A DNA stretch of 64,000 bases. Origin: Dyadobacter sp. 676 (GTDB lineage: Bacteria > Bacteroidota > Bacteroidia > Cytophagales > Spirosomataceae). The stretch is taken from contig NZ_CP159289.1 of NCBI RefSeq assembly GCF_040448675.1, positions 2,232,001 to 2,296,000 on the forward strand. Direction: 5' to 3'. A program made the translations under genes and the position numbers. Below the pieces are notes generated by a model. That model saw only the letters and a list, made by a program, of their open reading frames with translations, searched no databases and had not been told where the DNA came from. Of the stretch, positions 1 through 64,000 are shown one piece after another (within the stretch, counting starts at the first letter, position 1; every line of letters begins with the position of its first letter).

Positions 1-1548
1 ATCGCGCATATTATCGATGCGACCGGCAAATCGGTACCTATTTCGCTGCCGGTGAAGAAGAGTCCTGTAAAGGCCGTGATACCGTCCTATAAAGTCGGGG
101 GCGAAGTGTACCGCATTCAGATCATCGCCTCCATTCCCGTCGTAAAAAGCCAGGAAGTGCCCCTGCGGCTTTTGCAAGCTCCTGCCGCAAAAATCGACCT
201 GATCGACGGCACACAAACCGTACGCATTATGCCCGGGCAAGAAGCGCACCTGCGTGTGAGCCTCACCGGGGCTGCACCGTGGTCGTTCCGCCTTTCCGAC
301 AGCACTACGGTACTGCAAACGCTATCCAACCCACATTATATTACGGTAAGACCTGCCGATGTGAAGGCCTACCGCGTCACCGGCGTTTCCAACGCCTGCG
401 GCAGCGGCACCACCTCGGGCGAAGCGATTGTAAATGTAAATAACAATCCCGAGCCTAAACTGGAATTGAAAGAAGTTGAAAAAATCGCAAAACTATGCGC
501 CGGGGTCCCTTTTCAGGTGCCGTTCAATGCAACCGGAAAATACAAGGAAGGCAACAAATTCATCGTCCAGCTTGCGGAACGGGGCGGCGCATTCAAAAAC
601 ATTTCAACGCCCGATTCGACCGGCTTTATCACCACCCAGATTCCGGACAGCTACAAGCCGGGCGAATATCGTCTGCGTGTGACTTCTACGTCGCCCTACC
701 TCGTGAGCCAGACTGCGAACATTTCGATCGTTTCTCCTACCGTGGCAACACTTCAGAAAGATTCGTTAAGGTTGGGCGAAAACGAATCCGGAATGCTTAC
801 GGTGAAGTTTACCGGCGGGGGGCCCTGGTTCGTACTGCTTTCCGACGGTACTTACGAGAATAACATTCAGGAATCGCCTCATAAGATCAAGGTAAAGCCT
901 TTTTATGACACCAATTACCAGATTACGTCGGCGGGCGGCCTTTGCGGCGTAGGCAAGTTCTCGGGATCCGCCAAAGTAACGGTAAAAAGCCCTCCAGCGA
1001 GCATTACACTCGACAAGCTTCCGCAAAACATGGTGTGCGCCGGATCAACAATCGATATTCCCTATAAAACGGAAGGCCGATATAACCCGAATAATAAGTT
1101 TACAGTACAAATGACCGATAAATCCGGAAGATTTGTGAGCCTGCCGACCACCGTGACGTCCACCGCCATGCAGGTAAAAATTGCCGCGGCGGCACCGGAG
1201 GACACCACCAAAATCCAGAAAATCCGTATTGTTTCCTCTTCTCCGGCAGTTTCGAGCGCTATCGAAGAACTGGAAGTGATCGCGCCCGATAAAGCTATCG
1301 GGGAAGTTTCCGGACGCGGCACTATTTCCGCCGGACGCTCCACCCGCATTCAATTGAAATTCAAGAACGGGCTTCCGCCGTGGTCATTCACCCTCTCCGA
1401 CGGCACGGCGATCAACGGCACTTTTCTTAACCCGTACCTGATTTCCGTTTCACCGGCTTCTACCACAGAATACACTATTACTTCGCTAAAAAGTGGCTGC
1501 GGAACCGGCACCGGGCGGGGCTCGGCCGTCGTGACGGTAGAAAACTAG
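1..1548 (+). CDS. C-terminal part of a large secreted repeat protein (5' end outside window)
   Basis: The frame is open from base 1, so this is the 3' end of a longer gene; the GTG at 52 is only an internal codon. The visible 515 residues hold three copies of a unit of about 183 residues. Each unit has a PW(S/F)xxLSDG-type strand (Pro-Trp codons at about 277, 823 and 1378), then a CGxGxxxGxAxVxV strand. Between them lie sections opening with (L/V)CAG and ending in NKF(I/T)VQ. Each repeat keeps one or two cysteines, which suggests extracellular beta-sandwich (Ig-like) domains, but I do not recognise a named family. It ends 9 bases before the PorZ gene and is probably co-transcribed with it. 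No T9SS sorting domain is evident at the end. Confidence 0.6.
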   Translation: MAHIIDATGKSVPISLPVKKSPVKAVIPSYKVGGEVYRIQIIASIPVVKSQEVPLRLLQAPAAKIDLIDGTQTVRIMPGQEAHLRVSLTGAAPWSFRLSDSTTVLQTLSNPHYITVRPADVKAYRVTGVSNACGSGTTSGEAIVNVNNNPEPKLELKEVEKIAKLCAGVPFQVPFNATGKYKEGNKFIVQLAERGGAFKNISTPDSTGFITTQIPDSYKPGEYRLRVTSTSPYLVSQTANISIVSPTVATLQKDSLRLGENESGMLTVKFTGGGPWFVLLSDGTYENNIQESPHKIKVKPFYDTNYQITSAGGLCGVGKFSGSAKVTVKSPPASITLDKLPQNMVCAGSTIDIPYKTEGRYNPNNKFTVQMTDKSGRFVSLPTTVTSTAMQVKIAAAAPEDTTKIQKIRIVSSSPAVSSAIEELEVIAPDKAIGEVSGRGTISAGRSTRIQLKFKNGLPPWSFTLSDGTAINGTFLNPYLISVSPASTTEYTITSLKSGCGTGTGRGSAVVTVEN

Positions 1549-1557
1549 CATTCGGCT

Positions 1558-3384
1558 ATGCGCAAAGCGGGGATATTCATCGTCTTCCTGGCCGCTATGG
1601 CCGGCGCCTTGCGTAGTCGGGGGCAGGTTTTGCCGTTGGGTCAATGGCAAAACCATTTCAATTATCTCTCCGCCAAACAGGTTGTGCAGGCAGGATCGCA
1701 GATTTATTGCGCTTCCTACAATGGGCTCTTTGCCGTCGATACTAAAACCGGCGAAATCCGCCAGTACTCGAAATCCGAGGGACTCAGCAACACAGGCGTA
1801 GCCGCTATGGGTTACTTACCGGCCTCACAACTCCTTCTGCTCGCATACCGCAATGGGATTATCGACTTCGTTTACCTCAACGATCGATCCGCTCCGGATC
1901 AGATCGAAACGTGGGACCTTCTGACTACTACCCAGGGGTTGCCGGTGGAAAAGGATATCCGGCGTATCGTTTTCAGGGGAAACCTGGCCTACATCGCAAC
2001 GGCATTCGGCGTACTGGTCCTCGACACGCAGTTACGGCAGGTGGAAGATACCTATCGTTACATTGGGCCGAATGGCACGCAGGTGAGCATCGGCGACATA
2101 GCATTCTCCGGCGACTCGCTTTTCGTCGTAACTCCACTCGGCATCCTTGCCACCTCCATGCGCGACGATATAAACCGGCAATATTTCGCAAACTGGAAAT
2201 CGATAGCCAGCCCCGGAAATATTTCGAACATTATGTTTTTCCGGTCGGCCATTCATGCCGCGATTCCCCGAAAAGGTGTTTATAAGTATGATGAAGGGCG
2301 ATGGGCACCGGTGTACACCTCCGCCAGTCCGAACCTGCGAATACTCGATGGCGGACAAACGCTGACCGTATCTACTGGCAATGCCGTCGTCAGCCTTGAC
2401 GACCGATATAATGCTCGGACATTCAGCAGCCCATTCTTCGGCAGCGTCCGCTCGGGTGTCCATACAACACCCGCGACGTTCTGGATCGCCGACGGAAAAA
2501 ATGGCTTGGTCACCAATCAGGTTTCGGATTTCAAGTCATATTCCCCTGCGCAGGGAGATACCACCGTTTTCCCACGACCGGACTCGATTATAACCGACCT
2601 CAACGGACTGTCGTGGACGAGACTTCCCGAAACACTAGGTGGGGGAATACTGGTCAGTAATGCAGACCGCACCCGCCAAAGAGTACTTTCCACATCGATC
2701 GGCAATGGCAGCCTGCCCGCTTCGAAAATCAACAGTCTCGCGAAAGACCAGGACGGATACATCTGGTTTGCCAGCACAAAAGGCGTGGGTTACTTTATAC
2801 CCGACGGCATCCTGCAAGCAGCGCGTGTGGATGCGATATTGCCTGTATACGGCCAGCGCCCACTTTTTAATAACGAAGAATGCACGGCCCTGGCAGTAGA
2901 ACCAGGCAACCGGAAATGGATTGGCACCCGCACCGGGCTCTACCAGTTCAATACCGACGGCACGGAACTGCTCAGGAAATTCACATCGGCAGGTAGCCCG
3001 CTTCCATCCGACATTATTCATGCCTTGCGGTTCGAGCCTGAAACGGGCCTGCTTTTTGTCGATACACCCGCGGGAATGGTCTCCTACCAGAGCAATGCGA
3101 AAACGCCGGCCGTGAATCTGAATAATGTGATCATCTTCCCCAATCCGGTCAGGCCAGGTTATTCAGGCAATATCGGCATCAGTGGCGTAACCGGCCAGGC
3201 AACCGTCAAAATCACCGACCTGGCAGGCAGACCGGTGTTTGAAACCCGCTCAGAAGGCGGGCTAGCTTCGTGGAACCTGAACGACTACACCGGCCGCCGG
3301 GCCGCCGCAGGAATATACATTGTATTCATCGTATCGGCCGACGGCACCGAGCACCAGGCGGGCAAATTGGCAATTATTAATTAA
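1558..3384 (+). CDS. porZ: PorZ-like type IX secretion surface protein, beta-propeller with C-terminal sorting domain
   Basis: 608 residues. A signal peptide (about 1-22) precedes the mature start QVLPLGQWQNHFNY, typical of PorZ. Two-component-regulator-type propeller strands follow, for example GYIWFASTKGVGYF and RKWIGTRTGLYQF. The last 85 residues or so form a T9SS C-terminal domain that opens with IIFPNPVRPG and has an AAGIYIVFI strand near the end. In Porphyromonas, PorZ sits on the cell surface and supplies anionic lipopolysaccharide to the PorU sortase complex. The same role is inferred here from domain order and length. The gene is directly downstream of a secreted repeat protein and upstream of uridine kinase. 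It could instead be another propeller cargo protein, but the N-terminal motif favours PorZ. Confidence 0.75.
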   Translation: MRKAGIFIVFLAAMAGALRSRGQVLPLGQWQNHFNYLSAKQVVQAGSQIYCASYNGLFAVDTKTGEIRQYSKSEGLSNTGVAAMGYLPASQLLLLAYRNGIIDFVYLNDRSAPDQIETWDLLTTTQGLPVEKDIRRIVFRGNLAYIATAFGVLVLDTQLRQVEDTYRYIGPNGTQVSIGDIAFSGDSLFVVTPLGILATSMRDDINRQYFANWKSIASPGNISNIMFFRSAIHAAIPRKGVYKYDEGRWAPVYTSASPNLRILDGGQTLTVSTGNAVVSLDDRYNARTFSSPFFGSVRSGVHTTPATFWIADGKNGLVTNQVSDFKSYSPAQGDTTVFPRPDSIITDLNGLSWTRLPETLGGGILVSNADRTRQRVLSTSIGNGSLPASKINSLAKDQDGYIWFASTKGVGYFIPDGILQAARVDAILPVYGQRPLFNNEECTALAVEPGNRKWIGTRTGLYQFNTDGTELLRKFTSAGSPLPSDIIHALRFEPETGLLFVDTPAGMVSYQSNAKTPAVNLNNVIIFPNPVRPGYSGNIGISGVTGQATVKITDLAGRPVFETRSEGGLASWNLNDYTGRRAAAGIYIVFIVSADGTEHQAGKLAIIN

Positions 3385-3433
3385 AATCATAAATTAATCC
3401 AGGCGTTCAGACTAGCGGACGCACCGTGAGCAT

Positions 3434-4090
3434 ATGATCTCGAATCAGGAAAAAGTGCCGTATATCGTAGGGATAACCGGGGGGAGCGCGTCGGGAAAGA
3501 CGTATTTCATGAAGAACCTCATAGACGCTTTCGGGAAAGACGAAATCACGCGGATCTCGCAGGACAATTATTACAGGCCGATCCATGAAATTCCGCGGGA
3601 CGAAAACGGGGTGGAGAATTTCGACTTGCCGGAAACGATAGATCATCATCTTTTCGCCGAACATATTGCCGTTTTGAGGGCAGGCCGTTCTGTGCAACAA
3701 AAGGAATATACCTTCAACAACCCGCTGATCAAGCCCGAAATACTGGTTTTTGAGCCCAGGCCGATTATCATTGTGGAGGGGATTTTCGTTTTTTACTTCC
3801 CCGAGATAGCGCGGCTCATCGATTTGAAAATTTTTGTCGATGCCAAGGAGCATGTTAAAATAAAACGGCGGATTATTCGTGATAATAGTGAGCGCGGCTA
3901 CGATCTCGACGATGTACTGTACCGTTGGGAACATCACGTGGCCCCGACTTACGATAAATTTATACTTCCCCTGCGCGCGGAGGCGGATATGATCATCAAT
4001 AACAATTCGCGGTTCGATACAGGCTTGCAGGTGCTAATTGGCTTTTTGAAGGGGAAACTAGAAGAAAAAAACAATAGCCTTGCTCCGTGA
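3434..4090 (+). CDS. udk: Uridine kinase
   Basis: 218 residues, about the usual length of bacterial uridine kinases, which phosphorylate uridine and cytidine to UMP and CMP in pyrimidine salvage. A Walker A loop GGSASGKT lies at residues 16-23. It is followed by the DNYYRP substrate-side motif (about 44-49), the FDLPETIDH segment, and a basic lid KRRIIRDNSERG (about 139-150). The central IIIVEGIFVF strand is also family-typical. The start at 3434 lies a few codons before the first beta strand and suits the family. The gene lies 49 bases after PorZ on the same strand; a functional link is not evident. Confidence 0.92.
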   Translation: MISNQEKVPYIVGITGGSASGKTYFMKNLIDAFGKDEITRISQDNYYRPIHEIPRDENGVENFDLPETIDHHLFAEHIAVLRAGRSVQQKEYTFNNPLIKPEILVFEPRPIIIVEGIFVFYFPEIARLIDLKIFVDAKEHVKIKRRIIRDNSERGYDLDDVLYRWEHHVAPTYDKFILPLRAEADMIINNNSRFDTGLQVLIGFLKGKLEEKNNSLAP

Positions 4091-4244
4091 TAAGTCCACT
4101 GATCGCGACATTAATCTTTGGTGTAACACCTATTTTGATTATAATTGCGATTAATTTGGTACAATTTTTGTATCGCCTGTTATCAACACTCAAACGAATC
4201 CTTTCTTAAATACTAATCTTTAAATTCACTTAACTATCTCAACC

Positions 4245-4700
4245 ATGAAAAGATACCTATTTATGGCGCTTTTTGCCACGTTCTTCATTTCTTGCTCCGA
4301 TGACGATAAAGTTGACCCTGACTTGACCAAGGACTTTGTTGGCAACTGGAAGGGAGAGGTTAAGAAGGAAGTAGGGTATGAATACAGTTCAGATTGGCTG
4401 ATAAGCAGAGTAGACGACAAAACTGTAAAAATTGTTTCGACATACAAGTTGGTATCCACCGATCCTAAAATCCCGTCTTCCACCGAGGTTTCTAACATTA
4501 ACGACGTTATAATATCGAAGGCCAACGACAACACATTAACAATGACCACAACACAGGAGATAGCAATACCAGGCGACACCATTTTAGTCAAAGGAACCGG
4601 AGTCGTGTCAGGTAGATCGTTAACTGTGACTTCTACGGGAACTTCAAAGAAAACCGGCGTAGTAACAAAGCCTCCGGTTCAGAGATTCACAAAAGAATAG
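4245..4700 (+). CDS. Small lipoprotein, lipocalin-like
   Basis: 151 residues. The N-terminus is a short basic stretch and hydrophobic core ending in the lipobox FISC (Cys17), followed by SDDD. An acidic sequence after the lipid-anchored cysteine favours export to the outer membrane or surface in Bacteroidota. The mature part starts with FVGNWKGE, the usual opening strand of lipocalin-like domains of this phylum, then alternating beta strands. Function is unknown. It is followed 41 bases later by a second lipoprotein on the same strand, so the two may be co-transcribed. Confidence 0.7.
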   Translation: MKRYLFMALFATFFISCSDDDKVDPDLTKDFVGNWKGEVKKEVGYEYSSDWLISRVDDKTVKIVSTYKLVSTDPKIPSSTEVSNINDVIISKANDNTLTMTTTQEIAIPGDTILVKGTGVVSGRSLTVTSTGTSKKTGVVTKPPVQRFTKE

Positions 4701-4741
4701 AGAAATTATCGCATAGGCTAAAATCCTGTTATTAATTACTG

Positions 4742-5434
4742 ATGAAAAACACACTTTATATTCTGATTGTTATCGCAAGTCTTGCCGTGTCCTGCGATGA
4801 CGACGTTACTTCTCCGAAAAATGACTATGAGTATTTTCCCCTGGAAGTTGGCAGCTATACAGTATATGAAGTGAAAGAGGAAATTTATTCTGCCGGAAAG
4901 ACCGAACCGAAAACGTCTTCCTGGCAGGAAAAAGACCAGATCATCGATAAAACAGACGACGGCGATTCTGAATCATTCATTTTGGCCCGATTTACGCGAA
5001 GCACTGGCAGTGATTATTGGGTCAAAACCAAAGAGTTCAGAATCAACCGCACGCCGGATAAGATTCTTACCAGCATTGACTCGGAAACTTTTTTTTCCCT
5101 TATTTTTCCGGTTAGTGAGAGCGTACGATGGAACGGCAATGCGTATAATAACCGCGATAAGGAGGATTACTTTTATCAGGATATTAACCGGCCGTACTCT
5201 GAATCCAAACAGCGTTTTGATAACACCCTGACAGTCGTTGAGCGGATGGACTCGTCAATCATCAATCGATACACAGGAATCAAAAAGTATGCCTTAGGGG
5301 TGGGTTTAATTTATGACGATCAGGTGTCCTATGAATATTGCCAAACCCCTGAATGCCTCGAAAGCGACATCCGCGTTGTGGAATCGGGCACACATAGGAC
5401 AAGAAAAATCCTGGAATTTGGCACCAGTAAGTAA
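4742..5434 (+). CDS. Lipoprotein of unknown function
   Basis: 230 residues with a lipobox LAVSC (Cys18) followed by DDD. The mature region starts YFPLEVGSYTVYEV, a pattern seen in many Bacteroidota lipoproteins whose chain is a series of beta strands. There are two cysteines late in the protein (CQTPEC) that could form a disulfide. No enzyme motif is visible. The gene ends 80 bases before the candidate promoter of the lasso precursor, so it is probably a separate transcription unit. Confidence 0.65.
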   Translation: MKNTLYILIVIASLAVSCDDDVTSPKNDYEYFPLEVGSYTVYEVKEEIYSAGKTEPKTSSWQEKDQIIDKTDDGDSESFILARFTRSTGSDYWVKTKEFRINRTPDKILTSIDSETFFSLIFPVSESVRWNGNAYNNRDKEDYFYQDINRPYSESKQRFDNTLTVVERMDSSIINRYTGIKKYALGVGLIYDDQVSYEYCQTPECLESDIRVVESGTHRTRKILEFGTSK

Positions 5435-5514
5435 TTGGACTCCCCCGCCAAATGTCCGCGATGGTATAACATGACGTTTATATTGTGGAATCATCACATT
5501 TATTTCACATAATC

Positions 5515-5545
5515 TTTGCTAATTTGGAAAATTAGAGTACTTTTA
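5515..5545 (+). promoter_or_regulatory. Candidate Bacteroidetes promoter of the lasso precursor
   Basis: TTTG at 5515-5518, a 19-base spacer, then TACTTTTA at 5538-5545, seven of eight positions of the TAnnTTTG -7 element. It ends 35 bases before the precursor ATG, giving a 5' leader of roughly 30 bases. The surrounding 120 bases are AT-rich. Match by eye only. Confidence 0.45.
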
Positions 5546-5580
5546 CGGCGGATACTATTTTAACTCATAAAACACTGTAT

Positions 5581-5742
5581 ATGAAAACTGTTTCGATGCA
5601 CTCTACACAGACAAAAAGGACTTATCGTCAACCAACTCTGAATAAATTCGGAAGCGTAAGCGTGCTGACCAAAGGTAAATTAGGGAGCGCTTTCGACGGC
5701 CCAGGTCAACCTGTTAAGTTTGACGGACTTGGAGAGTCGTAG
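5581..5742 (+). CDS. Lasso peptide precursor
   Basis: 53 codons, ATG to TAG. The predicted leader is residues 1-31 and carries the complete lasso leader pattern YxxPxLxxxGxxxxxTxG: Tyr15, Pro18, Leu20, Gly24, Thr30 and Gly32. Thr30 is the penultimate leader residue required by lasso maturation enzymes. The predicted core is residues 32-53 (22 residues): it starts GKLGSAFD and ends DGLGES. Gly1 of the core and Asp8 (residue 39) are correctly spaced for an 8-member isopeptide macrolactam. The tail GPGQPVKF then supplies candidate plug residues (Gln, Lys, Phe). There is no cysteine, so it would be a class II lasso peptide. The next gene on the strand is a lasso-cyclase homologue. The motif is read directly; ring formation and core boundary are inference. 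Confidence 0.85.
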   Translation: MKTVSMHSTQTKRTYRQPTLNKFGSVSVLTKGKLGSAFDGPGQPVKFDGLGES

Positions 5743-5802
5743 TATTCTACCTCTTTCAGATTAACCGAATTTATTAAAGTTGTTAATTGAAGGTTTCATT
5801 AG

Positions 5803-5853
5803 CTATCATACTGCTGTACCGAAAGTGGGCAAGCAGTATGATAGTATTTTTTT
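5803..5853 (+). terminator. Intrinsic terminator or attenuator between lasso precursor and cyclase
   Basis: A perfect 13-bp inverted repeat, 5803-5815 with 5832-5844 (arm CTATCATACTGCT), has a 16-base loop and is followed within two bases by seven T (5847-5853). It lies 60 bases after the precursor stop. Hairpins between the precursor and downstream enzyme genes are known from other lasso clusters and favour high precursor to enzyme ratios. The best ATG for the cyclase (5838) lies in the right arm of the stem, so the structure could also limit cyclase translation. Confidence 0.75.
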
Positions 5854-7740
5854 CTTGATGGTGGATTTATCGGTGAACACGGTGTAAATCGACTAGCAGG
5901 AAATTTTCCCACATACCTCATACATGCTCCTGATCATGAGGGGAATATTCGGAATCGCTCGAATTTGCGCGGAGAGGAACTTCGTCATCTCTCTGTACAA
6001 CTCTCTTCGACGCCCGATCTTCACATCGGAGTTTGGTATGAGGAAGATACAAAACGCCTCCTGTTGTCTCGGGATGTCTTCGGTGTTATCCCCCTATTCT
6101 ACTCTTATTTACCGGGCAAATACTTCGCATTTTCCACGGACCTCAAACATTTGATCCGAAACGAGGAGGTGTCGCGGCATAATGGCATCCATGTCGGGAA
6201 AATAGTATCACATTGTTCTTCCTATCACCCCGGCTTTATTCATGATGCCTCATCGACTTTCTTTTCCTCTATTCAGTCGGTGTTGCCGGGCCATATTTTA
6301 ACAGTAGATGCGATCTCATGCGATCTCAGGCGCTATGTCAACTTTAAGCCAGAGAAATGGTCTCATTTGAAAACGCCTGGCGACTATACGGAGGCCTTAC
6401 GCAGCAAATTTAGCAGAGCGGTCGGGCAATGTATCCCAAACACACTTGAAAACATCGGATCCCATTTGAGTGGTGGGCTTGACTCCTCGTCCGTAAGCTC
6501 TATGGCAAGGCACCTTTGGAGTGAAAGAGCACTTCACACTTTCCATATCGTATCTCAAAGCCGTTCTTCCAACGAAACTGCATATGCCGAGGCCGTAGCT
6601 GGTTCTATCGGTTCATTTCACCACCTGGTTTATCCTCCTTCTAACGACTTGGAGGCTCTCGAGTTAAGTACACAATTATACGGGCAACCGGAGGCCAACT
6701 TCCTATCTCCTGCCTCCAACCTCGAGACAATATCAAGCGCGGCCCAGCATGGCTGCAGAATATTACTTAATGGCTTTGGCGGAGACTCTGTGATAGGCAG
6801 TGGTAGCGAGCTCGTTGTGCAGGCTTTTGATGCACAAGATTGGAAAAACTATGAGGAGTTACTCAAAAAAAGGGTCAAATATTTCGCTCTTGCCGATCAA
6901 TACCCTGATTGGAATTCTTTGTCGGACAGCAAAAAATTTGAGCTCGTTCTTCAAAATTCACTCTACAGGCGTTTCTCAACAAGCCGGGACAGATCCCCTA
7001 AGGCACTATTTCGCCTTTACCAATCACTTCCCGGCAACCTTAAGCCCTCGCCTTCATACTTCTTGAACAGATACATAAAAAGCCTGATTTTCCGAGTTAG
7101 GCATCGTATCAACACAAGAAATAGCCAGGCTTCGATTCTTCATCCTGAAATTGAAGATCTGTATGGCAGGCAGGATTATCTATCGACTAGTTTTCCGACT
7201 GCTTTGAGAGGTGACCTTCCAGCGAGTTATCAGGAGTTATTTCAGGATGTTTTTCATCCACATGTTATCAAGACTCAGGAAGAATTTTTCATTCTGGGTA
7301 ACCATTACGGCGTAAGTTGCCGCTCCCCATTTATGGATCACGAGCTTTTTGAGCTGAACCTGTCAATACCAGATATCATAAAGTTTGGTGACGGAATCGG
7401 TCGTGCGCATTTACGTGAAGCAATGAAAGGGATTCTAACGGACAAAGTCAGGCTGCGGCATACCAAAGCCACATTAAGTTCGTCGGACGGCCACAACATG
7501 ACGATTCGCCTGTATGACCAGGCAAAACATTATCTTTTTGACAATCAGGAAGTATGGCAATATCTTGATCGTCAGAAATTCGGGGAGCAAATCAAGATCG
7601 CGCTTAATTCCAGAATTCCGCATTGGCAAAAAACCAATGTATATTTTCTCATCACGAGAGGCATTTCATTTGCCGTATGGCTTGACTGGTTGAAGAAGCA
7701 TTCAATGAATGCTTCTTCAACCCAAATGCTATCTGAGTAA
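5838..7740 (+). CDS. Lasso cyclase (asparagine synthetase B-like macrolactam synthetase), probable one-base error near start
   Basis: Catalyses ATP-dependent adenylation of the core Asp side chain and closure onto the Gly1 amine. The PP-loop SGGLDSSS is at 6469-6492, GFGGDS at 6772-6789 and the CRSPFMD segment at about 7318-7338. The C-terminal part has the LREAMKG, VRLRHTK signature of lasso cyclases. The N-terminal Cys nucleophile of true asparagine synthetase is absent, which fits a cyclase. The frame is open from 5845 but has no ATG in it; the first in-frame alternative start is TTG 5965 (591 residues). Dropping one T from the T7 run 5847-5853 joins ATG 5838 to the frame and gives 633 residues starting MIVFFLDGG. 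The last 12 bases overlap the convergent PorU2-like gene. Confidence 0.8.
7690..7720 (-). terminator. Perfect hairpin in the convergent gene overlap
   Basis: A perfect 13-bp stem (7690-7702 with 7708-7720, arm TTGAAGAAGCATT) has a 5-base loop. It lies 8 bases beyond the stop codon of the minus-strand PorU2-like gene and inside the last codons of the lasso cyclase. There is no T-tract on either side, so it may act as an mRNA 3' end stabiliser rather than a strong intrinsic terminator. Confidence 0.4.
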
Positions 7741-10700
7741 CGCCAATTTACCAGATACACTCTTCTCTTCGCCCCCCTGGCTAATCATATTGACCTTATA
7801 GTAATACAAACCACTTGTATTTTGTGCAGGTTGCCAATACCATTCATTTACACCGGCTCTCGGTTTGTCAAGATGCTCTTTATGAACCAGTACGCCGCGC
7901 TGGTCGTAAATTGCCCAATCGATTCGGACAATAGGGTTACTTGCAGGTAATGTAGTTTCAAAACGAGCATAAGACGAAGCCGGATTAGGGCTGACAACAA
8001 GCTTCAAGACCTCGCTGTCGTCGGCTATGCGAAAACGGATTCTATAAGGTGCTGCACTAATATTACCGGCATCGTCGCTTCCCGTAACCAATAGTTCGTA
8101 AACTCCCGGCTCTGTCAGCGATTCTATCCAGTTAACTAATAACGAACGCTCCGTCAACGCCTCCATTTTGAGCAATTTTCCGGAAGAATAAGCCAGACGG
8201 GTAAAATCACAGGAATTGTCTTCACACGTCTTCAAAAAAACACTCACACGAGAAGTATCTGCCGAAAGAAAACGATCATCTTCCAAACCAATAACGATAT
8301 TCGACCCCGGCTGAACAATTTCATCGTTCCTGATCATTCTACCATTGAACTTGACAGTTAAAGTTGGAGCGACTACATCCTTAATACTGCCCTGAGGATA
8401 GATAGATACGTTTTTCGCAATTTCCCAGTCGACCAACAATTCCGTTTTGTTATTGTTCTTGTTAAGTTCCTTAATTGTATTGGCCGGATCGAGCCTTACT
8501 TCAATTTTCTCTATCGGGTTAGCCGAGGTGGTCATTACCGTAATGGTATCATGGTATGCAAACCCGGAAACGGTATCCTTTACCTGCGTTTGTCCACCTT
8601 TCGAAAAATAGGTGATTTCGATGGGTAGCTCTCCGTTCGGTACATATCTGCCCAGATTATCAACGCGTACGCTCAGTTTAATCTTCGTAGAAGCTCCGAT
8701 CGTCTTATCCGGCGATTCTGAATAAATCCTAATCCCTTCGTCAGGGTCAACAGTGTAATCGGGATTTGCTACTGAAATCACTTTGAGGGCCGGATCACCC
8801 TGAAGCACCGATTGGTGAATATTCGCAACATTGTATATCCCCGGGTCCTCCTTAACGATTTTCGATGCGATTGCCTTTTGAATGTCACCGATGGGTAGAT
8901 TGTACGTAAATGGGTCCGAAAACATCGCTTCATAGAGCTTAGTTAAGTAGCCGGACGACGGACTCACAAAGCTTTCGAAAGAGTTGGCAATGATCGCTAT
9001 CGCCCCTCTCTTAGCTGCTAAGAGCCAATCCATCGACAAAGGATACCTGTCGTTTGCACCTGGATTAGGGTTGAACCGGGCGCTAAAAATGTTCCCGACT
9101 CCACAACCATTAAAGTACATCATCGGATACATGCCTTGATTGCTATAACCTCTATCGGCATCGGTGATGTAGCCCATGTCCAGGTCTGTAACAGTTGTAG
9201 ATCCATGACCGAAATAGGTGATTAGCCCAACCCCTTCATTTACCTCCGGTGTAATATTGACCGTTTCTACCTCCCCGATCGCTTGCTGCTTCACAAATGG
9301 CTTTACGGAACCCCCCAACGATTCCACCGGATACCTTCGGCTCCAGTGTAGCAAGCAACTGCTTCAATTGCGTGATCTCGGAAACCGATTTCCCACCATT
9401 CAAATGCAATACATTCTTTCTCCAACCATAACTACCTGTGGCGTTATGTTCATATTCCTTAACCTTTTCCAGATAGTCATGTATATTTTGATTAGTCACA
9501 GCACTAAGCCTCCCAACCGGAATCGCAGGCACATCCCTAGCGGTGCCTCCCAACCCCTCCACAAGAAGAATGTCGGAGGCAGGAAAGCCGATCGTAGGAA
9601 CTTCATCCGGCAACTCTCTAACCATTCGCTCATTATGGGTTATAGATTTACCAATCAGATACAAATACTTGTTCTTCTTTCCGTCGGAAATCATATAATC
9701 AACAAAATTTCTGATCGCCACCGGACTCGGCTCCCCGTAGTTGAATTGATTATAAATATCTTTGATGTTGGCTACAAGGGTCGTAAATCCTCCCCCTTCA
9801 GACGTAGAACGGTAAGCCGCATATTCTTTTGAGCCCGCGAGAAGATTTTCACTTGTGATGATGATATAATTGGCATTTAAGGGATATTTCGTACTGAAGT
9901 TCGCCACGCTGACTTTCGCTTTCTGAATTGTCACCGATTCGCTGGTGACCAACAGTCTTGTATCTTTGCCGGCAGATCTGGGCACCATAATTTCCGTTGC
10001 GTTTCCTTCAATGATCACTGGCTTATCTACATCTGTTATATCCATAACAGTACTATTCGCGGGAGCATTTGTGACGTTTAAGCGCGTATAGGTGTCGGAC
10101 GTCTTGCGAAGAAAAAACTCGCTCGTGCTCTTACCCTTCATGTCTGTTTGTTGAGGATACTTTACGGAATAGTAAGTGAGTGAATACCCATCAATAGCAT
10201 TCGTACCTACCGCTTTCAAATTAAGTATTCCTTTCCCTTGAGCATCGAGGTCATTGCTTTCCAATGGAAAAGAGTATTGTGAGCCGCCAAATCCACTGTT
10301 AGGCAGAGCGTAAACCAGTCGAAGCGATTGCTCGTCTTTTCCAACCCGGATCTCAATGTTTTTTGCTCCCGGGCTCCTGCCATGCACCAGTAGCTTCACT
10401 ATGGGTTTATCAACACCGTTATTAACGTAATTTGTAAGCTGGATAGCAAAAGAACTGGCCTTACCTTCCATGGACGCCTTCCCAGTTCGGCTGGCGCCTA
10501 TTTCAAAAAAACTATTGAAAAAAGATGGCCTGAGATATGAATTGGTGCTAAGCGAATATTCATTTTTATAAGTAACCAGATTTTCGGCAATATGGAAGCC
10601 CGCCGGAACATCCTGTGCGGTAACTGCTTTAGTACTTCGGACTGCTCTCAATCCTGCTGTATCACCGACGGTTAAAAAATAGGCGCCTTCATCCGAATAC

Positions 10701-11050
10701 ATACTCCAATATGGATTTATCCGTGAACTTGTCGGCCGGTAAAGCAATGAGTCACTTCCGCCGTCGTTCGGCACAGCATAGAACACAACTTCCTTATTAT
10801 CTGTAGAAATAATGGCTACCTGTTTACCACGATGCCACAGCTGAATCCTGGTAACATCATTGACCGGAAAATCTGCGGGTAAAACGGAAAATGGAAGTTT
10901 GTGTATTCCGGCCTGGGTAATCCCTATTCTCACATAAGGCTTTCCGTAAACAATCCAGTTGTTCCGGTACGGCGGCCCCCATTGTGCGGAAACACTCAAA
11001 ACCTTAAAACTCAGCAGAACAGCGAGGCAAAAAGTAAATCTGAAACTCAT
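7729..11050 (-). CDS. porU2: PorU2-like C25 cysteine peptidase with T9SS sorting domain (frame broken at 9311-9316)
   Basis: Joined length about 1106 residues. A signal peptide (MSFRFTFCLAVLLSF, start 11050) precedes the PorU2-type N-terminus with VRIGITQAGIHKL and LWHRGKQVAII. The gingipain-like catalytic part has the His motif YFGHGS (about 9201-9218) and the Cys motif FNGCGVG (about 9095-9115). After it come CARDB-like beta domains and a C-terminal sorting domain (VVSPNPASSY to the end). It is related to the T9SS sortase PorU but carries its own sorting signal, so it is more likely a secreted or alternative sortase. Frames 9236-11080 and 7729-9354 join if one G of the coding-strand G6 run is dropped, restoring IVGGSVKPF. 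Start 11050 is preferred over 11080 because it gives a cleaner signal peptide. Confidence 0.75.
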
Positions 11051-11115
11051 AGTTATCAAACAAAAAAGGCTGACATACACGAATTATCATGAATGTCAGC
11101 CGGCATATTTATGTC

Positions 11116-14107
11116 CTATTTCTTAACTACTTTTTTATGATACACATCACCGTTTTCAGTGTGTACTTCGAGGATGTATTCACCGGCCGCCAGTTGCGAA
11201 AGATTCAGCTTGAGACCAGTCTGGTCTTTCAGCACAGGTTGTCCTGCTATGTTAACCAGGTTCCAGCTCCTGATCTTTACCGGAGCATTGAGCGCAATTT
11301 CGGCTACATCGGCGATCGGATTAGGCGAAACAACGAAAAACTTCGACTCTTCACGTCTTACGGATACGATAGTCGAGTAAGTACTTTTACCATCAACAAT
11401 GTTACCATCAACTACCGTACTGTTATCGACCTGCTTAAGACGATAATAGCTTACGCCTGTCAGCGGCTTAGAATCGTAGAATGTGTAACTTGTTTCAGTT
11501 TCCGTTGTACCCTTGCCTTCTACTCTGCCGATTTCTTCAAACAGTTTTCCGTTGTAGCTTCTCTCGACAATGAAATGGCTGTTATTTTTCTCAGACGCAG
11601 TTTTCCAATCAACGCGTACCTTTTCATTTTCTGTCTTGGCGCCAAATGAAATCAATTTAACCGGCAATGCACCGTCCGTGATCAGGATTCTCAAAGCGGG
11701 ATCCCCCTGCAAGAGCACCTGATGCACATTGGCCCTGTCTGCGTCATAAAAGGACGCTACGCGTGAATTCTGTGCCACATTATAGGTATATGCTTTTTGT
11801 AGCTTGGTCAACCGGGCAACTTCCTTTGAGGATGTTACCAATGGATTTTCTATTTACGTCGGTTTCCATAAAGATCTGCGCATACAGCTTATCCAGGTAT
11901 TCATTGGACGTACTGGCGTACGCATCCCAGGTATTTCCAAATACAGCCACCGCACCTTTGTTCGGGGCCAATAACCAATCAAGCGACATGGGCCGAACCG
12001 AGGAAGCCGGCGTTGTTCCGAACAAACCGTTACGCCCGCTAAACACGTTATTAACGCCACAACCATTGTAAAACAGAACCGGAAAGTTATTAGGGTTATT
12101 ATAGCCCTTGGCTGGATCACTTACGTAACCGGCGTTGTAATCCGTTTTATCGACACCCCCATGTCCAAAATAGGTTACCATTCCGACCCCGGCGCCATTC
12201 AGCTCAGCTGCAAAATTCATTTCGATCACGTCATCACTGGCAACCGTCTTCAACTTTGGAATGATATTCCCTGAAAAAGGGTTGCTGGTAACGTCGACTG
12301 AAATCGCGTTAAGATAGTCGGCGAATTGGTTAATTTCCGTTGAAGATTTACCACCGTTCATATGAATGACATTCTTTCGCCATCCAAGGTCGGTTTGACT
12401 CTCGTACTTTTGCACCTTCGCGAGGTAATCCAGTACTTGCTGGTTCGAAATTGCCGCCACACGTCCCACAGCCACCGCCGGCACGTCGTCTGGCGCCCCT
12501 GCCAAACCATCCGTAAGCAGCAAATCCGATCCGGGATAACCCACCGTAGGAACTTCATCTGGAATTTCCCTCGTCATCCTTTCTGGAAATGTGTTTGATC
12601 TTCCCAACAAAAGCAGGAATTTATCATCTTTCTTGCCATCCGAGATCATAAAATCAACAAATCTTCTTATTGCCACAGGGCTTGGTTCCCCATAGTTGAA
12701 CTGATTATATGCATCGCGGATGCTAATTACCAACGGCTTGTACTTTTTACCCGGACTAGCATCCCGACGATAGGTTGCATATGCCTCGGCAGAGCTCGTC
12801 ATAGTATTTGAACATACAATAAGATAATCGTAGCTGGCAGGATTGATCTCTTTAAATGTCGCATTTGAAATCTTATTCGCTGCGACAGTAGTTATCTGGT
12901 TGCTAACCAAGAGATTGATTTTCTGCCCATTCCGGTCAATCAGAAGTGCCGACGGATTTCCAGGGATTATTCTCGGCACATCCGGATTGGTAATGTCGTA
13001 GACCTGAACACCTGCTGGAGTATTTGTGATTGAAACGGATGATTGAGTACCGGGACCAACCGCCGGCAATTCGAATTCGTATGAGTTAAGCCCCTGCATA
13101 TTAAGCGCCTGATCATACACAAGTGTAAAATAGGAGACAGAATAACCGCTTCCCTCGTATCCTACCTGAGTCGATTTAAATCCAAGCGTACCAACTCCGT
13201 TGGCATCGAAGTCGCTATCCTGCAAGTCGAAATTAAAATCATAATCATTTAATTCAGAAATGCTGATGGTTCCGACAGATCTCAATGTCGCAGCGGTTTT
13301 ACCCACATAAATCTCCGCAGTCGATGAGCCTAACCTACCTTTCAGATGAACCGACATTTTCTTTGGAGCTGCTCCAACCGGAAATTTGATTTGAAAACTG
13401 AAAGGTTCCGGTTGATAAGAGGATGGGAAGATTATCGAAGATTTCGGATTCAAAGTCTGGATATTGTTCCCGAGGAAATATCCCATGAGCGATGTGCCTG
13501 TATATTGCTTTCCTTCTTCAAAATAACTGTTATAAGTGGATGGGCGGTAGTAAGTCTGGGAACTGTGTGAATATTCATTCTTATAAATCCTTACGTCAGT
13601 TTTCACGTGTGACTGCACTGCAACCGGAGAGGGGTTTGATGAAGGTGTAGCGGTTATCGCCCTATTACCGTTCGCCGCTGGATTAATCGTAAGAAAATAA
13701 GAACTCTCATCCGAATAGATGCTGAAATACGGGTTTTTACGACTTGTACTAAGCCTGTAAAGAAGGGCATCGGAGGCGCCGTCGTTGGGTACTCCATAGA
13801 AAAGAATTTCATTGGCATCCGCCTTGATAATGCTCACCTGCGTGCCACGATGCCACAGTTCCAGCCTATTTTTATCTGCATCTTTGAATGCCTGCGGTAA
13901 ATCAGCGATATTGACTTTGTGAATCCCTTTTGCGGTTACGCCTATTCTAACCCAAGGTTGAGAATATTTACCGGCAAGCCACTCATTTCCATGGGAACCG
14001 CTCCACTTTTGAGCAATGCCGTTCGTGCTTGCGATAAAGACAACGACGACCAGCGCCTTAAAAATCCTCAGTAAACTCAGTGTGTTTAAAGTAGAAAATG
14101 TTTTCAT
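11116..14107 (-). CDS. porU2: Second PorU2-like C25 cysteine peptidase with T9SS sorting domain (frame broken at 11846-11849)
   Basis: Joined length 996 residues; paralogue of the gene 65 bases downstream. The N-terminus has a signal peptide, then WVRIGVTAKGIHKV and LELWHRGTQVSII. The catalytic His motif YFGHGG is at about 12160-12177 and the Cys motif YNGCGVN at about 12052-12072. After the catalytic domain there is a VDWKTASEKNNSHF-type fibronectin-like stretch, common before sorting domains, and a T9SS domain opening FVVSPNPIAD and ending in YHKKVVKK. One extra base in the coding-strand A4 run (11846-11849) separates the 11780-14107 frame from the 11116-11841 frame. Removing it restores VNRNPLVTSSKEVARL. 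Probably co-transcribed with the first copy. Confidence 0.75.
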
Positions 14108-14129
14108 ACATAGATTATTTGTTTTCTTT

Positions 14130-14137
14130 CAAATTTA
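14130..14137 (-). promoter_or_regulatory. Candidate -7 element for the PorU2-like operon
   Basis: On the minus strand this reads TAAATTTG, an exact TAnnTTTG match, 22 bases before the ATG at 14107. The -33 region has TTTTC rather than TTTG, so only half of the promoter is convincing. Confidence 0.35.
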
Positions 14138-14520
14138 GGGAATATACAATATTGAAAATGCAGCCAATAGGCTGTATACAATTATAAATCTACAACAAGT
14201 TTTGAAGTTCGCAAAATTTCGGTAGGGCTTGAAAACGACGTTGAGCAGCGCCAGAGACGACAGTCCAGATAACGACAAAAATGCCCTACTAGTATGTAAA
14301 CAAAGGATATTTCAACTCAGCGGATATGCTCTGATATTACCCTTGCCATTTTTGCAACATAGTAAGTTTTAATTGCCCCCTGCCAAGAACTTACGACCTG
14401 CCATAACTTTTATTTTTGAAATTATACTATTTTCGAAACAAATATTGTTAGAACGATTGTTATCTAGCAACAATTTGTACTTTTCCGGGCTTAGGCCTTC
14501 TTACCATATTTCTTTTTTTC
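14138..14520. other. Divergent intergenic region, no gene seen
   Basis: This stretch separates the divergent PorU2-like and mqo genes. It is AT-rich and must hold both promoters. Short imperfect inverted repeats are present (CAGCC with GGCTG at about 14162-14175, and ATTGTT with AACAAT at about 14456-14475). No open frame with coding character and no RNA gene is recognisable. Confidence 0.5.
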
Positions 14521-14523
14521 GTG

Positions 14524-16050
14524 ATGAATACCAAAAAGTCTTCAAAAACGAGCTCACCTGACGTGGTTTTGATAGGGGCAGGCATTATGAGCGCTACGCT
14601 CGGGGTTCTACTGAAAAAGCTTAATCCTTCCATTACCATCTCTATTTTCGAACGCCTTGACCGCGTCACTGCCGAGAGCTCAGATCCATGGAACAATGCC
14701 GGTACAGGCCATTCCGCTTTCTGTGAATTGAATTATACCCCGCAGCTTCCCGACGGCTCTATCGAAACAAAAAAAGCGATCAAAATCGCCGAGTCATTCG
14801 AGGTATCGAAGGAGTTCTGGGCATACCTCGTCGAAAATGGTGTGATCGATTCGCCTGATACATTTATCCACAATATTCCCCACCTGAGCTTTGTTTGGGG
14901 TGAAGAAAACGTGGACTATCTGCGCAAACGTTATAAAGCCCTTACAAGCCATCACCTGTTTCACGGAATGGAATACACCGAAGACAGGGACGTGATCGCG
15001 GGTTGGGCACCGCTGGTCATGAACGGCCGCCGCACAGATGAAAAAGTGGCCGCTACGCGCATGGAATTGGGCACGGACGTCAACTTCGGCGCGCTGACGA
15101 AGGCTATGTTCGATTACCTGGAAAAGCAGGATGGGGTCAATTTGTTCCTTAACTACGAGGTCGACGACTTGTCGCGCAGGAAGGACAATGCATGGCAAAT
15201 TGAAGTAAAGGACCGGGCAACAAAAAAAACAAGCAAGGTCCAGACCAAATTCGTATTCATCGGCGCAGGCGGCGGATCGCTGCCTCTGCTCGAAAAATCG
15301 GACATTCCCGAGGGTAAAGGCTTTGGCGGTTTCCCTGTGAGCGGCCAGTGGCTGGTGTGCAACAAGCCTGAAATTATCGAGAAACATCAGGCGAAAGTGT
15401 ATGGTAAAGCTTCGGTTGGCTCCCCACCGATGTCGGTGCCTCACCTGGATACCCGGATCATCGATGGCAAAAAAGCATTGCTTTTCGGTCCGTATGCCGG
15501 TTTTTCTACTAAATTTCTGAAAAATGGCTCTTACCTCGATCTTCCGCTTTCCATTAAGCTGAACAATATTAAGCCGATGATCGCTGCGGGGCTGCATAAC
15601 ATCCCGTTGACGAAATATCTGATCGATCAGGTAAGACAATCGCCGCAAGACCGCCTGGAGGCGTTGAAGGATTATTTCCCCGAAGCGAAACTGGAAGACT
15701 GGGATCTCGAAACAGCCGGCCAGCGCGTTCAGGTAATCAAGAAAGATAAAAAGGCAGGCGGCGTTCTCGAATTCGGGACCGAAATGGTGACTGCCGGCGA
15801 CGGCTCATTGGCTGCATTGCTCGGCGCATCCCCGGGAGCTTCTACGGCGGTGTCGATCATGCTCGATCTGATCCATCGCTGCTTTGCGGAGGCCAAAACG
15901 CCGGAATGGCAAAGCCAGTTCAAGAAAATCATCCCGTCGTTCGGGAAGTCACTTTCGAAGGAAAAAGACCTTGCTGCCAAAACCCGGGCCTGGACTACCG
16001 AAGTGTTGCATTTGAGTGCTTCGCACCTGGAAGCAGAATTGACGGCTTGA
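14524..16050 (+). CDS. mqo: Malate:quinone oxidoreductase
   Basis: 508 residues from ATG 14524 (a GTG at 14521 is one codon upstream). Membrane-associated FAD enzyme that oxidises malate to oxaloacetate and passes electrons to quinone, replacing or backing up malate dehydrogenase in the TCA cycle. The dinucleotide-binding motif VVLIGAGIMSATLG is at about residues 14-27, and the family signature SSDPWNNAGTGHSA follows at about 53-66. A second conserved block is FIGAGGGSLPLLEKS. The C-terminal GASPGASTA block is also characteristic. Length and start suit the family. It is a single-gene unit with a terminator 20 bases after its stop. Confidence 0.95.
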   Translation: MNTKKSSKTSSPDVVLIGAGIMSATLGVLLKKLNPSITISIFERLDRVTAESSDPWNNAGTGHSAFCELNYTPQLPDGSIETKKAIKIAESFEVSKEFWAYLVENGVIDSPDTFIHNIPHLSFVWGEENVDYLRKRYKALTSHHLFHGMEYTEDRDVIAGWAPLVMNGRRTDEKVAATRMELGTDVNFGALTKAMFDYLEKQDGVNLFLNYEVDDLSRRKDNAWQIEVKDRATKKTSKVQTKFVFIGAGGGSLPLLEKSDIPEGKGFGGFPVSGQWLVCNKPEIIEKHQAKVYGKASVGSPPMSVPHLDTRIIDGKKALLFGPYAGFSTKFLKNGSYLDLPLSIKLNNIKPMIAAGLHNIPLTKYLIDQVRQSPQDRLEALKDYFPEAKLEDWDLETAGQRVQVIKKDKKAGGVLEFGTEMVTAGDGSLAALLGASPGASTAVSIMLDLIHRCFAEAKTPEWQSQFKKIIPSFGKSLSKEKDLAAKTRAWTTEVLHLSASHLEAELTA

Positions 16051-16070
16051 TTCAGAATGCTCGACATTGA

Positions 16071-16096
16071 AAAGCCCTGGAGGTCCGGGGCTTTTT
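16071..16096. terminator. Bidirectional intrinsic terminator
   Basis: AAAGCCCTGG (16071-16080) pairs with CCGGGGCTTT (16085-16094) with one T-G wobble and a 4-base loop, followed by TTTTT on the plus strand. On the minus strand the stem is followed by TTTTC. It lies between the convergent mqo and Uma2 genes. Confidence 0.75.
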
Positions 16097-16101
16097 GTCT
16101 T

Positions 16102-16692
16102 TTATTCGATAAATACTTCCGAAAGATCAATTGTAAGATCAGGAAAAACAGCCGAGCATAGCAATTCGCCGTTTACCTTCGGATGTTGTCCCACAAATTT
16201 GCCTGATTCGTCGAGTAAGAAAATATTGACGTGCTCATATTCAGGATAAACTACCCAATATTCCCGCACACCGCTTTCTTCATACACATTAAATTTTTGG
16301 CTTATCTCCCTTGGCGAACTGCCGGGTGAGAGCACTTCGATCACCAGTTCGGGCGCTCCCAAACAACCTCGGTCGTCCAGTTTGGATAAATCACATATTA
16401 CGCAAATATCCGGCTGCAAAACCGTTGTGATCTCCTGATTGCTCTTCTTGTCCTTTATTGGTAGCCTTACATCAAATGGAGCTGAATATGCGCGACAGGG
16501 GTGTTCTTTAATTTGATTTCCAATGGCCAGACTTAAATTCCAAACAATACCCTGATGTCGCCGCGACGGAGCAGGCGACATTTTATAAATATATCCTCTG
16601 ATCAGTTCCAGACGTTCCTTGAATTGCCATTTCAGGTAATCCGCATAAGTATATTGCCTGGTAAGGTCCAGCTGGTCGAAACTTGTGATCAT
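16102..16692 (-). CDS. Uma2-family (DUF820) putative PD-(D/E)XK nuclease
   Basis: 196 residues, the usual size of this family. It shows the family order: LELIRGYIYKMSPAPSRRHQ near the N-terminus, LQPDICVICD (metal-binding Asp), PELVIEVLSPGSS (Glu in the nuclease core), and KFNVYEESGVREYWVV with the catalytic Lys and the Glu-Tyr-Trp signature. The biological role of these restriction-like nucleases is not established; they are abundant in cyanobacteria and Bacteroidota and often stand alone, as here. The start at 16692 is the first ATG, with the family-typical YTYADYLKW a few residues in. Confidence 0.85.
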   Translation of the reverse strand: MITSFDQLDLTRQYTYADYLKWQFKERLELIRGYIYKMSPAPSRRHQGIVWNLSLAIGNQIKEHPCRAYSAPFDVRLPIKDKKSNQEITTVLQPDICVICDLSKLDDRGCLGAPELVIEVLSPGSSPREISQKFNVYEESGVREYWVVYPEYEHVNIFLLDESGKFVGQHPKVNGELLCSAVFPDLTIDLSEVFIE

Positions 16693-16791
16693 TGGCCAGT
16701 TCGTTTTTTACAATATTACCAAATTAAGCCCTATTTCCATTGCTAACCAACCGGTTCGATGCGCAAACCCATCATTTGGATAAGAAACAGG

Positions 16792-17637
16792 TCAGAACGC
16801 CAGCGATCTCAGAAACCGCAGCCCGTCAACGGCTATCGCCTCGCGCGACGGTTCGACCTGACGCCAGATCGACGCGGCTTTGGCAATAACCTTTACATCC
16901 GGAGTGAAGGATTCAATCACAATGTCCCCCGGATAATGAATGTGGTCGAGTGCGGCAAAAATGCGGTCCCAGTTAATCTGATCATTGCCGGGTGTGCCGC
17001 GGTCGCTGCCCGAAGCGTGTAAAAGCCCCAGCCTGTTTCCGGCTTTCCGGATGGCGAGCCCCGGGTCCTTTTCTTCCAGATTCATGTGGAAGGTATCGAG
17101 ATGTACCTGCAATGCATCGCTCCCCACCTCTTCGATCATGCGCAAGGCCTGGTCGCAGGTATTGATAAAATCGGTTTCATACCGGTTCAGCGGTTCTATT
17201 GCCAGTTTGACCTCATGCCTTGCCGCGAAATCGGCAAGTATTCTCAGGTTCGCAGCAACCTGCGCCCACTGCTTCCGCTTCTGATCGTCCGGCACAAGTT
17301 CGGCCCGGCCTACCGCCGAATAAATGGGCCCGGCTACCAGCTTGCTGCCCAATACCGGCGCAATGCGGATCAGCGCTTCCACGTATTCAATGGCCGTCAT
17401 CTGGTCCTTTCTAGTACCTCTCAAATCCCGCCCCGGTCCTGTGGCCGCACAAACAGACCTGCAAGCCAGCCCGTTGTCGTCCAAAGCCTTTCTCACCAAT
17501 TCAGGATCGATATTAGCGGGATCTTCCAATGCTATTTCAACGAAATCAAACCCCCACTCCCTGAACTGCGGAAAAAATGAGGTGCTTTCGTTCGTGAATG
17601 GTGAAGAAAACAGGTAGGTATTGATACCGAACTTCAT
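16792..17637 (-). CDS. Sugar (phosphate) isomerase/epimerase, TIM barrel
   Basis: 281 residues of the xylose-isomerase-like TIM-barrel superfamily, closest in pattern to D-tagatose/D-psicose 3-epimerases. Candidate metal-binding residues are seen in order: Glu in IEPLNRYE, Asp and His in HLDTFHMN, His in LLHASGSDRGTPG and Glu in VIESF. The N-terminus MKFGINTYLFSSPF is typical of the family. It is the last gene of a three-gene minus-strand set with the FG-GAP protein (6 bases upstream) and the PVC-type cytochrome-like protein, which suggests a role in sugar oxidation or epimerisation in the periplasm-linked pathway. The actual substrate is not predictable from sequence. Confidence 0.8.
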   Translation of the reverse strand: MKFGINTYLFSSPFTNESTSFFPQFREWGFDFVEIALEDPANIDPELVRKALDDNGLACRSVCAATGPGRDLRGTRKDQMTAIEYVEALIRIAPVLGSKLVAGPIYSAVGRAELVPDDQKRKQWAQVAANLRILADFAARHEVKLAIEPLNRYETDFINTCDQALRMIEEVGSDALQVHLDTFHMNLEEKDPGLAIRKAGNRLGLLHASGSDRGTPGNDQINWDRIFAALDHIHYPGDIVIESFTPDVKVIAKAASIWRQVEPSREAIAVDGLRFLRSLAF

Positions 17638-17643
17638 GAATGT

Positions 17644-18852
17644 CTACTTCGCTTTTTGCTGTGTAAAAACGCGTACACCCTTTTTGTTACCCGTAACGAT
17701 GTCGAGCAGGCCATCGCCGTTCAGGTCTTCGACCGTCACGTGCAGCCCTACACCCGAATTGTCATCAATATCGTGCCTGATCCACGTTGGCACTTTGCCG
17801 GGTTTATATTCAAACCATGAAATGAATGCAGGCTCGAATTCACCCGGGTCGTTTCCGTTGTGGGCGAAATAGCGTTTGCCGGTAATAAAATCGGGGTGCC
17901 CATCGCCGTTGATATCTGCAAGCGCCAGCCCGTGTGTCTGTGAAATGGTTTTGTCGATGTCGTGGTGAATCCAGACAGTCTGATCGCCTTCTTTCCTTTG
18001 CTCATGCCACCACATGCCGTAGTTGTGGGCAGAGGCGCTGAGTACGTCGTTCAGGCCATCGCCATTCAGGTCCAGCACGTACATTTGCGAACAATCCTGC
18101 CCCAGGTCAGCAGGGTGAAATTTCCAGTCCTCCTCTTTGGCATGTTTGGCTGGTCCTTCGGCGGGGCCTTCCCACCAGCCGCTTTTCACGATTACATCCT
18201 TGCGCCCGTCACCATTAATATCGCCATAGCCGATCCCGTGCGTGTACATGTGGGTGGAATTATTGGGGTCGTTGCTTATAATGTATTTCTCCCAGGTTGT
18301 ATCGCCCTTTTTCGACGGGCATTTCAACCAGATTACCTTTTTCGCAGTCGGGTCGTTGCAAAGCAGGTCGAGGCGGCCGTCGCCATCGATGTCCACCAAC
18401 TGAGGCGATTCATTCCCTACCGAAGAATAAATGATATGCATTGGCCAGTGACCTGGCTTGTTCTTGGGGTTTTCGTGCCAGGCGGCCGCTTTTCCCGGCC
18501 AATCGATACGGATAAGGTCGATCCAGCCATCCTGGTTCACGTCCATTGCAAAATCCAGGAACGAATCGCTATAACTGCCGTTGACGATGAATGAATCCGG
18601 CCTGGCCAGCTCGTGTGCTTTCCAGTCGGGCGCTTCGAACCAGTATGCACCCGAAAGAATATCTTTTTTCCCATCCTTGTTCACGTCGCCCATGGCAGCC
18701 CCCTCGGCAATAAACCGTTTGGTCAGTTCCGTTTTTTTGAAGCTGATCGCCGCTCCGTTCTTTGCTTTCGTTTGCGCGGACGCGGTAAAACCGCCAAATG
18801 CGATTATATGGGTCAGACAAAGCCACTTGAAAATTCTTCGGTTCAAAAGCAT
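17644..18852 (-). CDS. Secreted FG-GAP/VCBS repeat protein
   Basis: 402 residues with an N-terminal signal peptide ending near TASAQ. At least six FG-GAP-type calcium-binding loops are seen in register, for example DVNKDGKKD, DVNQDGWID, DIDGDGRLD, DINGDGRKD, DLNGDGLND and DINGDGHPD, the layout of a seven-bladed propeller. No sorting domain or lipobox is present, so it is probably periplasmic. It lies between a haem-binding PVC-type protein (31 bases upstream) and an isomerase/epimerase (6 bases downstream); this combination recurs in sugar-degradation clusters of Bacteroidota and Planctomycetes. Confidence 0.8.
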   Translation of the reverse strand: MLLNRRIFKWLCLTHIIAFGGFTASAQTKAKNGAAISFKKTELTKRFIAEGAAMGDVNKDGKKDILSGAYWFEAPDWKAHELARPDSFIVNGSYSDSFLDFAMDVNQDGWIDLIRIDWPGKAAAWHENPKNKPGHWPMHIIYSSVGNESPQLVDIDGDGRLDLLCNDPTAKKVIWLKCPSKKGDTTWEKYIISNDPNNSTHMYTHGIGYGDINGDGRKDVIVKSGWWEGPAEGPAKHAKEEDWKFHPADLGQDCSQMYVLDLNGDGLNDVLSASAHNYGMWWHEQRKEGDQTVWIHHDIDKTISQTHGLALADINGDGHPDFITGKRYFAHNGNDPGEFEPAFISWFEYKPGKVPTWIRHDIDDNSGVGLHVTVEDLNGDGLLDIVTGNKKGVRVFTQQKAK

Positions 18853-18883
18853 CAGTTTATGGGTTTAGATGATTACTCAAATA

Positions 18884-21800
18884 TCATTTCACGCCCAGCA
18901 GGTAGTCCAGCAGCGCGTAGAAATCCTTTTCGGGAATGATATTCCGGAACTGGTCGGGCATTAACGTGTACCTGGAAGCCCTGTATTCTTTCATATCCCC
19001 CTTGGCCACCGAAAATTCCCGCCCGCCCATATCCGCGAACACCATTGTTTCACCTTCCGTCCTGCGGTAAAGGCCTGTAAGGGTCTGGTTATTTTTCAAT
19101 GTAATATTATAAGTACGAAATGCCTCAGTTATATTCCTGTTGGGGTCAAGGATTTTTTGGGTTAATGCCTTGTGGCCCCAGTTTCCGATGCCGTCGAGCT
19201 GCGGCCCCACAAGCCCTCCCGAGCCCTGGATCTGATGACAGCCGCTACAATTCTGCACAAAAACCACCTTGCCTGCATCCGAGAATGTGGTAGCCGGCTT
19301 AAAATTCGCAATGCGCGCGTCGATTAGTTTCTGACGCTCTGCACGTTCGTTCGCACCCGCGGCGAGCAATTGCTCCATCTGCGCCCGCTGACTCGCATCC
19401 GCATTGTGGGTAAGCCGCTCCTGAACGGCGATCTCGCTTGCAATATCAGTTCCCAGTTCCTCATCCCGGAAAGCATTCAGCAAATAGCCTATTCCCTCCG
19501 AGGTATTCGCCAGCACCGAAGCAATAGCGATCTGAAGGTTTCTGGCGCCGCTTGCCAGTTGCCTTTTTAAAGTTTCATAAACGGAAGGCGAAGCAGCCTG
19601 TCCCATTGTAACCGCCAGCTTCTCGCGCAATACCGGCAACTCGGCGGGATCATTGAACACGTCCGCCAGCACGTCTACATTGCCTTTTGAATCGATATTC
19701 ATCAATGCCCCGGCAGCCGCATTCCGCACGGTAAAGTCCATCCATTTTGCCCGCAAAACAGCCCGCAGCGCCGGTTGCAACGCACCGATGCGGTATTCGC
19801 CCGCGATTTCCGCTGCCGCTATTCTTTGTTCGGAAATAACGGAAGGTCCCTTTTCGGGAATGCTTACCACCGCTGGTTCAAATTGCCCGATGCCGACAGA
19901 ACCAGTCCGGGAACTGTCCACAACTTCAATATAGCCCATTTGACCTGCATAGCCCGACAAATCGAACGTCGCTTTGCGGATAAGATCTTTGTATTCCATA
20001 GGTGCCGTATGATTGCTACGGTACGCCCCAACTACTTTTTCACTATCGGCCAACCTGATTTTCACTGAATTTTTCGACACGCCCGTTCGCTCCGGCCTGT
20101 TATGCACATCATTATCGAAAACATTCATTTTCAATGTTTCCGGTAACCTGAAAGGCACCGAATACAACGCCGACTGCGGTCCATAGCCTCCTTTTTCGCT
20201 TAATATGATGCGGAAAGGTGGCATGACATCCACCAGAAACCGCTCCGAAACCATCCACGAATTCACCGGATCGGCGTTCCTGGCGGCTTTTCTGATTTTC
20301 CAGGTTTCCGTTTCCTCCGAAATATCGTTTAAGAACTTCCCGGCCAACCGCTGCCCCCAGGCAACCATTTTCGGGCTGGGCAATGCACCGCTCTGCCGGA
20401 TACCAGCCTGGATGGTCCGGTACAGCGAAAGTTGCTTATCGGGCTCACTTCCGAATTTCGCATCGATCAGATCGATCACTTTTTCGATCTGATACGGCGC
20501 TGCCAGGCGGCCGATGTATTCAAGATTATTCAAAAGGTCTTTTGGGGCCGGATCGTGCGTCAGCGTGTAGTGAAGAACAAATGATGCTCCGGCCGGCGAT
20601 TCGACATCAAGCAATGCCCTGTTAAGCAGTTCCAGCTGACGATCGTTCCAATGCATCGCCGGAAGCCGCCACATCACGCTGGTATTTTTAAGGTTGTTCC
20701 GAATGCCCAGCAGGGCCGTGTAACGAAGGTGACTGTCTGTCTCCGGTGTTTTTTCATACAAATCCATCAATAACGGCAGGTTTTCGGGTCTCGGGAAATG
20801 CATCAGGACCTCCGCTGCGGTCCGTTGGATAAACGGGTCATTACTTTTCAATGCCGAGGTAACACGGCGGTAATGCGCCTCGGAAAGGGCACCGCGTTCG
20901 TTCAGAATGCGCAATGCGTGGATCTTTATGACCTGCTCGCGATGCTCCAGCGCATTGCCCAGCAGGCCGTCGTCAAGCGCTGCAAGCCGGTGCAATATCC
21001 ATAATGCGTGCACATAGGAGGTCGGATCGGGAGCTTTGGCAGTTAAAACAGCCCTTACCGGACCAACCGCCTTTTCCTTCCACGTATCTACCAGCCTGTC
21101 GGCCACTTTCAACCGTGTGTTCAGTTGCGGATGTTTCAATCCTTCCAATAACTGATCGATCGTAGCCGTCGCCCAGTCGGTCACCGGGAGATTGTGGTGC
21201 GGTTCGGCACCTTTATATGTCACCTTCCAGATCCGGCCGCTTACCCTGTCGCGACCGGGGTGGTTCAAAGCGACTTCGTAATGTCCGATGATCCGGTTGT
21301 AAAAATCGGCGATATATAGGGCGCCATCCGGCCCTACCTTGATATCGACCGGCCTGAACCACGGGTCTTTGCTTACCAGAAACGGCTCTTCTTTCTTCGA
21401 CGACGGCGTAGAACCATTGAAAGTAACTGTATTACGGTCGATACGGCAGGTGACCACATCGCCGGTAAAGAAACTATTCCGGTACTTTGCGGGATACTGC
21501 ATTCCTGTGTAATAAACCAGCCCTGCCAGTGCGGTAGAGCCCAGGTCATAGGTCATCATAGCAGGTGCGAACCCAAGCCCGACGGGCGCCTTTTTTGCCA
21601 AAATGCGGGTACTCTCCACCAAAAATCAGCTGTGTAATAGGCTTTGTATGGCAATCGACCGAATACAAATATCCTCTTTCGTCATAAGCATAGCCAAACG
21701 GGTTCACACGCCCGAACGTAGTCTGTTCCACATGACTGCCATCCATTTTTACTCTGAAAGTATTTCCCGAATTCATCCTGACTGAATCGCCATCCGTTCC

Positions 21801-22457
21801 CGCCACAGCCGAAACATTGGAAAACCCGTGACAGGCATGCAACCAGCCGTCGTACCCGCGCACGAGGTTATTAACCATGCCGTGCGTATCCTTATGCCCG
21901 AAACCGCCTAACAGGATTTCCCGGCTGTCGGCCTTACCGTCGTTATCGATGTCTTTGAAATGGTAAAGATTGGGAATGCTGTATGCGATCGCACCGTCGG
22001 CTACGGGCATAATACCGATCGGAATATTGAGGTTGTCATCGAAATGCGTGAAAGTATCTGCCCGACCGTCGCCGTTCTTGTCTTCGAGGATTGTAATGCG
22101 GTCTTTTCCGTCGCCTTCGCCGGCCGCCATGGGGTATTCCGACGATTGTGTCACCCACAACCGGCCGCGGTCGTCGAATTCCATGTTCATCGGCTTGGTG
22201 ATGTCAGGCTCTGAGGCGAAAAGCGTTACCTCGAAACCTTCCGGCAAAATAAAGCTGAGACGCTCTTCTTCCGGTGTTTTGAAACCTGCCGTACGGATAT
22301 GCTCTGCATAAATGTCTGTGCCGGTCTGCCGGGGCACATTCGCGGCGCTAACATTCGGGCCGGACTTTTTAGGAGGTTTACAACTTTGCGAAGGAAACAG
22401 CAGAGAGGCCGTCAGCAATGACAGACCAATTCTGAAAGTAATTCGGAATGGCGGCAT
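18884..22457 (-). CDS. PVC-type haem-binding dehydrogenase-like lipoprotein with HEAT repeats and cytochrome c (frame broken at 21591-21596)
   Basis: Joined length about 1190 residues. Start 22457 gives MPPFRITFRIGLSLL and a lipobox near FPSQSC. The N-terminal part is the membrane-bound dehydrogenase propeller (LPEGFEVTLFASEP, WVTQSSEYP, NGDGRADTF, PFGYAYDERGYLYSVD). A long HEAT-type helical repeat region and a galactose-binding-like stretch follow. The C-terminus is the Planctomycete-type haem domain with CSGCH, the GPQLDGIG segment and LMPDQF as the distal methionine region. It is presumed to oxidise a sugar or derivative and pass electrons to the respiratory chain. The two frames (21546-22529 and 18884-21622) join as HFGKKAPVGLGFAP when one A of the coding A6 run is removed. 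Confidence 0.8.
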
Positions 22458-22560
22458 ACGATCGGAAAGGGAAAAGCAGGGTTGAGGATTTCGTTGAATA
22501 GTATTGGTCAATAAACTCGCGCCGGGCACTATTTTACTATGATAGTGGGTATTATAATTG

Positions 22561-22606
22561 AAAAAAATCCGGGCTATGATGCCATCGCTGGCTGGCCATA
22601 GCCCGG
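22561..22606 (-). terminator. Intrinsic terminator of the S74/T9SS gene set
   Basis: Read on the minus strand, CCGGGCTATG (22606-22597) pairs with CATAGCCCGG (22578-22569), a perfect 10-bp stem, followed by seven T (22567-22561). It lies 12 bases after the stop of the minus-strand gene ending at 22618. Confidence 0.85.
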
Positions 22607-22617
22607 AACACGCCGTA

Positions 22618-23614
22618 TCAATATTTTACAAAATGTGTGCGTTCGGATGATCCGTCTAGATACTCGATTTTTAAAATGTAGTTGCCGGGTTTTAAGCTTG
22701 TCAGCTGCATATGTTTTTCTCCCGAAATTTCCGCTGAACGACGCTCCGCGATCACATTGCCACTCGCATTCATGACACTCATTTTGGCTACCTTCGACCA
22801 GTCCTTAACATCCATTTCAAGCCGGTCGGCAGCCGGGTTCGGAAACACCGACAATGCCTTTCCGTCCCACGAAACCTTCCTGAGCTGACTGAATGCGAAA
22901 GTCCCGTCGCGATCGACCATTTTCAGACGGTAATAATTGTTTCCGGCAATGGGCGCATTGTCCGAATAACCATAGTTATTCTGCACCTTGCTATCTCCCG
23001 CCGACTGAACACGGCCAAGAATTTTCCAGTCTTTTGCGTTGTGGCTGCGTTGGATTTCAAAAAAAGTCGCTGTTCGTTTCCGAAGACGTCTTCCAGCACA
23101 GCTGCACATTCCTTCCCTCCTTCTCCGCCTCGAATCCGACGAGCGTCACCGGCAATACGCTTTGCGCGTTCACGAGCGTGAGCAATCTGATATCCAGATC
23201 GGCTACATCCTTGGACACTAGATGCTTCCCCAAGTCGCGGGCACTACCCGACATTGTCACAAATCCCGACTCATCCGACCACGAATTCGCCAATTCCAAC
23301 AGCGACTCCGCGTTCCCATTCAACTCCGCCGGATCATAAATCACGCCTACATTACCGCTGAAATTGATGGGATTGTTGAAAACATACTTCTTCTTAATAC
23401 TCGCATTAGGATTTCCCGGCACAGCGGTGTGCTCTACCATGAGGGAATAGTTGTTGCTCAGGTTGAGGTCTTCGATGGGGTTCAACACCAGGCTGTCTAC
23501 TGAAAAGGTGGTTCCGATTTTGACGTACAGGCTGTTGCCTGTTACAAACTGCGCCCTGACCGCGAGGCTTGTCACCGTCAGGAGCATGCATGATAACAAA
23601 GTCTTGCAATTCAT
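22618..23614 (-). CDS. T9SS-secreted protein (frame broken at 23059-23065)
   Basis: Joined length about 331 residues. The signal peptide MNCKTLLSCMLLTVTSLAVRA precedes a beta-rich domain. Then comes the VTLVGFEAEKEGRNVQLCWK type of linker domain that very often precedes sorting domains in Cytophagales, and a T9SS domain starting LSVFPNPAADRLEM and ending in THFVKY. The frames 23057-23614 and 22618-23109 fuse as NSDFFEIQRSHN when one T of the coding T7 run is removed. It lies 28 bases after the third S74 paralogue and has the terminator of the set behind it, so it is probably co-expressed with those genes. Confidence 0.75.
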
Positions 23615-23642
23615 AATTATTTATAATAGGTGTGAGTGAAAA

Positions 23643-24710
23643 CTATTTCTTGGTTAGCAGTGTCCTGCTTTTTCTCGGACGGACCAATGCAAGCTGAGAT
23701 TTGATACTTGCAACCTCGGCCCTCAGCGCGTCGTTCCTTTGCCGCAATTGCTCGGTGCGTTTAACCAATGCCTGAATGGCAATGAGATTAACCCCGTCAA
23801 AATCAGCCTGATTAATAGTTGTATCGTTACCAATCGTCCCATACGCATCGTGCCCGAATGCCTCGAAGAAATCCTGCGCCATCGGGCCGTAATGCCGAAA
23901 AATTTTAGGGTCCTGGCCTTTGTAGTTCCAGGAGGTCAACTTCGTAGCACCGATCTTTTTCAGAAAAGCCTCCCCGTCAACGGGCGAAAAATTCTCCTTC
24001 TTGTTAACATCGGATAATACCTGCCAGGAGTTACCACCGGCCTGCAACGTCATCCCGACCGTCTGATTATCGTTTGAAAACAACTGATACCCGCCTGCAA
24101 ACCGCATGGATAGCTGGTTTTCCGCATTACTCTTCAACACCGCGCTTTTCGTGTTATCACCAAAAACGAAGGAGCCTTTTTTGCCGTCGGACGACACCAT
24201 ATTTCCCAATGCCACCGAATTGTCGCCACTTGCCGTAGCGGACACACCGTGCACAAATGAGTACGCACCCGACGCAATGGTGTTTTCACCACTGGCAAAC
24301 GATGCTTTACCGGATGAGAGCGTTCTCAATCCCAATGCCGTGGCACCCAAGCCGGGAGCCGACACTTCAAAGCCGCTGGCAAATGAATAACTGCCGATCA
24401 CCTGCGGATCCAGCCCACCGTTTCCGGTACGTTCACCCAACGAACGAAATGCCCCTTTGTCGTGAAACCATTTCATCTTATGCTCCACCGAATCGGGAAA
24501 ACTAGGATCATAATATGGATTCGTTTCCGGCTTCATACGCTTACTGGTCGACAATATCGACCCATCATGAACATGCAGCAGTTCATTCGGTTGCGTGGTG
24601 CCCACTCCTACCTGCGCGAAACCTTTACCAGGCAAAACGACGAGCGCAACCGCTGCCAGCATACCTATATTCCACATTTGATGACGGAGGTCAGCAAAGA
24701 GATTCTTCAT
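23643..24710 (-). CDS. Secreted head-repeat protein with S74 chaperone domain, copy 3
   Basis: 355 residues. A signal peptide ends near GKGFAQ; the mature start VGVGTTQPNELLHVHDG is shared with the other two copies. The middle has short left-handed-helix repeats (SGKASFASGENTIASGAYS, ASGDNSVALGN) as in YadA-type heads. From about residue 235 it has an intramolecular chaperone (peptidase S74) domain: SDVNKKENFSPVDGE, WNYKGQDPKIFRHYGPMAQDF, YGTIGNDTTINQADFDGVNL. The C-terminus is a predicted coiled coil with a basic end. In phage tail spikes this domain trimerises the protein and then cleaves itself off. The invariant Ser/Lys pair is compatible but was not verified. Probably a trimeric surface or periplasmic protein. 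Confidence 0.75.
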   Translation of the reverse strand: MKNLFADLRHQMWNIGMLAAVALVVLPGKGFAQVGVGTTQPNELLHVHDGSILSTSKRMKPETNPYYDPSFPDSVEHKMKWFHDKGAFRSLGERTGNGGLDPQVIGSYSFASGFEVSAPGLGATALGLRTLSSGKASFASGENTIASGAYSFVHGVSATASGDNSVALGNMVSSDGKKGSFVFGDNTKSAVLKSNAENQLSMRFAGGYQLFSNDNQTVGMTLQAGGNSWQVLSDVNKKENFSPVDGEAFLKKIGATKLTSWNYKGQDPKIFRHYGPMAQDFFEAFGHDAYGTIGNDTTINQADFDGVNLIAIQALVKRTEQLRQRNDALRAEVASIKSQLALVRPRKSRTLLTKK

Positions 24711-24761
24711 ATTTTTTTAAAATAATAGTGTGAAAAATTTTTAATCTATTGGTAAACAGAT

Positions 24762-25832
24762 CTATTTGCGAGCAATCACCACCTTCTGATAGGGCTCCGC
24801 CTGCCGCTTTCTAACCAGCGATAGCTTCGCCCGTAGCGTTTCCACCTCGGCTGCCAGCGCATCATTGCTCTTTTCAAGAGCATCAGTTTCGTGAATCAGC
24901 TGCTGGATAGCGACAAGCGTCACTCCGTCCAGGTCGGCCTGATTGATCGCCGTTTTTGAGCCGATCGTCCCAAATGCGTCCTTGCCGAATGCCTTGTAGA
25001 AATCCTGCGCCATGGGGCCGTAGTGCCGGAATGCCCTCGCATTCTGGCCTTTGTAATTCCAGGAAGTAAGCGGCATTTTTGAAATGCTTTGCAGAAATCG
25101 GTCACCGCGAACGGGAAGAAAATTCTCCTTTTTTCTGGCGTCCGACACCACTGTCCAGGCATTATTGCCAGACGAGAGGAGCACTCCTACGGTAATCGCG
25201 GCATTGGAATAGAACTCGTAACCGCCAGCAAAAACCGCTTTGAACTGGTGATCCGTAGTGCTTTGCGCATTGAAACTGCTGTGCCCAAAGATCATGCACC
25301 CGACCTGACTATTATTTTCAAGGTTGGTACCCATTGAAACGCAGTTTGGACCACTTGCAATGGTTGAATAACCCTGGGCAAACGTCAAATGATAGCCAGA
25401 AACCACTCCCCAGCCACTTGCAAAGGCACCCGTTTGTTCAGCATGGGCTCGCAACCCAAAAGATGAGCCGCCTGTTCCGCGCGCAATGTTATCATAACCT
25501 GCCGTGAAAGAAAACCTGCCTGAATTCAATGTATCAATGCCGACACTGTAAAAGCCCTTACCCAGAAACCGGACAGCGGCCTTATCATGCATCCATTTGA
25601 ATGCGTGCTGCACGGAATCATCGTCATTATAAACCGGCGCATAAAACGGGCTGGTTTCTGGCGGCAATTTCGATGTAATCGAGAGTACCGTACCTCCATG
25701 AACGTGCATTTGCGCCTGGGGCACCTTCACGCCGATTCCCAACTGCGCCTGTGCCATTCCTGATAAAAGGCAACAAGTTGTAATCAGCGCAACCGTAAAT
25801 TTCAACTGTTTCATCATAATGTGCGCTTTCAT
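24762..25832 (-). CDS. Secreted head-repeat protein with S74 chaperone domain, copy 2
   Basis: 356 residues, paralogue of the flanking genes. The start codon at 25832 overlaps the stop of copy 1 (ATGA), pointing to translational coupling; the ATG at 25817 (MMKQLKFTVAL) gives a more usual signal peptide and cannot be excluded. It has the mature start LGIGVKVPQAQMHVHGG and a central repeat region with ASGWGVV, FAQGYSTIASGPN and SMGTNL. The S74 domain has SDARKKENFLPVRGD, so Arg replaces the Asn of the other copies, and HYGPMAQDFYKAFGKDAFGTIGSKT. It is the most divergent of the three. C-terminal coiled coil as in copies 1 and 3. Confidence 0.75.
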   Translation of the reverse strand: MKAHIMMKQLKFTVALITTCCLLSGMAQAQLGIGVKVPQAQMHVHGGTVLSITSKLPPETSPFYAPVYNDDDSVQHAFKWMHDKAAVRFLGKGFYSVGIDTLNSGRFSFTAGYDNIARGTGGSSFGLRAHAEQTGAFASGWGVVSGYHLTFAQGYSTIASGPNCVSMGTNLENNSQVGCMIFGHSSFNAQSTTDHQFKAVFAGGYEFYSNAAITVGVLLSSGNNAWTVVSDARKKENFLPVRGDRFLQSISKMPLTSWNYKGQNARAFRHYGPMAQDFYKAFGKDAFGTIGSKTAINQADLDGVTLVAIQQLIHETDALEKSNDALAAEVETLRAKLSLVRKRQAEPYQKVVIARK

Positions 25833-26875
25833 TTTTTACTAATCAAAACCCGCTTGTTCTTCGACCGCTTATTCCGGATGGACAATTGCGCCTTCACCTC
25901 TGCCAGTTCCGCCCGCAAGTCGCTGTTCACCTGATCCATCCTACGAATCAGCGCCTGAATTGCGACCAGGTTAACACCGTCGAAATCCGCCTGGTTGATC
26001 GTCGTATCGTTCCCGATCGTGCCGTACGCATCCTGCCCGAACGCCTTGTAAAAGTCCTGCGCCATGGGCCCGTAATGCCGGAATTGCTTCGGATCCTGGC
26101 CTTTATAGTTCCAGGAAGTCAGGTTCATTTTACTGATCTTTTGAAGGAAGTCTTCCCCGTTGACCGGGGCGAAGTTCTCTTTTTTATTGACGTCGGAGAT
26201 AACCGACCACGCGTTGGAACCAGACGACAATTGTGCCCCTATATTTGCTGCATTGTTGGTAAATAACTTATATCCTCCTGAGAAGCCCATTATCATTTGA
26301 TGATCCTTGTCGTTCGTCACTCCCGAGCCAAATACAAAAGATAAATAGTGACCGTTTGTAGAAACCTGATCACCAATTGCGACCGAATTAGTACCATTTG
26401 CCACAGCATTGGTACCAACAGCAAAATCGTTAGATGATATCGCATTAGCCTGAAACCCAGCCGCAAAAGCTGCCCTTCCCTGAGCAGATGACCTCAACCC
26501 GAAAACCGCGGCGCCAATACCAGAGGCAAAACTTTCAAAACCCGAGGTAAGAGAAAACTGGCCTGTATGCTGATTGAAAAATGTCGGGTCAAAAAATTGC
26601 GAATTCATTCCTCCTCCGAAACTCACCAGCGCGCTGCGATCCTGAAACCATTTCATAAAGTACCGAAGTGAGTCCGCTGTTGGATCGGACCCATAAAACG
26701 GGCTTTCTGTAGAATCGATAACCGGACTAGTGACAAGAAACGAACCTTTCTCAACATGCAATTTCTCCACCGGCGTTTCCGTGCCTATACCCACCTGGGC
26801 AAAGGCCAAGTTCCCAGACAAACCGAGAACTAACGCTCCCCAGATTACCCATTTTAGATTTCTTAATTTTTCCAT
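25829..26875 (-). CDS. Secreted head-repeat protein with S74 chaperone domain, copy 1
   Basis: 348 residues from ATG 26875 (MEKLRNLKWVIWG, giving a normal signal peptide ending LAFAQ); an upstream ATG at 26902 adds nine residues and is less likely. Head-type repeats are SGIGAAVFGLRSSAQGRAAF, NDFAVGTNAVANGTNSVAIGD. The S74 domain is SDVNKKENFAPVNGEDF, WNYKGQDPKQFRHYGPMAQDF, GTIGNDTTINQADFDGVNLV, followed by a short coiled coil and a basic tail KNKRVLISKK. First gene of a four-gene set ending at the terminator 22561-22606. No phage genes accompany it, so the domain has been taken into a host secreted protein. Confidence 0.75.
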   Translation of the reverse strand: MEKLRNLKWVIWGALVLGLSGNLAFAQVGIGTETPVEKLHVEKGSFLVTSPVIDSTESPFYGSDPTADSLRYFMKWFQDRSALVSFGGGMNSQFFDPTFFNQHTGQFSLTSGFESFASGIGAAVFGLRSSAQGRAAFAAGFQANAISSNDFAVGTNAVANGTNSVAIGDQVSTNGHYLSFVFGSGVTNDKDHQMIMGFSGGYKLFTNNAANIGAQLSSGSNAWSVISDVNKKENFAPVNGEDFLQKISKMNLTSWNYKGQDPKQFRHYGPMAQDFYKAFGQDAYGTIGNDTTINQADFDGVNLVAIQALIRRMDQVNSDLRAELAEVKAQLSIRNKRSKNKRVLISKK

Positions 26876-26993
26876 CGTGCGTGATTTGTAAAAGTTTGAC
26901 ATTGAACATCTTTAAAATGCCCGAATGTCAATCAATTGCATTAGAATCACACTGATCGATAGCCGAATGGCACATTACGATTATTTACCGGAA

Positions 26994-28784
26994 TCACGGC
27001 TTATACCGGTAATTCCCCCGCCCCGCTGGCGCCGCATCCCCGCTCAGCCAAAAATCCATCACATCGCCGTCATGCTGCATATTATCACTCCATTTGAATT
27101 CAAAATCCGGCTCGCCCGAAATGCCCAGCATGGTTTTGGGAACCTTTAATTCCAGCTTGTTTCCTGAAACAGAATAGTCGATTTCTCCTGCCTTTTGCCA
27201 GTTCCACGCAGCATCGGTTTTCTCGACAATGGCTTTCTCCCCAGGGTTAATGCGGTTTATAATCACATCATAACCCTCCCAACCCGTGTTCTTGTCGCGA
27301 TCGGTGTTGATAAAAAGCCGCATCCAACCCGGATCGGTGCGCGGACTAAGCGGTTCGGCTGTTTCTGCGTAGAAATAGATATTGTCCCGATCCCGCGCGA
27401 CTTTGGCGCTGACAATGTCATTTCGACCGGTACTATTCCGGTATACCATGCTTCCCCAACCCGGACTGTTCCGATGGACGGTGCTGCCTTTATGGGCGTT
27501 GAACGCCGGTGAGATATCCTCCCATTCTTTAAACTGCCCATCGATTTTAACTGTGACCGGGGCAGAAACCGGCTGGCGTGGCGGCAAACCTTTGAAACGG
27601 CGGATGTTGGCAACCATCTGATAATAGTAATTATCTCCGTGCCCGCCTTTCATCGGCTCGATATCCCGGCTTCCCTCCTGATCGAACTCGTCGGGGAATG
27701 CATTGGTCTGCTGCTGCCAGACGTCGTATCGCCCGGCGATCCATTCATTCCAGCCCGTGATAAAGACGAGTTCCGGGTTGATTTCCAATGCGCGGTCCCA
27801 TTGTTCCTGAAAGTTATGGCCATAATTGACAGCCCCCGGTTCGGTGATATGCCCCTTTGCGTGGGTATAGCTGCGCCCGAACGAACCGGTCGCATTCAAC
27901 GCGGTGAGGCCGCGCTCTTTGGTCCAGTTCTGAGCGACGCCTACCGTAGCCTGCTCAAAACTGCCATCGGCATTCTTTTTAAAACCATGCTGTGGATAAA
28001 TTTCCAGCCAACCCCAGTGATCGGGTTTTTCAGGGCCCTTATTGTACACCGGCTGCCCGGGCCGGAATGTGAAGAATTCACGCATTTCCTTTTCGAGCTC
28101 CGGTTGGGATGGCTGACCTTTGATGGTTTCGGTAAATGCGGGATCGGCCATGATGAATGGCTTTCCCTTCCATTGAAACCATAAATCCTTGTATTTACCC
28201 GGCTTATAAAGGTCCCGGTAAATTTCACGGATGATCTCTTTCCCGCCGTCGCTTACCCAAAATGGGAGCATAAATGCAATCTGCGGGGTTTTGACGCCGT
28301 CCTTTCGGGCCTGGGTGAATACCTCACAAAGTTTCATGTACGACTCCTTCCAGGTGATATTGCCATTGGTACAATCAAAAATGATCATATCCACGCCTGC
28401 ATCGGCGAGCATTTCGGCGTGCTTGCGCAATACCCATTCGTCAGTGTCGATGTAATACCCAAACAACGGTTCTGCCCAGAACCACGGACTATTCCGCTTC
28501 GGCCAGATCGGGTTTTTGAAATCATGAATGGCCTTCGGATCGCGGACCAGATATTCGGTGACATTCAATGGCGGATTGTTCTTCGCCTGCTGCGTATGCC
28601 ATGTCCAGTAGAACAGGCCCACGAATTTGCCCTTTTTCAAATCGCCGGCCTGCTCCCGGTCTGGCAGCCTGCGACCGACCGCGTCGGTAGCCGTGACGTC
28701 GGAAGAGTAGTTTTGGGCAAATGTATTCGTAATGAAATGCCCTGAAAGGCAAATCCACAAAAGAGAGAAGTATTTCAAATTCAT
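26994..28784 (-). CDS. GH71/GH99-like secreted glycoside hydrolase with C-terminal CBM9-like domain, copy 2
   Basis: 596 residues with signal peptide ending TNTFAQ. The barrel shows KFVGLFYWTWHT, ADAGVDMIIFDCTN, HWGWLEIYPQHGF and the ITGWNEWIAG strand, whose Trp-Asn-Glu-Trp is shared by GH71 (alpha-1,3-glucanase) and GH99 (endo-alpha-1,2-mannanase) relatives; the Glu is a candidate catalytic residue. From about residue 425 a CBM9-like or DOMON-type beta domain follows (IDGQFKEWEDISP, DRDNIYFYAET, LFINTDRDKNTGWEGYD). It is about half identical by eye to the gene upstream, and the two flank a 64-bp tandem repeat array. Linked to the SusC/SusD genes, so it probably cuts the glycan imported by them. 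The substrate is uncertain. Confidence 0.75.
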   Translation of the reverse strand: MNLKYFSLLWICLSGHFITNTFAQNYSSDVTATDAVGRRLPDREQAGDLKKGKFVGLFYWTWHTQQAKNNPPLNVTEYLVRDPKAIHDFKNPIWPKRNSPWFWAEPLFGYYIDTDEWVLRKHAEMLADAGVDMIIFDCTNGNITWKESYMKLCEVFTQARKDGVKTPQIAFMLPFWVSDGGKEIIREIYRDLYKPGKYKDLWFQWKGKPFIMADPAFTETIKGQPSQPELEKEMREFFTFRPGQPVYNKGPEKPDHWGWLEIYPQHGFKKNADGSFEQATVGVAQNWTKERGLTALNATGSFGRSYTHAKGHITEPGAVNYGHNFQEQWDRALEINPELVFITGWNEWIAGRYDVWQQQTNAFPDEFDQEGSRDIEPMKGGHGDNYYYQMVANIRRFKGLPPRQPVSAPVTVKIDGQFKEWEDISPAFNAHKGSTVHRNSPGWGSMVYRNSTGRNDIVSAKVARDRDNIYFYAETAEPLSPRTDPGWMRLFINTDRDKNTGWEGYDVIINRINPGEKAIVEKTDAAWNWQKAGEIDYSVSGNKLELKVPKTMLGISGEPDFEFKWSDNMQHDGDVMDFWLSGDAAPAGRGNYRYKP

Positions 28785-28811
28785 GGTACTGTAAATTAAT
28801 CGATATTATCC

Positions 28812-29490
28812 CGGTGCGCTGCACCTTCCGTGGCGCGTATATACTTTGTCACGATCTTTCGGTCTACAAATATTGCGGTGCGCGGCACCTTTCGTGGCGC
28901 GTGTATACTTTGTCACGATCTTTCGATCTACAAATATTGCGGTGCGCGGCACCTTTCGTGGCGCGTGTATACTTTGTCACGATCTTTCGATCTACAAATG
29001 TTGCGGTGCGCTGCACCTTTCGTGGCGCGTATATACCTTGTCACGATCTTTCGGTCTACAAATATTGCGGTGCGCGGCACCTTTCGTGGCGCGTGTATAC
29101 TTTGTCACGATCTTTCGGTCTACAAATATTGCGGTGCGCGGCACCTTTGGTGGCGCGTGTATACTTTGTCACGATCTTTCGGTCTACAAATATTGCGGTG
29201 CGCGGCACCTTTGGTGGCGCGTGTATACTTTGTCACGATCTTTCGGTCTACAAATATTGCGGTGCGCGGCACCTTTCGTGGCGTGTGTATACTTTGTCAC
29301 GATCTTTCGATCTACAAATGTTGCGGTGCGCTGCACCTTTCGTGGCGTGTGTATACTTTGTCACGATCTTTCGGTCTACAAATATTGCGGTGCACGGCAC
29401 CTTCCGTGGCGCGTATATACTTTGTCACGATCTTTCGGTCTACAAATATTGCGGTGCGCGGCACCTCCTATGGGCGCGCATATGCCCTGC
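28812..29490. repeat. Tandem repeat array, 64-bp unit, about 10.5 copies
   Basis: Copies begin at 28812, 28876, 28940, 29004, 29068, 29132, 29196, 29260, 29324, 29388 and 29452 (the last one partial and degenerate). Each unit starts CGGTGCGCGGCACC, passes through GTGTATACTTTGTCACGATC and ends TCTACAAATATTG. Copies differ at only a few positions: CGCGGC or CGCTGC or CACGGC in the loop, TTTCGT or TTCCGT or TTTGGT, GCGTG or GCGTA or GTGTG. The GGTGC...GCACC arms stay intact in the complete copies. Because 64 is not a multiple of three, all three forward frames stay open, giving spurious frames of about 240-260 codons. Confidence 0.95.
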
Positions 29491-29494
29491 TACC

Positions 29495-29600
29495 GCAGCC
29501 GCGACGAGGGGCGGAGCCCCGTAATATTTGTAGACATCGATTGGCACCTGCCCCGTTCAGGTGCAGCGCACCGTAACATTGCGCCAGGGTGTCCATATCA
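29495..29600. repeat. Hairpin-rich element with an inverted partial copy of the 64-bp unit
   Basis: Directly after the array three short stems are seen: GGGGC...GCCCC (about 29508-29520), GCACCTG...CAGGTGC (about 29546-29564) and GGTGC...GCACC (about 29560-29572). At about 29520-29540 the minus strand reads GTCTACAAATATTACGG, an inverted match to the end and start of the array unit (TCTACAAATATT, one mismatch, CGG). This looks like a dispersed intergenic (REP-like) element related to the array. Confidence 0.55.
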
Positions 29601-29605
29601 AAAAA

Positions 29606-31339
29606 TCATTGATTCACTATAAAATTGAACCGCCCGCCGGGGGCCGCGTCCCCGTTCACATACCAGTCGAGCGGGTTGCCGTCTTCCTGCATGTTATCCA
29701 ACCATTTGAATTCCATATTCAGCGGTGTTTTCAAACTGGCAAGAAAAGCGCGCGGTATAGTCACCATCATCCGGTTACCTTGCACCTGGTAAGCGACTTT
29801 CTTAACATCGTGCCAGTTTCCGGCGCGGTACTGCTGTAAAGTATTGCCGGCCACAACGCGGTAATCATAACCTTTCCAGCCGGTGGTGGCCCTACGATCG
29901 GTGTCCAGGTAAAGGCGCATCCAGTTATCGCCGGAATTGGGAGTGATTTCAGTGGTGGTCTGAGCGTAGAAATAGAGGTTTTTGCTGTCGTGCGCGACTT
30001 TTATAAGGTCGAAGTCGTTCCGGCCGGTTTTGTTTACGTAGGTGTGTGCGGGTTCGGTTTGCGCGCCGGGATGGTTGCGGTGCTGCGTATCGCCCGTGTA
30101 ATCGCGGTAGGTCGTGACCACCTCGTTCCAGTCATCCAGTGTCCTGATCGTTCTGGCCTGGCCGAGCGCGGGATTGGCTTCCACGCCTTTGTAGCGGCGA
30201 ACATTAGCCACCAGCTGCATATAATAATGGTCCTTCAAACCGGCCGTCAACGACGGTTCGATATCGCGGCTGTACTCCGGACTTGCCTGGTCGCAAAACC
30301 AGGAATGCTCGGGATTCTTGTCGTGGCTCGGGAATTTGCCGGCGATCCATTCGTTCCAGCCCGTCACATAAATGAACGGCGTATTCTGCCTGATGGCGTA
30401 ATCCCATTGCTCCTGCACATTGTAGCCGTAAACAATGTCTTTTTTGGGATCGCCGTGCGAGCCGTTCCGGTAACTTCGGCCCCAGTTGTCCATATTACCA
30501 TAAAACGCCGAGCCACCCATACCTGCCGTGGGGTTCGGATGCTGGGCCACGGATACGTTGATAATCTCGCCCTCTCCTTTTGAATTGTAATGCACCTTCT
30601 GCGGCCGGGTAAACGAAATCCACGGCCACCCATTCACTTTCTGCTTTTCGGTGGGCCATTGCGACTCGCGGAATGTGAAAAAGGATTCGAAGTTCCTGCC
30701 TCTGGCTTCACCTGTGATGCCGATGATGAGCGGTTTGCCATCCAGCATATACCAGCAGTCGGGATGGCGGTAGGGTGCGCCTTCCTTGTAAAACATATCA
30801 TAGGCCTCCTGCATCGTTTCACCGGATTGTGTATTGGTATAAAACACGATTTTCGGTGCCTTGCGCCCTTGTGCCCGCACGGCGTCCATGGCTTTCATGA
30901 GCACGTCTGCCTGCTTGGGGTAAGTCAGGCGGTTGGTCGCATCGATGACGAGAAAATCCACGCCTGCGTCGGTAAGCAGCTGGATACTGCGCAAATGCAC
31001 CCAATAGTCATCGGCTTTGTAATATCCGTAAATAGGCTGGCCCCAGTAATACATGCCCACGTTCTTCGGATCGCCGCCCCAGTGCGGGTTGTCGAAGTCT
31101 TCCAGTACTTCCGGGTGTTTCGAAACAATTTCACTCAAATCCCATGCCCTGGCCGGGGCCACATCGTGCCACAGGAAGTAGAACATACCGACCTGCCGGT
31201 TGACTTTCGGGTCACCCACCGCGTCGTTTTGCGGCAAAGTACGCCCGAGGTCGTCCGTACCCGCAAGCGGCTGTGCCTGCGTGGTACGGCTCATAAACCA
31301 AAGAATAATGAAGAGATATAGCGTTATGTTCCTGTTCAT
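29606..31339 (-). CDS. GH71/GH99-like secreted glycoside hydrolase with C-terminal CBM9-like domain, copy 1
   Basis: 577 residues; signal peptide ending near SRTTQAQ. The barrel has QVGMFYFLWHD, TDAGVDFLVIDATN, KPLIIGITGEARG and YVTGWNEWIAGKF, the last holding the candidate catalytic Glu. The C-terminal CBM9-like domain starts at about residue 405 (IRTLDDWNEVV, DSKNLYFYAQTT, LYLDTDRRATTGWKGYDY) and ends at the protein end (DAAPGGRFNF). Paralogous to the gene at 26994-28784. It follows SusD by 31 bases and so is almost certainly in the SusC/SusD operon. GH99 and GH71 members act on alpha-mannans and alpha-glucans; which applies here is not decidable from sequence. Confidence 0.78.
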   Translation of the reverse strand: MNRNITLYLFIILWFMSRTTQAQPLAGTDDLGRTLPQNDAVGDPKVNRQVGMFYFLWHDVAPARAWDLSEIVSKHPEVLEDFDNPHWGGDPKNVGMYYWGQPIYGYYKADDYWVHLRSIQLLTDAGVDFLVIDATNRLTYPKQADVLMKAMDAVRAQGRKAPKIVFYTNTQSGETMQEAYDMFYKEGAPYRHPDCWYMLDGKPLIIGITGEARGRNFESFFTFRESQWPTEKQKVNGWPWISFTRPQKVHYNSKGEGEIINVSVAQHPNPTAGMGGSAFYGNMDNWGRSYRNGSHGDPKKDIVYGYNVQEQWDYAIRQNTPFIYVTGWNEWIAGKFPSHDKNPEHSWFCDQASPEYSRDIEPSLTAGLKDHYYMQLVANVRRYKGVEANPALGQARTIRTLDDWNEVVTTYRDYTGDTQHRNHPGAQTEPAHTYVNKTGRNDFDLIKVAHDSKNLYFYAQTTTEITPNSGDNWMRLYLDTDRRATTGWKGYDYRVVAGNTLQQYRAGNWHDVKKVAYQVQGNRMMVTIPRAFLASLKTPLNMEFKWLDNMQEDGNPLDWYVNGDAAPGGRFNFIVNQ

Positions 31340-31370
31340 TGCATTTAGCTTTTACTGAAAAATCGATGGC

Positions 31371-33146
31371 TCAATCCAGCCAGCCGGGATTCTGCCAATT
31401 GGCACCGGAAAGCCCGATGATCTTGTCGACTTCCCTCTGGTCGATCGGGTACATGAGGTATTTGTCCGAGAATGCATTCCTGTTCTGGAATTTGAAGCGT
31501 TTGTAAACGAAGTTGGGGCCGCTTTTGGTAATACGCATGCCGGTAACAAAGCGGTCGGTCTGATCGAGGATTTTCCAGCGGCGGACATCGAAAAAGCGGT
31601 GTTCTTCAAATGCCAGCTCGATACGCCGCTCGTTGCGGTATTTTTTTTCGAATGCCTCCTTGCTCATGCCCGTCGGGAAGCCTGGCATTCCCGCCCGCGA
31701 ACGCACCGCATTGACGGCGTCCCGCGCCGACATCGAAAAGTTACCCGCCTTCACGGCCACGTCCGGTCCCGCCGACTGGTAGGCCGACTCCGCGAAATTC
31801 AAATACAGCTCCGCCAGCCTCAGCAGACGAATCCCACCGTCGGCATTGTTGTTCTGGCCCGAACGAAAGTTGTTGAATTTACGCAGGTAATAGCCCGTTC
31901 GGGTATGTTTCCGGTTGATATCCGAAATCTCCTCCGCTCCTCCCACAAAAGTCTCTATCTTTTTGCCATTCGGCTGGTCGAGATTGCGGACTGCGCCATT
32001 ATAATAAATCGAAGCATAAAAACGAGGATCGCGGCCGGTGTACGGGTCGTCTTCCTTGTAACCGGATTTGGCATTGATAACAGGAACCGTCCTATTCGCA
32101 TCGGAATAGCCTGTAATCGGCGCCTCGCCGTTAGCCATTTCGTAGGCATCGACGAGGTCCTGTGTCGGGCATGGACCTGTGCGTTCCATACCCGGATTGG
32201 TGGGCATCCCTGCATATCGCCACACCTGCATATTGTCCCCGACATGGTAAATCGTTTCCTTGTCGGTAGCCCGCTGGTCGTTGGAACTGGTAAAGAAATA
32301 CAATGCGTAAGCATTCTGGGCAATGTTGGCGGCCGGCTTTTCGTCAAAAAGCCGGTAGCCGTTCGCAAGGCACTGCGACAACGCCTCGGCATTGATCTCC
32401 GTCGCCTTCGCCCAGGTATACGTGCCGTCGCTCCAGAGCGGAGAAGCTGCATAGGTAACCGCCTGACTTTTGATCGCGTAAGCCACGGCCCGCGTCACGA
32501 TTCCGTATTGATTGTCATAAATTTCCCACGGAAGTCCGTCCCGTGTCGCGGGGTACGACAATGCCTTGTCACAATCCGACAGAATGAATGTAACCACCTC
32601 CGAGAAGGTCGCGCGCTTGTCGGTCGAAAAATCGTGGTCGATTTCGAGCGGCTTGTCGAAAATCGGAACCCCGCCATAGCGCTTGATGAGTTGCAGGTAA
32701 TACAACGCCCTCAGCGTATGGGCCTGTGCGGTCCATGCATTCTTCTCGCCTTCGCTCGCGTACACGGGAGCAGTTTTAATATTCTCGATAAACACATTGC
32801 ATCGGCGGATCGCCTGGTACAGATCTCCCCAGGGATTGCCGTCGGCGGAGTTCTCTTTATAGGTCGTGGAGGTAACGTTGCCGCCATACCAGACGATGTA
32901 CCGCGAGCCCGGGGTAATATCGTCGGCATCCTGGGCTTCGTCCGTGAAAGAGGCGCGGTCCATGTAAGGCTTGGGTACAGAGCCATAGCACGAGTTGAGG
33001 TAACCACGGGTGCGGTTATAGTCGCTGAAAACCTGGTCCATAGTAATGCGGCCGTCGGTGGGCAGGTCGAGCTGCTCGTTGCAGGCCGTCAGCATGCCCG
33101 AAATTGCCGAAGTCAGCAGAAGGAATTTATATTTTTTCATATTCAA
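31371..33146 (-). CDS. SusD-family glycan-binding lipoprotein, pair 2
   Basis: 591 residues. Lipobox SGMLTAC (Cys22) after a short signal, then NEQLDLPTDGRITMDQVFSD, the usual SusD N-terminus. TPR-type helices carry WTAQAHTLRALYYLQLIKRYGGVPIF, and the C-terminus has RRIELAFEEHRFFDVRRWKI and the closing MYPIDQREVDKI...WQNPGW. It caps the SusC channel at the outer surface and captures oligosaccharide. It lies 9 bases after its SusC partner and 31 bases before the GH71/99-like gene. Confidence 0.92.
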   Translation of the reverse strand: MNMKKYKFLLLTSAISGMLTACNEQLDLPTDGRITMDQVFSDYNRTRGYLNSCYGSVPKPYMDRASFTDEAQDADDITPGSRYIVWYGGNVTSTTYKENSADGNPWGDLYQAIRRCNVFIENIKTAPVYASEGEKNAWTAQAHTLRALYYLQLIKRYGGVPIFDKPLEIDHDFSTDKRATFSEVVTFILSDCDKALSYPATRDGLPWEIYDNQYGIVTRAVAYAIKSQAVTYAASPLWSDGTYTWAKATEINAEALSQCLANGYRLFDEKPAANIAQNAYALYFFTSSNDQRATDKETIYHVGDNMQVWRYAGMPTNPGMERTGPCPTQDLVDAYEMANGEAPITGYSDANRTVPVINAKSGYKEDDPYTGRDPRFYASIYYNGAVRNLDQPNGKKIETFVGGAEEISDINRKHTRTGYYLRKFNNFRSGQNNNADGGIRLLRLAELYLNFAESAYQSAGPDVAVKAGNFSMSARDAVNAVRSRAGMPGFPTGMSKEAFEKKYRNERRIELAFEEHRFFDVRRWKILDQTDRFVTGMRITKSGPNFVYKRFKFQNRNAFSDKYLMYPIDQREVDKIIGLSGANWQNPGWLD

Positions 33147-33155
33147 AACCTGATT

Positions 33156-36100
33156 TTAGAAAGTCACACTGATGCCCGCATTGTAAACCCGGTACACCGG
33201 AAATGCCAGGTAACCATCGCCCTCGGGACCGAAGTCGCCGGACTTCATTTTATCCCACGTAACAAGATTTTGCCCGCTCACCAGCACCCGGACCTGGTCG
33301 GCACGGATCAGCTTCGACAACGCCAGCGGCAACTTGTAGGACAGCTCCACATTTTTCAGCCTCACGTACGAGCGGTCGTACAGGTAGTAATCGCTCGCCT
33401 CGTGGTTCACGGTGCGTGCGAGCGACAATGCAGGCGACGTAATCTTCTCACCCGCTGCGTAGCGCTCCGGTGTCCACGCATTACGGTGGAGCGAACCGAA
33501 CACGCCGTCGTAATCCGTCTCGAAAACGCCGGTTCCCTCATAAACCGACGAGTAGTTTCCAACGCCTTGAAAGAGCAGGCTCACGTCGAAATTTTTGTAG
33601 GTAAAGCCGGCTGAAACGCCGTAAATCGTAGTCGGAATAGTGCCGTTACCCATGGGTGCCTTGTCTCGTTCGTCGATCTTGCCGTCGGCGTTGAGGTCCT
33701 GGTAACGCAGGTCTCCGGGCCTGGGTGTGCCAAAGCTGTAAGTCAGGTTACTGTTATCGATCTCCTGCTGCGAATTGAAGAACCCGTTGCCATTGCTGTA
33801 ATCCACCCGGTATCCGAACGTCTGCCCGAACGCATACCCCTCCTCCCAATTACGATAAGCGTAATCCTCGGTTTTGCGCGCCTCGTTCCAGCTGATGATC
33901 TTGTTTCTGGCATAGCTCAGCATAAGTCCGGCATGGACGGAAAAGTCTTTTGTGAACATTTTGGTATAACCCACATTGATATCCACGCCTTTGTTCTCGA
34001 AAATTCCGGCGTTGATTTTAGGGTAATTGTCCAAAGGAATCCCCTGATAAAGCGGGATCGTCGACAACGCCCCTACCACCATATTATCCATCCGCTCCCT
34101 GAACACATCCACGGAAACCGACCATGCATTCATCAAACCGAAGTCGATGCCGTAATTCTGTTTTTTGGAGATTTCCGCCCGGATGTTCGGATTTCCCACC
34201 TGCCCTTCCTCGACAAGGTATTGCAGCGAACCGATCGGTCCGCCACCTTTGACGGTCACATTGTCCAGATAGGCGAAACGCATGAGGCCGCTCTGGTCGT
34301 TGGCGGTTTTACCGTAAGAAGCGCGGACTTTCAGGTTGGTCAGGAATGCATTGTTCCTCAAAAATGACTCGTTCGAAACGACCCAGGCGGCCGAAACAGC
34401 CGGAGTGGTGGTATAACGCACGTTCCGGGCATATTGCTCCGAACCCGAGTAGCCCAGGTCGAACTTGACCAGATAGCGGTTATCAAAACCATAAGAAGCC
34501 TCGAAACCGCTGCTCACACGGTTGTAGGGCAGCATTCCGGGCGAGGAATTGTCGGCCTTGGTGAGGTTCTGGTAAAACATATAGGCCATCGCGCCCACCC
34601 GGTGCCGTCCGAAGTCGCGCTTGTAGTTCATCGCGATGTTGTAGGTAAGGTGGTAATAGTAGGAATGCGATTTGGAGTAAGCCAATGGCGTGTTGTTTTG
34701 AGCACCTTTTTTAGTAAATACCAATGCCGAGTCGCTGGTTTGTACCCATCGTTCATAGTCCTGCTTGGTGGAAAGGCTGCCTACGGAGTTGGTCTGGTAG
34801 GCCATGGTCCCGGTCAGGTTAAGGCCTTTGGTGAGAAAACCCATATCGAGGTCGAGGCCGAACTGCGATACGATGTTGGTAACGGTGTGCCGTGTGTAGC
34901 CTGTCCGGTTGAGCATCCCGTAAGTAGGCGACTCCACGCGTTCGGTTGTGACGACTTTGCCGCCCGCATCGAGCACCTCGCCCGACGGACTGGTTACTGC
35001 TGGCGTTACCGGGCCATAAACAGTCGGCGGGATCTGGAAAATGCTGCTGTACACTTCGGCATTGCTTGCGCCGCCCGGAGTGCGCTCTCGCTTTACGTTG
35101 CCCGCGAGGCGTATGAATGCTTTCAGATACCGGTTGAGGCTCATATCGATGTTCGACCGGTAATTGACCCAGATATTATTCGCATTCGGGTCGTAGCGTG
35201 CCTGATCCGTTTTGAAATAACCGCCCTGGTGCATGAAATTGATATTCGAGAAAAACTGCACTTTGTCGTTACCTCCCGTGACGTTCACGCTCGCGCGCTG
35301 CATGGCCGCGAAGTTTTTGAGATAGCGGCTATACCAATTATTATTCGGGTACAAATCACGGTCCCGGCCCGAACGGTAACCTTCGATCTGCTGGGGACTG
35401 AAAAGGTAATTCGCGCCCAGGCCATCGTTAAATGCCGCCTGGTTCCGCATTTCGGCGTACTCGGCCGAGTTATAGAAGGCCGGTTTCGTGGTAACCTGCT
35501 GCATTGACTGGTCGAACCGCGTCTTGATCTGCAATGGACCCCTCCGGCCACGTTTGGTGGTGATCACCAGGAGCCCGTTCGCACCCTGAATGCCGTACAA
35601 CGCCTGAGTCGAAGCGTCTTTCAGCACGGTGATGGATTCAATTTCATTGGCGGTAATGTATTCCAGCGTCTGATTGCTGTTGTAGGCGTTGATAATACCG
35701 TCGATAATCACAAGCGGGCCATTGGTACGAGCGGCAGAAAGGCCGCGAACGTACAGGTTCGTGGTCGCGCGGGAGAGTTCCGAAAATGTCTCCTGCGTCG
35801 TCAGTCCCGAAAGACGCCCGGCCAGCGTCTGCGTCAGATTAGCTACCGGTGATTTTTCGAGTTCCTCCCCTTTCACGGTCGACACCGCCCCCGAAAGCTC
35901 GGAGCGCGACTGGGCTGTGTAGCCGAGTTGTACTACCTCGTCTTTTCTATGCGCGTCCCATTTCAGCCGCACTTCTATTTCCCGCTTTTCCGGAACAGCG
36001 ATTGTTTGATTGCCGTAACCATTATGCGAAAACACCAGCGCGCGACTACCGTCGTCGACCGCCATCGTAAACTCGCCACTGATATTGCTAACGGTGCCGT

Positions 36101-36263
36101 TCCGGCCGTTTTCGGAGAGAATAGTCACGCCTGCGAGCGGCTGGCCGAATTCGTTGCGCACAATGCCGGTAACCGTCCCGGTGAGCTCCTGCGCATGGAG
36201 CTGCATAACGGCAAGTATACCAACCAGCACCGGCATTATTTTCGATTTGATAAAATGTATCAT
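33156..36263 (-). CDS. SusC-family TonB-dependent outer membrane transporter, pair 2
   Basis: 1035 residues. Signal peptide ending MQLHAQ, then a carboxypeptidase-regulatory-like domain (VTGIVRNEFGQPLAGVTI), the plug domain with VVQLGYTAQSRSELSGAVSTV and LVIIDGI, IESITVLKDASTQALYG and GANGLLVITTKRG, and a long beta barrel. It ends VYNAGISVTF, with the expected C-terminal Phe. It has no STN domain, unlike the other SusC of the locus, so it is not expected to talk directly to FecR. It imports oligosaccharides with the SusD behind it. Confidence 0.93.
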   Translation of the reverse strand: MIHFIKSKIMPVLVGILAVMQLHAQELTGTVTGIVRNEFGQPLAGVTILSENGRNGTVSNISGEFTMAVDDGSRALVFSHNGYGNQTIAVPEKREIEVRLKWDAHRKDEVVQLGYTAQSRSELSGAVSTVKGEELEKSPVANLTQTLAGRLSGLTTQETFSELSRATTNLYVRGLSAARTNGPLVIIDGIINAYNSNQTLEYITANEIESITVLKDASTQALYGIQGANGLLVITTKRGRRGPLQIKTRFDQSMQQVTTKPAFYNSAEYAEMRNQAAFNDGLGANYLFSPQQIEGYRSGRDRDLYPNNNWYSRYLKNFAAMQRASVNVTGGNDKVQFFSNINFMHQGGYFKTDQARYDPNANNIWVNYRSNIDMSLNRYLKAFIRLAGNVKRERTPGGASNAEVYSSIFQIPPTVYGPVTPAVTSPSGEVLDAGGKVVTTERVESPTYGMLNRTGYTRHTVTNIVSQFGLDLDMGFLTKGLNLTGTMAYQTNSVGSLSTKQDYERWVQTSDSALVFTKKGAQNNTPLAYSKSHSYYYHLTYNIAMNYKRDFGRHRVGAMAYMFYQNLTKADNSSPGMLPYNRVSSGFEASYGFDNRYLVKFDLGYSGSEQYARNVRYTTTPAVSAAWVVSNESFLRNNAFLTNLKVRASYGKTANDQSGLMRFAYLDNVTVKGGGPIGSLQYLVEEGQVGNPNIRAEISKKQNYGIDFGLMNAWSVSVDVFRERMDNMVVGALSTIPLYQGIPLDNYPKINAGIFENKGVDINVGYTKMFTKDFSVHAGLMLSYARNKIISWNEARKTEDYAYRNWEEGYAFGQTFGYRVDYSNGNGFFNSQQEIDNSNLTYSFGTPRPGDLRYQDLNADGKIDERDKAPMGNGTIPTTIYGVSAGFTYKNFDVSLLFQGVGNYSSVYEGTGVFETDYDGVFGSLHRNAWTPERYAAGEKITSPALSLARTVNHEASDYYLYDRSYVRLKNVELSYKLPLALSKLIRADQVRVLVSGQNLVTWDKMKSGDFGPEGDGYLAFPVYRVYNAGISVTF

Positions 36264-36299
36264 AAATCCTTGAAAGCTAAGAGTCTTGAACCATTGATA

Positions 36300-38198
36300 T
36301 TACCAACCTGGGTTTTGCCAGTCGGCCCCGGTAATCGAGCGGAGGCGATTGGCTTCGTTCAGGGGGATGGGCACCCAGAGGAACTTGTTGGTGTAGTTCT
36401 TGCGCTCGGTTGCACGCACGGGCCTACGGGTGTACGTGAAAGAACCGTCGGCCTTGCGGGTAATTTCCATGGCTGTCACCCAGCGGTCGGTTTGCGCAAG
36501 GTCACCGGTAGGTTTCGACCAGCGGCGCAGATCGAAATAGCGGTTTTCTTCCATCGCCAGCTCCACCCGTCGCTCGGCGCGGATGCGTTTGATCAGCTCC
36601 GCCTTCGAAAGCGAGGCGGGTAATGCCGGCATCCCGGCGCGGGCGCGGATTTCGTTCACGGCCTTCGCGGCGTCCGCCAGTTGTCCGGCCTCGGCGGCCG
36701 CTTCGGCGAAGTTGAGGATCACTTCGCCCAGCCGGAACAGTTTCCAGTTGGCCCCGGCGATGGGATTATCACCGCCCGAGTTGGGGTGCAGGAACTTCCG
36801 TTCGTAATAGCCCGTCCGCGTAGCCTTGCGTACGCTGGGGTCGATTCCCGTCTGCGGTTCGCCCTTGTAAGTGGCAATCACGCGGGTACGGTTACCGATC
36901 GGGGCAGGGTAATTTTCCACCGATTCCGGTGCTTCGGCGAAATTCCACATGGCCTTTCTTTTCGAACCATTGTAATAAATGGAAGCATAAAAACGCGGGT
37001 CGCGCTTCGCGTATGGATTTTTGGGATCGTAGGTTTTGTTCGCCGGGTTATAGTTCGGCTGCAAATGCTGCTCGTCGAGATACGGTTTGTCCAGGTTCAG
37101 CACCGGCTGGCCGTCGATGGTCTCGTAGGCGTCCACAAGCTCCTGCGTGGGGCATGTTCCCGATTTGTAGCCGTCCTGTGATCCGATTCCGTCGATATTC
37201 CAGATATTCCCCTGGTTCTCCCGGCTCTGAAAGATGGTTTCACGGTCCACCGGATTGGGCGCATATTTCATCGTCTGGGTGAAGTACTCATTATACAGCG
37301 CGGTCTTCTCATTTTTATCGGGCCCGAGGAATGCGACGTCGGAAAGGTAGGTCTGCGGCAGGTTCACTTTGTTGTACAGCTCATAACCGTTGGCCCGGAG
37401 ATTTTCCAGCGACGTTTTATTAACCTGATACGCTTCCTGCCAACGATCCTGGCCCCCGTTATTCAACGGACTGGCGGCGAAAAGGATCATTTTGGATTTG
37501 ATCGCCTCGGCCAATGCCTTGTTCACACGGCCGCCCTCGCTGTCGGTGGTAATGCGCCATGGGAGCTCCGCGGTATTCAATGCCACATCGCAATCTTCCA
37601 TAATGAATTTGACAACCTCATAATAGCTGGCTTTCGTCACCGTCGAAAAGTCCTGCTGAAAGTCGTAGGGCTCCCGCTCGATCGGCAGCACGGCACCGAA
37701 CCATTTCAACAGTTCGGAATAATAATAGGCCCGCAGCAAATGCGCCTCGGCTTTCCATCGGGCGCGGTCGGCCGGGTTGCGGACGGTGGCCTTGTCGATA
37801 CGGCTGATGAAGATCGTGCAGTTGCGGATGGCGCTCCAGTAACGTGCCCAGTAATCGCCATTACCCGCATCGGAACTGATGTTTGTGATCGGATGGTTGC
37901 CTGCCGAGGCATCGCCATTGTACATCCGTCCCGACATGATCCAGGATTCGGCCTCGGCGTCGGTGTCCCACGACTCGTCGCTCCAGTTCACCGGACCCCT
38001 GCTCCAAAAGAAGTAGCGCGTGCCTTTCACGGGTATATTGGCATAGCAGCTGTTCAGGAATGCGCCTGTTTTGTCGTTATCGGCAAAAATCTCGTCCATC
38101 GTCAGCTTGCCGTCGGGCGCCATATCGAGCACGTCCTTGCAGGAAGTAACGGTCAGCGACGCCAGCGTGAATGCAAAAAGTAAAGTTCTCAGTTTCAT
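36300..38198 (-). CDS. SusD-family glycan-binding lipoprotein, pair 1
   Basis: 632 residues. Lipobox VTSC (Cys20) followed by KDVLDMAPDGKLTMDEIFAD. Conserved SusD stretches are WKAEAHLLRAYYYSELLKWFG, ERRVELAMEENRYFDLRRW and the C-terminal VPIPLNEANRLRSI...WQNPGW. It is placed 15 bases after its SusC partner and 36 bases before the second SusC. The two SusD proteins share the same frame of motifs but differ strongly in the middle, so they probably bind different chain lengths or linkages. Confidence 0.92.
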   Translation of the reverse strand: MKLRTLLFAFTLASLTVTSCKDVLDMAPDGKLTMDEIFADNDKTGAFLNSCYANIPVKGTRYFFWSRGPVNWSDESWDTDAEAESWIMSGRMYNGDASAGNHPITNISSDAGNGDYWARYWSAIRNCTIFISRIDKATVRNPADRARWKAEAHLLRAYYYSELLKWFGAVLPIEREPYDFQQDFSTVTKASYYEVVKFIMEDCDVALNTAELPWRITTDSEGGRVNKALAEAIKSKMILFAASPLNNGGQDRWQEAYQVNKTSLENLRANGYELYNKVNLPQTYLSDVAFLGPDKNEKTALYNEYFTQTMKYAPNPVDRETIFQSRENQGNIWNIDGIGSQDGYKSGTCPTQELVDAYETIDGQPVLNLDKPYLDEQHLQPNYNPANKTYDPKNPYAKRDPRFYASIYYNGSKRKAMWNFAEAPESVENYPAPIGNRTRVIATYKGEPQTGIDPSVRKATRTGYYERKFLHPNSGGDNPIAGANWKLFRLGEVILNFAEAAAEAGQLADAAKAVNEIRARAGMPALPASLSKAELIKRIRAERRVELAMEENRYFDLRRWSKPTGDLAQTDRWVTAMEITRKADGSFTYTRRPVRATERKNYTNKFLWVPIPLNEANRLRSITGADWQNPGW

Positions 38199-38213
38199 AT
38201 GGGCGGCTGCTTG

Positions 38214-41200
38214 TTAGAAAGTGATGTTCAAACCGAAATTGGCCATTTTGGTAACCGGGTAACCCAGCGAGGCGTCGTTTTCGGGGTCGAGGTGGCCCAT
38301 TTTTAAATGAGCCCAGGTGAAATAGTTCTGCGCGCTTACGTACACCCGCATTTTACTCACGCCAATCGCTTTCAAGGAGCCCGCCGGCAGCGTGTAGCCG
38401 AGTACCAGGTTTTTCAGCCGCGTAAACGAGCGGTTCATTACGAAGAAATCGTTCGCGGTGTGATTGGTGTTACTGTGCGTGCTGAGCGCCGGATAGGTGA
38501 TTTTTTCACCGGCGGCATAACGCTCCGGTGTCCAGGCCGTTTTATGATAATCGAAATAGGTTCCCCGGATAATGTACTCATACACACCCTGCTGAGAATA
38601 ATTGCTTGAATATTTGCCTACACCCTGAAAGAATGTGGTCAGGTCGAAACCCTTGTATTCGAAAGTAAGCGAGAGACCGTAAATCACGCGGGGGATGTTG
38701 GAGTAACCGATGGGCGCCTGGTCCTTGTCGTCGATGATGCCGTCTTTATTCAAATCCACGTATTTGAAATCACCGACGCGTGGCTCCCCGAAGCCGTAGG
38801 TAGTGGTTTTAAGGTAACTATCCAGCTCTTCTTTCGAATTGAAATATCCGTTGCCATTGCTGTAATCGATCTTGTACCCCCACGACTGGTTGAGCGAAAA
38901 CCCGGTGGAGCGGTAACGGTAGGCATAACTCTCATCCCGCACCGATTCGTCGAGAAACTTCACGGTGTTGTGATTATAGCCATAATTCCCTGAAACCATT
39001 ACCCTGAAATCCTTCGAAAACGCCTTGTTGTAGGATAATTCGATTTCGTAACCCTTGTTGTCCACGAGGCCCATGTTCACTTTGGGAATATTGCCGAGCG
39101 GGACACCCTGGAATTCGGGCACCGTCCCACGCGAGATCAGGATATTGCTCCGGCGTTCTTTGAATACATCCACCGAAAGATTCAGGTCGCGCAGGATTTG
39201 CAGGTCCAGCCCGTAATTCTGCTTTTTAGCGATTTCCCAGGTGATGTTCGGGTTGCCCAGCAAGCCCTGATTAATTGTCTGACCCAATCCCAGGCTACCC
39301 AGCGGGCCTTTTGTCCCCCAGGGTAATATCACTCTGGTACAAAAACCGTGCGGTGCCCATCTTGTCGTTCCCCACTTTTCCATAGGAAGCCCTTAGTTTC
39401 AGGTTGGTGATATAGCGGTTGTTTTTGAGAAAACGCTCGTTGCTGATAACCCAGCCAGCGGAAAAAGCCGGGAAAAAGCCGTAACGGTGCCCCGGCGCAA
39501 ACTGTTCGGAGCCATTATAACCCATATTGACCTCCGCCAGATAACGCTCGTCGTAAGCATAGGTCGCGCGGGCAGCCACTCCGAGGACGTTATAAGGAAT
39601 TTCTCCCGCGGGCGTTTCCCAGGTATCGCGCTGGCCGAGGATCATGCCCGTCACATCGTGCTTGCCGCCGAAAACCCGGGCATAGTTGATCGAACCCTGC
39701 ATATTGATATTGTAACGCGAGTCGGCACCTTTCGTGAGCGCGAGCAACGATTCGTCCGAGCGCTTTACGGCATAGCTCAGCTGGTCCTTCGCCATATCGA
39801 TTTCGGCCAGGTACAACCGCTCCGATTTCTTACCCTGCATGGCCGTAGTGGCCTTGGAATCGTACGAAAGCATTCCTTTAAGACTAAGACCTTTGGTAAC
39901 GACATTGCTCAAATCCCATTCCGCACCGAAAGAAGCATTCAAATTCGAACGTACCTCATTGCGCGCACCCATACGGTTCATGATTTCGAATGCGGAGCGG
40001 TCCATATACCCGGGGTCCACGATCTGCCCCGGAGCTACGCCGAAACCATCGATGGTGGTGGGGCCGGGCGTAATGGGCAGGATCGTTTGTGCCTGGTAAA
40101 TGAGGTCGCTCATCATCCAGCCCGTGTCATTGTTATAAAGCCAGGCCGAGGGCATATTCACCTGCTCGATGTAGCTCCCGATGTTCAGGAATGATTTCAG
40201 CGAGTTGGTTACCTTGTAGTCCAGGTTCGCACGGAAGCTGTAACGGTCCATTTTAGCCGCAGGGTCATAGCCCAGCACCGATTTAGGTTCGGTATTGAGG
40301 TTACCGCCCTGGTGCAGGAAGCCGCCGTTCACAAAGTAGGATACCTTGTCGGTTCCGCCGGTAACGTTCATGTTAACACGCGTTTGCGGGGAATATCGGC
40401 GGATGTATTCGCGGTAATAGTCATGGTCCGGGTACATATATTGCCTTAGCATCGCCTTTTTGGCATAATCGGGGTCGTTCGGATCGAGGCCCGCAAGGGG
40501 ATTGGCATATTTGGCCATCGTTTCCTCACTGAATGGCAGGGGTGTAATGCCGTCATTTCTGGAAGCCTCGTTGCGAAGGGCCATGTATTCAAGCGAATGC
40601 AAGCGCTCGGGCTCGCGGGTGAAGGACGAAAAGCTCTGTTCGGCATTGATCGTCAGCTCATTCTTACCTGCACTGCCTCGTTTGGTGGTAATCAGGATCA
40701 CACCATTTGCCCCTCTTACACCGAAAACAGCAGTTGCGGAAGCATCTTTGAGGATCGAGACAGAGGCTACTTCGTTGGCATCGAGCGTACGGATGTTATC
40801 GCGGGGCACACCGTCGATGAGGATCAGCGGGCTGCGGCCATTGGTGGTGGCCGCACCGCGGAGGTACATCGTCGCGTCATCGCGTCCCGGCTGGCCCCCA
40901 CCCGATTGGATGGAGGTCAGGCCCGGTAAGCGCCCCGACAAAGAGTTGGCCAAGCTTGCTGATGAACTCTGCTGCAATACTTCCGACGTAACCGACGACA
41001 CCGAGCCGGTCACTGATACCTTTTTCTGCTCGCCGAAACCCACGACGACCACTTCTTCCAATGCTTTTTCATCGACTTTCAAAGTAATATCCAGGCTGGT
41101 GGCATTGCCTACCGGTACTTCCTGGCTGATGTAACCCACGAAACTGAATATCAAAACGTCCTTGTCTTCCGGCACCGAAAGCTGATAGATGCCTTCGATA

Positions 41201-41712
41201 TTCGTAGACGTACCCACCGTTGTGCCTTTCACCACCACGCTTACACCCGGCACCGGTTCCCCTTTTTCATCGATTACTTTGCCGGTTACTTCGCGGTCCG
41301 CGTCCTTTGGAGCCGCATTTTGTATGGTTTCCGTTCTGAACGAAGTCTTTTTCCCGGCTGCTTTTCGCAGTAAAATAGTCTTTTTGGAAACCTTGTAATC
41401 GATCCCGAGCGGCCCAAGCAGTGTTTCCAGCACCGTATCCAGCCGCTGGTTCTGCGAATCGAGCGATACCTTGCGTTCGGCGTGGATCACTTCGGCGCTG
41501 TAAATAAAACGGACCTTCGTCTGGAGCTCTATTTTTTCCAGGACTTTCTCCACGTCCATATCGTTAACGGATATAGATATACGCTTACTCAAGATCTCCT
41601 GCGCACGCAGGTCTTTCGCGAGTGCGAGCTGCACACAGAGCATCCACAGCAAACACGGGACAATGCTGATTTTCATGATCTGCCAAATGATCTCCTTGTA
41701 ATGTTTTCCCAT
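38214..41712 (-). CDS. SusC-family TonB-dependent transporter with STN signalling domain, pair 1 (frame broken at 39315-39319)
   Basis: Joined length about 1165 residues. After the signal sequence an STN domain (KRISISVNDMDVEKVLEKIE, about 43-62, to about 115) is present, the domain that signals to FecR in sigma-regulated transporters. Then come a carboxypeptidase-regulatory-like domain (GKVIDEKGEPVPGVSVVVKG), the conserved EEVVVVGFGEQKKVSVTGSV, the plug and barrel, ending FGLNITF. The frames 39295-41712 and 38214-39383 join as ITLGTKGPLGSLG after removing one G of a coding G5 run. FecR and the sigma factor gene lie immediately upstream, so this pair is the probable signalling input of the locus. 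Confidence 0.9.
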
Positions 41713-41734
41713 AAGTAAAAAAGGTTAATGAAAG

Positions 41735-42817
41735 CTATTCGCAGCCGTCCGAAGCGACGCTCACCACACTGCCGCGCGTTTCGTACCGGGCATTCACGAC
41801 CGCGCAAATGAGGTCGAGCTTTTCGTACACCGGCTCATCCCCCAGTACGGCCGTGAGTGTGCAGTGCGAAATGGCTTTCGGGTCGTATTGAATGCGTATG
41901 CCGTAAGTTTTTTCCAGCACGGCGAACACATCCGACAGCGGCGTTCGCCTGAATTCGAAGTCCTGGCTTTCGGCCGGCAAATTGAGCAGTACCGGCTTTT
42001 CCACGGTTCTGGTAACCATATTCTGGCTTTTCCGGTTAAATGTAACCTGTTCGTTTGGTTTCAAAACCAGCCTTCTGCCTGCCATCACCTCGCTTTTCCC
42101 TTGCGCCTCCAGAGCCGACACCTCGACAAACCCCGTTTTAACAACCAGCTCCACGTCGTCGTCCCCGTCATTTGCCTTAATACTGAAACTCGTGCCCCTG
42201 ACCTTCGTTACCATCGAGCCTGCGTACACCAGGAAAGGCTGTGCGGGGTTTTTGACCACCTCGAAAAAAGCCTCGCCACGAAGTGTTACTTCCCGCCGAT
42301 TTGCCGCAAAAACAGCCGGATAGGAAATGCGGGCGTTCTTTTTAAGCACGACCGAACTGCCATCCGGCAGATTTACCAGTTGGAAGGCGCTCGTACGGTT
42401 GTGAACTTCTATGGGCGACGGCGCCGTCGGACCGCGCAGGCTCGCCACCATGGCCGGAAGGTTTCGCAGGCCCTTTTTCTGATGGAACAATCCAAGAACC
42501 ATTCCCAGGGCAAGCAAAATCATCGCCGCCGCTTTGAGCCAGTTGCTTTTCCACCAGGGCAATGGGCGCGTGGCGTCCCCGGGAATCGCATTCAGTATTT
42601 CGCTTACCCGCGACTTAACCTCGGCCTCCGGCAAAAGGTCGAGCTCGCCGCGTACCGCCAGCAGTATTTCCTTTGCCTGGTCGATGTTCGCGAGCTGGCC
42701 GGGATGGTTTTCGATCACTTCACGCCAGAATTCCTCCCGTTCGCCATGATACACCCACTGCTGGAACGCCAGGTCTTCGAGCCAATCCTTCACCTGGAAC
42801 CGACTATAATTATTCAT
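41735..42817 (-). CDS. FecR-family anti-sigma regulator
   Basis: 360 residues. N-terminal cytoplasmic part with WLEDLAFQQWVYHG, then one membrane helix (about residues 91-108, AAAMILLALGMVLGLF). A periplasmic FecR domain follows (VNLPDGSSVVLKKNARISYP, EVTLRGEAFFEVVKNPAQPF, VRGTSFSIKA) and a C-terminal DUF4974-type domain (TPLSDVFAVLEKTYGIRIQYD), which matches the STN fold of the partner SusC. It holds the sigma factor inactive and relays substrate binding at the transporter. Located between sigma factor and SusC in the usual order. Confidence 0.92.
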   Translation of the reverse strand: MNNYSRFQVKDWLEDLAFQQWVYHGEREEFWREVIENHPGQLANIDQAKEILLAVRGELDLLPEAEVKSRVSEILNAIPGDATRPLPWWKSNWLKAAAMILLALGMVLGLFHQKKGLRNLPAMVASLRGPTAPSPIEVHNRTSAFQLVNLPDGSSVVLKKNARISYPAVFAANRREVTLRGEAFFEVVKNPAQPFLVYAGSMVTKVRGTSFSIKANDGDDDVELVVKTGFVEVSALEAQGKSEVMAGRRLVLKPNEQVTFNRKSQNMVTRTVEKPVLLNLPAESQDFEFRRTPLSDVFAVLEKTYGIRIQYDPKAISHCTLTAVLGDEPVYEKLDLICAVVNARYETRGSVVSVASDGCE

Positions 42818-42904
42818 GGATTTTCTTTAACTATCTGCTTTGATACGATGAGTAAATCGCCGGCAAATAGTACCCATGGGTATCAAAAAAATTTCCGAAA
42901 TTTT

Positions 42905-43504
42905 TCAGTACCAGGAGAGTTCGCCGCACAACGCAAGGAAAATCGCCGCATGCTGCCAGTATTCGCGAAGTTTCTGAATACCGTATTGCAGGTAATTGGC
43001 CACCGCCTGCCGCTGCAATCCCATCACGGTCGCGATTTCTTCATACGAAAGGTTTTCGTAGTATTTCAGATAGAGAGCTTCTTTCTGGCGCTTGGGCAGC
43101 GCTTCGATGGCCTTTCTCAGCCGATGGCTGGTGAGTTGGTCCGTTTCCTGAACGATCCAGTCGGATTCGGGCGAAATGTCGTCCTGCACGTCGTCGTCGC
43201 GGATGTCGGAAAACACCGCCTGCCTGCGGATCCGGCGGATCAGATTGTTCCGCAGCGATTGAAAAAGATAAGGCTTGATAGCGGCGATGTAGGAAAGCGT
43301 TTCCCGCTTTTCCCAGATTTCCAGGAACAGATCCTGGAGGCAGTCCTTGATCAGATCACGGTCCGCGGTAAATCGGGTCCCATAGTGATAAAGCGCCGCG
43401 TAATTCAGCTCGGTAAGCTCGCCGAACGCGCTTTTATCCCCTGCACAAAACTGCTGCCAGCGTGTGATCAGATAGATTTCGGGAGAACGTTCTGAATTTT
43501 TCAC
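42905..43504 (-). CDS. ECF RNA polymerase sigma factor
   Basis: 199 residues. Region 2 is seen as FGELTELNYAALYHYG...DCLQDLFLEIWEKRE, and region 4 as EALPKRQKEALYLKYYENLSYEEIATVMGLQRQAVANYL with the helix-turn-helix. This is the SusC/SusD-linked ECF class of Bacteroidota, activated by the FecR gene 87 bases downstream. It is expected to drive transcription of the operon from the SusC gene at 41712 onward. The start at 43504 leaves a normal N-terminus. Confidence 0.92.
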   Translation of the reverse strand: MKNSERSPEIYLITRWQQFCAGDKSAFGELTELNYAALYHYGTRFTADRDLIKDCLQDLFLEIWEKRETLSYIAAIKPYLFQSLRNNLIRRIRRQAVFSDIRDDDVQDDISPESDWIVQETDQLTSHRLRKAIEALPKRQKEALYLKYYENLSYEEIATVMGLQRQAVANYLQYGIQKLREYWQHAAIFLALCGELSWY

Positions 43505-43620
43505 AGGATCAGGAATAGTCAGCGGTCTGTAATACGCTCATCGATGTCCGGCAAATGCGCGGCATCGGTACGTAAATATCTGTACTGACTACCTTTCAAC
43601 TATCCTGCCCTATCATGCTT

Positions 43621-44862
43621 TTATTTAAAAATTTCTCCGATTTGGTCAATATTTACACCGAGCACCTTTTGGGCAATGGCATTCAAGGCAGCTTTATCGC
43701 CTTCGAAATGGAATGTACTCTGGCGGTGTGTAATGGCCTCGCCTTCTTTCAGCGCCTTCACGGACGAATTCGATTCTAATTCATAAAACGGTCCCATTTG
43801 CGTGCCGTCGGCCAGTTTGCCGTCGTTGTAGGCATTCAATGCATCGCCATCGTAAGGGTCTTTATGCAGCTCCCAGGTCGATTTCATGTACCGGCCCTGC
43901 GGATCGAGGTCGTATTGGATAATCGTCAGAATGCCTTTCCCGGCATCATAGCTTCCGGCTACATTCCGGGCCGATTTCGGCGCGATACCAATTTTGCTGC
44001 GGTGCTTGCCGTCGGCTTTGAGAAACAATATCGAGTCTTTGATAACAAGCCTGTCCGAGGGAATTTTACCGAAATAGTCGTCGGTAATGAGCGGCTTTTC
44101 GGACAATGCTCTGGAAAACGGGGCGATAATGGTGGTTTGGTCCGACGGCCGGAACATGCCGAGGAGCCAGATGCCGAGCATTCCGGTCTCGGGCTTCCAT
44201 TCTTCGCCTTTGTTGGTCACTGAATTAATGGAGCGGTAAGCAACGGCTTTAACGCCATTAAATGCTGGCAGACCGAGCAGATCGGCCATATTTTCCTTTG
44301 TCAGCATCTCGATCTTCCGGCTGATCGCGATCACGAACGTCTTGCCCGAGTAGTTCTCGATCATCGCGTCGATTTGAAACTTCACCGAAGACGCATCCGA
44401 CTCAATCGCTTTATAAGCAACCGTATCGATCAGCGCCGGCGTTTGCCAGTTTTCGAAATCGAAACGCTGCCCTTTTTTGAAATACACCGAAAACTGACCG
44501 CCCTCGGGAGAAAGCCAGAAACGTTCCTCACCGCCAAAACCATTCATATGCGGCCGGTACTGCCCGCTTTCAATGAGTTTGTAATTGATCCAGCCGTAAC
44601 TGTTACCGACGTTACCATCGGCCGTGCTAGTCATCACCCGGCCCTGATAAGCCGGGATGACAATGGCTTGTGCTTCCGCATTGTCCGGCGCCGAGAGCAC
44701 CACTGCTTCTTGGTATTTCTTCAAAAATGCCAGGTCATGGCCAAATGTACCGGCTGCCTGCGTTTGTGCTGTTTCCAATTGGTTATGATCACTTTTATGG
44801 TCCGACGAACAGCCCTCGGCCGCCATCATCGCCGTCAGCAATACCGGGTAATGCGCTTTCAT
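43621..44862 (-). CDS. DUF6786-like lipoprotein
   Basis: 413 residues; lipobox AAEGC (Cys18) followed by SSD. The body is beta-rich, with VIPAYQGRVMTSTADG, YGWINYKLIESG, HMNGFGGEERFWLSPEGGQFSVYF and YDLDPQGRYMKSTWELH, which resembles a galactose-mutarotase-like fold. The match to DUF6786 is from memory of the pattern, not a search. The gene is directly downstream (2 bases) of the RhaT-like transporter, so it probably works on the same sugar, perhaps as a periplasmic mutarotase or binding protein. Confidence 0.6.
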   Translation of the reverse strand: MKAHYPVLLTAMMAAEGCSSDHKSDHNQLETAQTQAAGTFGHDLAFLKKYQEAVVLSAPDNAEAQAIVIPAYQGRVMTSTADGNVGNSYGWINYKLIESGQYRPHMNGFGGEERFWLSPEGGQFSVYFKKGQRFDFENWQTPALIDTVAYKAIESDASSVKFQIDAMIENYSGKTFVIAISRKIEMLTKENMADLLGLPAFNGVKAVAYRSINSVTNKGEEWKPETGMLGIWLLGMFRPSDQTTIIAPFSRALSEKPLITDDYFGKIPSDRLVIKDSILFLKADGKHRSKIGIAPKSARNVAGSYDAGKGILTIIQYDLDPQGRYMKSTWELHKDPYDGDALNAYNDGKLADGTQMGPFYELESNSSVKALKEGEAITHRQSTFHFEGDKAALNAIAQKVLGVNIDQIGEIFK

Positions 44863-44864
44863 GG

Positions 44865-45947
44865 CTATTCTTTCAAATAATTGCCATAACCGACGATCAG
44901 CACCGAAAGGATAATCACCAGAATACCGATGATAATCGAAGAAATGGTCTTCTTAGTTACTCCTTTCCACTCTTTCAGGACTAGTCCCCACGAGTTGGCG
45001 ATGAGAATAATGAATGCCATGTGCAGGATCCACGAGCTCGGACCGTTGCCCAACTTGCTCTCGCCCATGCCGTAAAAGAAGAATTGCAGGAACCAGGTAG
45101 TACCGGCCAATGCGGAAAAAATATAGTTCGAGAGCAGCGGCGTCGACGGATCGGTATAGTTGCCGAAAGTTTTGTTGCGGGCATTGAGCAGCATGCACCA
45201 GATGAAATTGGTGGTAAGACCGCCCCACAGGATCACGACATAGGTCACATTGTTTTGGAATAAAAATTCACCCTGCCCCGGATTGGCCGCTTTCCAGATC
45301 TCGTTCGCTTCCTGGGCCATCACCTTTCCGGCGTCGATCCCGAATGCGAAACAGGCACTGAGAATACCCGAAATAATTGAAACCGTTAAACCCAGGCCGA
45401 TTTTGAACTCGGTATTATCCTCGGCGGCACGACCGGCCTTTCGAAGGTCGGCGTCCTTCATTGCGCCCGCTTTCCCGCAAATGATAATCCCTATCACGCA
45501 CACCAGCAACCCGGCGAGCACCCATTGGCCCCAGGCATTGCTGAAAAGCATGGAAATCGTGTCCTTACCCGGCTGCGGGTTGAATTCGTAATACACCGAG
45601 GGGATCAATGCCCCGAAAACCGAGCAAAGCCCGAGGATGATCGAGCTTCCGAGCGCCACACCCAGGTAGCGCACGCCGAGCCCGTACGTGAGGCCGCCAA
45701 TGCCCCAGAGGACGCCGAAAAAGTAGGTAAGGAAAAGGATACCGCCGTTGGTATGCGCAATGATTTCGGTATAACCGGGAATGGTCAGATAAGCCGCCAG
45801 CGGCGGGACGATGAGCCAGGAGAAGAGCCCGCCGACGATCCAGTAAGATTCCCAGGCCCAGCCTTTGACCTGCTTGTAAGGAATATAAAAACTGCCGGAG
45901 GCGAAGCCACCGATGAAATGGAAGATAACACCCAGAAGAGCTTGCAT
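44865..45947 (-). CDS. rhaT: RhaT-family L-rhamnose/proton symporter-like transporter
   Basis: 360 residues with about ten predicted membrane helices and little else. The N-terminus (GVIFHFIGGFASGSFYIPYKQVKGWAWESYW) and the GLTYGLGVRYLGVALGSSIILGLCSVFGALIP region are characteristic of RhaT. The family imports L-rhamnose or related deoxysugars with protons. No rhamnose catabolism genes are in the window, so the substrate may differ. It forms an apparent operon with the lipoprotein gene 2 bases downstream. Confidence 0.85.
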   Translation of the reverse strand: MQALLGVIFHFIGGFASGSFYIPYKQVKGWAWESYWIVGGLFSWLIVPPLAAYLTIPGYTEIIAHTNGGILFLTYFFGVLWGIGGLTYGLGVRYLGVALGSSIILGLCSVFGALIPSVYYEFNPQPGKDTISMLFSNAWGQWVLAGLLVCVIGIIICGKAGAMKDADLRKAGRAAEDNTEFKIGLGLTVSIISGILSACFAFGIDAGKVMAQEANEIWKAANPGQGEFLFQNNVTYVVILWGGLTTNFIWCMLLNARNKTFGNYTDPSTPLLSNYIFSALAGTTWFLQFFFYGMGESKLGNGPSSWILHMAFIILIANSWGLVLKEWKGVTKKTISSIIIGILVIILSVLIVGYGNYLKE

Positions 45948-46032
45948 GAATATTTTTCGAATTTTATCATGTAAGAGCGTTCTTCCGGGTATCTACTGCC
46001 AGCCGCGGCAAGTCTTTCGGGCTTAACTGCGC

Positions 46033-48300
46033 CTATTCGCCTACCACAACCTTCCTGACAGCACGCACATTACCCGCTTTAAACTCCACAAGGTACAATC
46101 CGGCGGGCCATTGCGCGGTGGATATTTGCTGCGTTTCGTTGGCACGGATAGCGCGGTTTTCGAGCATTCGCACACCACCCGCCGTAAGCACATCGAATGT
46201 GCCGGTTTGGGAAGAATATACTTTGAAAAAATCGACCGAAGGGTTTGGAAAAACCCTTACCTCGCCCGCATTGCCCGGCTCCATACCCGTAACAGACACA
46301 GGTAGTATATTAATCAGCAAACGCACACCACCGGCATTGTTGCCGATAGCCACGTCGGGCTTTTTATCTCCGTTCAGGTCGGCGACGGCCAGCGAGAGGT
46401 AGTTGCCGAAATTTACATTGCCCGGCTTGCCATTAACGCTCACGATGGCGCTGGCGCGGTCGTTCCACTTGCCCCAGTCGGCATTATGGAATACGCGGAT
46501 GGTCCCGGTATGATCGACGGTCGCGAGGTCGGGCTTGCCGTCGAGGTCGAAATCGGTCACGGCTACCTGCGGGAAACGTCCGGCGAAATTAATATTCACG
46601 CCTGCGAATGCGTCCGTTTCGAGCTTGAAGGTGTATTGTTTGCTCGTACCGGTGTTGGCATAGTAGTACATATTGCCCTGGGCTTTTCCTACGAGCAGAT
46701 CCAGGTCGCCGTCGCCGTCGGCATCGTAGAAATACGGCGAATCGCCCGTTTGCAATTCCGCCGGCAATGCGATCGTCACCGCGTCGGCCAGGTTGAGTTG
46801 CACCGCGCCGCCATTGGTTCCTTTGTTGGGAATATAACGGTATTCAAGTTTCAGGGTTTGGGAAGCCGTTGCGGCGAAACCGAGGTCGGGAACGCCGTCG
46901 CCGTTAAAGTCCGTCCATTGGGGTTTGATATTGTAAACCGAGAGCTTCGGAAGCAATTCGAGGTAATCCTGCGATTCGAATACAAAACTGGGCGCTGTGG
47001 CCGTGCCTGTGTTTCTCAACAGCCAGAAACTTCCCTTGAACCCGCCAACATAGGGCATTCCGCCCGTACCGATGAGCATATCCAGGTCGCCGTCGCCGTC
47101 GATATCGAAAAAGGCCGGCGCGGCGTTCTCCCCGACGTCGATCATCTGGTCCTGCAAAAAGTTTTTCCTTATGAGTTTAAAAACGGGCTTATCGCTCATG
47201 CCCTCGTTGTGGTAGTACCATCCCGAGGATTTGAAATCGGTCATATTCGCGTCGCTAGCGGGAAGGCTCGGAGCGATCAGCAGGTCTTTCGCGCCGTCGA
47301 AATCAACATCTTCGTAAAAGCCGGCCGGGAAAATGTGGAGTGTTACCGGGTCCACCGCAGGATAAGTGTTGGTATAGCCGGTGAAATTGGCAATGATGCC
47401 TTTGGCGGAGTTGGACAGGAAGGAAATATGATCGTTGCTTACGTGACCGGCGAGCAGATCTTTGGTGCCGTCGCCGTTCAGATCATGCAGCAGAATGGAA
47501 TTGCCCGCGTGCAGGATGCGCGCGGGTGCGGCCTCCCGCTTCGAGGGATCCGTAACGACGCCACAGTCGACACCCACCACGAAATCCTCGCCGTCGCCCT
47601 TGTGAAAATTGCCCCAGCAATCGCCGTTCCGCTGAAAAACCGGGCTGGCCTGCGTTCCCAGGCTGTCGGGGACACCGAATTTTTCCATGCTAAGGTTCTG
47701 GTGCAGTTCTATATAGGTGCCCGAAAAATCGAAGGTCAGCAAATCGAGGTCGCCGTCGTCGTCCACATCCGTAATGGCCGGTATATCGGTGCCCGACACC
47801 TGCATGTTGATATTGCCGGAGAAGCCTTTGGTATACAAAACTTCCCGCATTAACTTCCACGACCATACATTACCCGTTTTGACCTGCCGATAAACCACAA
47901 TTCCCAGGGATGTGCTTGCGAACAAATCTTTCAGCCCGTCGCCATTGTAATCGGCGAGGATCATCCAGTTGTCCACCTGCGGGAAAAGCGTTTCGTAATA
48001 GGGCGCATGGATGAAGGTCTTTTTACCGGCATTCAGGGGATCAGGCCCGGCGACGAACGTGGCGATTTTGCTGTTCGTACGATCGTAAACGACCAGGTCC
48101 TCGTCGGCGTCATTGTTCAAATGCATTTTAAGGAATTGCGAGGCATTGAGGCCGCCCGCCCAGGGATTGGTCATTTTCATCCCGCCGACCGACACGCCGG
48201 TGAGCGTGTCAAGCCTGAACCACGCCTGTTGGGCCAGCGTTGCAGAGGGGTTGTAAAAGCAAATAAGGCAGAGTATAAAGGAGGTAAATTTGGTTCGCAT
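46033..48300 (-). CDS. FG-GAP repeat protein with T9SS sorting domain
   Basis: 755 residues from ATG 48300 (MRTKFTSFILCLICF, signal peptide ending TLAQQ). The frame runs further upstream antisense to murF, but that part lacks coding character. Many FG-GAP-type loops are seen, for example DYNGDGLKD, DVDDDGDLD, DLNGDGTKD, DIDGDGDLD, DFNGDGVPD, DADGDGDLD and DLNGDKKPD. It ends with a sorting domain, VRVFPNPSVDFFKVY to VRKVVVGE. Expected to be secreted by the T9SS and held on the surface; ligand unknown. Divergent from murF. Confidence 0.85.
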   Translation of the reverse strand: MRTKFTSFILCLICFYNPSATLAQQAWFRLDTLTGVSVGGMKMTNPWAGGLNASQFLKMHLNNDADEDLVVYDRTNSKIATFVAGPDPLNAGKKTFIHAPYYETLFPQVDNWMILADYNGDGLKDLFASTSLGIVVYRQVKTGNVWSWKLMREVLYTKGFSGNINMQVSGTDIPAITDVDDDGDLDLLTFDFSGTYIELHQNLSMEKFGVPDSLGTQASPVFQRNGDCWGNFHKGDGEDFVVGVDCGVVTDPSKREAAPARILHAGNSILLHDLNGDGTKDLLAGHVSNDHISFLSNSAKGIIANFTGYTNTYPAVDPVTLHIFPAGFYEDVDFDGAKDLLIAPSLPASDANMTDFKSSGWYYHNEGMSDKPVFKLIRKNFLQDQMIDVGENAAPAFFDIDGDGDLDMLIGTGGMPYVGGFKGSFWLLRNTGTATAPSFVFESQDYLELLPKLSVYNIKPQWTDFNGDGVPDLGFAATASQTLKLEYRYIPNKGTNGGAVQLNLADAVTIALPAELQTGDSPYFYDADGDGDLDLLVGKAQGNMYYYANTGTSKQYTFKLETDAFAGVNINFAGRFPQVAVTDFDLDGKPDLATVDHTGTIRVFHNADWGKWNDRASAIVSVNGKPGNVNFGNYLSLAVADLNGDKKPDVAIGNNAGGVRLLINILPVSVTGMEPGNAGEVRVFPNPSVDFFKVYSSQTGTFDVLTAGGVRMLENRAIRANETQQISTAQWPAGLYLVEFKAGNVRAVRKVVVGE

Positions 48301-48318
48301 CGTTGAGGAATATTCTAT

Positions 48319-48326
48319 TAGTTTTG
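48319..48326 (+). promoter_or_regulatory. Candidate -7 element for murF
   Basis: TAGTTTTG, exact to TAnnTTTG, 85 bases before the murF ATG. The nearest upstream TTTG (48289-48292) is 26 bases away, longer than usual, so the match is only partial. Confidence 0.3.
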
Positions 48327-48411
48327 CATGTTTCCGCGGACGCCGCGCGGGCTTGTTTGTCCTAAACCTAACGAAATAAGCCCGTATAACTTTATAACGA
48401 GCCGACAATTC

Positions 48412-49716
48412 ATGTATACTTCCATAGAAACGCTTTACGATATTTACCGCAAAGGCACCAAAGTTTCCACCGACACCCGCCAGATCACCGAGGGCTGCAT
48501 TTTCTTCGCATTGAAAGGCGATAAATTCGACGGTAACCAATATGCTGCCGAGGCATTGCGGAAAGGCGCCGCCTACGCGGTAGTCGACGATCCGGCCGTC
48601 GCGGACGGCGACCGCTTCCTGCTCTTCGAAGACGGCCTTGCCGCATTGCAGGACCTGGCGCGGCATCATCGCAAAACGCTGGAAATCCCGGTGATCGCGC
48701 TGACGGGCTCCAACGGCAAAACCACCACCAAGGAGCTGATCGCGAAAGTGCTTTCGATGAAGTTCAACACCTACGCCACACGGGGAAACCTGAACAACCA
48801 CATCGGCGTACCGCTTACGGTCCTTTCGATCGACCCTGCGAAGCATGAGATGGCCGTGATCGAAATGGGTGCCAACCACCAGCAGGAAATCGCATTGCTC
48901 GCCAGCATCGCGCAGCCGACGCACGGGCTCATTACCAACATAGGCAAGGCGCACCTGGAAGGCTTCGGTGGTGTGGAAGGCATTATCAAAGGCAAAGGCG
49001 AGCTGTTCGACTACCTGTCCAAACACAAGGGAACGGTGTTCGTGAATTCAACGCACGATGTGATCATGGAAATGGTGAGCAAGCGCCGCGCCTTCGGCGA
49101 AATCGTGTTCTATTGTTCGGAAAACAGCCCGATCAACCCCTCGCTGATCGAAGAGAACCCGTTTGTCGTTTTCAGCAACGGCGGCAAGACGGTAAGCACC
49201 CATTTGCCCGGAAGGTACAATTTCGACAACATTTGCGCCGCGCTGGCCGTTGGCAAGCACTTCGGCGTAACCGACGAAGATGCCTACGAGGCGGTAGCGG
49301 GTTACGAACCCGACAATAACCGTTCACAGATCGTCAAAAAAGGTACGAATACCGTCATTATGGATGCCTATAATGCCAATCCGTCGTCGATGGCCGCGGC
49401 CGTAGCCAATTTTGCACGCATGGAAGCACCGCGGAAAATCCTTATTCTGGGCGATATGTTCGAGCTGGGTGACGCCGCTCCGGAGGAACATTTGGCTTTG
49501 GGGAAACAAATTGCCGGTGAGAAGTTCGACGTCGTAATACTTGCCGGACAACTCATGCGCCACGCATTACCGGCGTTGCCGAAGGCCTACTATTTTCCCG
49601 ACAAGTTCTCGCTGCATAACTGGATTATGGATAATCCCCAGGAAAACACCTATTTCCTCATTAAAGGATCACGTGGAATGTCGCTGGAAACGGTGCTTGG
49701 AGTAATGCCCGGTTGA
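48412..49716 (+). CDS. murF: UDP-N-acetylmuramoyl-tripeptide--D-alanyl-D-alanine ligase
   Basis: 434 residues from ATG 48412; a longer frame from 48328 adds a Pro/Arg-rich stretch without family support. Adds D-Ala-D-Ala to the UDP-MurNAc tripeptide in peptidoglycan synthesis, in the cytoplasm. The N-terminal domain has STDTRQITEGCIFFALKGDKFDGN. The ATP loop is TGSNGKTTTKE (about residues 102-112). Further family motifs are TRGNLNNHIGVPLTVL, EMGANHQQEI, TNIGKAHLEGFG and DAYNANPSSM. Complete and intact. Confidence 0.95.
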   Translation: MYTSIETLYDIYRKGTKVSTDTRQITEGCIFFALKGDKFDGNQYAAEALRKGAAYAVVDDPAVADGDRFLLFEDGLAALQDLARHHRKTLEIPVIALTGSNGKTTTKELIAKVLSMKFNTYATRGNLNNHIGVPLTVLSIDPAKHEMAVIEMGANHQQEIALLASIAQPTHGLITNIGKAHLEGFGGVEGIIKGKGELFDYLSKHKGTVFVNSTHDVIMEMVSKRRAFGEIVFYCSENSPINPSLIEENPFVVFSNGGKTVSTHLPGRYNFDNICAALAVGKHFGVTDEDAYEAVAGYEPDNNRSQIVKKGTNTVIMDAYNANPSSMAAAVANFARMEAPRKILILGDMFELGDAAPEEHLALGKQIAGEKFDVVILAGQLMRHALPALPKAYYFPDKFSLHNWIMDNPQENTYFLIKGSRGMSLETVLGVMPG

Positions 49717-49864
49717 TAATTTATTATTACAGTTATTATTAGTATAATTATATTGCGATAATTTATAGCAGTATAAGCGCTATTTATAACTTCTTCGTTC
49801 CGATAAATAAAACTAAATTCATTCGATTAAATCAACTCTTTCCTCGCATAATACCAGGGAGGGG

Positions 49865-49896
49865 TTTGCCCCATGTACTCACCGTTCGTAGTTTTG
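49865..49896 (+). promoter_or_regulatory. Consensus Bacteroidetes promoter of the peroxiredoxin gene
   Basis: TTTG at 49865-49868, a 20-base spacer and TAGTTTTG at 49889-49896, an exact match to both elements. It ends 39 bases before the ATG. This is the cleanest promoter in the window and fits a highly expressed antioxidant gene. Confidence 0.75.
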
Positions 49897-49935
49897 TAAC
49901 ACAAAAAAATACAATTTATAAACAAACGAGCAATC

Positions 49936-50488
49936 ATGGCTAATAGACTGTTATCAGTGGGATCGGTTTTCCCCGAGTTCAAAAAAACATCCGTAGTTTC
50001 TCTTGAAAAAGGAAATGAATTCTACGAGATCACCTCAGAAGACCACAAAAACGCCGGCAAATGGATGGTAATGTTCTGGTGGCCCAAAGACTTCACTTTC
50101 GTGTGCCCTACCGAGATTGCCGAATTCAACAAACACACAGGAGATTTCGCCGACCGTGACACGATCCTGATCGGTGCTTCTACCGACAGCGAATACGTTC
50201 ACCTCGCATGGCGCAAAAACCACGACGACCTGCGCGACCTGCAGTTCCCGATGCTGGCCGACACATCGAAATCACTGGCCGAAGAGCTGGGCATCCTCGA
50301 AGCCAACGAAAAAATCGCATACCGCGTGACATACATTGTTGATCCGCAAGGTATCATCCGTTGGGTAAGCGTTAACGACCTTTCGGTAGGCCGTAACGTA
50401 CCGGAAGTTCTCCGCGTACTCGACGCCCTGCAAACTGACGAGCTTTGCCCCTGCAACTGGCAAAAAAGGCGAAGCTACACTTGCCTAA
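49936..50488 (+). CDS. 2-Cys peroxiredoxin (AhpC/TSA family), frame broken at 50462-50467
   Basis: About 183 residues after correction. Reduces hydrogen peroxide and organic hydroperoxides in the cytoplasm. The peroxidatic cysteine is in DFTFVCPTEIAEF and a second cysteine pair is in ELCPCNW close to the C-terminus; the C-terminal one is the candidate resolving Cys. As given, the frame runs on to 50643 with a tail of no family character. Deleting one A of the A6 run 50462-50467 gives NWQKGEATLA and TAA at 50486-50488, the normal peroxiredoxin end. It is followed by an AhpD-like gene and preceded by a consensus promoter. Confidence 0.9.
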
Positions 50489-50596
50489 CCGACCCCATCA
50501 AAGCAGTTCACAGGCAGGTAGTCGTTCAGTACGCCGGTTCTGTGAACTGTTTTTATTCATCCGCGGGAAAACCTTCCCGCTCAAAATCAAACGAAC

Positions 50597-51187
50597 ATGT
50601 ATCCATTTGCAGCTACAGGGAACACGAAAGAGTCCCTGTATAAAGAAGTCAATTTGCCTGCGGAATTCGAAAGCGTGTTGATCAACAAGCTCGCGGCGCT
50701 TGACCATCGTTACCTCAAAGATCTGAAAATCAATATAGGTAATGTATTAAAATCGCAAACATTGAACCGCAAGGAGGCATTACTCCTCGCATTGGCCGTT
50801 GCCGTGAACGAGAAAAATTTGGCGCTCATATCGGCACTGGAAGAGCTGGCTACCGGGGAAGGGGCCGACGAAAAGGAAGTCGCGGAGGTAACCGCCTGTG
50901 TGTCACTGATGAACGCGAACAATGTATTTTACCGTTTCCGCCATTTCATGCACAAGGAATTTTACGATAATGCGCCTGCTGGCATTAAAATGAGCATTAT
51001 GGTGAATCCCGTTTTGGGTAAGGAGTTTTTCGAGCTCATGAGCCTTGTCGTTTCGGCATTGAATGGCTGCGAAATGTGCGTTACGTCACACGAGCAGTCG
51101 GTACTGAACCACGGCGGTTCGCAGGCACGTATATTCGATGCGGTTAGGCTCGGGGCGATCTTCAAGAGTTTTTCCGTATTGATCTGA
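50597..51187 (+). CDS. AhpD-like carboxymuconolactone decarboxylase-family protein
   Basis: 196 residues of all-helical AhpD-like pattern. The redox motif is CEMC in SALNGCEMCVTSHEQSVLNHGGS, the CxxC followed by the His-containing helix that in AhpD reduces a peroxiredoxin partner. The gene lies about 108 bases after the peroxiredoxin end, and the pair probably works as an AhpC/AhpD-type reductase system. Start at 50597 (MYPFAATGNTKESL) is the first ATG after the peroxiredoxin stop. Confidence 0.85.
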   Translation: MYPFAATGNTKESLYKEVNLPAEFESVLINKLAALDHRYLKDLKINIGNVLKSQTLNRKEALLLALAVAVNEKNLALISALEELATGEGADEKEVAEVTACVSLMNANNVFYRFRHFMHKEFYDNAPAGIKMSIMVNPVLGKEFFELMSLVVSALNGCEMCVTSHEQSVLNHGGSQARIFDAVRLGAIFKSFSVLI

Positions 51188-51193
51188 AACAAA

Positions 51194-51222
51194 ACTAGCC
51201 AGGTCTTAAAGATCTGGCTAGT
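51194..51222. terminator. Hairpin between convergent genes
   Basis: ACTAGCCAGGTCT (51194-51206) pairs with AGATCTGGCTAGT (51210-51222) with one G-T wobble and a 3-base loop. No clear T-tract follows. Placed just after the AhpD-like gene and before the convergent lipoprotein gene. Confidence 0.5.
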
Positions 51223-51331
51223 CCCAAATTATCCATCCTATTTCTCTATTGTTTCTCTTTTCCAAGGCGGCGGGTGGCGTGTCAGCATCCTGAATGCCGC
51301 GTAATACCCCGCTGTAACGGGCTTTATTTCC

Positions 51332-52162
51332 TTACTCTACCTTGCGCAATTCGGTAGTGGAAGTATTTTCCTCCGACTTCTCGACCGATTTTACGACTCC
51401 GACGCCCGGTGCGGTCCAGAGGGTTACATTAACCAGCTCCGTGGTAATTTCCGGCTGCGTCACTTCCGTTTCGAACTTCGTGTACACTTCATAGGAATAT
51501 TCCCACTTGGTGCAGTTGAAGTTACCGGCCGGTGTGGTAACCGATTCTTCGGCTACCGCCTTTCCATTTTTATAAGTAAGGCGCGCTTCGAGCTTGCCGA
51601 GAACCGAACCTTCGTCCCCTACCGGGATTTCCAGCTCCATCAGCACTTTGATCGGGTCGCCTTTGAATGTAAGGGCGCTGTTGACCTTTCCGTTGTTTTC
51701 CAGAAACTGGTACTGCGGGAAGCCGGTTACTTTGAAGTCCGAGATGTAGGCAATGTCGTTGATTTCGTTCACCAGCGCCTTCATGGCCGTCGGATAAGGC
51801 AGCTCGTTGGTGGTCGTGCCGTCTTTGGCATAAGCCTTGGAAACGAGCGTCATCTCTTCTTCGTTTTCCCGAACGAGATGGTGAATCGTATGGACGGCCA
51901 TTCCGGCAGAGTCTTTGGTGCTTACGATTTTGGTAAGCATGTCACCGGTAGTACCGTCCGAATCCGTGATCTTGTAGGTATAACTCTTGTCCTTGGAAGG
52001 TATAAACACCTTTTCGGTACCGCCGCCGTTCCCGTCGTCGGGTTTTACGTTATCGTCGTCGTCCTTGCAGGCAGTGAAAGACATGGCCAGTACGGCCAGG
52101 GCCAATGCAGATTTCGCGAATCTGCCGATAAGCAATGCGGGGGCTTGTTTTTTAAGTTTCAT
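51332..52162 (-). CDS. Lipoprotein of unknown function
   Basis: 276 residues from ATG 52162 (MKLKKQAPALLIGRFAKSALAL), chosen because it gives a proper lipoprotein signal with the lipobox MSFTAC followed by KDDDDN. The longer frame from 52252 adds a cysteine-containing stretch without signal character. The mature part is beta-rich, with DKSYTYKITDSDGTTGDMLTKIV near its start and the segment TTPAGNFNCTKWEYSYEVYTKFETEV. It resembles Bacteroidota lipoproteins with a late cysteine, in a porin-like or lipocalin-like layout. Last of four genes on the minus strand that may form one unit. Confidence 0.65.
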   Translation of the reverse strand: MKLKKQAPALLIGRFAKSALALAVLAMSFTACKDDDDNVKPDDGNGGGTEKVFIPSKDKSYTYKITDSDGTTGDMLTKIVSTKDSAGMAVHTIHHLVRENEEEMTLVSKAYAKDGTTTNELPYPTAMKALVNEINDIAYISDFKVTGFPQYQFLENNGKVNSALTFKGDPIKVLMELEIPVGDEGSVLGKLEARLTYKNGKAVAEESVTTPAGNFNCTKWEYSYEVYTKFETEVTQPEITTELVNVTLWTAPGVGVVKSVEKSEENTSTTELRKVE

Positions 52163-52238
52163 GGCAATTCTGGTATTTAGGGGATTGGTATTCAAATATT
52201 TACAAAACAAAAACTGATTATCGCAGCCTTGCGCTGCT

Positions 52239-52562
52239 TCAATCGATCTCATATAGCCTGATCGCCGACTGGCCCGTTGTGTCCCTGGCGAGCTCTTTCC
52301 TGAGTTTTTCGTTCAGATACTTCCGCACAGAAAGCTTTCTCACGTCCAGTACCTCCGGCTCGATGGTTTCCGAAACGAGGTGATTGCTGTTGGCATAATA
52401 CCTGACGATCGTCGATTTCCTGTCGGTTGACGTTTCCACCACCCAGAAGCCTCTTTCGGGAAACGGTTGCCGGGCGGAACGTGCCGTTTTGCTCACAACC
52501 TGGTTTTGAATGCCCGCAGCGACCAGCATGCCCGCAAGCGCATATTCGATTAAGGTTTTCAT
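52239..52562 (-). CDS. Small exported protein of unknown function
   Basis: 107 residues. The N-terminus (MKTLIEYALAGMLVAAGIQNQ) resembles a signal peptide or membrane helix. The rest, with GFWVVETSTDRKSTIVRYYANSNHLVSET and a basic C-terminal helix, matches short Cytophagales proteins of unknown role. It lies 15 bases after the membrane protein gene and 76 bases before the lipoprotein gene. Family not recognised. Confidence 0.5.
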   Translation of the reverse strand: MKTLIEYALAGMLVAAGIQNQVVSKTARSARQPFPERGFWVVETSTDRKSTIVRYYANSNHLVSETIEPEVLDVRKLSVRKYLNEKLRKELARDTTGQSAIRLYEID

Positions 52563-52577
52563 GGCTAAATAGTCTTT

Positions 52578-53312
52578 TCAACTGAAAAAATGGCCGATAA
52601 CCGCCCTGCCCGAGCTCAGGAACTTCGGCTCCTGCCCGTACTTCTTTACCAAATTCCGGATCACGACCAGGTGCGCGCACATCAGGACCGGCACAACGAT
52701 GCCTGGCAGCAACACGAACGGAAAGTGCGATACCAGCACATTGGGCTGATCGAGGCCGATCGTCTGGAAAAAGAACGGTGCAGCCAATAAGGCACGGTGT
52801 ATTGCATTCAGCAGCAACCCGAGACACAGGAAATTCCAGGCTACCATCAGCCGCCATTTCATTCCGCTCCGCATTACACCCCAGTAGTAGACGCAGGGAG
52901 TCGAAAGCCCTGCCAGAATATCCGGGTTACCTCCCCCGAACGTCATTTCGTGGGGCACCAGTTTATCGATAAACGACCAGTACATGACTACTTCTATCGG
53001 GGCTCGTACCACGTGGACCATCGTGAGCAGGTCCAGGTTCATCCGGTCCATGAGCGCTTTTCCCGGCGCGGCCAGGAAGAGCCAGGCCATCAGAACCGCG
53101 GGAGGTGCCGCCACGAGCAGCAATCTGGGAAAAATGGTATCGGTAATGCTGAAATAGCCCGTCAGCGCGGTAGTGCATTGTATCGCAACCCAGGCAGCCA
53201 CCAGGACTGCGAAAGTTCCGGAGCCTCTCACAGCCTGGTGGAATGTAAATACCACCAGGAGTGTGATCAGGCCGAATATGGAACTGGTACAATACGTGGA
53301 ACTCTCCATCAC
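52578..53312 (-). CDS. Multi-pass membrane protein of unknown function
   Basis: 244 residues, with six or seven predicted hydrophobic helices, for example FGLITLLVVFTFHQAV, LLLVAAPPAVLMAWLFLAA and FPFVLLPGIVVPVLMCAHLVV. No transporter or enzyme motif is visible. It starts 6 bases after the stop of the PKD/beta-helix lipoprotein gene, which suggests co-transcription. Family not recognised. Confidence 0.55.
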   Translation of the reverse strand: MMESSTYCTSSIFGLITLLVVFTFHQAVRGSGTFAVLVAAWVAIQCTTALTGYFSITDTIFPRLLLVAAPPAVLMAWLFLAAPGKALMDRMNLDLLTMVHVVRAPIEVVMYWSFIDKLVPHEMTFGGGNPDILAGLSTPCVYYWGVMRSGMKWRLMVAWNFLCLGLLLNAIHRALLAAPFFFQTIGLDQPNVLVSHFPFVLLPGIVVPVLMCAHLVVIRNLVKKYGQEPKFLSSGRAVIGHFFS

Positions 53313-53318
53313 CAGACG

Positions 53319-54785
53319 CTACTCTTTCAGCAACTTGCCTTGTGCATTGTCTTTGAATGTGTTGACCGTCTCCACGTCCGCATTGATAGTACCCTGGTAG
53401 TTGACGAATATGCCGTAGCCTCCGCTGTTGGAGATAACCGACTTACGGACCGTCATGCGCGACTGGCCGCCGTAAACCGCGATATTAGCCTTCTTCCCCG
53501 ACACGATGGCAATGTTTCCACCGCCCGAAACCTCCGCATTTTCGATGATATTCTGGTCGCTGGTCGAGAAGCAAAGCAGGCCCTTCCAATATGCGGCCGC
53601 ATTCTCTGCACCGCGGATGACGATCTTGTTGTTTTCGGTACCTACCGCATTGAAATAACCATCGTCGACATTAATATAACCTGCGCGGCCAACTTCGATG
53701 ATTACACCCGGCAACAGTTTCCAGTTGGCGTCGGAAGTTACGTTTTCGAGGATGCGGTAAGGGGTTTTGTCTTTGAAACCTTTCCAAACCACTTCCGCAG
53801 TTGCGTTTTTGGGCAGGGACGAAGCAAATATCTCCACTACATCGCGGCTATTGCCGTTGGTGAATTTGGAATCGGTGTCGAGGTTTTTAACGTTTTCCGC
53901 ACCGATGAGAAGGCCCGCCTCCGTATTGTCTTTGAAATTGTTCTTTTCGAATGAAGCCAGATTTACGCCCTGCTGAATGTAAAGACCGTAACCGGCATTT
54001 GCCTCGAACAGACAGTGCCTGATGTTCACTTCCGCCTGGCTGCCCAGAACCGCCATTCCCGCTTTGGTAGTAGCATAAAGCGGCTTACTGCCCGCGTTCA
54101 GCACCTGTACGTATTCGAGCGTGTTGGCGCTGCTCGACGAGCGGAACGTTACACCCGACCAGAACCCTTTTGTCGCTTCCTTTCCAATGAAACGGATGGG
54201 TTTCGCGGAATCGCCTTTTGCGAGGAGGATACCGCCGTTGTCGTTGATTTCAAGGCGTGTGTCCCGTGCGAACGCGATCACGACGCCCGGCTTGATTTCG
54301 AGCTCCGCATTCACCGACACGTTTGCGTTCACGATGTAATCGGGAATGGCCGGGTTATCGATGCGGTCGTTCAAAGTCAGTTTGGCGCGAATGTTGGCAT
54401 CGATTACAACCGGTTCGATGACGGTCGCGGTGATCAGGACTTTGTCTTTGCTCTGCCCGTTGGCATTGCTGATGGTCAGTTCCACTTCGTATTCTCCGGG
54501 GAGATCGGCGGTGAAAGTTGGCTTGGCGGTAGTTGCCGAAGCGAGGTTCGCGGCGCTACCTGCCGGTTTTTTCGTAAATGCCCAGCTGAAATCGAAAGGC
54601 TTGTTTTCACTGTCGGTAGAAGCGCTACCGTCGAGTTTCACAACAGAGCCTGCGTTTACATTCTGGTCCGCTCCTGCTTTGGCGGTCAATGTGTCGGATG
54701 GCTTTACATCTTCGTCTTCCTTGCAGCTACCCAGCAGCAGGGCAAAGGACAAGGCTGCCCAAAGAATTCTTCTTGCTTTTAACAT
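53319..54785 (-). CDS. Lipoprotein with PKD-type domain and right-handed parallel beta-helix
   Basis: 488 residues from ATG 54785, giving a signal with lipobox LLLGSC followed by KEDEDV. A PKD-like beta domain (AGADQNVNAGSVVKLDGSAS to VLITATV) is followed from about residue 150 by a repeat region of parallel-beta-helix type (NDNGGILLAKGD, NTLEYVQVLNAGSKPLYAT, VNIRHCLFEANAGYGLYI, NIIENAEVSGGGNIAIVSG). Such helices often bind or cut polysaccharides, but no catalytic motif is seen. Probably anchored on the cell surface. First gene of the minus-strand set 51332-54785. Confidence 0.7.
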   Translation of the reverse strand: MLKARRILWAALSFALLLGSCKEDEDVKPSDTLTAKAGADQNVNAGSVVKLDGSASTDSENKPFDFSWAFTKKPAGSAANLASATTAKPTFTADLPGEYEVELTISNANGQSKDKVLITATVIEPVVIDANIRAKLTLNDRIDNPAIPDYIVNANVSVNAELEIKPGVVIAFARDTRLEINDNGGILLAKGDSAKPIRFIGKEATKGFWSGVTFRSSSSANTLEYVQVLNAGSKPLYATTKAGMAVLGSQAEVNIRHCLFEANAGYGLYIQQGVNLASFEKNNFKDNTEAGLLIGAENVKNLDTDSKFTNGNSRDVVEIFASSLPKNATAEVVWKGFKDKTPYRILENVTSDANWKLLPGVIIEVGRAGYINVDDGYFNAVGTENNKIVIRGAENAAAYWKGLLCFSTSDQNIIENAEVSGGGNIAIVSGKKANIAVYGGQSRMTVRKSVISNSGGYGIFVNYQGTINADVETVNTFKDNAQGKLLKE

Positions 54786-54933
54786 GGCTAATAATCCAAG
54801 TGATTTAAATGAACTCAATTCCATTTTTCAATGGCGGTGCAATTTTAAACCGATTTGGCGAGCCGGGGAAGGGAAGGAAAACGAGCGTCGATTAACAGCA
54901 GATTTTATCGACAAACGCCTTTTGCAGCTACGT

Positions 54934-55660
54934 TTAAAAAGCGAGCTTGAAGCGCCGCTGACAGTCGTTGCGGAAGTTACGGCCTATGGGAAGTTCCTTA
55001 CCCGCGATTTCGAGTTTGTGCGAATGGTAGCTTTCGACTTTATCAACCGAGACAATGAAGGAGCGGTGAATGCGAATGAAACCGTCTTCGGGCAGGAGTT
55101 CCTCCAAAAGGCTTATTTTTTGCTTCGAAATGAGCGCCTTGTCTTTCAAAACCACTTTGATATAGTCGCGCAGGCTTTCGATCCAGTAAATGTCGTTGAC
55201 GTTCACCTTCACCATTTTGCGGTCTACTTTCAAATACAAAAACACATCCTGACTTGCCTGCGCAGCCTTTTTGCGCGACGGAAACAGATTGGTTGGTGAT
55301 GTTCAGACCTGTAAATACCTTATCCATCGCCCGCAGAAAGCGCTCGAACGGGATGGGCTTCAACAGATAATCGACCGCATTGAGGTCGAAACCTTCGACG
55401 GCATAATCCTGGTAGGCGGTTGTAAAAACGACTTTCGGCGGATTTTTGAGGCTACGCAGCAGATCGGTGCCTTTGAGGCCGGGCATTTTTACGTCGAGAA
55501 ACATCAGGTCGATTTTTTGCTGCTGCAATACCTGAAATGCCTGGATAGCATCCTGGCAGCGCGCGGCCACCTCGATTTCGGCGAAATTAGCCAGGTAGTT
55601 ATCCAGCACTTCGATCGCGTGGGGTTCATCGTCCACCAGAATGGCTTTCAGCTTCATCAT
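54934..55660 (-). CDS. LytTR-family response regulator (frame broken at 55268-55272)
   Basis: 241 residues after correction. Receiver domain with the acidic pair in AILVDDEPHA, the phospho-acceptor Asp in LMFLDVKMPGLKG and the Lys in YLLKPIPFERF. The C-terminal LytTR DNA-binding domain has VKVNVNDIYWIESLRDYIKV and FIRIHRSFIVSVDKVESY. The two frames (55043-55660 and 54934-55245) join as AQKAAQASQDVFLYL after dropping one A of a coding A5 run. Its ATG overlaps the stop of the sensor kinase gene by 4 bases, so the two form a pair. Confidence 0.88.
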
Positions 55661-56754
55661 ATTTCCAATCGTTTGTCAAGGTCAATTTCCAGGATTACCG
55701 CGAAAACATCCTCCTCGTCCATGATTTTGAGATTATGCGCGGCAGGGTAAAGGATTTCAAGGCGCTTGCGCACATTCGCGAGGCCTATGCTTACGTGGTG
55801 CGGGCGGTCGTCGTGCACGGCGGTTTCGGGTTTGCTGTTCGAGATCTTGAATTTCAGTGCGTTATTCCTAATCCGTAAATCCATGTTAATCCACGCCTGC
55901 CCGATCTGCTCGCTCGCTCCGTGCTTGAACGCATTCTCGACCAAAGGCAGAATCAGCAACGGCGCAATTTTGTATTCCGGCGACAAGCCATTGATGCTGA
56001 AATGAATATCCAGCCGTTCCTCGTACCGTATCTTTTCCAGTTCGATGTAACTTTTGAGAATGCTGATGTCCCTCTCCAACTGCACGACCTCCGTATTGGC
56101 CTCATAAAGCATATACCGCAAAATTTCAGCCAGGCCCATCACTACGCCGGGCGATTGCGGGGATTGTTTGAGGGTCAATGCATAGAGGTTGTTTAATGTA
56201 TTGAACAAAAAATGCGGGTGCAGCTGGCCTTTCAGAAAATTCAGCTCGGCCTCCATCGCCGCCTGCCGCCTGTCAAACCACATTTTGAAAAATTTAACCG
56301 ACAATGCGATCCAGACAAAAATGTTGGTTTGCTCGAATGCGCTTATCAGATATACCGGCCGCGAGATCTGCTGCCTGAAAGTCCCGTCGAGCTTGTGCCA
56401 GACGAACGTCGGATCGTTCTTTTTCACCGCATTATAAATGATCGGGTCGGCGACCAGTATTTCCATGAGCCTGAAAGCCAGCGTAGAACCGGTCACGACC
56501 AGCAGGAAAAGGATCGCGAACTGCACGTATTTCTTCCGGTCGAAATAGCGCGGGATGATTACGTAGGCGATCAGGTAGAAATAGCAGATGTGGATCGGCA
56601 TAAACATGGCCACTATGCCGATCGTCAGCCAGTAACCGGGCATGCCTGCACCGTAAATGATCGTCAGGATCGCCAACACGGTGAGCCAGAACAGGATGTG
56701 CAGTAAAACTCTTCTATTTTTAAGGTTATTCAGGACCGGGGCAACAGGGCGCAT
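55657..56754 (-). CDS. LytS-type sensor histidine kinase
   Basis: 365 residues from ATG 56754 (MRPVAPVLNNLKNRR); a start at 56802 is possible. Four predicted membrane helices occupy the first 170 residues or so. The cytoplasmic His_kinase domain has the H-box QLHPHFLFNTLNNLYALTLKQ and the N-box LLILPLVENAFKHGASEQ, ending GIGLANVRKRLEILYP. No large periplasmic sensor is present, so the signal is likely membrane- or cell-envelope-derived. Upstream of and overlapping the LytTR regulator gene. Confidence 0.88.
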   Translation of the reverse strand: MRPVAPVLNNLKNRRVLLHILFWLTVLAILTIIYGAGMPGYWLTIGIVAMFMPIHICYFYLIAYVIIPRYFDRKKYVQFAILFLLVVTGSTLAFRLMEILVADPIIYNAVKKNDPTFVWHKLDGTFRQQISRPVYLISAFEQTNIFVWIALSVKFFKMWFDRRQAAMEAELNFLKGQLHPHFLFNTLNNLYALTLKQSPQSPGVVMGLAEILRYMLYEANTEVVQLERDISILKSYIELEKIRYEERLDIHFSINGLSPEYKIAPLLILPLVENAFKHGASEQIGQAWINMDLRIRNNALKFKISNSKPETAVHDDRPHHVSIGLANVRKRLEILYPAAHNLKIMDEEDVFAVILEIDLDKRLEI

Positions 56755-57009
56755 ACAACAAAGATAACGATTTCGAAGGCCATTACCGGGTTTGAAAAGC
56801 ATTGTCGACCAATGTCATACTATTGTCGACGAACTGCACCTGCCGGGTAATCCTTTGGCATACAGACAAAATATCTCCGCCGGCGGGCGAATCGGCGGGC
56901 CGTCACTTCACACGCGGCGAGATCGCACCTTTTAAAGATAAAATATCCAAATTTGGCCGCCATTTTAGAATTTGTATCTGCATTTGTTCCCCACGGTGGT
57001 TTTTCTACT

Positions 57010-57017
57010 TAGTTTTG
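57010..57017 (+). promoter_or_regulatory. Candidate -7 element of ahcY
   Basis: TAGTTTTG, exact to TAnnTTTG, 35 bases before the ATG. TTTG at 56983-56986 lies 23 bases upstream, slightly longer than the usual spacing. Confidence 0.5.
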
Positions 57018-57052
57018 TGGTAAAATCAAGATATTAACTAAACTGTAAAATA

Positions 57053-58369
57053 ATGGCAACGTCAACCGAAACGTACATCCCGTACAAGGTAAAAGACATC
57101 TCGCTGGCCGAATGGGGCCGCAAGGAAATCACATTGGCAGAAGCTGAAATGCCTGGTTTGATGGCGATCCGCGCCGAATACGGCCCATCGCAGCCGCTGG
57201 CAGGTGCGCGTATCGCAGGTTGCCTGCACATGACGATCCAGACCGCCGTTCTGATCGAAACCCTTACTGCGCTGGGCGCGGAGGTTACCTGGTCGTCCTG
57301 CAATATTTTCTCTACGCAAGACCACGCGGCAGCGGCTATCGCGGCAGCGGGAATCCCTGTTTACGCATGGAAAGGAATGAACGAAGAGGAGTTCAACTGG
57401 TGTATCGAGCAGACTTTGTTCTTCGGCGAAGAACGTAAGCCCCTCAACATGATCCTCGACGACGGCGGTGACCTGACCAACATGGTATTCGACCAATATC
57501 CCGAGCTGATCGACGGTATCAAAGGACTTTCGGAAGAAACTACAACCGGTGTTCACCGCTTGTACGAGCGTTACAAAAACGGAACGCTTCACCTGCCGTC
57601 CATTAACGTGAACGATTCGGTCACAAAGTCTAAATTCGACAACAAATACGGCTGCCGTGAGTCTTTGGTTGACTCCATCCGCCGCGCAACCGACCTGATG
57701 CTGGCTGGTAAAGTAGCAGTAGTGGCAGGTTACGGCGACGTAGGTAAAGGTTCTGCCGAATCGCTCCGTGGCGCAGGCTGCCGCGTACTCGTTACCGAAA
57801 TCGACCCTATCTGTGCTTTGCAGGCTGCTATGGATGGTTTCGAGGTAGTAACGATGGACGAAGCTGCGGACCGCGCTAACATTTTCGTTACGGCAACCGG
57901 TAACTATAAAATCATCACCGACCGTCACTTCCTCAAAATGCGTGACAAAGCGGTAGTTTGCAACATCGGCCACTTCGACAACGAAATCGACATGGCGTGG
58001 TTGAACAAATCTTACGGCCACACCAAATCGCAAATCAAACCACAGGTAGACATTTACAATGTGGAAGGCAAGGACATCATCGTATTGGCAGAAGGCCGTC
58101 TGGTGAACCTTGGTTGCGCGATGGGTCACCCGTCGTTCGTAATGTCGTGCTCGTTCTCGAACCAGACGCTCGCACAGATCGAGCTTTGGAACAACAGCGC
58201 CAACTACGAGAAGAAAGTATACGTACTTCCAAAAGCGCTCGACGAAAAAGTGGCTTCCCTGCACCTCGCACACGTAGGCGCGAAGCTGGATACGCTTACC
58301 GAAGAGCAAGCTGCTTACATTGGCGTAACAGTGGAAGGTCCTTTCAAAGCGGAAACTTACCGTTATTAA
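57053..58369 (+). CDS. ahcY: Adenosylhomocysteinase
   Basis: 438 residues, full family length. Splits S-adenosylhomocysteine to adenosine and homocysteine with tightly bound NAD, in the methyl cycle. Substrate-site motifs are seen in order: [38 protein letters not shown] and the [17 protein letters not shown] block. The NAD loop is [15 protein letters not shown] (about residues 222-236), followed by [15 protein letters not shown]. The C-terminus KAETYRY is the family hallmark. A strong terminator follows the stop. Confidence 0.97.
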
Positions 58370-58389
58370 TAACAGGATTGATATTTAAA

Positions 58390-58422
58390 GGCCGGCCTGC
58401 GCGTAGCGGGCCGGTCTTTTTT
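58390..58422 (+). terminator. Intrinsic terminator of ahcY
   Basis: GGCCGGCCTGC (58390-58400) pairs with GCGGGCCGGTC (58406-58416) as 11 pairs with two wobbles and a 5-base loop, followed by TTTTTT (58417-58422). Confidence 0.85.
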
Positions 58423-58448
58423 ATTGCCATGCTTGCCCGGGCCATGCG

Positions 58449-59324
58449 TTATACTTCCGGCTTCCCCGGCGCCGGGGGGATAAGATCAATGGGCCGTGCG
58501 GGCGTCGGGAATGAAATATTGTTTTCGTCAAAAACGCGCTTGACCACCTTCATAGCGGCACTTTTCGCCGGTCCGGGACCGATTTTGTCCTGCCGGATCC
58601 AGAACAGTATTTCAAAATCGATACTCTTTTCGGTAAACCGCGTGAAGTTGAACTCGATTACTTTCAACGGATCTATAAAATCGAGTTTTTTAATCACGCT
58701 TAACGCAAGGTTTTCCACCAATGCGAGATCGTCTTTATAGCCTATGCTACCTTCCATCCGTACACGTCGCTCGCCTGAATGCGTAAAATTGACGATCGGT
58801 TTCTGAAAAATATCCTTACTCGGCAGTTCAACCTGCTGGCCTTCGAAGTTATCCAGCTTCACCGATCGCAGTCCGATCGACAGTACTTTGCCAGTATAAC
58901 CATTTGTTTCGATTATATCCCCTACCTGTATCGGGCGCTGAATGGCGATGAATGCGCCGGAAATAAAGTTGGTCGTCAAATCCTGAAACGCGAAGCCGAG
59001 CGCTAATGCAAGCACGCCCGCACCCGCGAGCAAAGAGGTTACAGTTTTATCCAGACCTAAAATACCTAATGCGAAGAAAAAACCCGTCGCGACGATTGCA
59101 ATGCGGGTAATGGTGGAAATCAGTCCCACCAGCGCCACGTTCTGCGAGGCACGGCCCAATACCCGCTCAACAAACTTCCCGCCTAATTTCGACAGGAACC
59201 TGAACACGATCAGGATGATGATCGCTATGAGCAGGTTGGGCAAAAGGCGATATGCATCCACCGTCCAGCGATCGAGCTTTACTGCGATAGGGTCTACGAG
59301 TTTGGAAATTTGTGCAAAGATCAT
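58449..59324 (-). CDS. Small-conductance mechanosensitive (MscS-family) channel
   Basis: 291 residues from ATG 59324 (MIFAQISKLVDPIAV). The longer frame from 59441 lacks family support. Three membrane helices are predicted. The pore helix and beta domain follow the MscS signature: GAGVLALALGFAFQDLTTNFISG, then IQVGDIIETNGYTGKVLSIGLRSVKL. It opens under membrane tension to release solutes on osmotic down-shift. Convergent with ahcY and 27 bases from its terminator. Confidence 0.9.
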   Translation of the reverse strand: MIFAQISKLVDPIAVKLDRWTVDAYRLLPNLLIAIIILIVFRFLSKLGGKFVERVLGRASQNVALVGLISTITRIAIVATGFFFALGILGLDKTVTSLLAGAGVLALALGFAFQDLTTNFISGAFIAIQRPIQVGDIIETNGYTGKVLSIGLRSVKLDNFEGQQVELPSKDIFQKPIVNFTHSGERRVRMEGSIGYKDDLALVENLALSVIKKLDFIDPLKVIEFNFTRFTEKSIDFEILFWIRQDKIGPGPAKSAAMKVVKRVFDENNISFPTPARPIDLIPPAPGKPEV

Positions 59325-59572
59325 GAATGCCAATGAGTTCGGTCTGCATCTCGAAGTAATAAGCGACCGGCTTCCTTTAAACAGCACAAAAGTCGGAAAT
59401 GTTGTGCGTTCCTCAAAAACAGGAGTTGTAAACAAATGCAACCGCTATCGTCATCTCGTACCGGAAGCTCTTCAAAGCTCACCATTCAGCCATTATTTTT
59501 TCTGCAATTCAAGGGCATGCCTATGTTTGATCCGGTTCAAAATCAATTTTATCACACTTAAATATGATGATT

Positions 59573-60397
59573 ATGAAACTATTTCGAGGCACCCCGATTT
59601 TCATCAAAGGGATTCTGATTGCCGGTATGCTCAGCGCTTGCCAGAATGAGAACGACACTGCCATAGCGCCGCAGGCACCCACAAGTACATCTGACCAAAA
59701 TGCAAGAATTGCATTGGCGGCCGGTACGCTGATTAAGGATGGCAATGTCGACTTGTCGTACAATAGCCAAAGCATCCTTCCCTGGAAGGAAACATATCCT
59801 AATGGTTACAACGTGTTTGTCTATGCGCCCCAACTGATTACAGTCAAAGGATATAAATATGGCGTGCCGGCTACAGAAACGAAATATACGCTTGATGCGT
59901 CCGGACGCTGCGTCCAAACTGTCACAAACTGGGCGACCTATATATATGAATACAATGCCAGTGGGCAGCTTTCCGCATGCTACAATAAATTCAAGCCAAA
60001 AGAACGAAGACAATTTACATATGCGCCTGACGCCATTGGCTGGAAAAAATCCCTGTCGATAGTATCATTTTATGATGAGTTCGGCGTACGAACCAAGGAG
60101 CTATTATTCGGTTACGGTGGAGCATCAGGAATCCCGGACAACCACCCCTTAAATCCGGATGTACTCCCGTCTGGAATTAGCAAATACCTGCCAATATTTG
60201 GGAGTTTCAACAGCTATCTGGTCACGTGCGTTTTAGAAGACAAATATGCTTCAAACGGTCAGAAAACATCCAGCAACAAATATTTCTATAGTTATACACT
60301 TGACTACGCAGGCAAAGCTAACAATATCACCATAAAGAGGCCTGACGGCACATTGGTCTCTTCAACAGACCGCAAATACTTTACGCCAAAGTTCTAG
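59573..60397 (+). CDS. Lipoprotein, member 1 of a local paralogous family
   Basis: 274 residues from ATG 59573 (MKLFRGTPIFIKG); three further in-frame ATG/ATT codons lie just upstream at 59564. The lipobox is MLSACQNEN. The body has the family's features: LIKDGNVDLSY near the start, DASGRCVQT, YEYNASGQLSACYN and KYLPIFGSFNSYL in the C-terminal part. Strands alternate in a YD-repeat-like or DUF4595-like manner. No enzymatic motif. A perfect bidirectional terminator follows the gene. Confidence 0.7.
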   Translation: MKLFRGTPIFIKGILIAGMLSACQNENDTAIAPQAPTSTSDQNARIALAAGTLIKDGNVDLSYNSQSILPWKETYPNGYNVFVYAPQLITVKGYKYGVPATETKYTLDASGRCVQTVTNWATYIYEYNASGQLSACYNKFKPKERRQFTYAPDAIGWKKSLSIVSFYDEFGVRTKELLFGYGGASGIPDNHPLNPDVLPSGISKYLPIFGSFNSYLVTCVLEDKYASNGQKTSSNKYFYSYTLDYAGKANNITIKRPDGTLVSSTDRKYFTPKF

Positions 60398-60407
60398 GAA
60401 CAGCTAC

Positions 60408-60443
60408 AATAGTACGGCCCGCGATTATGCGGGCCGTACTATT
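60408..60443. terminator. Strong bidirectional terminator
   Basis: A perfect 15-bp stem (60408-60422 with 60429-60443, arm AATAGTACGGCCCGC) with a 6-base loop lies between the convergent lipoprotein and SHOCT genes. No long T-run on either strand. Confidence 0.75.
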
Positions 60444-60458
60444 ATTCACTAGATTCAA

Positions 60459-61274
60459 TTACAACCTCCGCAGCAACTCTTCCTTCTTCGCCTTAAAGTC
60501 CTCCTCCGTAATCTGCCCTTTCTCAAAAAGGGTATTAAGCTTCTCGATAGTAGAAATAACAATATCCTGCGGGTTCCTTGACTCCGGTCCAAGTTCGGCG
60601 GTGGCAGTCACATCGTACGTAATCCCAGGTCTTCGCTGCTTGGGCGCGTCCGGATCCGAAACGACTTCGAGGGTTGACAAATCGACCTGACCATCCTGGC
60701 TCGTGAAGCGATAGGAACTTGTAACGCCCTGCTGCTGCGAAACACCCGTGATATGATGGTGTTTGGTGTCGTAGATCGTCCTCTTGCCCGCATCTTCGAC
60801 CACCAGCCTATGAACCGGCGCGAAGTAGGCGTAGCGGAAATTATTCTGTGAGCCGCTGGCCGTAGGGTTTCCAAAAATGGTCGGCCAGGAACCGCTCGCC
60901 TGACTGAAAAAGTCATTGCCTGTACCCGCACTTTTATCGGCACCTGCGTTCGCCACTTCACGGGCCTGCTCCGGCGCATCCACCGCTTCTCCGCGGTCCT
61001 CAAACAGCAAGGCGGTCGTAACCAGGTCTGCAAGCTCATTGCACAGCTTATCTACCATGCCACGAAGCGCGCTGTTGAACATGTCCCCCACCATCGTCAT
61101 TCCGCCCCTCATCCATTGCCCCTGCCCGCCGAGCTCCGACAGGTTGAATTGGGCCATGGTACCATTGCCCCGGATGACGGCAGCTAGCAAACGCTCGACA
61201 GTCTCAGGCTGCAAATTATATCGGGCCGCGATGTCTGTCACCTTTTGCCGCCCGTCTGCGCTTAATGTTTTCAT
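60459..61274 (-). CDS. SHOCT-domain protein of unknown function
   Basis: 271 residues from ATG 61274 (MKTLSADGRQKVTDIAARYN). The N-terminal part has a helical section with Gly-rich LGGQGQWMRGGMTMVG. The last 35 residues or so form a SHOCT domain: EKLNTLFEKGQITEEDFKAKKEELLRRL. SHOCT domains are short oligomerisation or interaction units. The middle (RYAYFAPVHRLVVEDAG, YDTKHHHITGVSQQQG) is not assigned. It stands alone between lipoprotein genes. Confidence 0.7.
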   Translation of the reverse strand: MKTLSADGRQKVTDIAARYNLQPETVERLLAAVIRGNGTMAQFNLSELGGQGQWMRGGMTMVGDMFNSALRGMVDKLCNELADLVTTALLFEDRGEAVDAPEQAREVANAGADKSAGTGNDFFSQASGSWPTIFGNPTASGSQNNFRYAYFAPVHRLVVEDAGKRTIYDTKHHHITGVSQQQGVTSSYRFTSQDGQVDLSTLEVVSDPDAPKQRRPGITYDVTATAELGPESRNPQDIVISTIEKLNTLFEKGQITEEDFKAKKEELLRRL

Positions 61275-61442
61275 GATATTCAATTTTGAAAAACAGCCAC
61301 AAAAACAGTGCCATCCAATCAATGCCTAACCGATAACACACCGAACACTGCCATTCGCCCATCGGATTTCCCGCAACTTCTACATTGACTTTAAGTTTAG
61401 CCGACAGATGTCAAATGTTCAATTATATTAATACCAAACGTT

Positions 61443-62285
61443 ATGCAAATATTCATTGTAAAAACAAACCTGCTGAAAGGACTGGCACTGACTGCACTGC
61501 TTGTCGGCTGCCAGCACGAAGACATTGTGACGCAGAACTCCCAACCGGACACTGCTGTGAGTGACAAGAACGCGAAGCTTGTATTTACTCCACAACTACT
61601 GAAAGAGGGTGCGAACGAGCTCGAATACTACGGAAGTTTCGATGTCAACAGGGGTAAACTAAAAAAACTAACCAACGCTGCAGAAGGCGTTTACACCCAG
61701 TATCAATACAGTGGGCAAACCATTACCGCGCAACGCCGGAAAATCTCGACCAATGCGCTCGTTTACCAGGTGACCTATCAACTGGATGGTTCGGGGCGCT
61801 GCGTCGAAAGCCTGAGTACCGAGACCAATAAAACGTGGAAATACGAATACGATCAGTTGAGCCGGCTAATAAAAATCTACAATAACTTGATCCCGAACGA
61901 GCGAATGGAATTTAAGTACGAGCAGAATGCCGTAACCCTGTTGAAGACCATCTCTTTCTTTAATCAGTCCGATGTCATTACCAAGGAAGTGAATTACAGC
62001 TACATGGTGCAAGGCGGTGGCACGGCGGTGGAAAACAAATATCCGACCAACCCGGACGCACTCGGTACCACCAGCAAATATCTTCCGGTATTTGGATCCT
62101 TCCATGCCCTGTTACCAACTTATGAATCGACGAAGAACCTTCCATGGAATGGCGAGGCATTCCCCGGATACAGTTTAACATACGTATTCAATGCAGGCGG
62201 CTATCCGAAAACCATTACCGCAACTCCCAGCATGGGCGGTGTTTCTCTTGTGACGAGCCGGACATACACCACGCCCGGACTGTAA
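61443..62285 (+). CDS. Lipoprotein, member 2 of a local paralogous family
   Basis: 280 residues. Signal with lipobox LLVGCQHED. Shared features with the other members: LLKEGANELEYYGSF, a YTQYQYSG strand, DGSGRCVES, WKYEYDQLSRLIKIYNN and NKYPTNPDALGTTSKYLPVFGSF. The reading frame is intact, ending TYTTPGL. Its closest relative in the window is member 1. Role unknown. Confidence 0.7.
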   Translation: MQIFIVKTNLLKGLALTALLVGCQHEDIVTQNSQPDTAVSDKNAKLVFTPQLLKEGANELEYYGSFDVNRGKLKKLTNAAEGVYTQYQYSGQTITAQRRKISTNALVYQVTYQLDGSGRCVESLSTETNKTWKYEYDQLSRLIKIYNNLIPNERMEFKYEQNAVTLLKTISFFNQSDVITKEVNYSYMVQGGGTAVENKYPTNPDALGTTSKYLPVFGSFHALLPTYESTKNLPWNGEAFPGYSLTYVFNAGGYPKTITATPSMGGVSLVTSRTYTTPGL

Positions 62286-62421
62286 TTTTGACTAATACCC
62301 CCTCTAAAGACCAAAAATTTATCCATTTGAGCCTTTCACCTATCGGATTTCCAAAGTGTTCTGCGACAAGATTAAGTTTGATTCCATTTTTAATTCAATT
62401 CACACATTTAAATTTAAGCAT

Positions 62422-63295
62422 TATGAAAAAACTACACATCGCAGGAAATTTATTAAAAGGCTTATTCGTAGCAGGAATATTAACGGCCTGCCAGAACGAA
62501 AACGCATTAGTTCCGCAAACGCAGGATAATGCTATTGTCGAAACAGGCTCAAAGACAAATGCGGAATTAAAACTGATCAAAGACGGGTATAGCCAAATCC
62601 AATACATTAAAAGCGGAAGGTTTCTCGGTAAAATTTCAAAGATTTCCGGGCCAACTCACTACACGCAATATTCCTATGATGACAGCACGGGAGATCTGTG
62701 GATTACCAGTAAAGAATATTACAAATCGACAAATCAACTATCCAAAGAAATCAGTTACCAAATCAAAAACGGAAAGTGTATTAAAAGCATTAACAAAACA
62801 AATAACAACACTCGAGAATACAAATTCAACGAGCTAGGGTACCTCTATGAAATCATTTCGACAGGGCCCGGCTATTCTCAAAAAAAATCATTTAACTACA
62901 TGCAGGTTTCCAACGGTCTCGGCAATGTACGCCTCGATAACATCACAAGCTCCAATTCCGCGGGAGAATTTGAACGCATCAATTTCTTCTATGAATACAA
63001 TGGAAGCCCTGCAAAAGCCGACAAATATTTTCTGAATCCCGAGCACACGTCGATCGACCCGTATTTACCATATTTCGGTAAATTCAGCGACGTTTTGGTT
63101 CAACGCGTACAAATTACGCCGCTTCCGTACAACGGACAAACTAAGCCATTCTATCAATTTTTCTATGGAATCAATGCGGACGGATATGCGTCGTCGCGCC
63201 ATCGGGAGTATTACCCGCTTGGTTATGGCAATGATGCCGGTAAACAAGCTTTTTATAGCAGTTTAGAATATTCGACCTACTGGCAAGGAATTTAA
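62422..63295 (+). CDS. Lipoprotein, member 3 of a local paralogous family
   Basis: 290 residues from ATG 62422 (MKKLHIAGNLLKGLF); the frame is open from 62144 but that part overlaps member 2 and lacks signal character. Lipobox ILTACQNEN. Family features: LIKDGYSQIQYIKSGRFLGKISKI, YTQYSYDDSTGDLWITSKEYY, KNGKCIKS, DKYFLNPEHTSIDPYLPYFGKFS. It is very close to the partial member 4, which shares GDLWIT/GNLWIT and the (R)FLGK/FFGR strand. Base composition is more AT-rich than the housekeeping genes of the window. Confidence 0.7.
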
Positions 63296-63311
63296 GAAGA
63301 GATCCTCTGAT

Positions 63312-63350
63312 AAAACCAGGCTTGTCTAAATGAATGCCTGGTTTTTTTTT
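63312..63350 (+). terminator. Intrinsic terminator after lipoprotein member 3
   Basis: AAAACCAGGC (63312-63321) pairs with GCCTGGTTTT (63336-63345), followed by continued T to 63350; 17 bases after the stop codon. Confidence 0.85.
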
Positions 63351-63499
63351 GCTCAAAACTCGCAAATCATTCACATGCCCCTCCGGCTCATCCATTTTCA
63401 TAATATTTACGATTTATACTAAGTTTAAATCGCAAATATTAAATCAATTATCTATTCACACTTTATAAAACAATTTAAATTAACAGGAAAACTATTTAA

Positions 63500-64000
63500 G
63501 TGTCTCGCACTAGCAGTTTTTTTTTGGCAGCATGTAACAATGATCAGGTCATTCGGCCGACGGAAAATTCGATTACGGAAATTAGTAATCAAAAACTATC
63601 GGCATTGACGCGGCTCGTAAAAGACGGAGGAATTACGCCTCAATATGTAAAAAGTGGAAAATTCTTTGGCAGGGTATCCAGAGTAGATGAGTATGGTGGT
63701 TACGCTACCTACGCGTACGATGACAATAATCCCGCGGGTAATCTCTGGATTACTAAAAAGTGGTATAATACTAACGGAAACGGGTTGGGCAAAGAATACA
63801 AATTTCTGGTTGTGAACGGGCGATGCATATCCAGTACATCCAAAGACTTTGTTACTAACGATGTATTAAACTACATCTACACATACAACGCACAAGGCCA
63901 ATTGGAAGAAGCCAAGCTAAGCAACGGGAACGCATATAAGTATTCTTATAAGTTCTACCCAGCGACAAACTCATACCAATTGGACAAGCTCATTATCGTT
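63500..64000 (+). CDS. Lipoprotein, member 4 of a local paralogous family (3' end outside window; start unclear)
   Basis: The frame from GTG 63500 runs open to the last base. It encodes a lipobox FLAACNND and the family's N-terminal half: LVKDGGITPQYVKSGKFFGRVSRV, a YATYAYDD strand, GNLWITKKWYNTNGNG, VVNGRCISS and YIYTYNAQGQLEEA. A usual signal peptide (KLFKCLALAV) is encoded just upstream in another frame, joined through a T9 run (63517-63525), and there is no ATG before it in either frame. So the 5' end is either mutated or affected by a homopolymer error; GTG 63500 alone gives a signal peptide too short to be normal. Confidence 0.6.
   Translation, partial: MSRTSSFFLAACNNDQVIRPTENSITEISNQKLSALTRLVKDGGITPQYVKSGKFFGRVSRVDEYGGYATYAYDDNNPAGNLWITKKWYNTNGNGLGKEYKFLVVNGRCISSTSKDFVTNDVLNYIYTYNAQGQLEEAKLSNGNAYKYSYKFYPATNSYQLDKLIIV

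Follow-up and report, generated by a model that had tools for sequence, protein, structure and literature searches.

Does a short, precursor-like gene that stands beside a cyclase gene, at a locus from which leader-peptidase genes are absent, belong to a working lasso-peptide pathway, and where would its remaining enzymes come from? The question is raised by a 64-kb stretch of Dyadobacter DNA (referred to here as the window; positions 2,232,001–2,296,000 of a single 7,284,078-base contig), in which a 53-codon open reading frame, A, had been proposed as the precursor gene of a lasso peptide.

A lasso precursor gene in front of a cyclase gene

The precursor gene and its parts are:
5581..5742, plus strand: predicted lasso precursor gene A (ATG start, 53 aa, TAG stop), with homologues in the genus
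5581..5673, plus strand: leader of A, 31 aa, from an alignment of 21 precursors
5674..5739, plus strand: predicted core of A, GKLGSAFDGPGQPVKFDGLGES, with Thr at −2 and Asp8; cleavage site and ring as predicted

The leader (MKTVSMHSTQTKRTYRQPTLNKFGSVSVLTK) contains the YxxPxL motif and Thr at position −2 of the lasso type. The core comprises 22 aa, begins with Gly1 and ends in Ser; the residue 1 amine and the Asp/Glu at positions 7–9 of lasso cores are represented by Gly1 and Asp8, which would form a Gly1–Asp8 ring, and the bulky tail residues are Lys15, Phe16, and Leu19. For the predicted lasso peptide we calculate a neutral mass of 2144.054 ([M+H]+ 2145.061, [M+2H]2+ 1073.034), and 2224.020 for a phosphorylated form. 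The sequence letters and the ORF list thus bear out the complete leader pattern and the Gly1–Asp8 22-residue core of the original prediction. The pattern YxxPxLxxxGxxxxxTxG with Asp or Glu at core position 8 has a single occurrence when all six frames of the window are read, and does not turn up in any of 150 first-order Markov randomisations of it. Against NF033521, A scores 17.8 bits, just under the cut-off of 19, and the precursor profile has its best PDB match in the leader of TbiA, from a structure with TbiB1 (E 0.61, not significant). The precursor reading holds, because related precursors adjoin cyclase homologues elsewhere, upstream of them in 47 of 47 genus loci read, and because in the window's ORF list 5581–5742 is overlapped by no second ORF of at least 40 aa. 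Judged by its sequence, the 53-codon ORF is a genuine lasso-peptide precursor gene.

A protein search with A returned five further proteins with 79–87% identity over 79–100% of the query. The 47 loci, the window's own included, comprise all 30 that were read upstream of the best cyclase match and all 17 further genomes found by pattern (12 via a strict and 5 via a looser one); the precursor frame of G013 is interrupted upstream of the motif. With a profile built from 21 precursors, at least one precursor was detected in each of the 48 genus genomes. The locus of the 48th, G032, was not read because its cyclase match sits at a contig end, and here the profile located the precursor beside the cyclase. 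Positions M1, Y15, P18, L20, G24, V26, and T30 are invariant in the 21 aligned precursors, which were picked for diversity, the invariance of P, L, G, and T being partly due to search patterns that required them; the first precursor of G027, outside this alignment, has Ile in place of V26. Comparison of the core across relatives, as had been suggested, shows that the leader is kept and the tail variable, tails differing widely between species. We compared 49 genus cores, from 47 genomes and with two additional cores of G027. Gly1 is the first residue in 41 of them, and position 8 is acidic in 41; the remainder have A, K, E, L, or N as first residue, or the acid at 7 or 9, and one lacks an acid at 7–9. 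Ser or Thr is present at positions 4–7 in all 49 cores.

Additional copies occur in some genomes. G027 harbors two further precursor–cyclase pairs (L162 and L163), and a fourth precursor of this genome (L219:4286–4441) stands alone, with no significant relative of the cyclase or of the maturation genes B, K, and N described below in the 8 kb read. In G037 and G044, a precursor profile hit lies near the 3′ end of the second cyclase, and G022 and G029 each have a second precursor profile hit no more than ~3 kb from a second cyclase match of lower score.

The cyclase gene C

5780..7740, plus strand: cyclase gene C, start at TTG 5780 by comparison (LLIEGF...), frame change at 5847–5853, then open to 7740; N-terminal glutaminase half eroded

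The cyclase homologue claimed to lie directly downstream of A is indeed there: C is asparagine-synthetase-like, as lasso cyclases are, and matches PF00733 at 119 bits (cut-off 21). Against NF033535, the model for lasso cyclases, it scores 197 bits (E 6e-58), under the model cut-off of 525, which is reached in 0 of 222 family genomes. The motif S-G-G-x-D-S-S is invariant in 20 aligned cyclases, and a structure model built from these (mean pLDDT 83, first 50 residues poorly predicted) resembles hydroxyamidotransferase, carbapenam and beta-lactam synthetases, and asparagine synthetases. The start at TTG 5965 given in the ORF list was rejected, since relatives point to TTG 5780; a motif of the form [LIVMFA][LIVMF].[EQ]G is found in frame 22–53 nt after A in 32 of 49 loci and opens C at TTG 5780. 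Only positions 78–122, or fewer, of the 123 positions of the glutaminase domain PF13537 match Dyadobacter cyclases, with 26.7 bits for C of the window (cut-off 25) and 20.0–23.4 bits in five others. The cyclases of the linked clusters described below match more of the domain (positions 25–123 at 65 bits in G051; 59–123 at 57 bits in L090).

A promoter-like site before A and a terminator-like hairpin inside C

Three elements flank the precursor gene:
5515..5545, plus strand: Bacteroidota-type promoter-like site, TTTG-N19-TAnnTTTA, ending 35 nt before the start of A
5802..5845, plus strand: terminator-like hairpin with a 14-bp stem, ~−25 kcal/mol, inside the 5′ end of C
5847..5853, plus strand: T7 run behind the hairpin, read from the sequence letters; site of the frame change in the assembly

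Sites of the form TTTG-N17-22-TAnnTTT[GA], a type that we take to be the Bacteroidota promoter consensus, were found in the 150 nt before A at 44 of 49 loci, compared with 1 of 196 control blocks. Behind A, positions 5802–5853 combine a stable hairpin with a following T-run, as in intrinsic terminators. We scanned the 280 nt after A for a single hairpin of −18 kcal/mol or lower ending at a T-run and detected one in 37 of 49 loci, versus 1 of 196 blocks in the body of C, 0 of 98 upstream blocks, and 1 of 294 shuffles; no probability is attached to these counts, because related species are not independent. Twelve loci stay under the threshold (G039, G026, G019, G035, G016, G013, G031, G008, G002, G022, G042, and G027c), some of them with long stems of weaker energy or with wider loops. 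Stem length alone is a weaker test (at least 13 bp in 38/49 regions after A, 0/196 blocks in C, 1/98 upstream blocks, 8/196 shuffles, and 10/456 window blocks), and energy and T-run were therefore used. When the T-run is not required, hairpins of −15 or lower are found in 48 of 49 regions after A, but 40 of 49 control blocks within C contain them as well. At −18 and likewise without this requirement, T5 or longer follows on the 3′ side in 20 of 47 hairpins after A and A5 or longer precedes on the 5′ side in 5 of 47, compared with neither in any of 40 control hairpins in C. The T-run is what distinguishes hairpins after A from those in C. Throughout the window, such a hairpin accompanies 21 of 770 T-runs, the one after A included, and 7 of these 21 are located inside a same-strand ORF.

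The hairpin lies within the C frame behind an in-frame start codon in 34 of 37 loci, the exceptions being G000 (frame change), G034, and G025. The segment preceding the hairpin has a lower pN than pS in 9 of 11 close pairs, some of which share species; the other two pairs, a tie and a reversal, cover six codons or fewer. This segment of C thus looks translated, as judged from substitution patterns. Compensatory changes were analyzed in two clades that align without gaps, with five and four sequences (9 loci), chosen by eye. Both sides changed in 5 of 21 and 5 of 17 pairs, respectively, compared with 0–1 in slid controls, and 96% and 100% of pairing cells are paired. Shuffles reached the number of changed pairs in 22 and 2 of 500 cases and the covariation score in 0 and 2 of 500. 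An Rfam search of window positions 4000–8500 yielded nothing above gathering score, and one sub-threshold snoRNA match was taken as chance.

We read the hairpin after A as an attenuator that would keep the cyclase scarce. It might instead be a quasi-palindrome that repair or inversion at the DNA level maintains, or an element for processing or stability of the A mRNA, a possible but rather doubtful alternative. G036 (L008) and G045 (L010) share a near-identical stem ~45–100 nt after A with the loop exactly reverse-complemented, a tiny inversion inside coding sequence that points to DNA-level processes too. Place and sequence of the hairpin vary between clades, and hairpins without a T-run are common inside C. 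The strand asymmetry of the T-runs (20/47 against 5/47, and 0/40 in controls) nevertheless argues for a terminator, as do clusters of relatives in which all lasso genes lie together: the gap between A and the next gene, B1, contains a T-run hairpin of −18 or lower in 10 of 15 such loci, two have weaker ones and three none there. The hairpin therefore follows A, not C.

The frame of C

At the T-run 5847–5853, C of the window changes frame in the assembly. The A–C pair might therefore be a decaying remnant with a cyclase pseudogene, making no lasso peptide, and the unlinked maturation genes could be taken in the same sense. We consider decay unlikely. In 45 of 49 loci an open C frame begins no more than 73 nt from A (exceptions G000, G025, G031, and G034), and downstream in C pN is well under pS in 11 of 11 close pairs. 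One stop inside the cyclase match was flagged in G003, G017, G023, G026, and G031. Indel errors in the window's assembly are further suggested by one of the two neighbors of the A–C pair:
4742..5434, plus strand: lipoprotein-like gene, neighbor of C, 30% identical to a gene beside C in G051 (Spirosoma)
7729..11080, minus strand: PorU2-type T9SS sortase, neighbor of C, two ORFs here; 36% identical to a protein beside C in G051

The two PorU2 ORFs each match one part of NF052324. At the same place, G033 has a single PorU2 ORF of 1114 aa, to one end of which the first window ORF is 80% identical. The genome of Dyadobacter sp. 676 scores 95.3% complete, with mostly 99% or more in the genus (G025 91, G032 81), a value that fits indel errors. 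The frame change in C is probably a sequencing or assembly error.

Overlapping ORFs in different frames that resemble split genes are present at 7729–11080, 11116–14107, 18884–22529, and 22618–23614. The first split is seen with the PorU2 model and the relative, the second is suggested by a cut-short PorU2 match, and the last two were judged by eye. Two PorU2-type sortase genes stand in a row beside the lasso locus (7729–14107). Farther along, a tandem array (28812–29466) consists of ~ten 64-base units, 95% alike, in which three overlapping frames read repeated peptides.

Maturation genes at a distant locus

The leader-binding (RRE) protein B1 and the leader peptidase B2 of lasso pathways are both encoded in the genome. 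PF13471 (B2) and PF05402 (B1) have one hit each at E 0.001, at positions 1,545,857–1,546,506, which is 692 kb from the cyclase in the 7.28 Mb genome, so that A, B, and C do not form the canonical single cluster. The genes of this locus are:
L004, in one row: B1 (88 aa), B2 (146 aa), HprK-related kinase K (304 aa, P-loop GTPGAGKST), NTP_transf_5 protein N (393 aa)

B2 scores 87 bits against NF033537 (cut-off 33). B1 scores 68 bits against PF05402 (cut-off 23) and 66.8 bits against the lasso-specific NF033536, under its cut-off of 80, and resembles TbiB1 (5V1U) with E 4e-10. K matches HprK_rel_A partially (37.9 bits, E 1e-9, under the cut-off of 200); at the thresholds applied, B2 and the kinase matched no solved structure.

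B2 is present in 48 of 48 genus genomes, G007 having a weak second hit. It is flanked by B1, K, and an N-like gene in all 29 B loci compared, N being only 28–36% identical in nine of these, where it may not be the same gene. A scan of 1.5 kb on either side of 42 B loci, 40 from the genus, detected no precursor-like ORF. A distance of 67 kb or more separates B2 from the best cyclase in 47 of the 48 genus genomes; G032 cannot be judged. Both lie on a shared contig, at least 559 kb apart, in 20 genomes; distances to contig ends give lower bounds of 67–578 kb in 17; and in 10 the cyclase alone is at least 71 kb from its contig end. Cyclase matches below 66 bits, probably other asparagine-synthetase-like genes, are omitted from this count. 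G029 has a second cyclase match of lower score (81 bits), at a distance of 361 kb from B2. Among ten large contigs examined, five have a B2–cyclase distance of 8.7–9.9% of the contig. G027 combines four precursors and three cyclases with one B2.

Given this distribution, the lasso pathway most likely works in trans. That A and C work with another protease or none, B1-B2-K-N serving something else, is very unlikely: such independence would fit two loci that are apart in 47 of 48 genomes, but the B loci lack a precursor, B1 and B2 have single hits in the genome and B2 co-occurs with the precursor in 48 of 48, and the same genes lie together in Spirosoma.

Linked clusters in Spirosoma and other relatives

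In Spirosoma and its kin the genes stand together, with A-B1-B2-(K)-N convergent with C. By a hand count among the matches listed, at least 20 of 27 Spirosoma genomes with B2 have a cyclase within 10 kb of it, probably of a more distant type in three of these (G238, G241, and G254). Also among the matches listed, seven of the 27 show no nearby cyclase; separation therefore occurred there too. Thirteen family genomes outside the genus were sampled; B2 is present in five, and these same five have the best match to the window cyclase (at least 87.9 bits; 56.2 or less, or none, in the other eight). A broader cyclase model at E 1e-30 matches at least 146 of 222 genomes, versus 114 with B2, and separates less cleanly because other asparagine-synthetase-like proteins are also caught. 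A contig scan with a one-protein query gave no relative; relatives were found with an alignment query.

A was found in 15 of 21 distinct linked loci read (L188, L195–L214). The kinase gene is present in nine of the 15 (L196, L197, L204, L205, L207, L208, L210, L212, and L213) and has no match in six (L188, L198, L200, L202, L206, and L209). Ser or Thr at core position 6 goes with the kinase (8/9 versus 1/6, Fisher 0.011, relatedness ignored), a lead to a candidate phosphorylation site in these linked loci.

Comparison with known lasso systems

The Dyadobacter genes resemble TbiA/TbiB1 pathways (5V1U/5V1V) in the YxxPxL...G...T(−2) leader, the Gly1–Asp8 spacing, the RRE protein B1, the transglutaminase-like peptidase B2, and the asparagine-synthetase-like cyclase C. 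Unlike in those pathways, the genes occupy two distant loci, the cyclase lacks most of its glutaminase half and hosts a hairpin, and in most genus precursors an HSTQTKK block precedes the canonical leader motif. Paeninodin-type lasso clusters carry a kinase and a nucleotidyltransferase, associated with a rule of a C-terminal Ser. Dyadobacter likewise has an HprK-related kinase and an NTP_transf_5 protein beside B1-B2, and the window core ends in Ser. Since only 9 of 49 genus cores do so, this rule cannot explain the kinase genus-wide, and the C-terminal Ser was rejected as its genus-wide target. The linked Spirosoma clusters (L090, S. spitsbergense; L188, which is G051) share related A, B1, B2, N, and C, with K in most loci read, and G051 also shares the lipoprotein-like and PorU2-type neighbors of C. 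They differ in that all genes are together with A in front of B1, the hairpin is intergenic, the acid is one residue earlier (D7 if Thr is −2), and the glutaminase domain is fuller.

A probable split pathway with a proposed attenuator of the cyclase

We consider it likely that the A–C operon makes a lasso peptide, that the unlinked B1-B2-K-N genes act in trans, and that the hairpin inside the ORF limits C. The short operon would run from its own promoter through A and the terminator in the ORF to C. B1 from the distant operon would bind the leader, B2 would cut after Lys31, and C would activate Asp8 and close the ring on Gly1; K and N may modify the product. Most transcripts would stop at the hairpin and supply precursor, which is used once per product and would be in excess, and the few that read through would yield a little cyclase as catalyst. 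As the hairpin lies behind the C start, a ribosome following the polymerase could block its formation, and ribosomes on the first C codons would in this way keep it open and raise readthrough.

Extended to the genus, one unlinked B1-B2-K-N module would serve one to four scattered precursors in trans across Dyadobacter, with a terminator in the translated 5′ end of C tuning A–C pairs and translation from the C start setting the amount of cyclase; here we see the chances as even. Counting against the overall reading are the scores for NF033535, NF033536, and NF033521, all under curated cut-offs, and the C frame of the window; in addition, no exporter gene stood out among the ORFs around the two loci. 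A real frame change bypassed by transcriptional or translational slippage is hardly credible: its position coincides exactly with a T7 run that follows a strong hairpin, but the closest relatives, G033 and G028, are in frame there and another gene of the assembly is broken likewise.

A is, by its sequence, the gene of a further lasso peptide; the stable gene split and the in-frame hairpin set it apart from the systems compared above. Lasso genome mining usually seeks genes side by side, and split pathways would therefore be missed or called incomplete. The 48 species provide a natural precursor set, with a conserved leader, a variable tail, and a single strong B2 hit in each genome, so that leader specificity and processing in trans can be tested directly. 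A terminator inside an ORF that differs in place and sequence by clade would show RNA structure constraining coding sequence, and would be a simple way to set the substrate-to-enzyme ratio.
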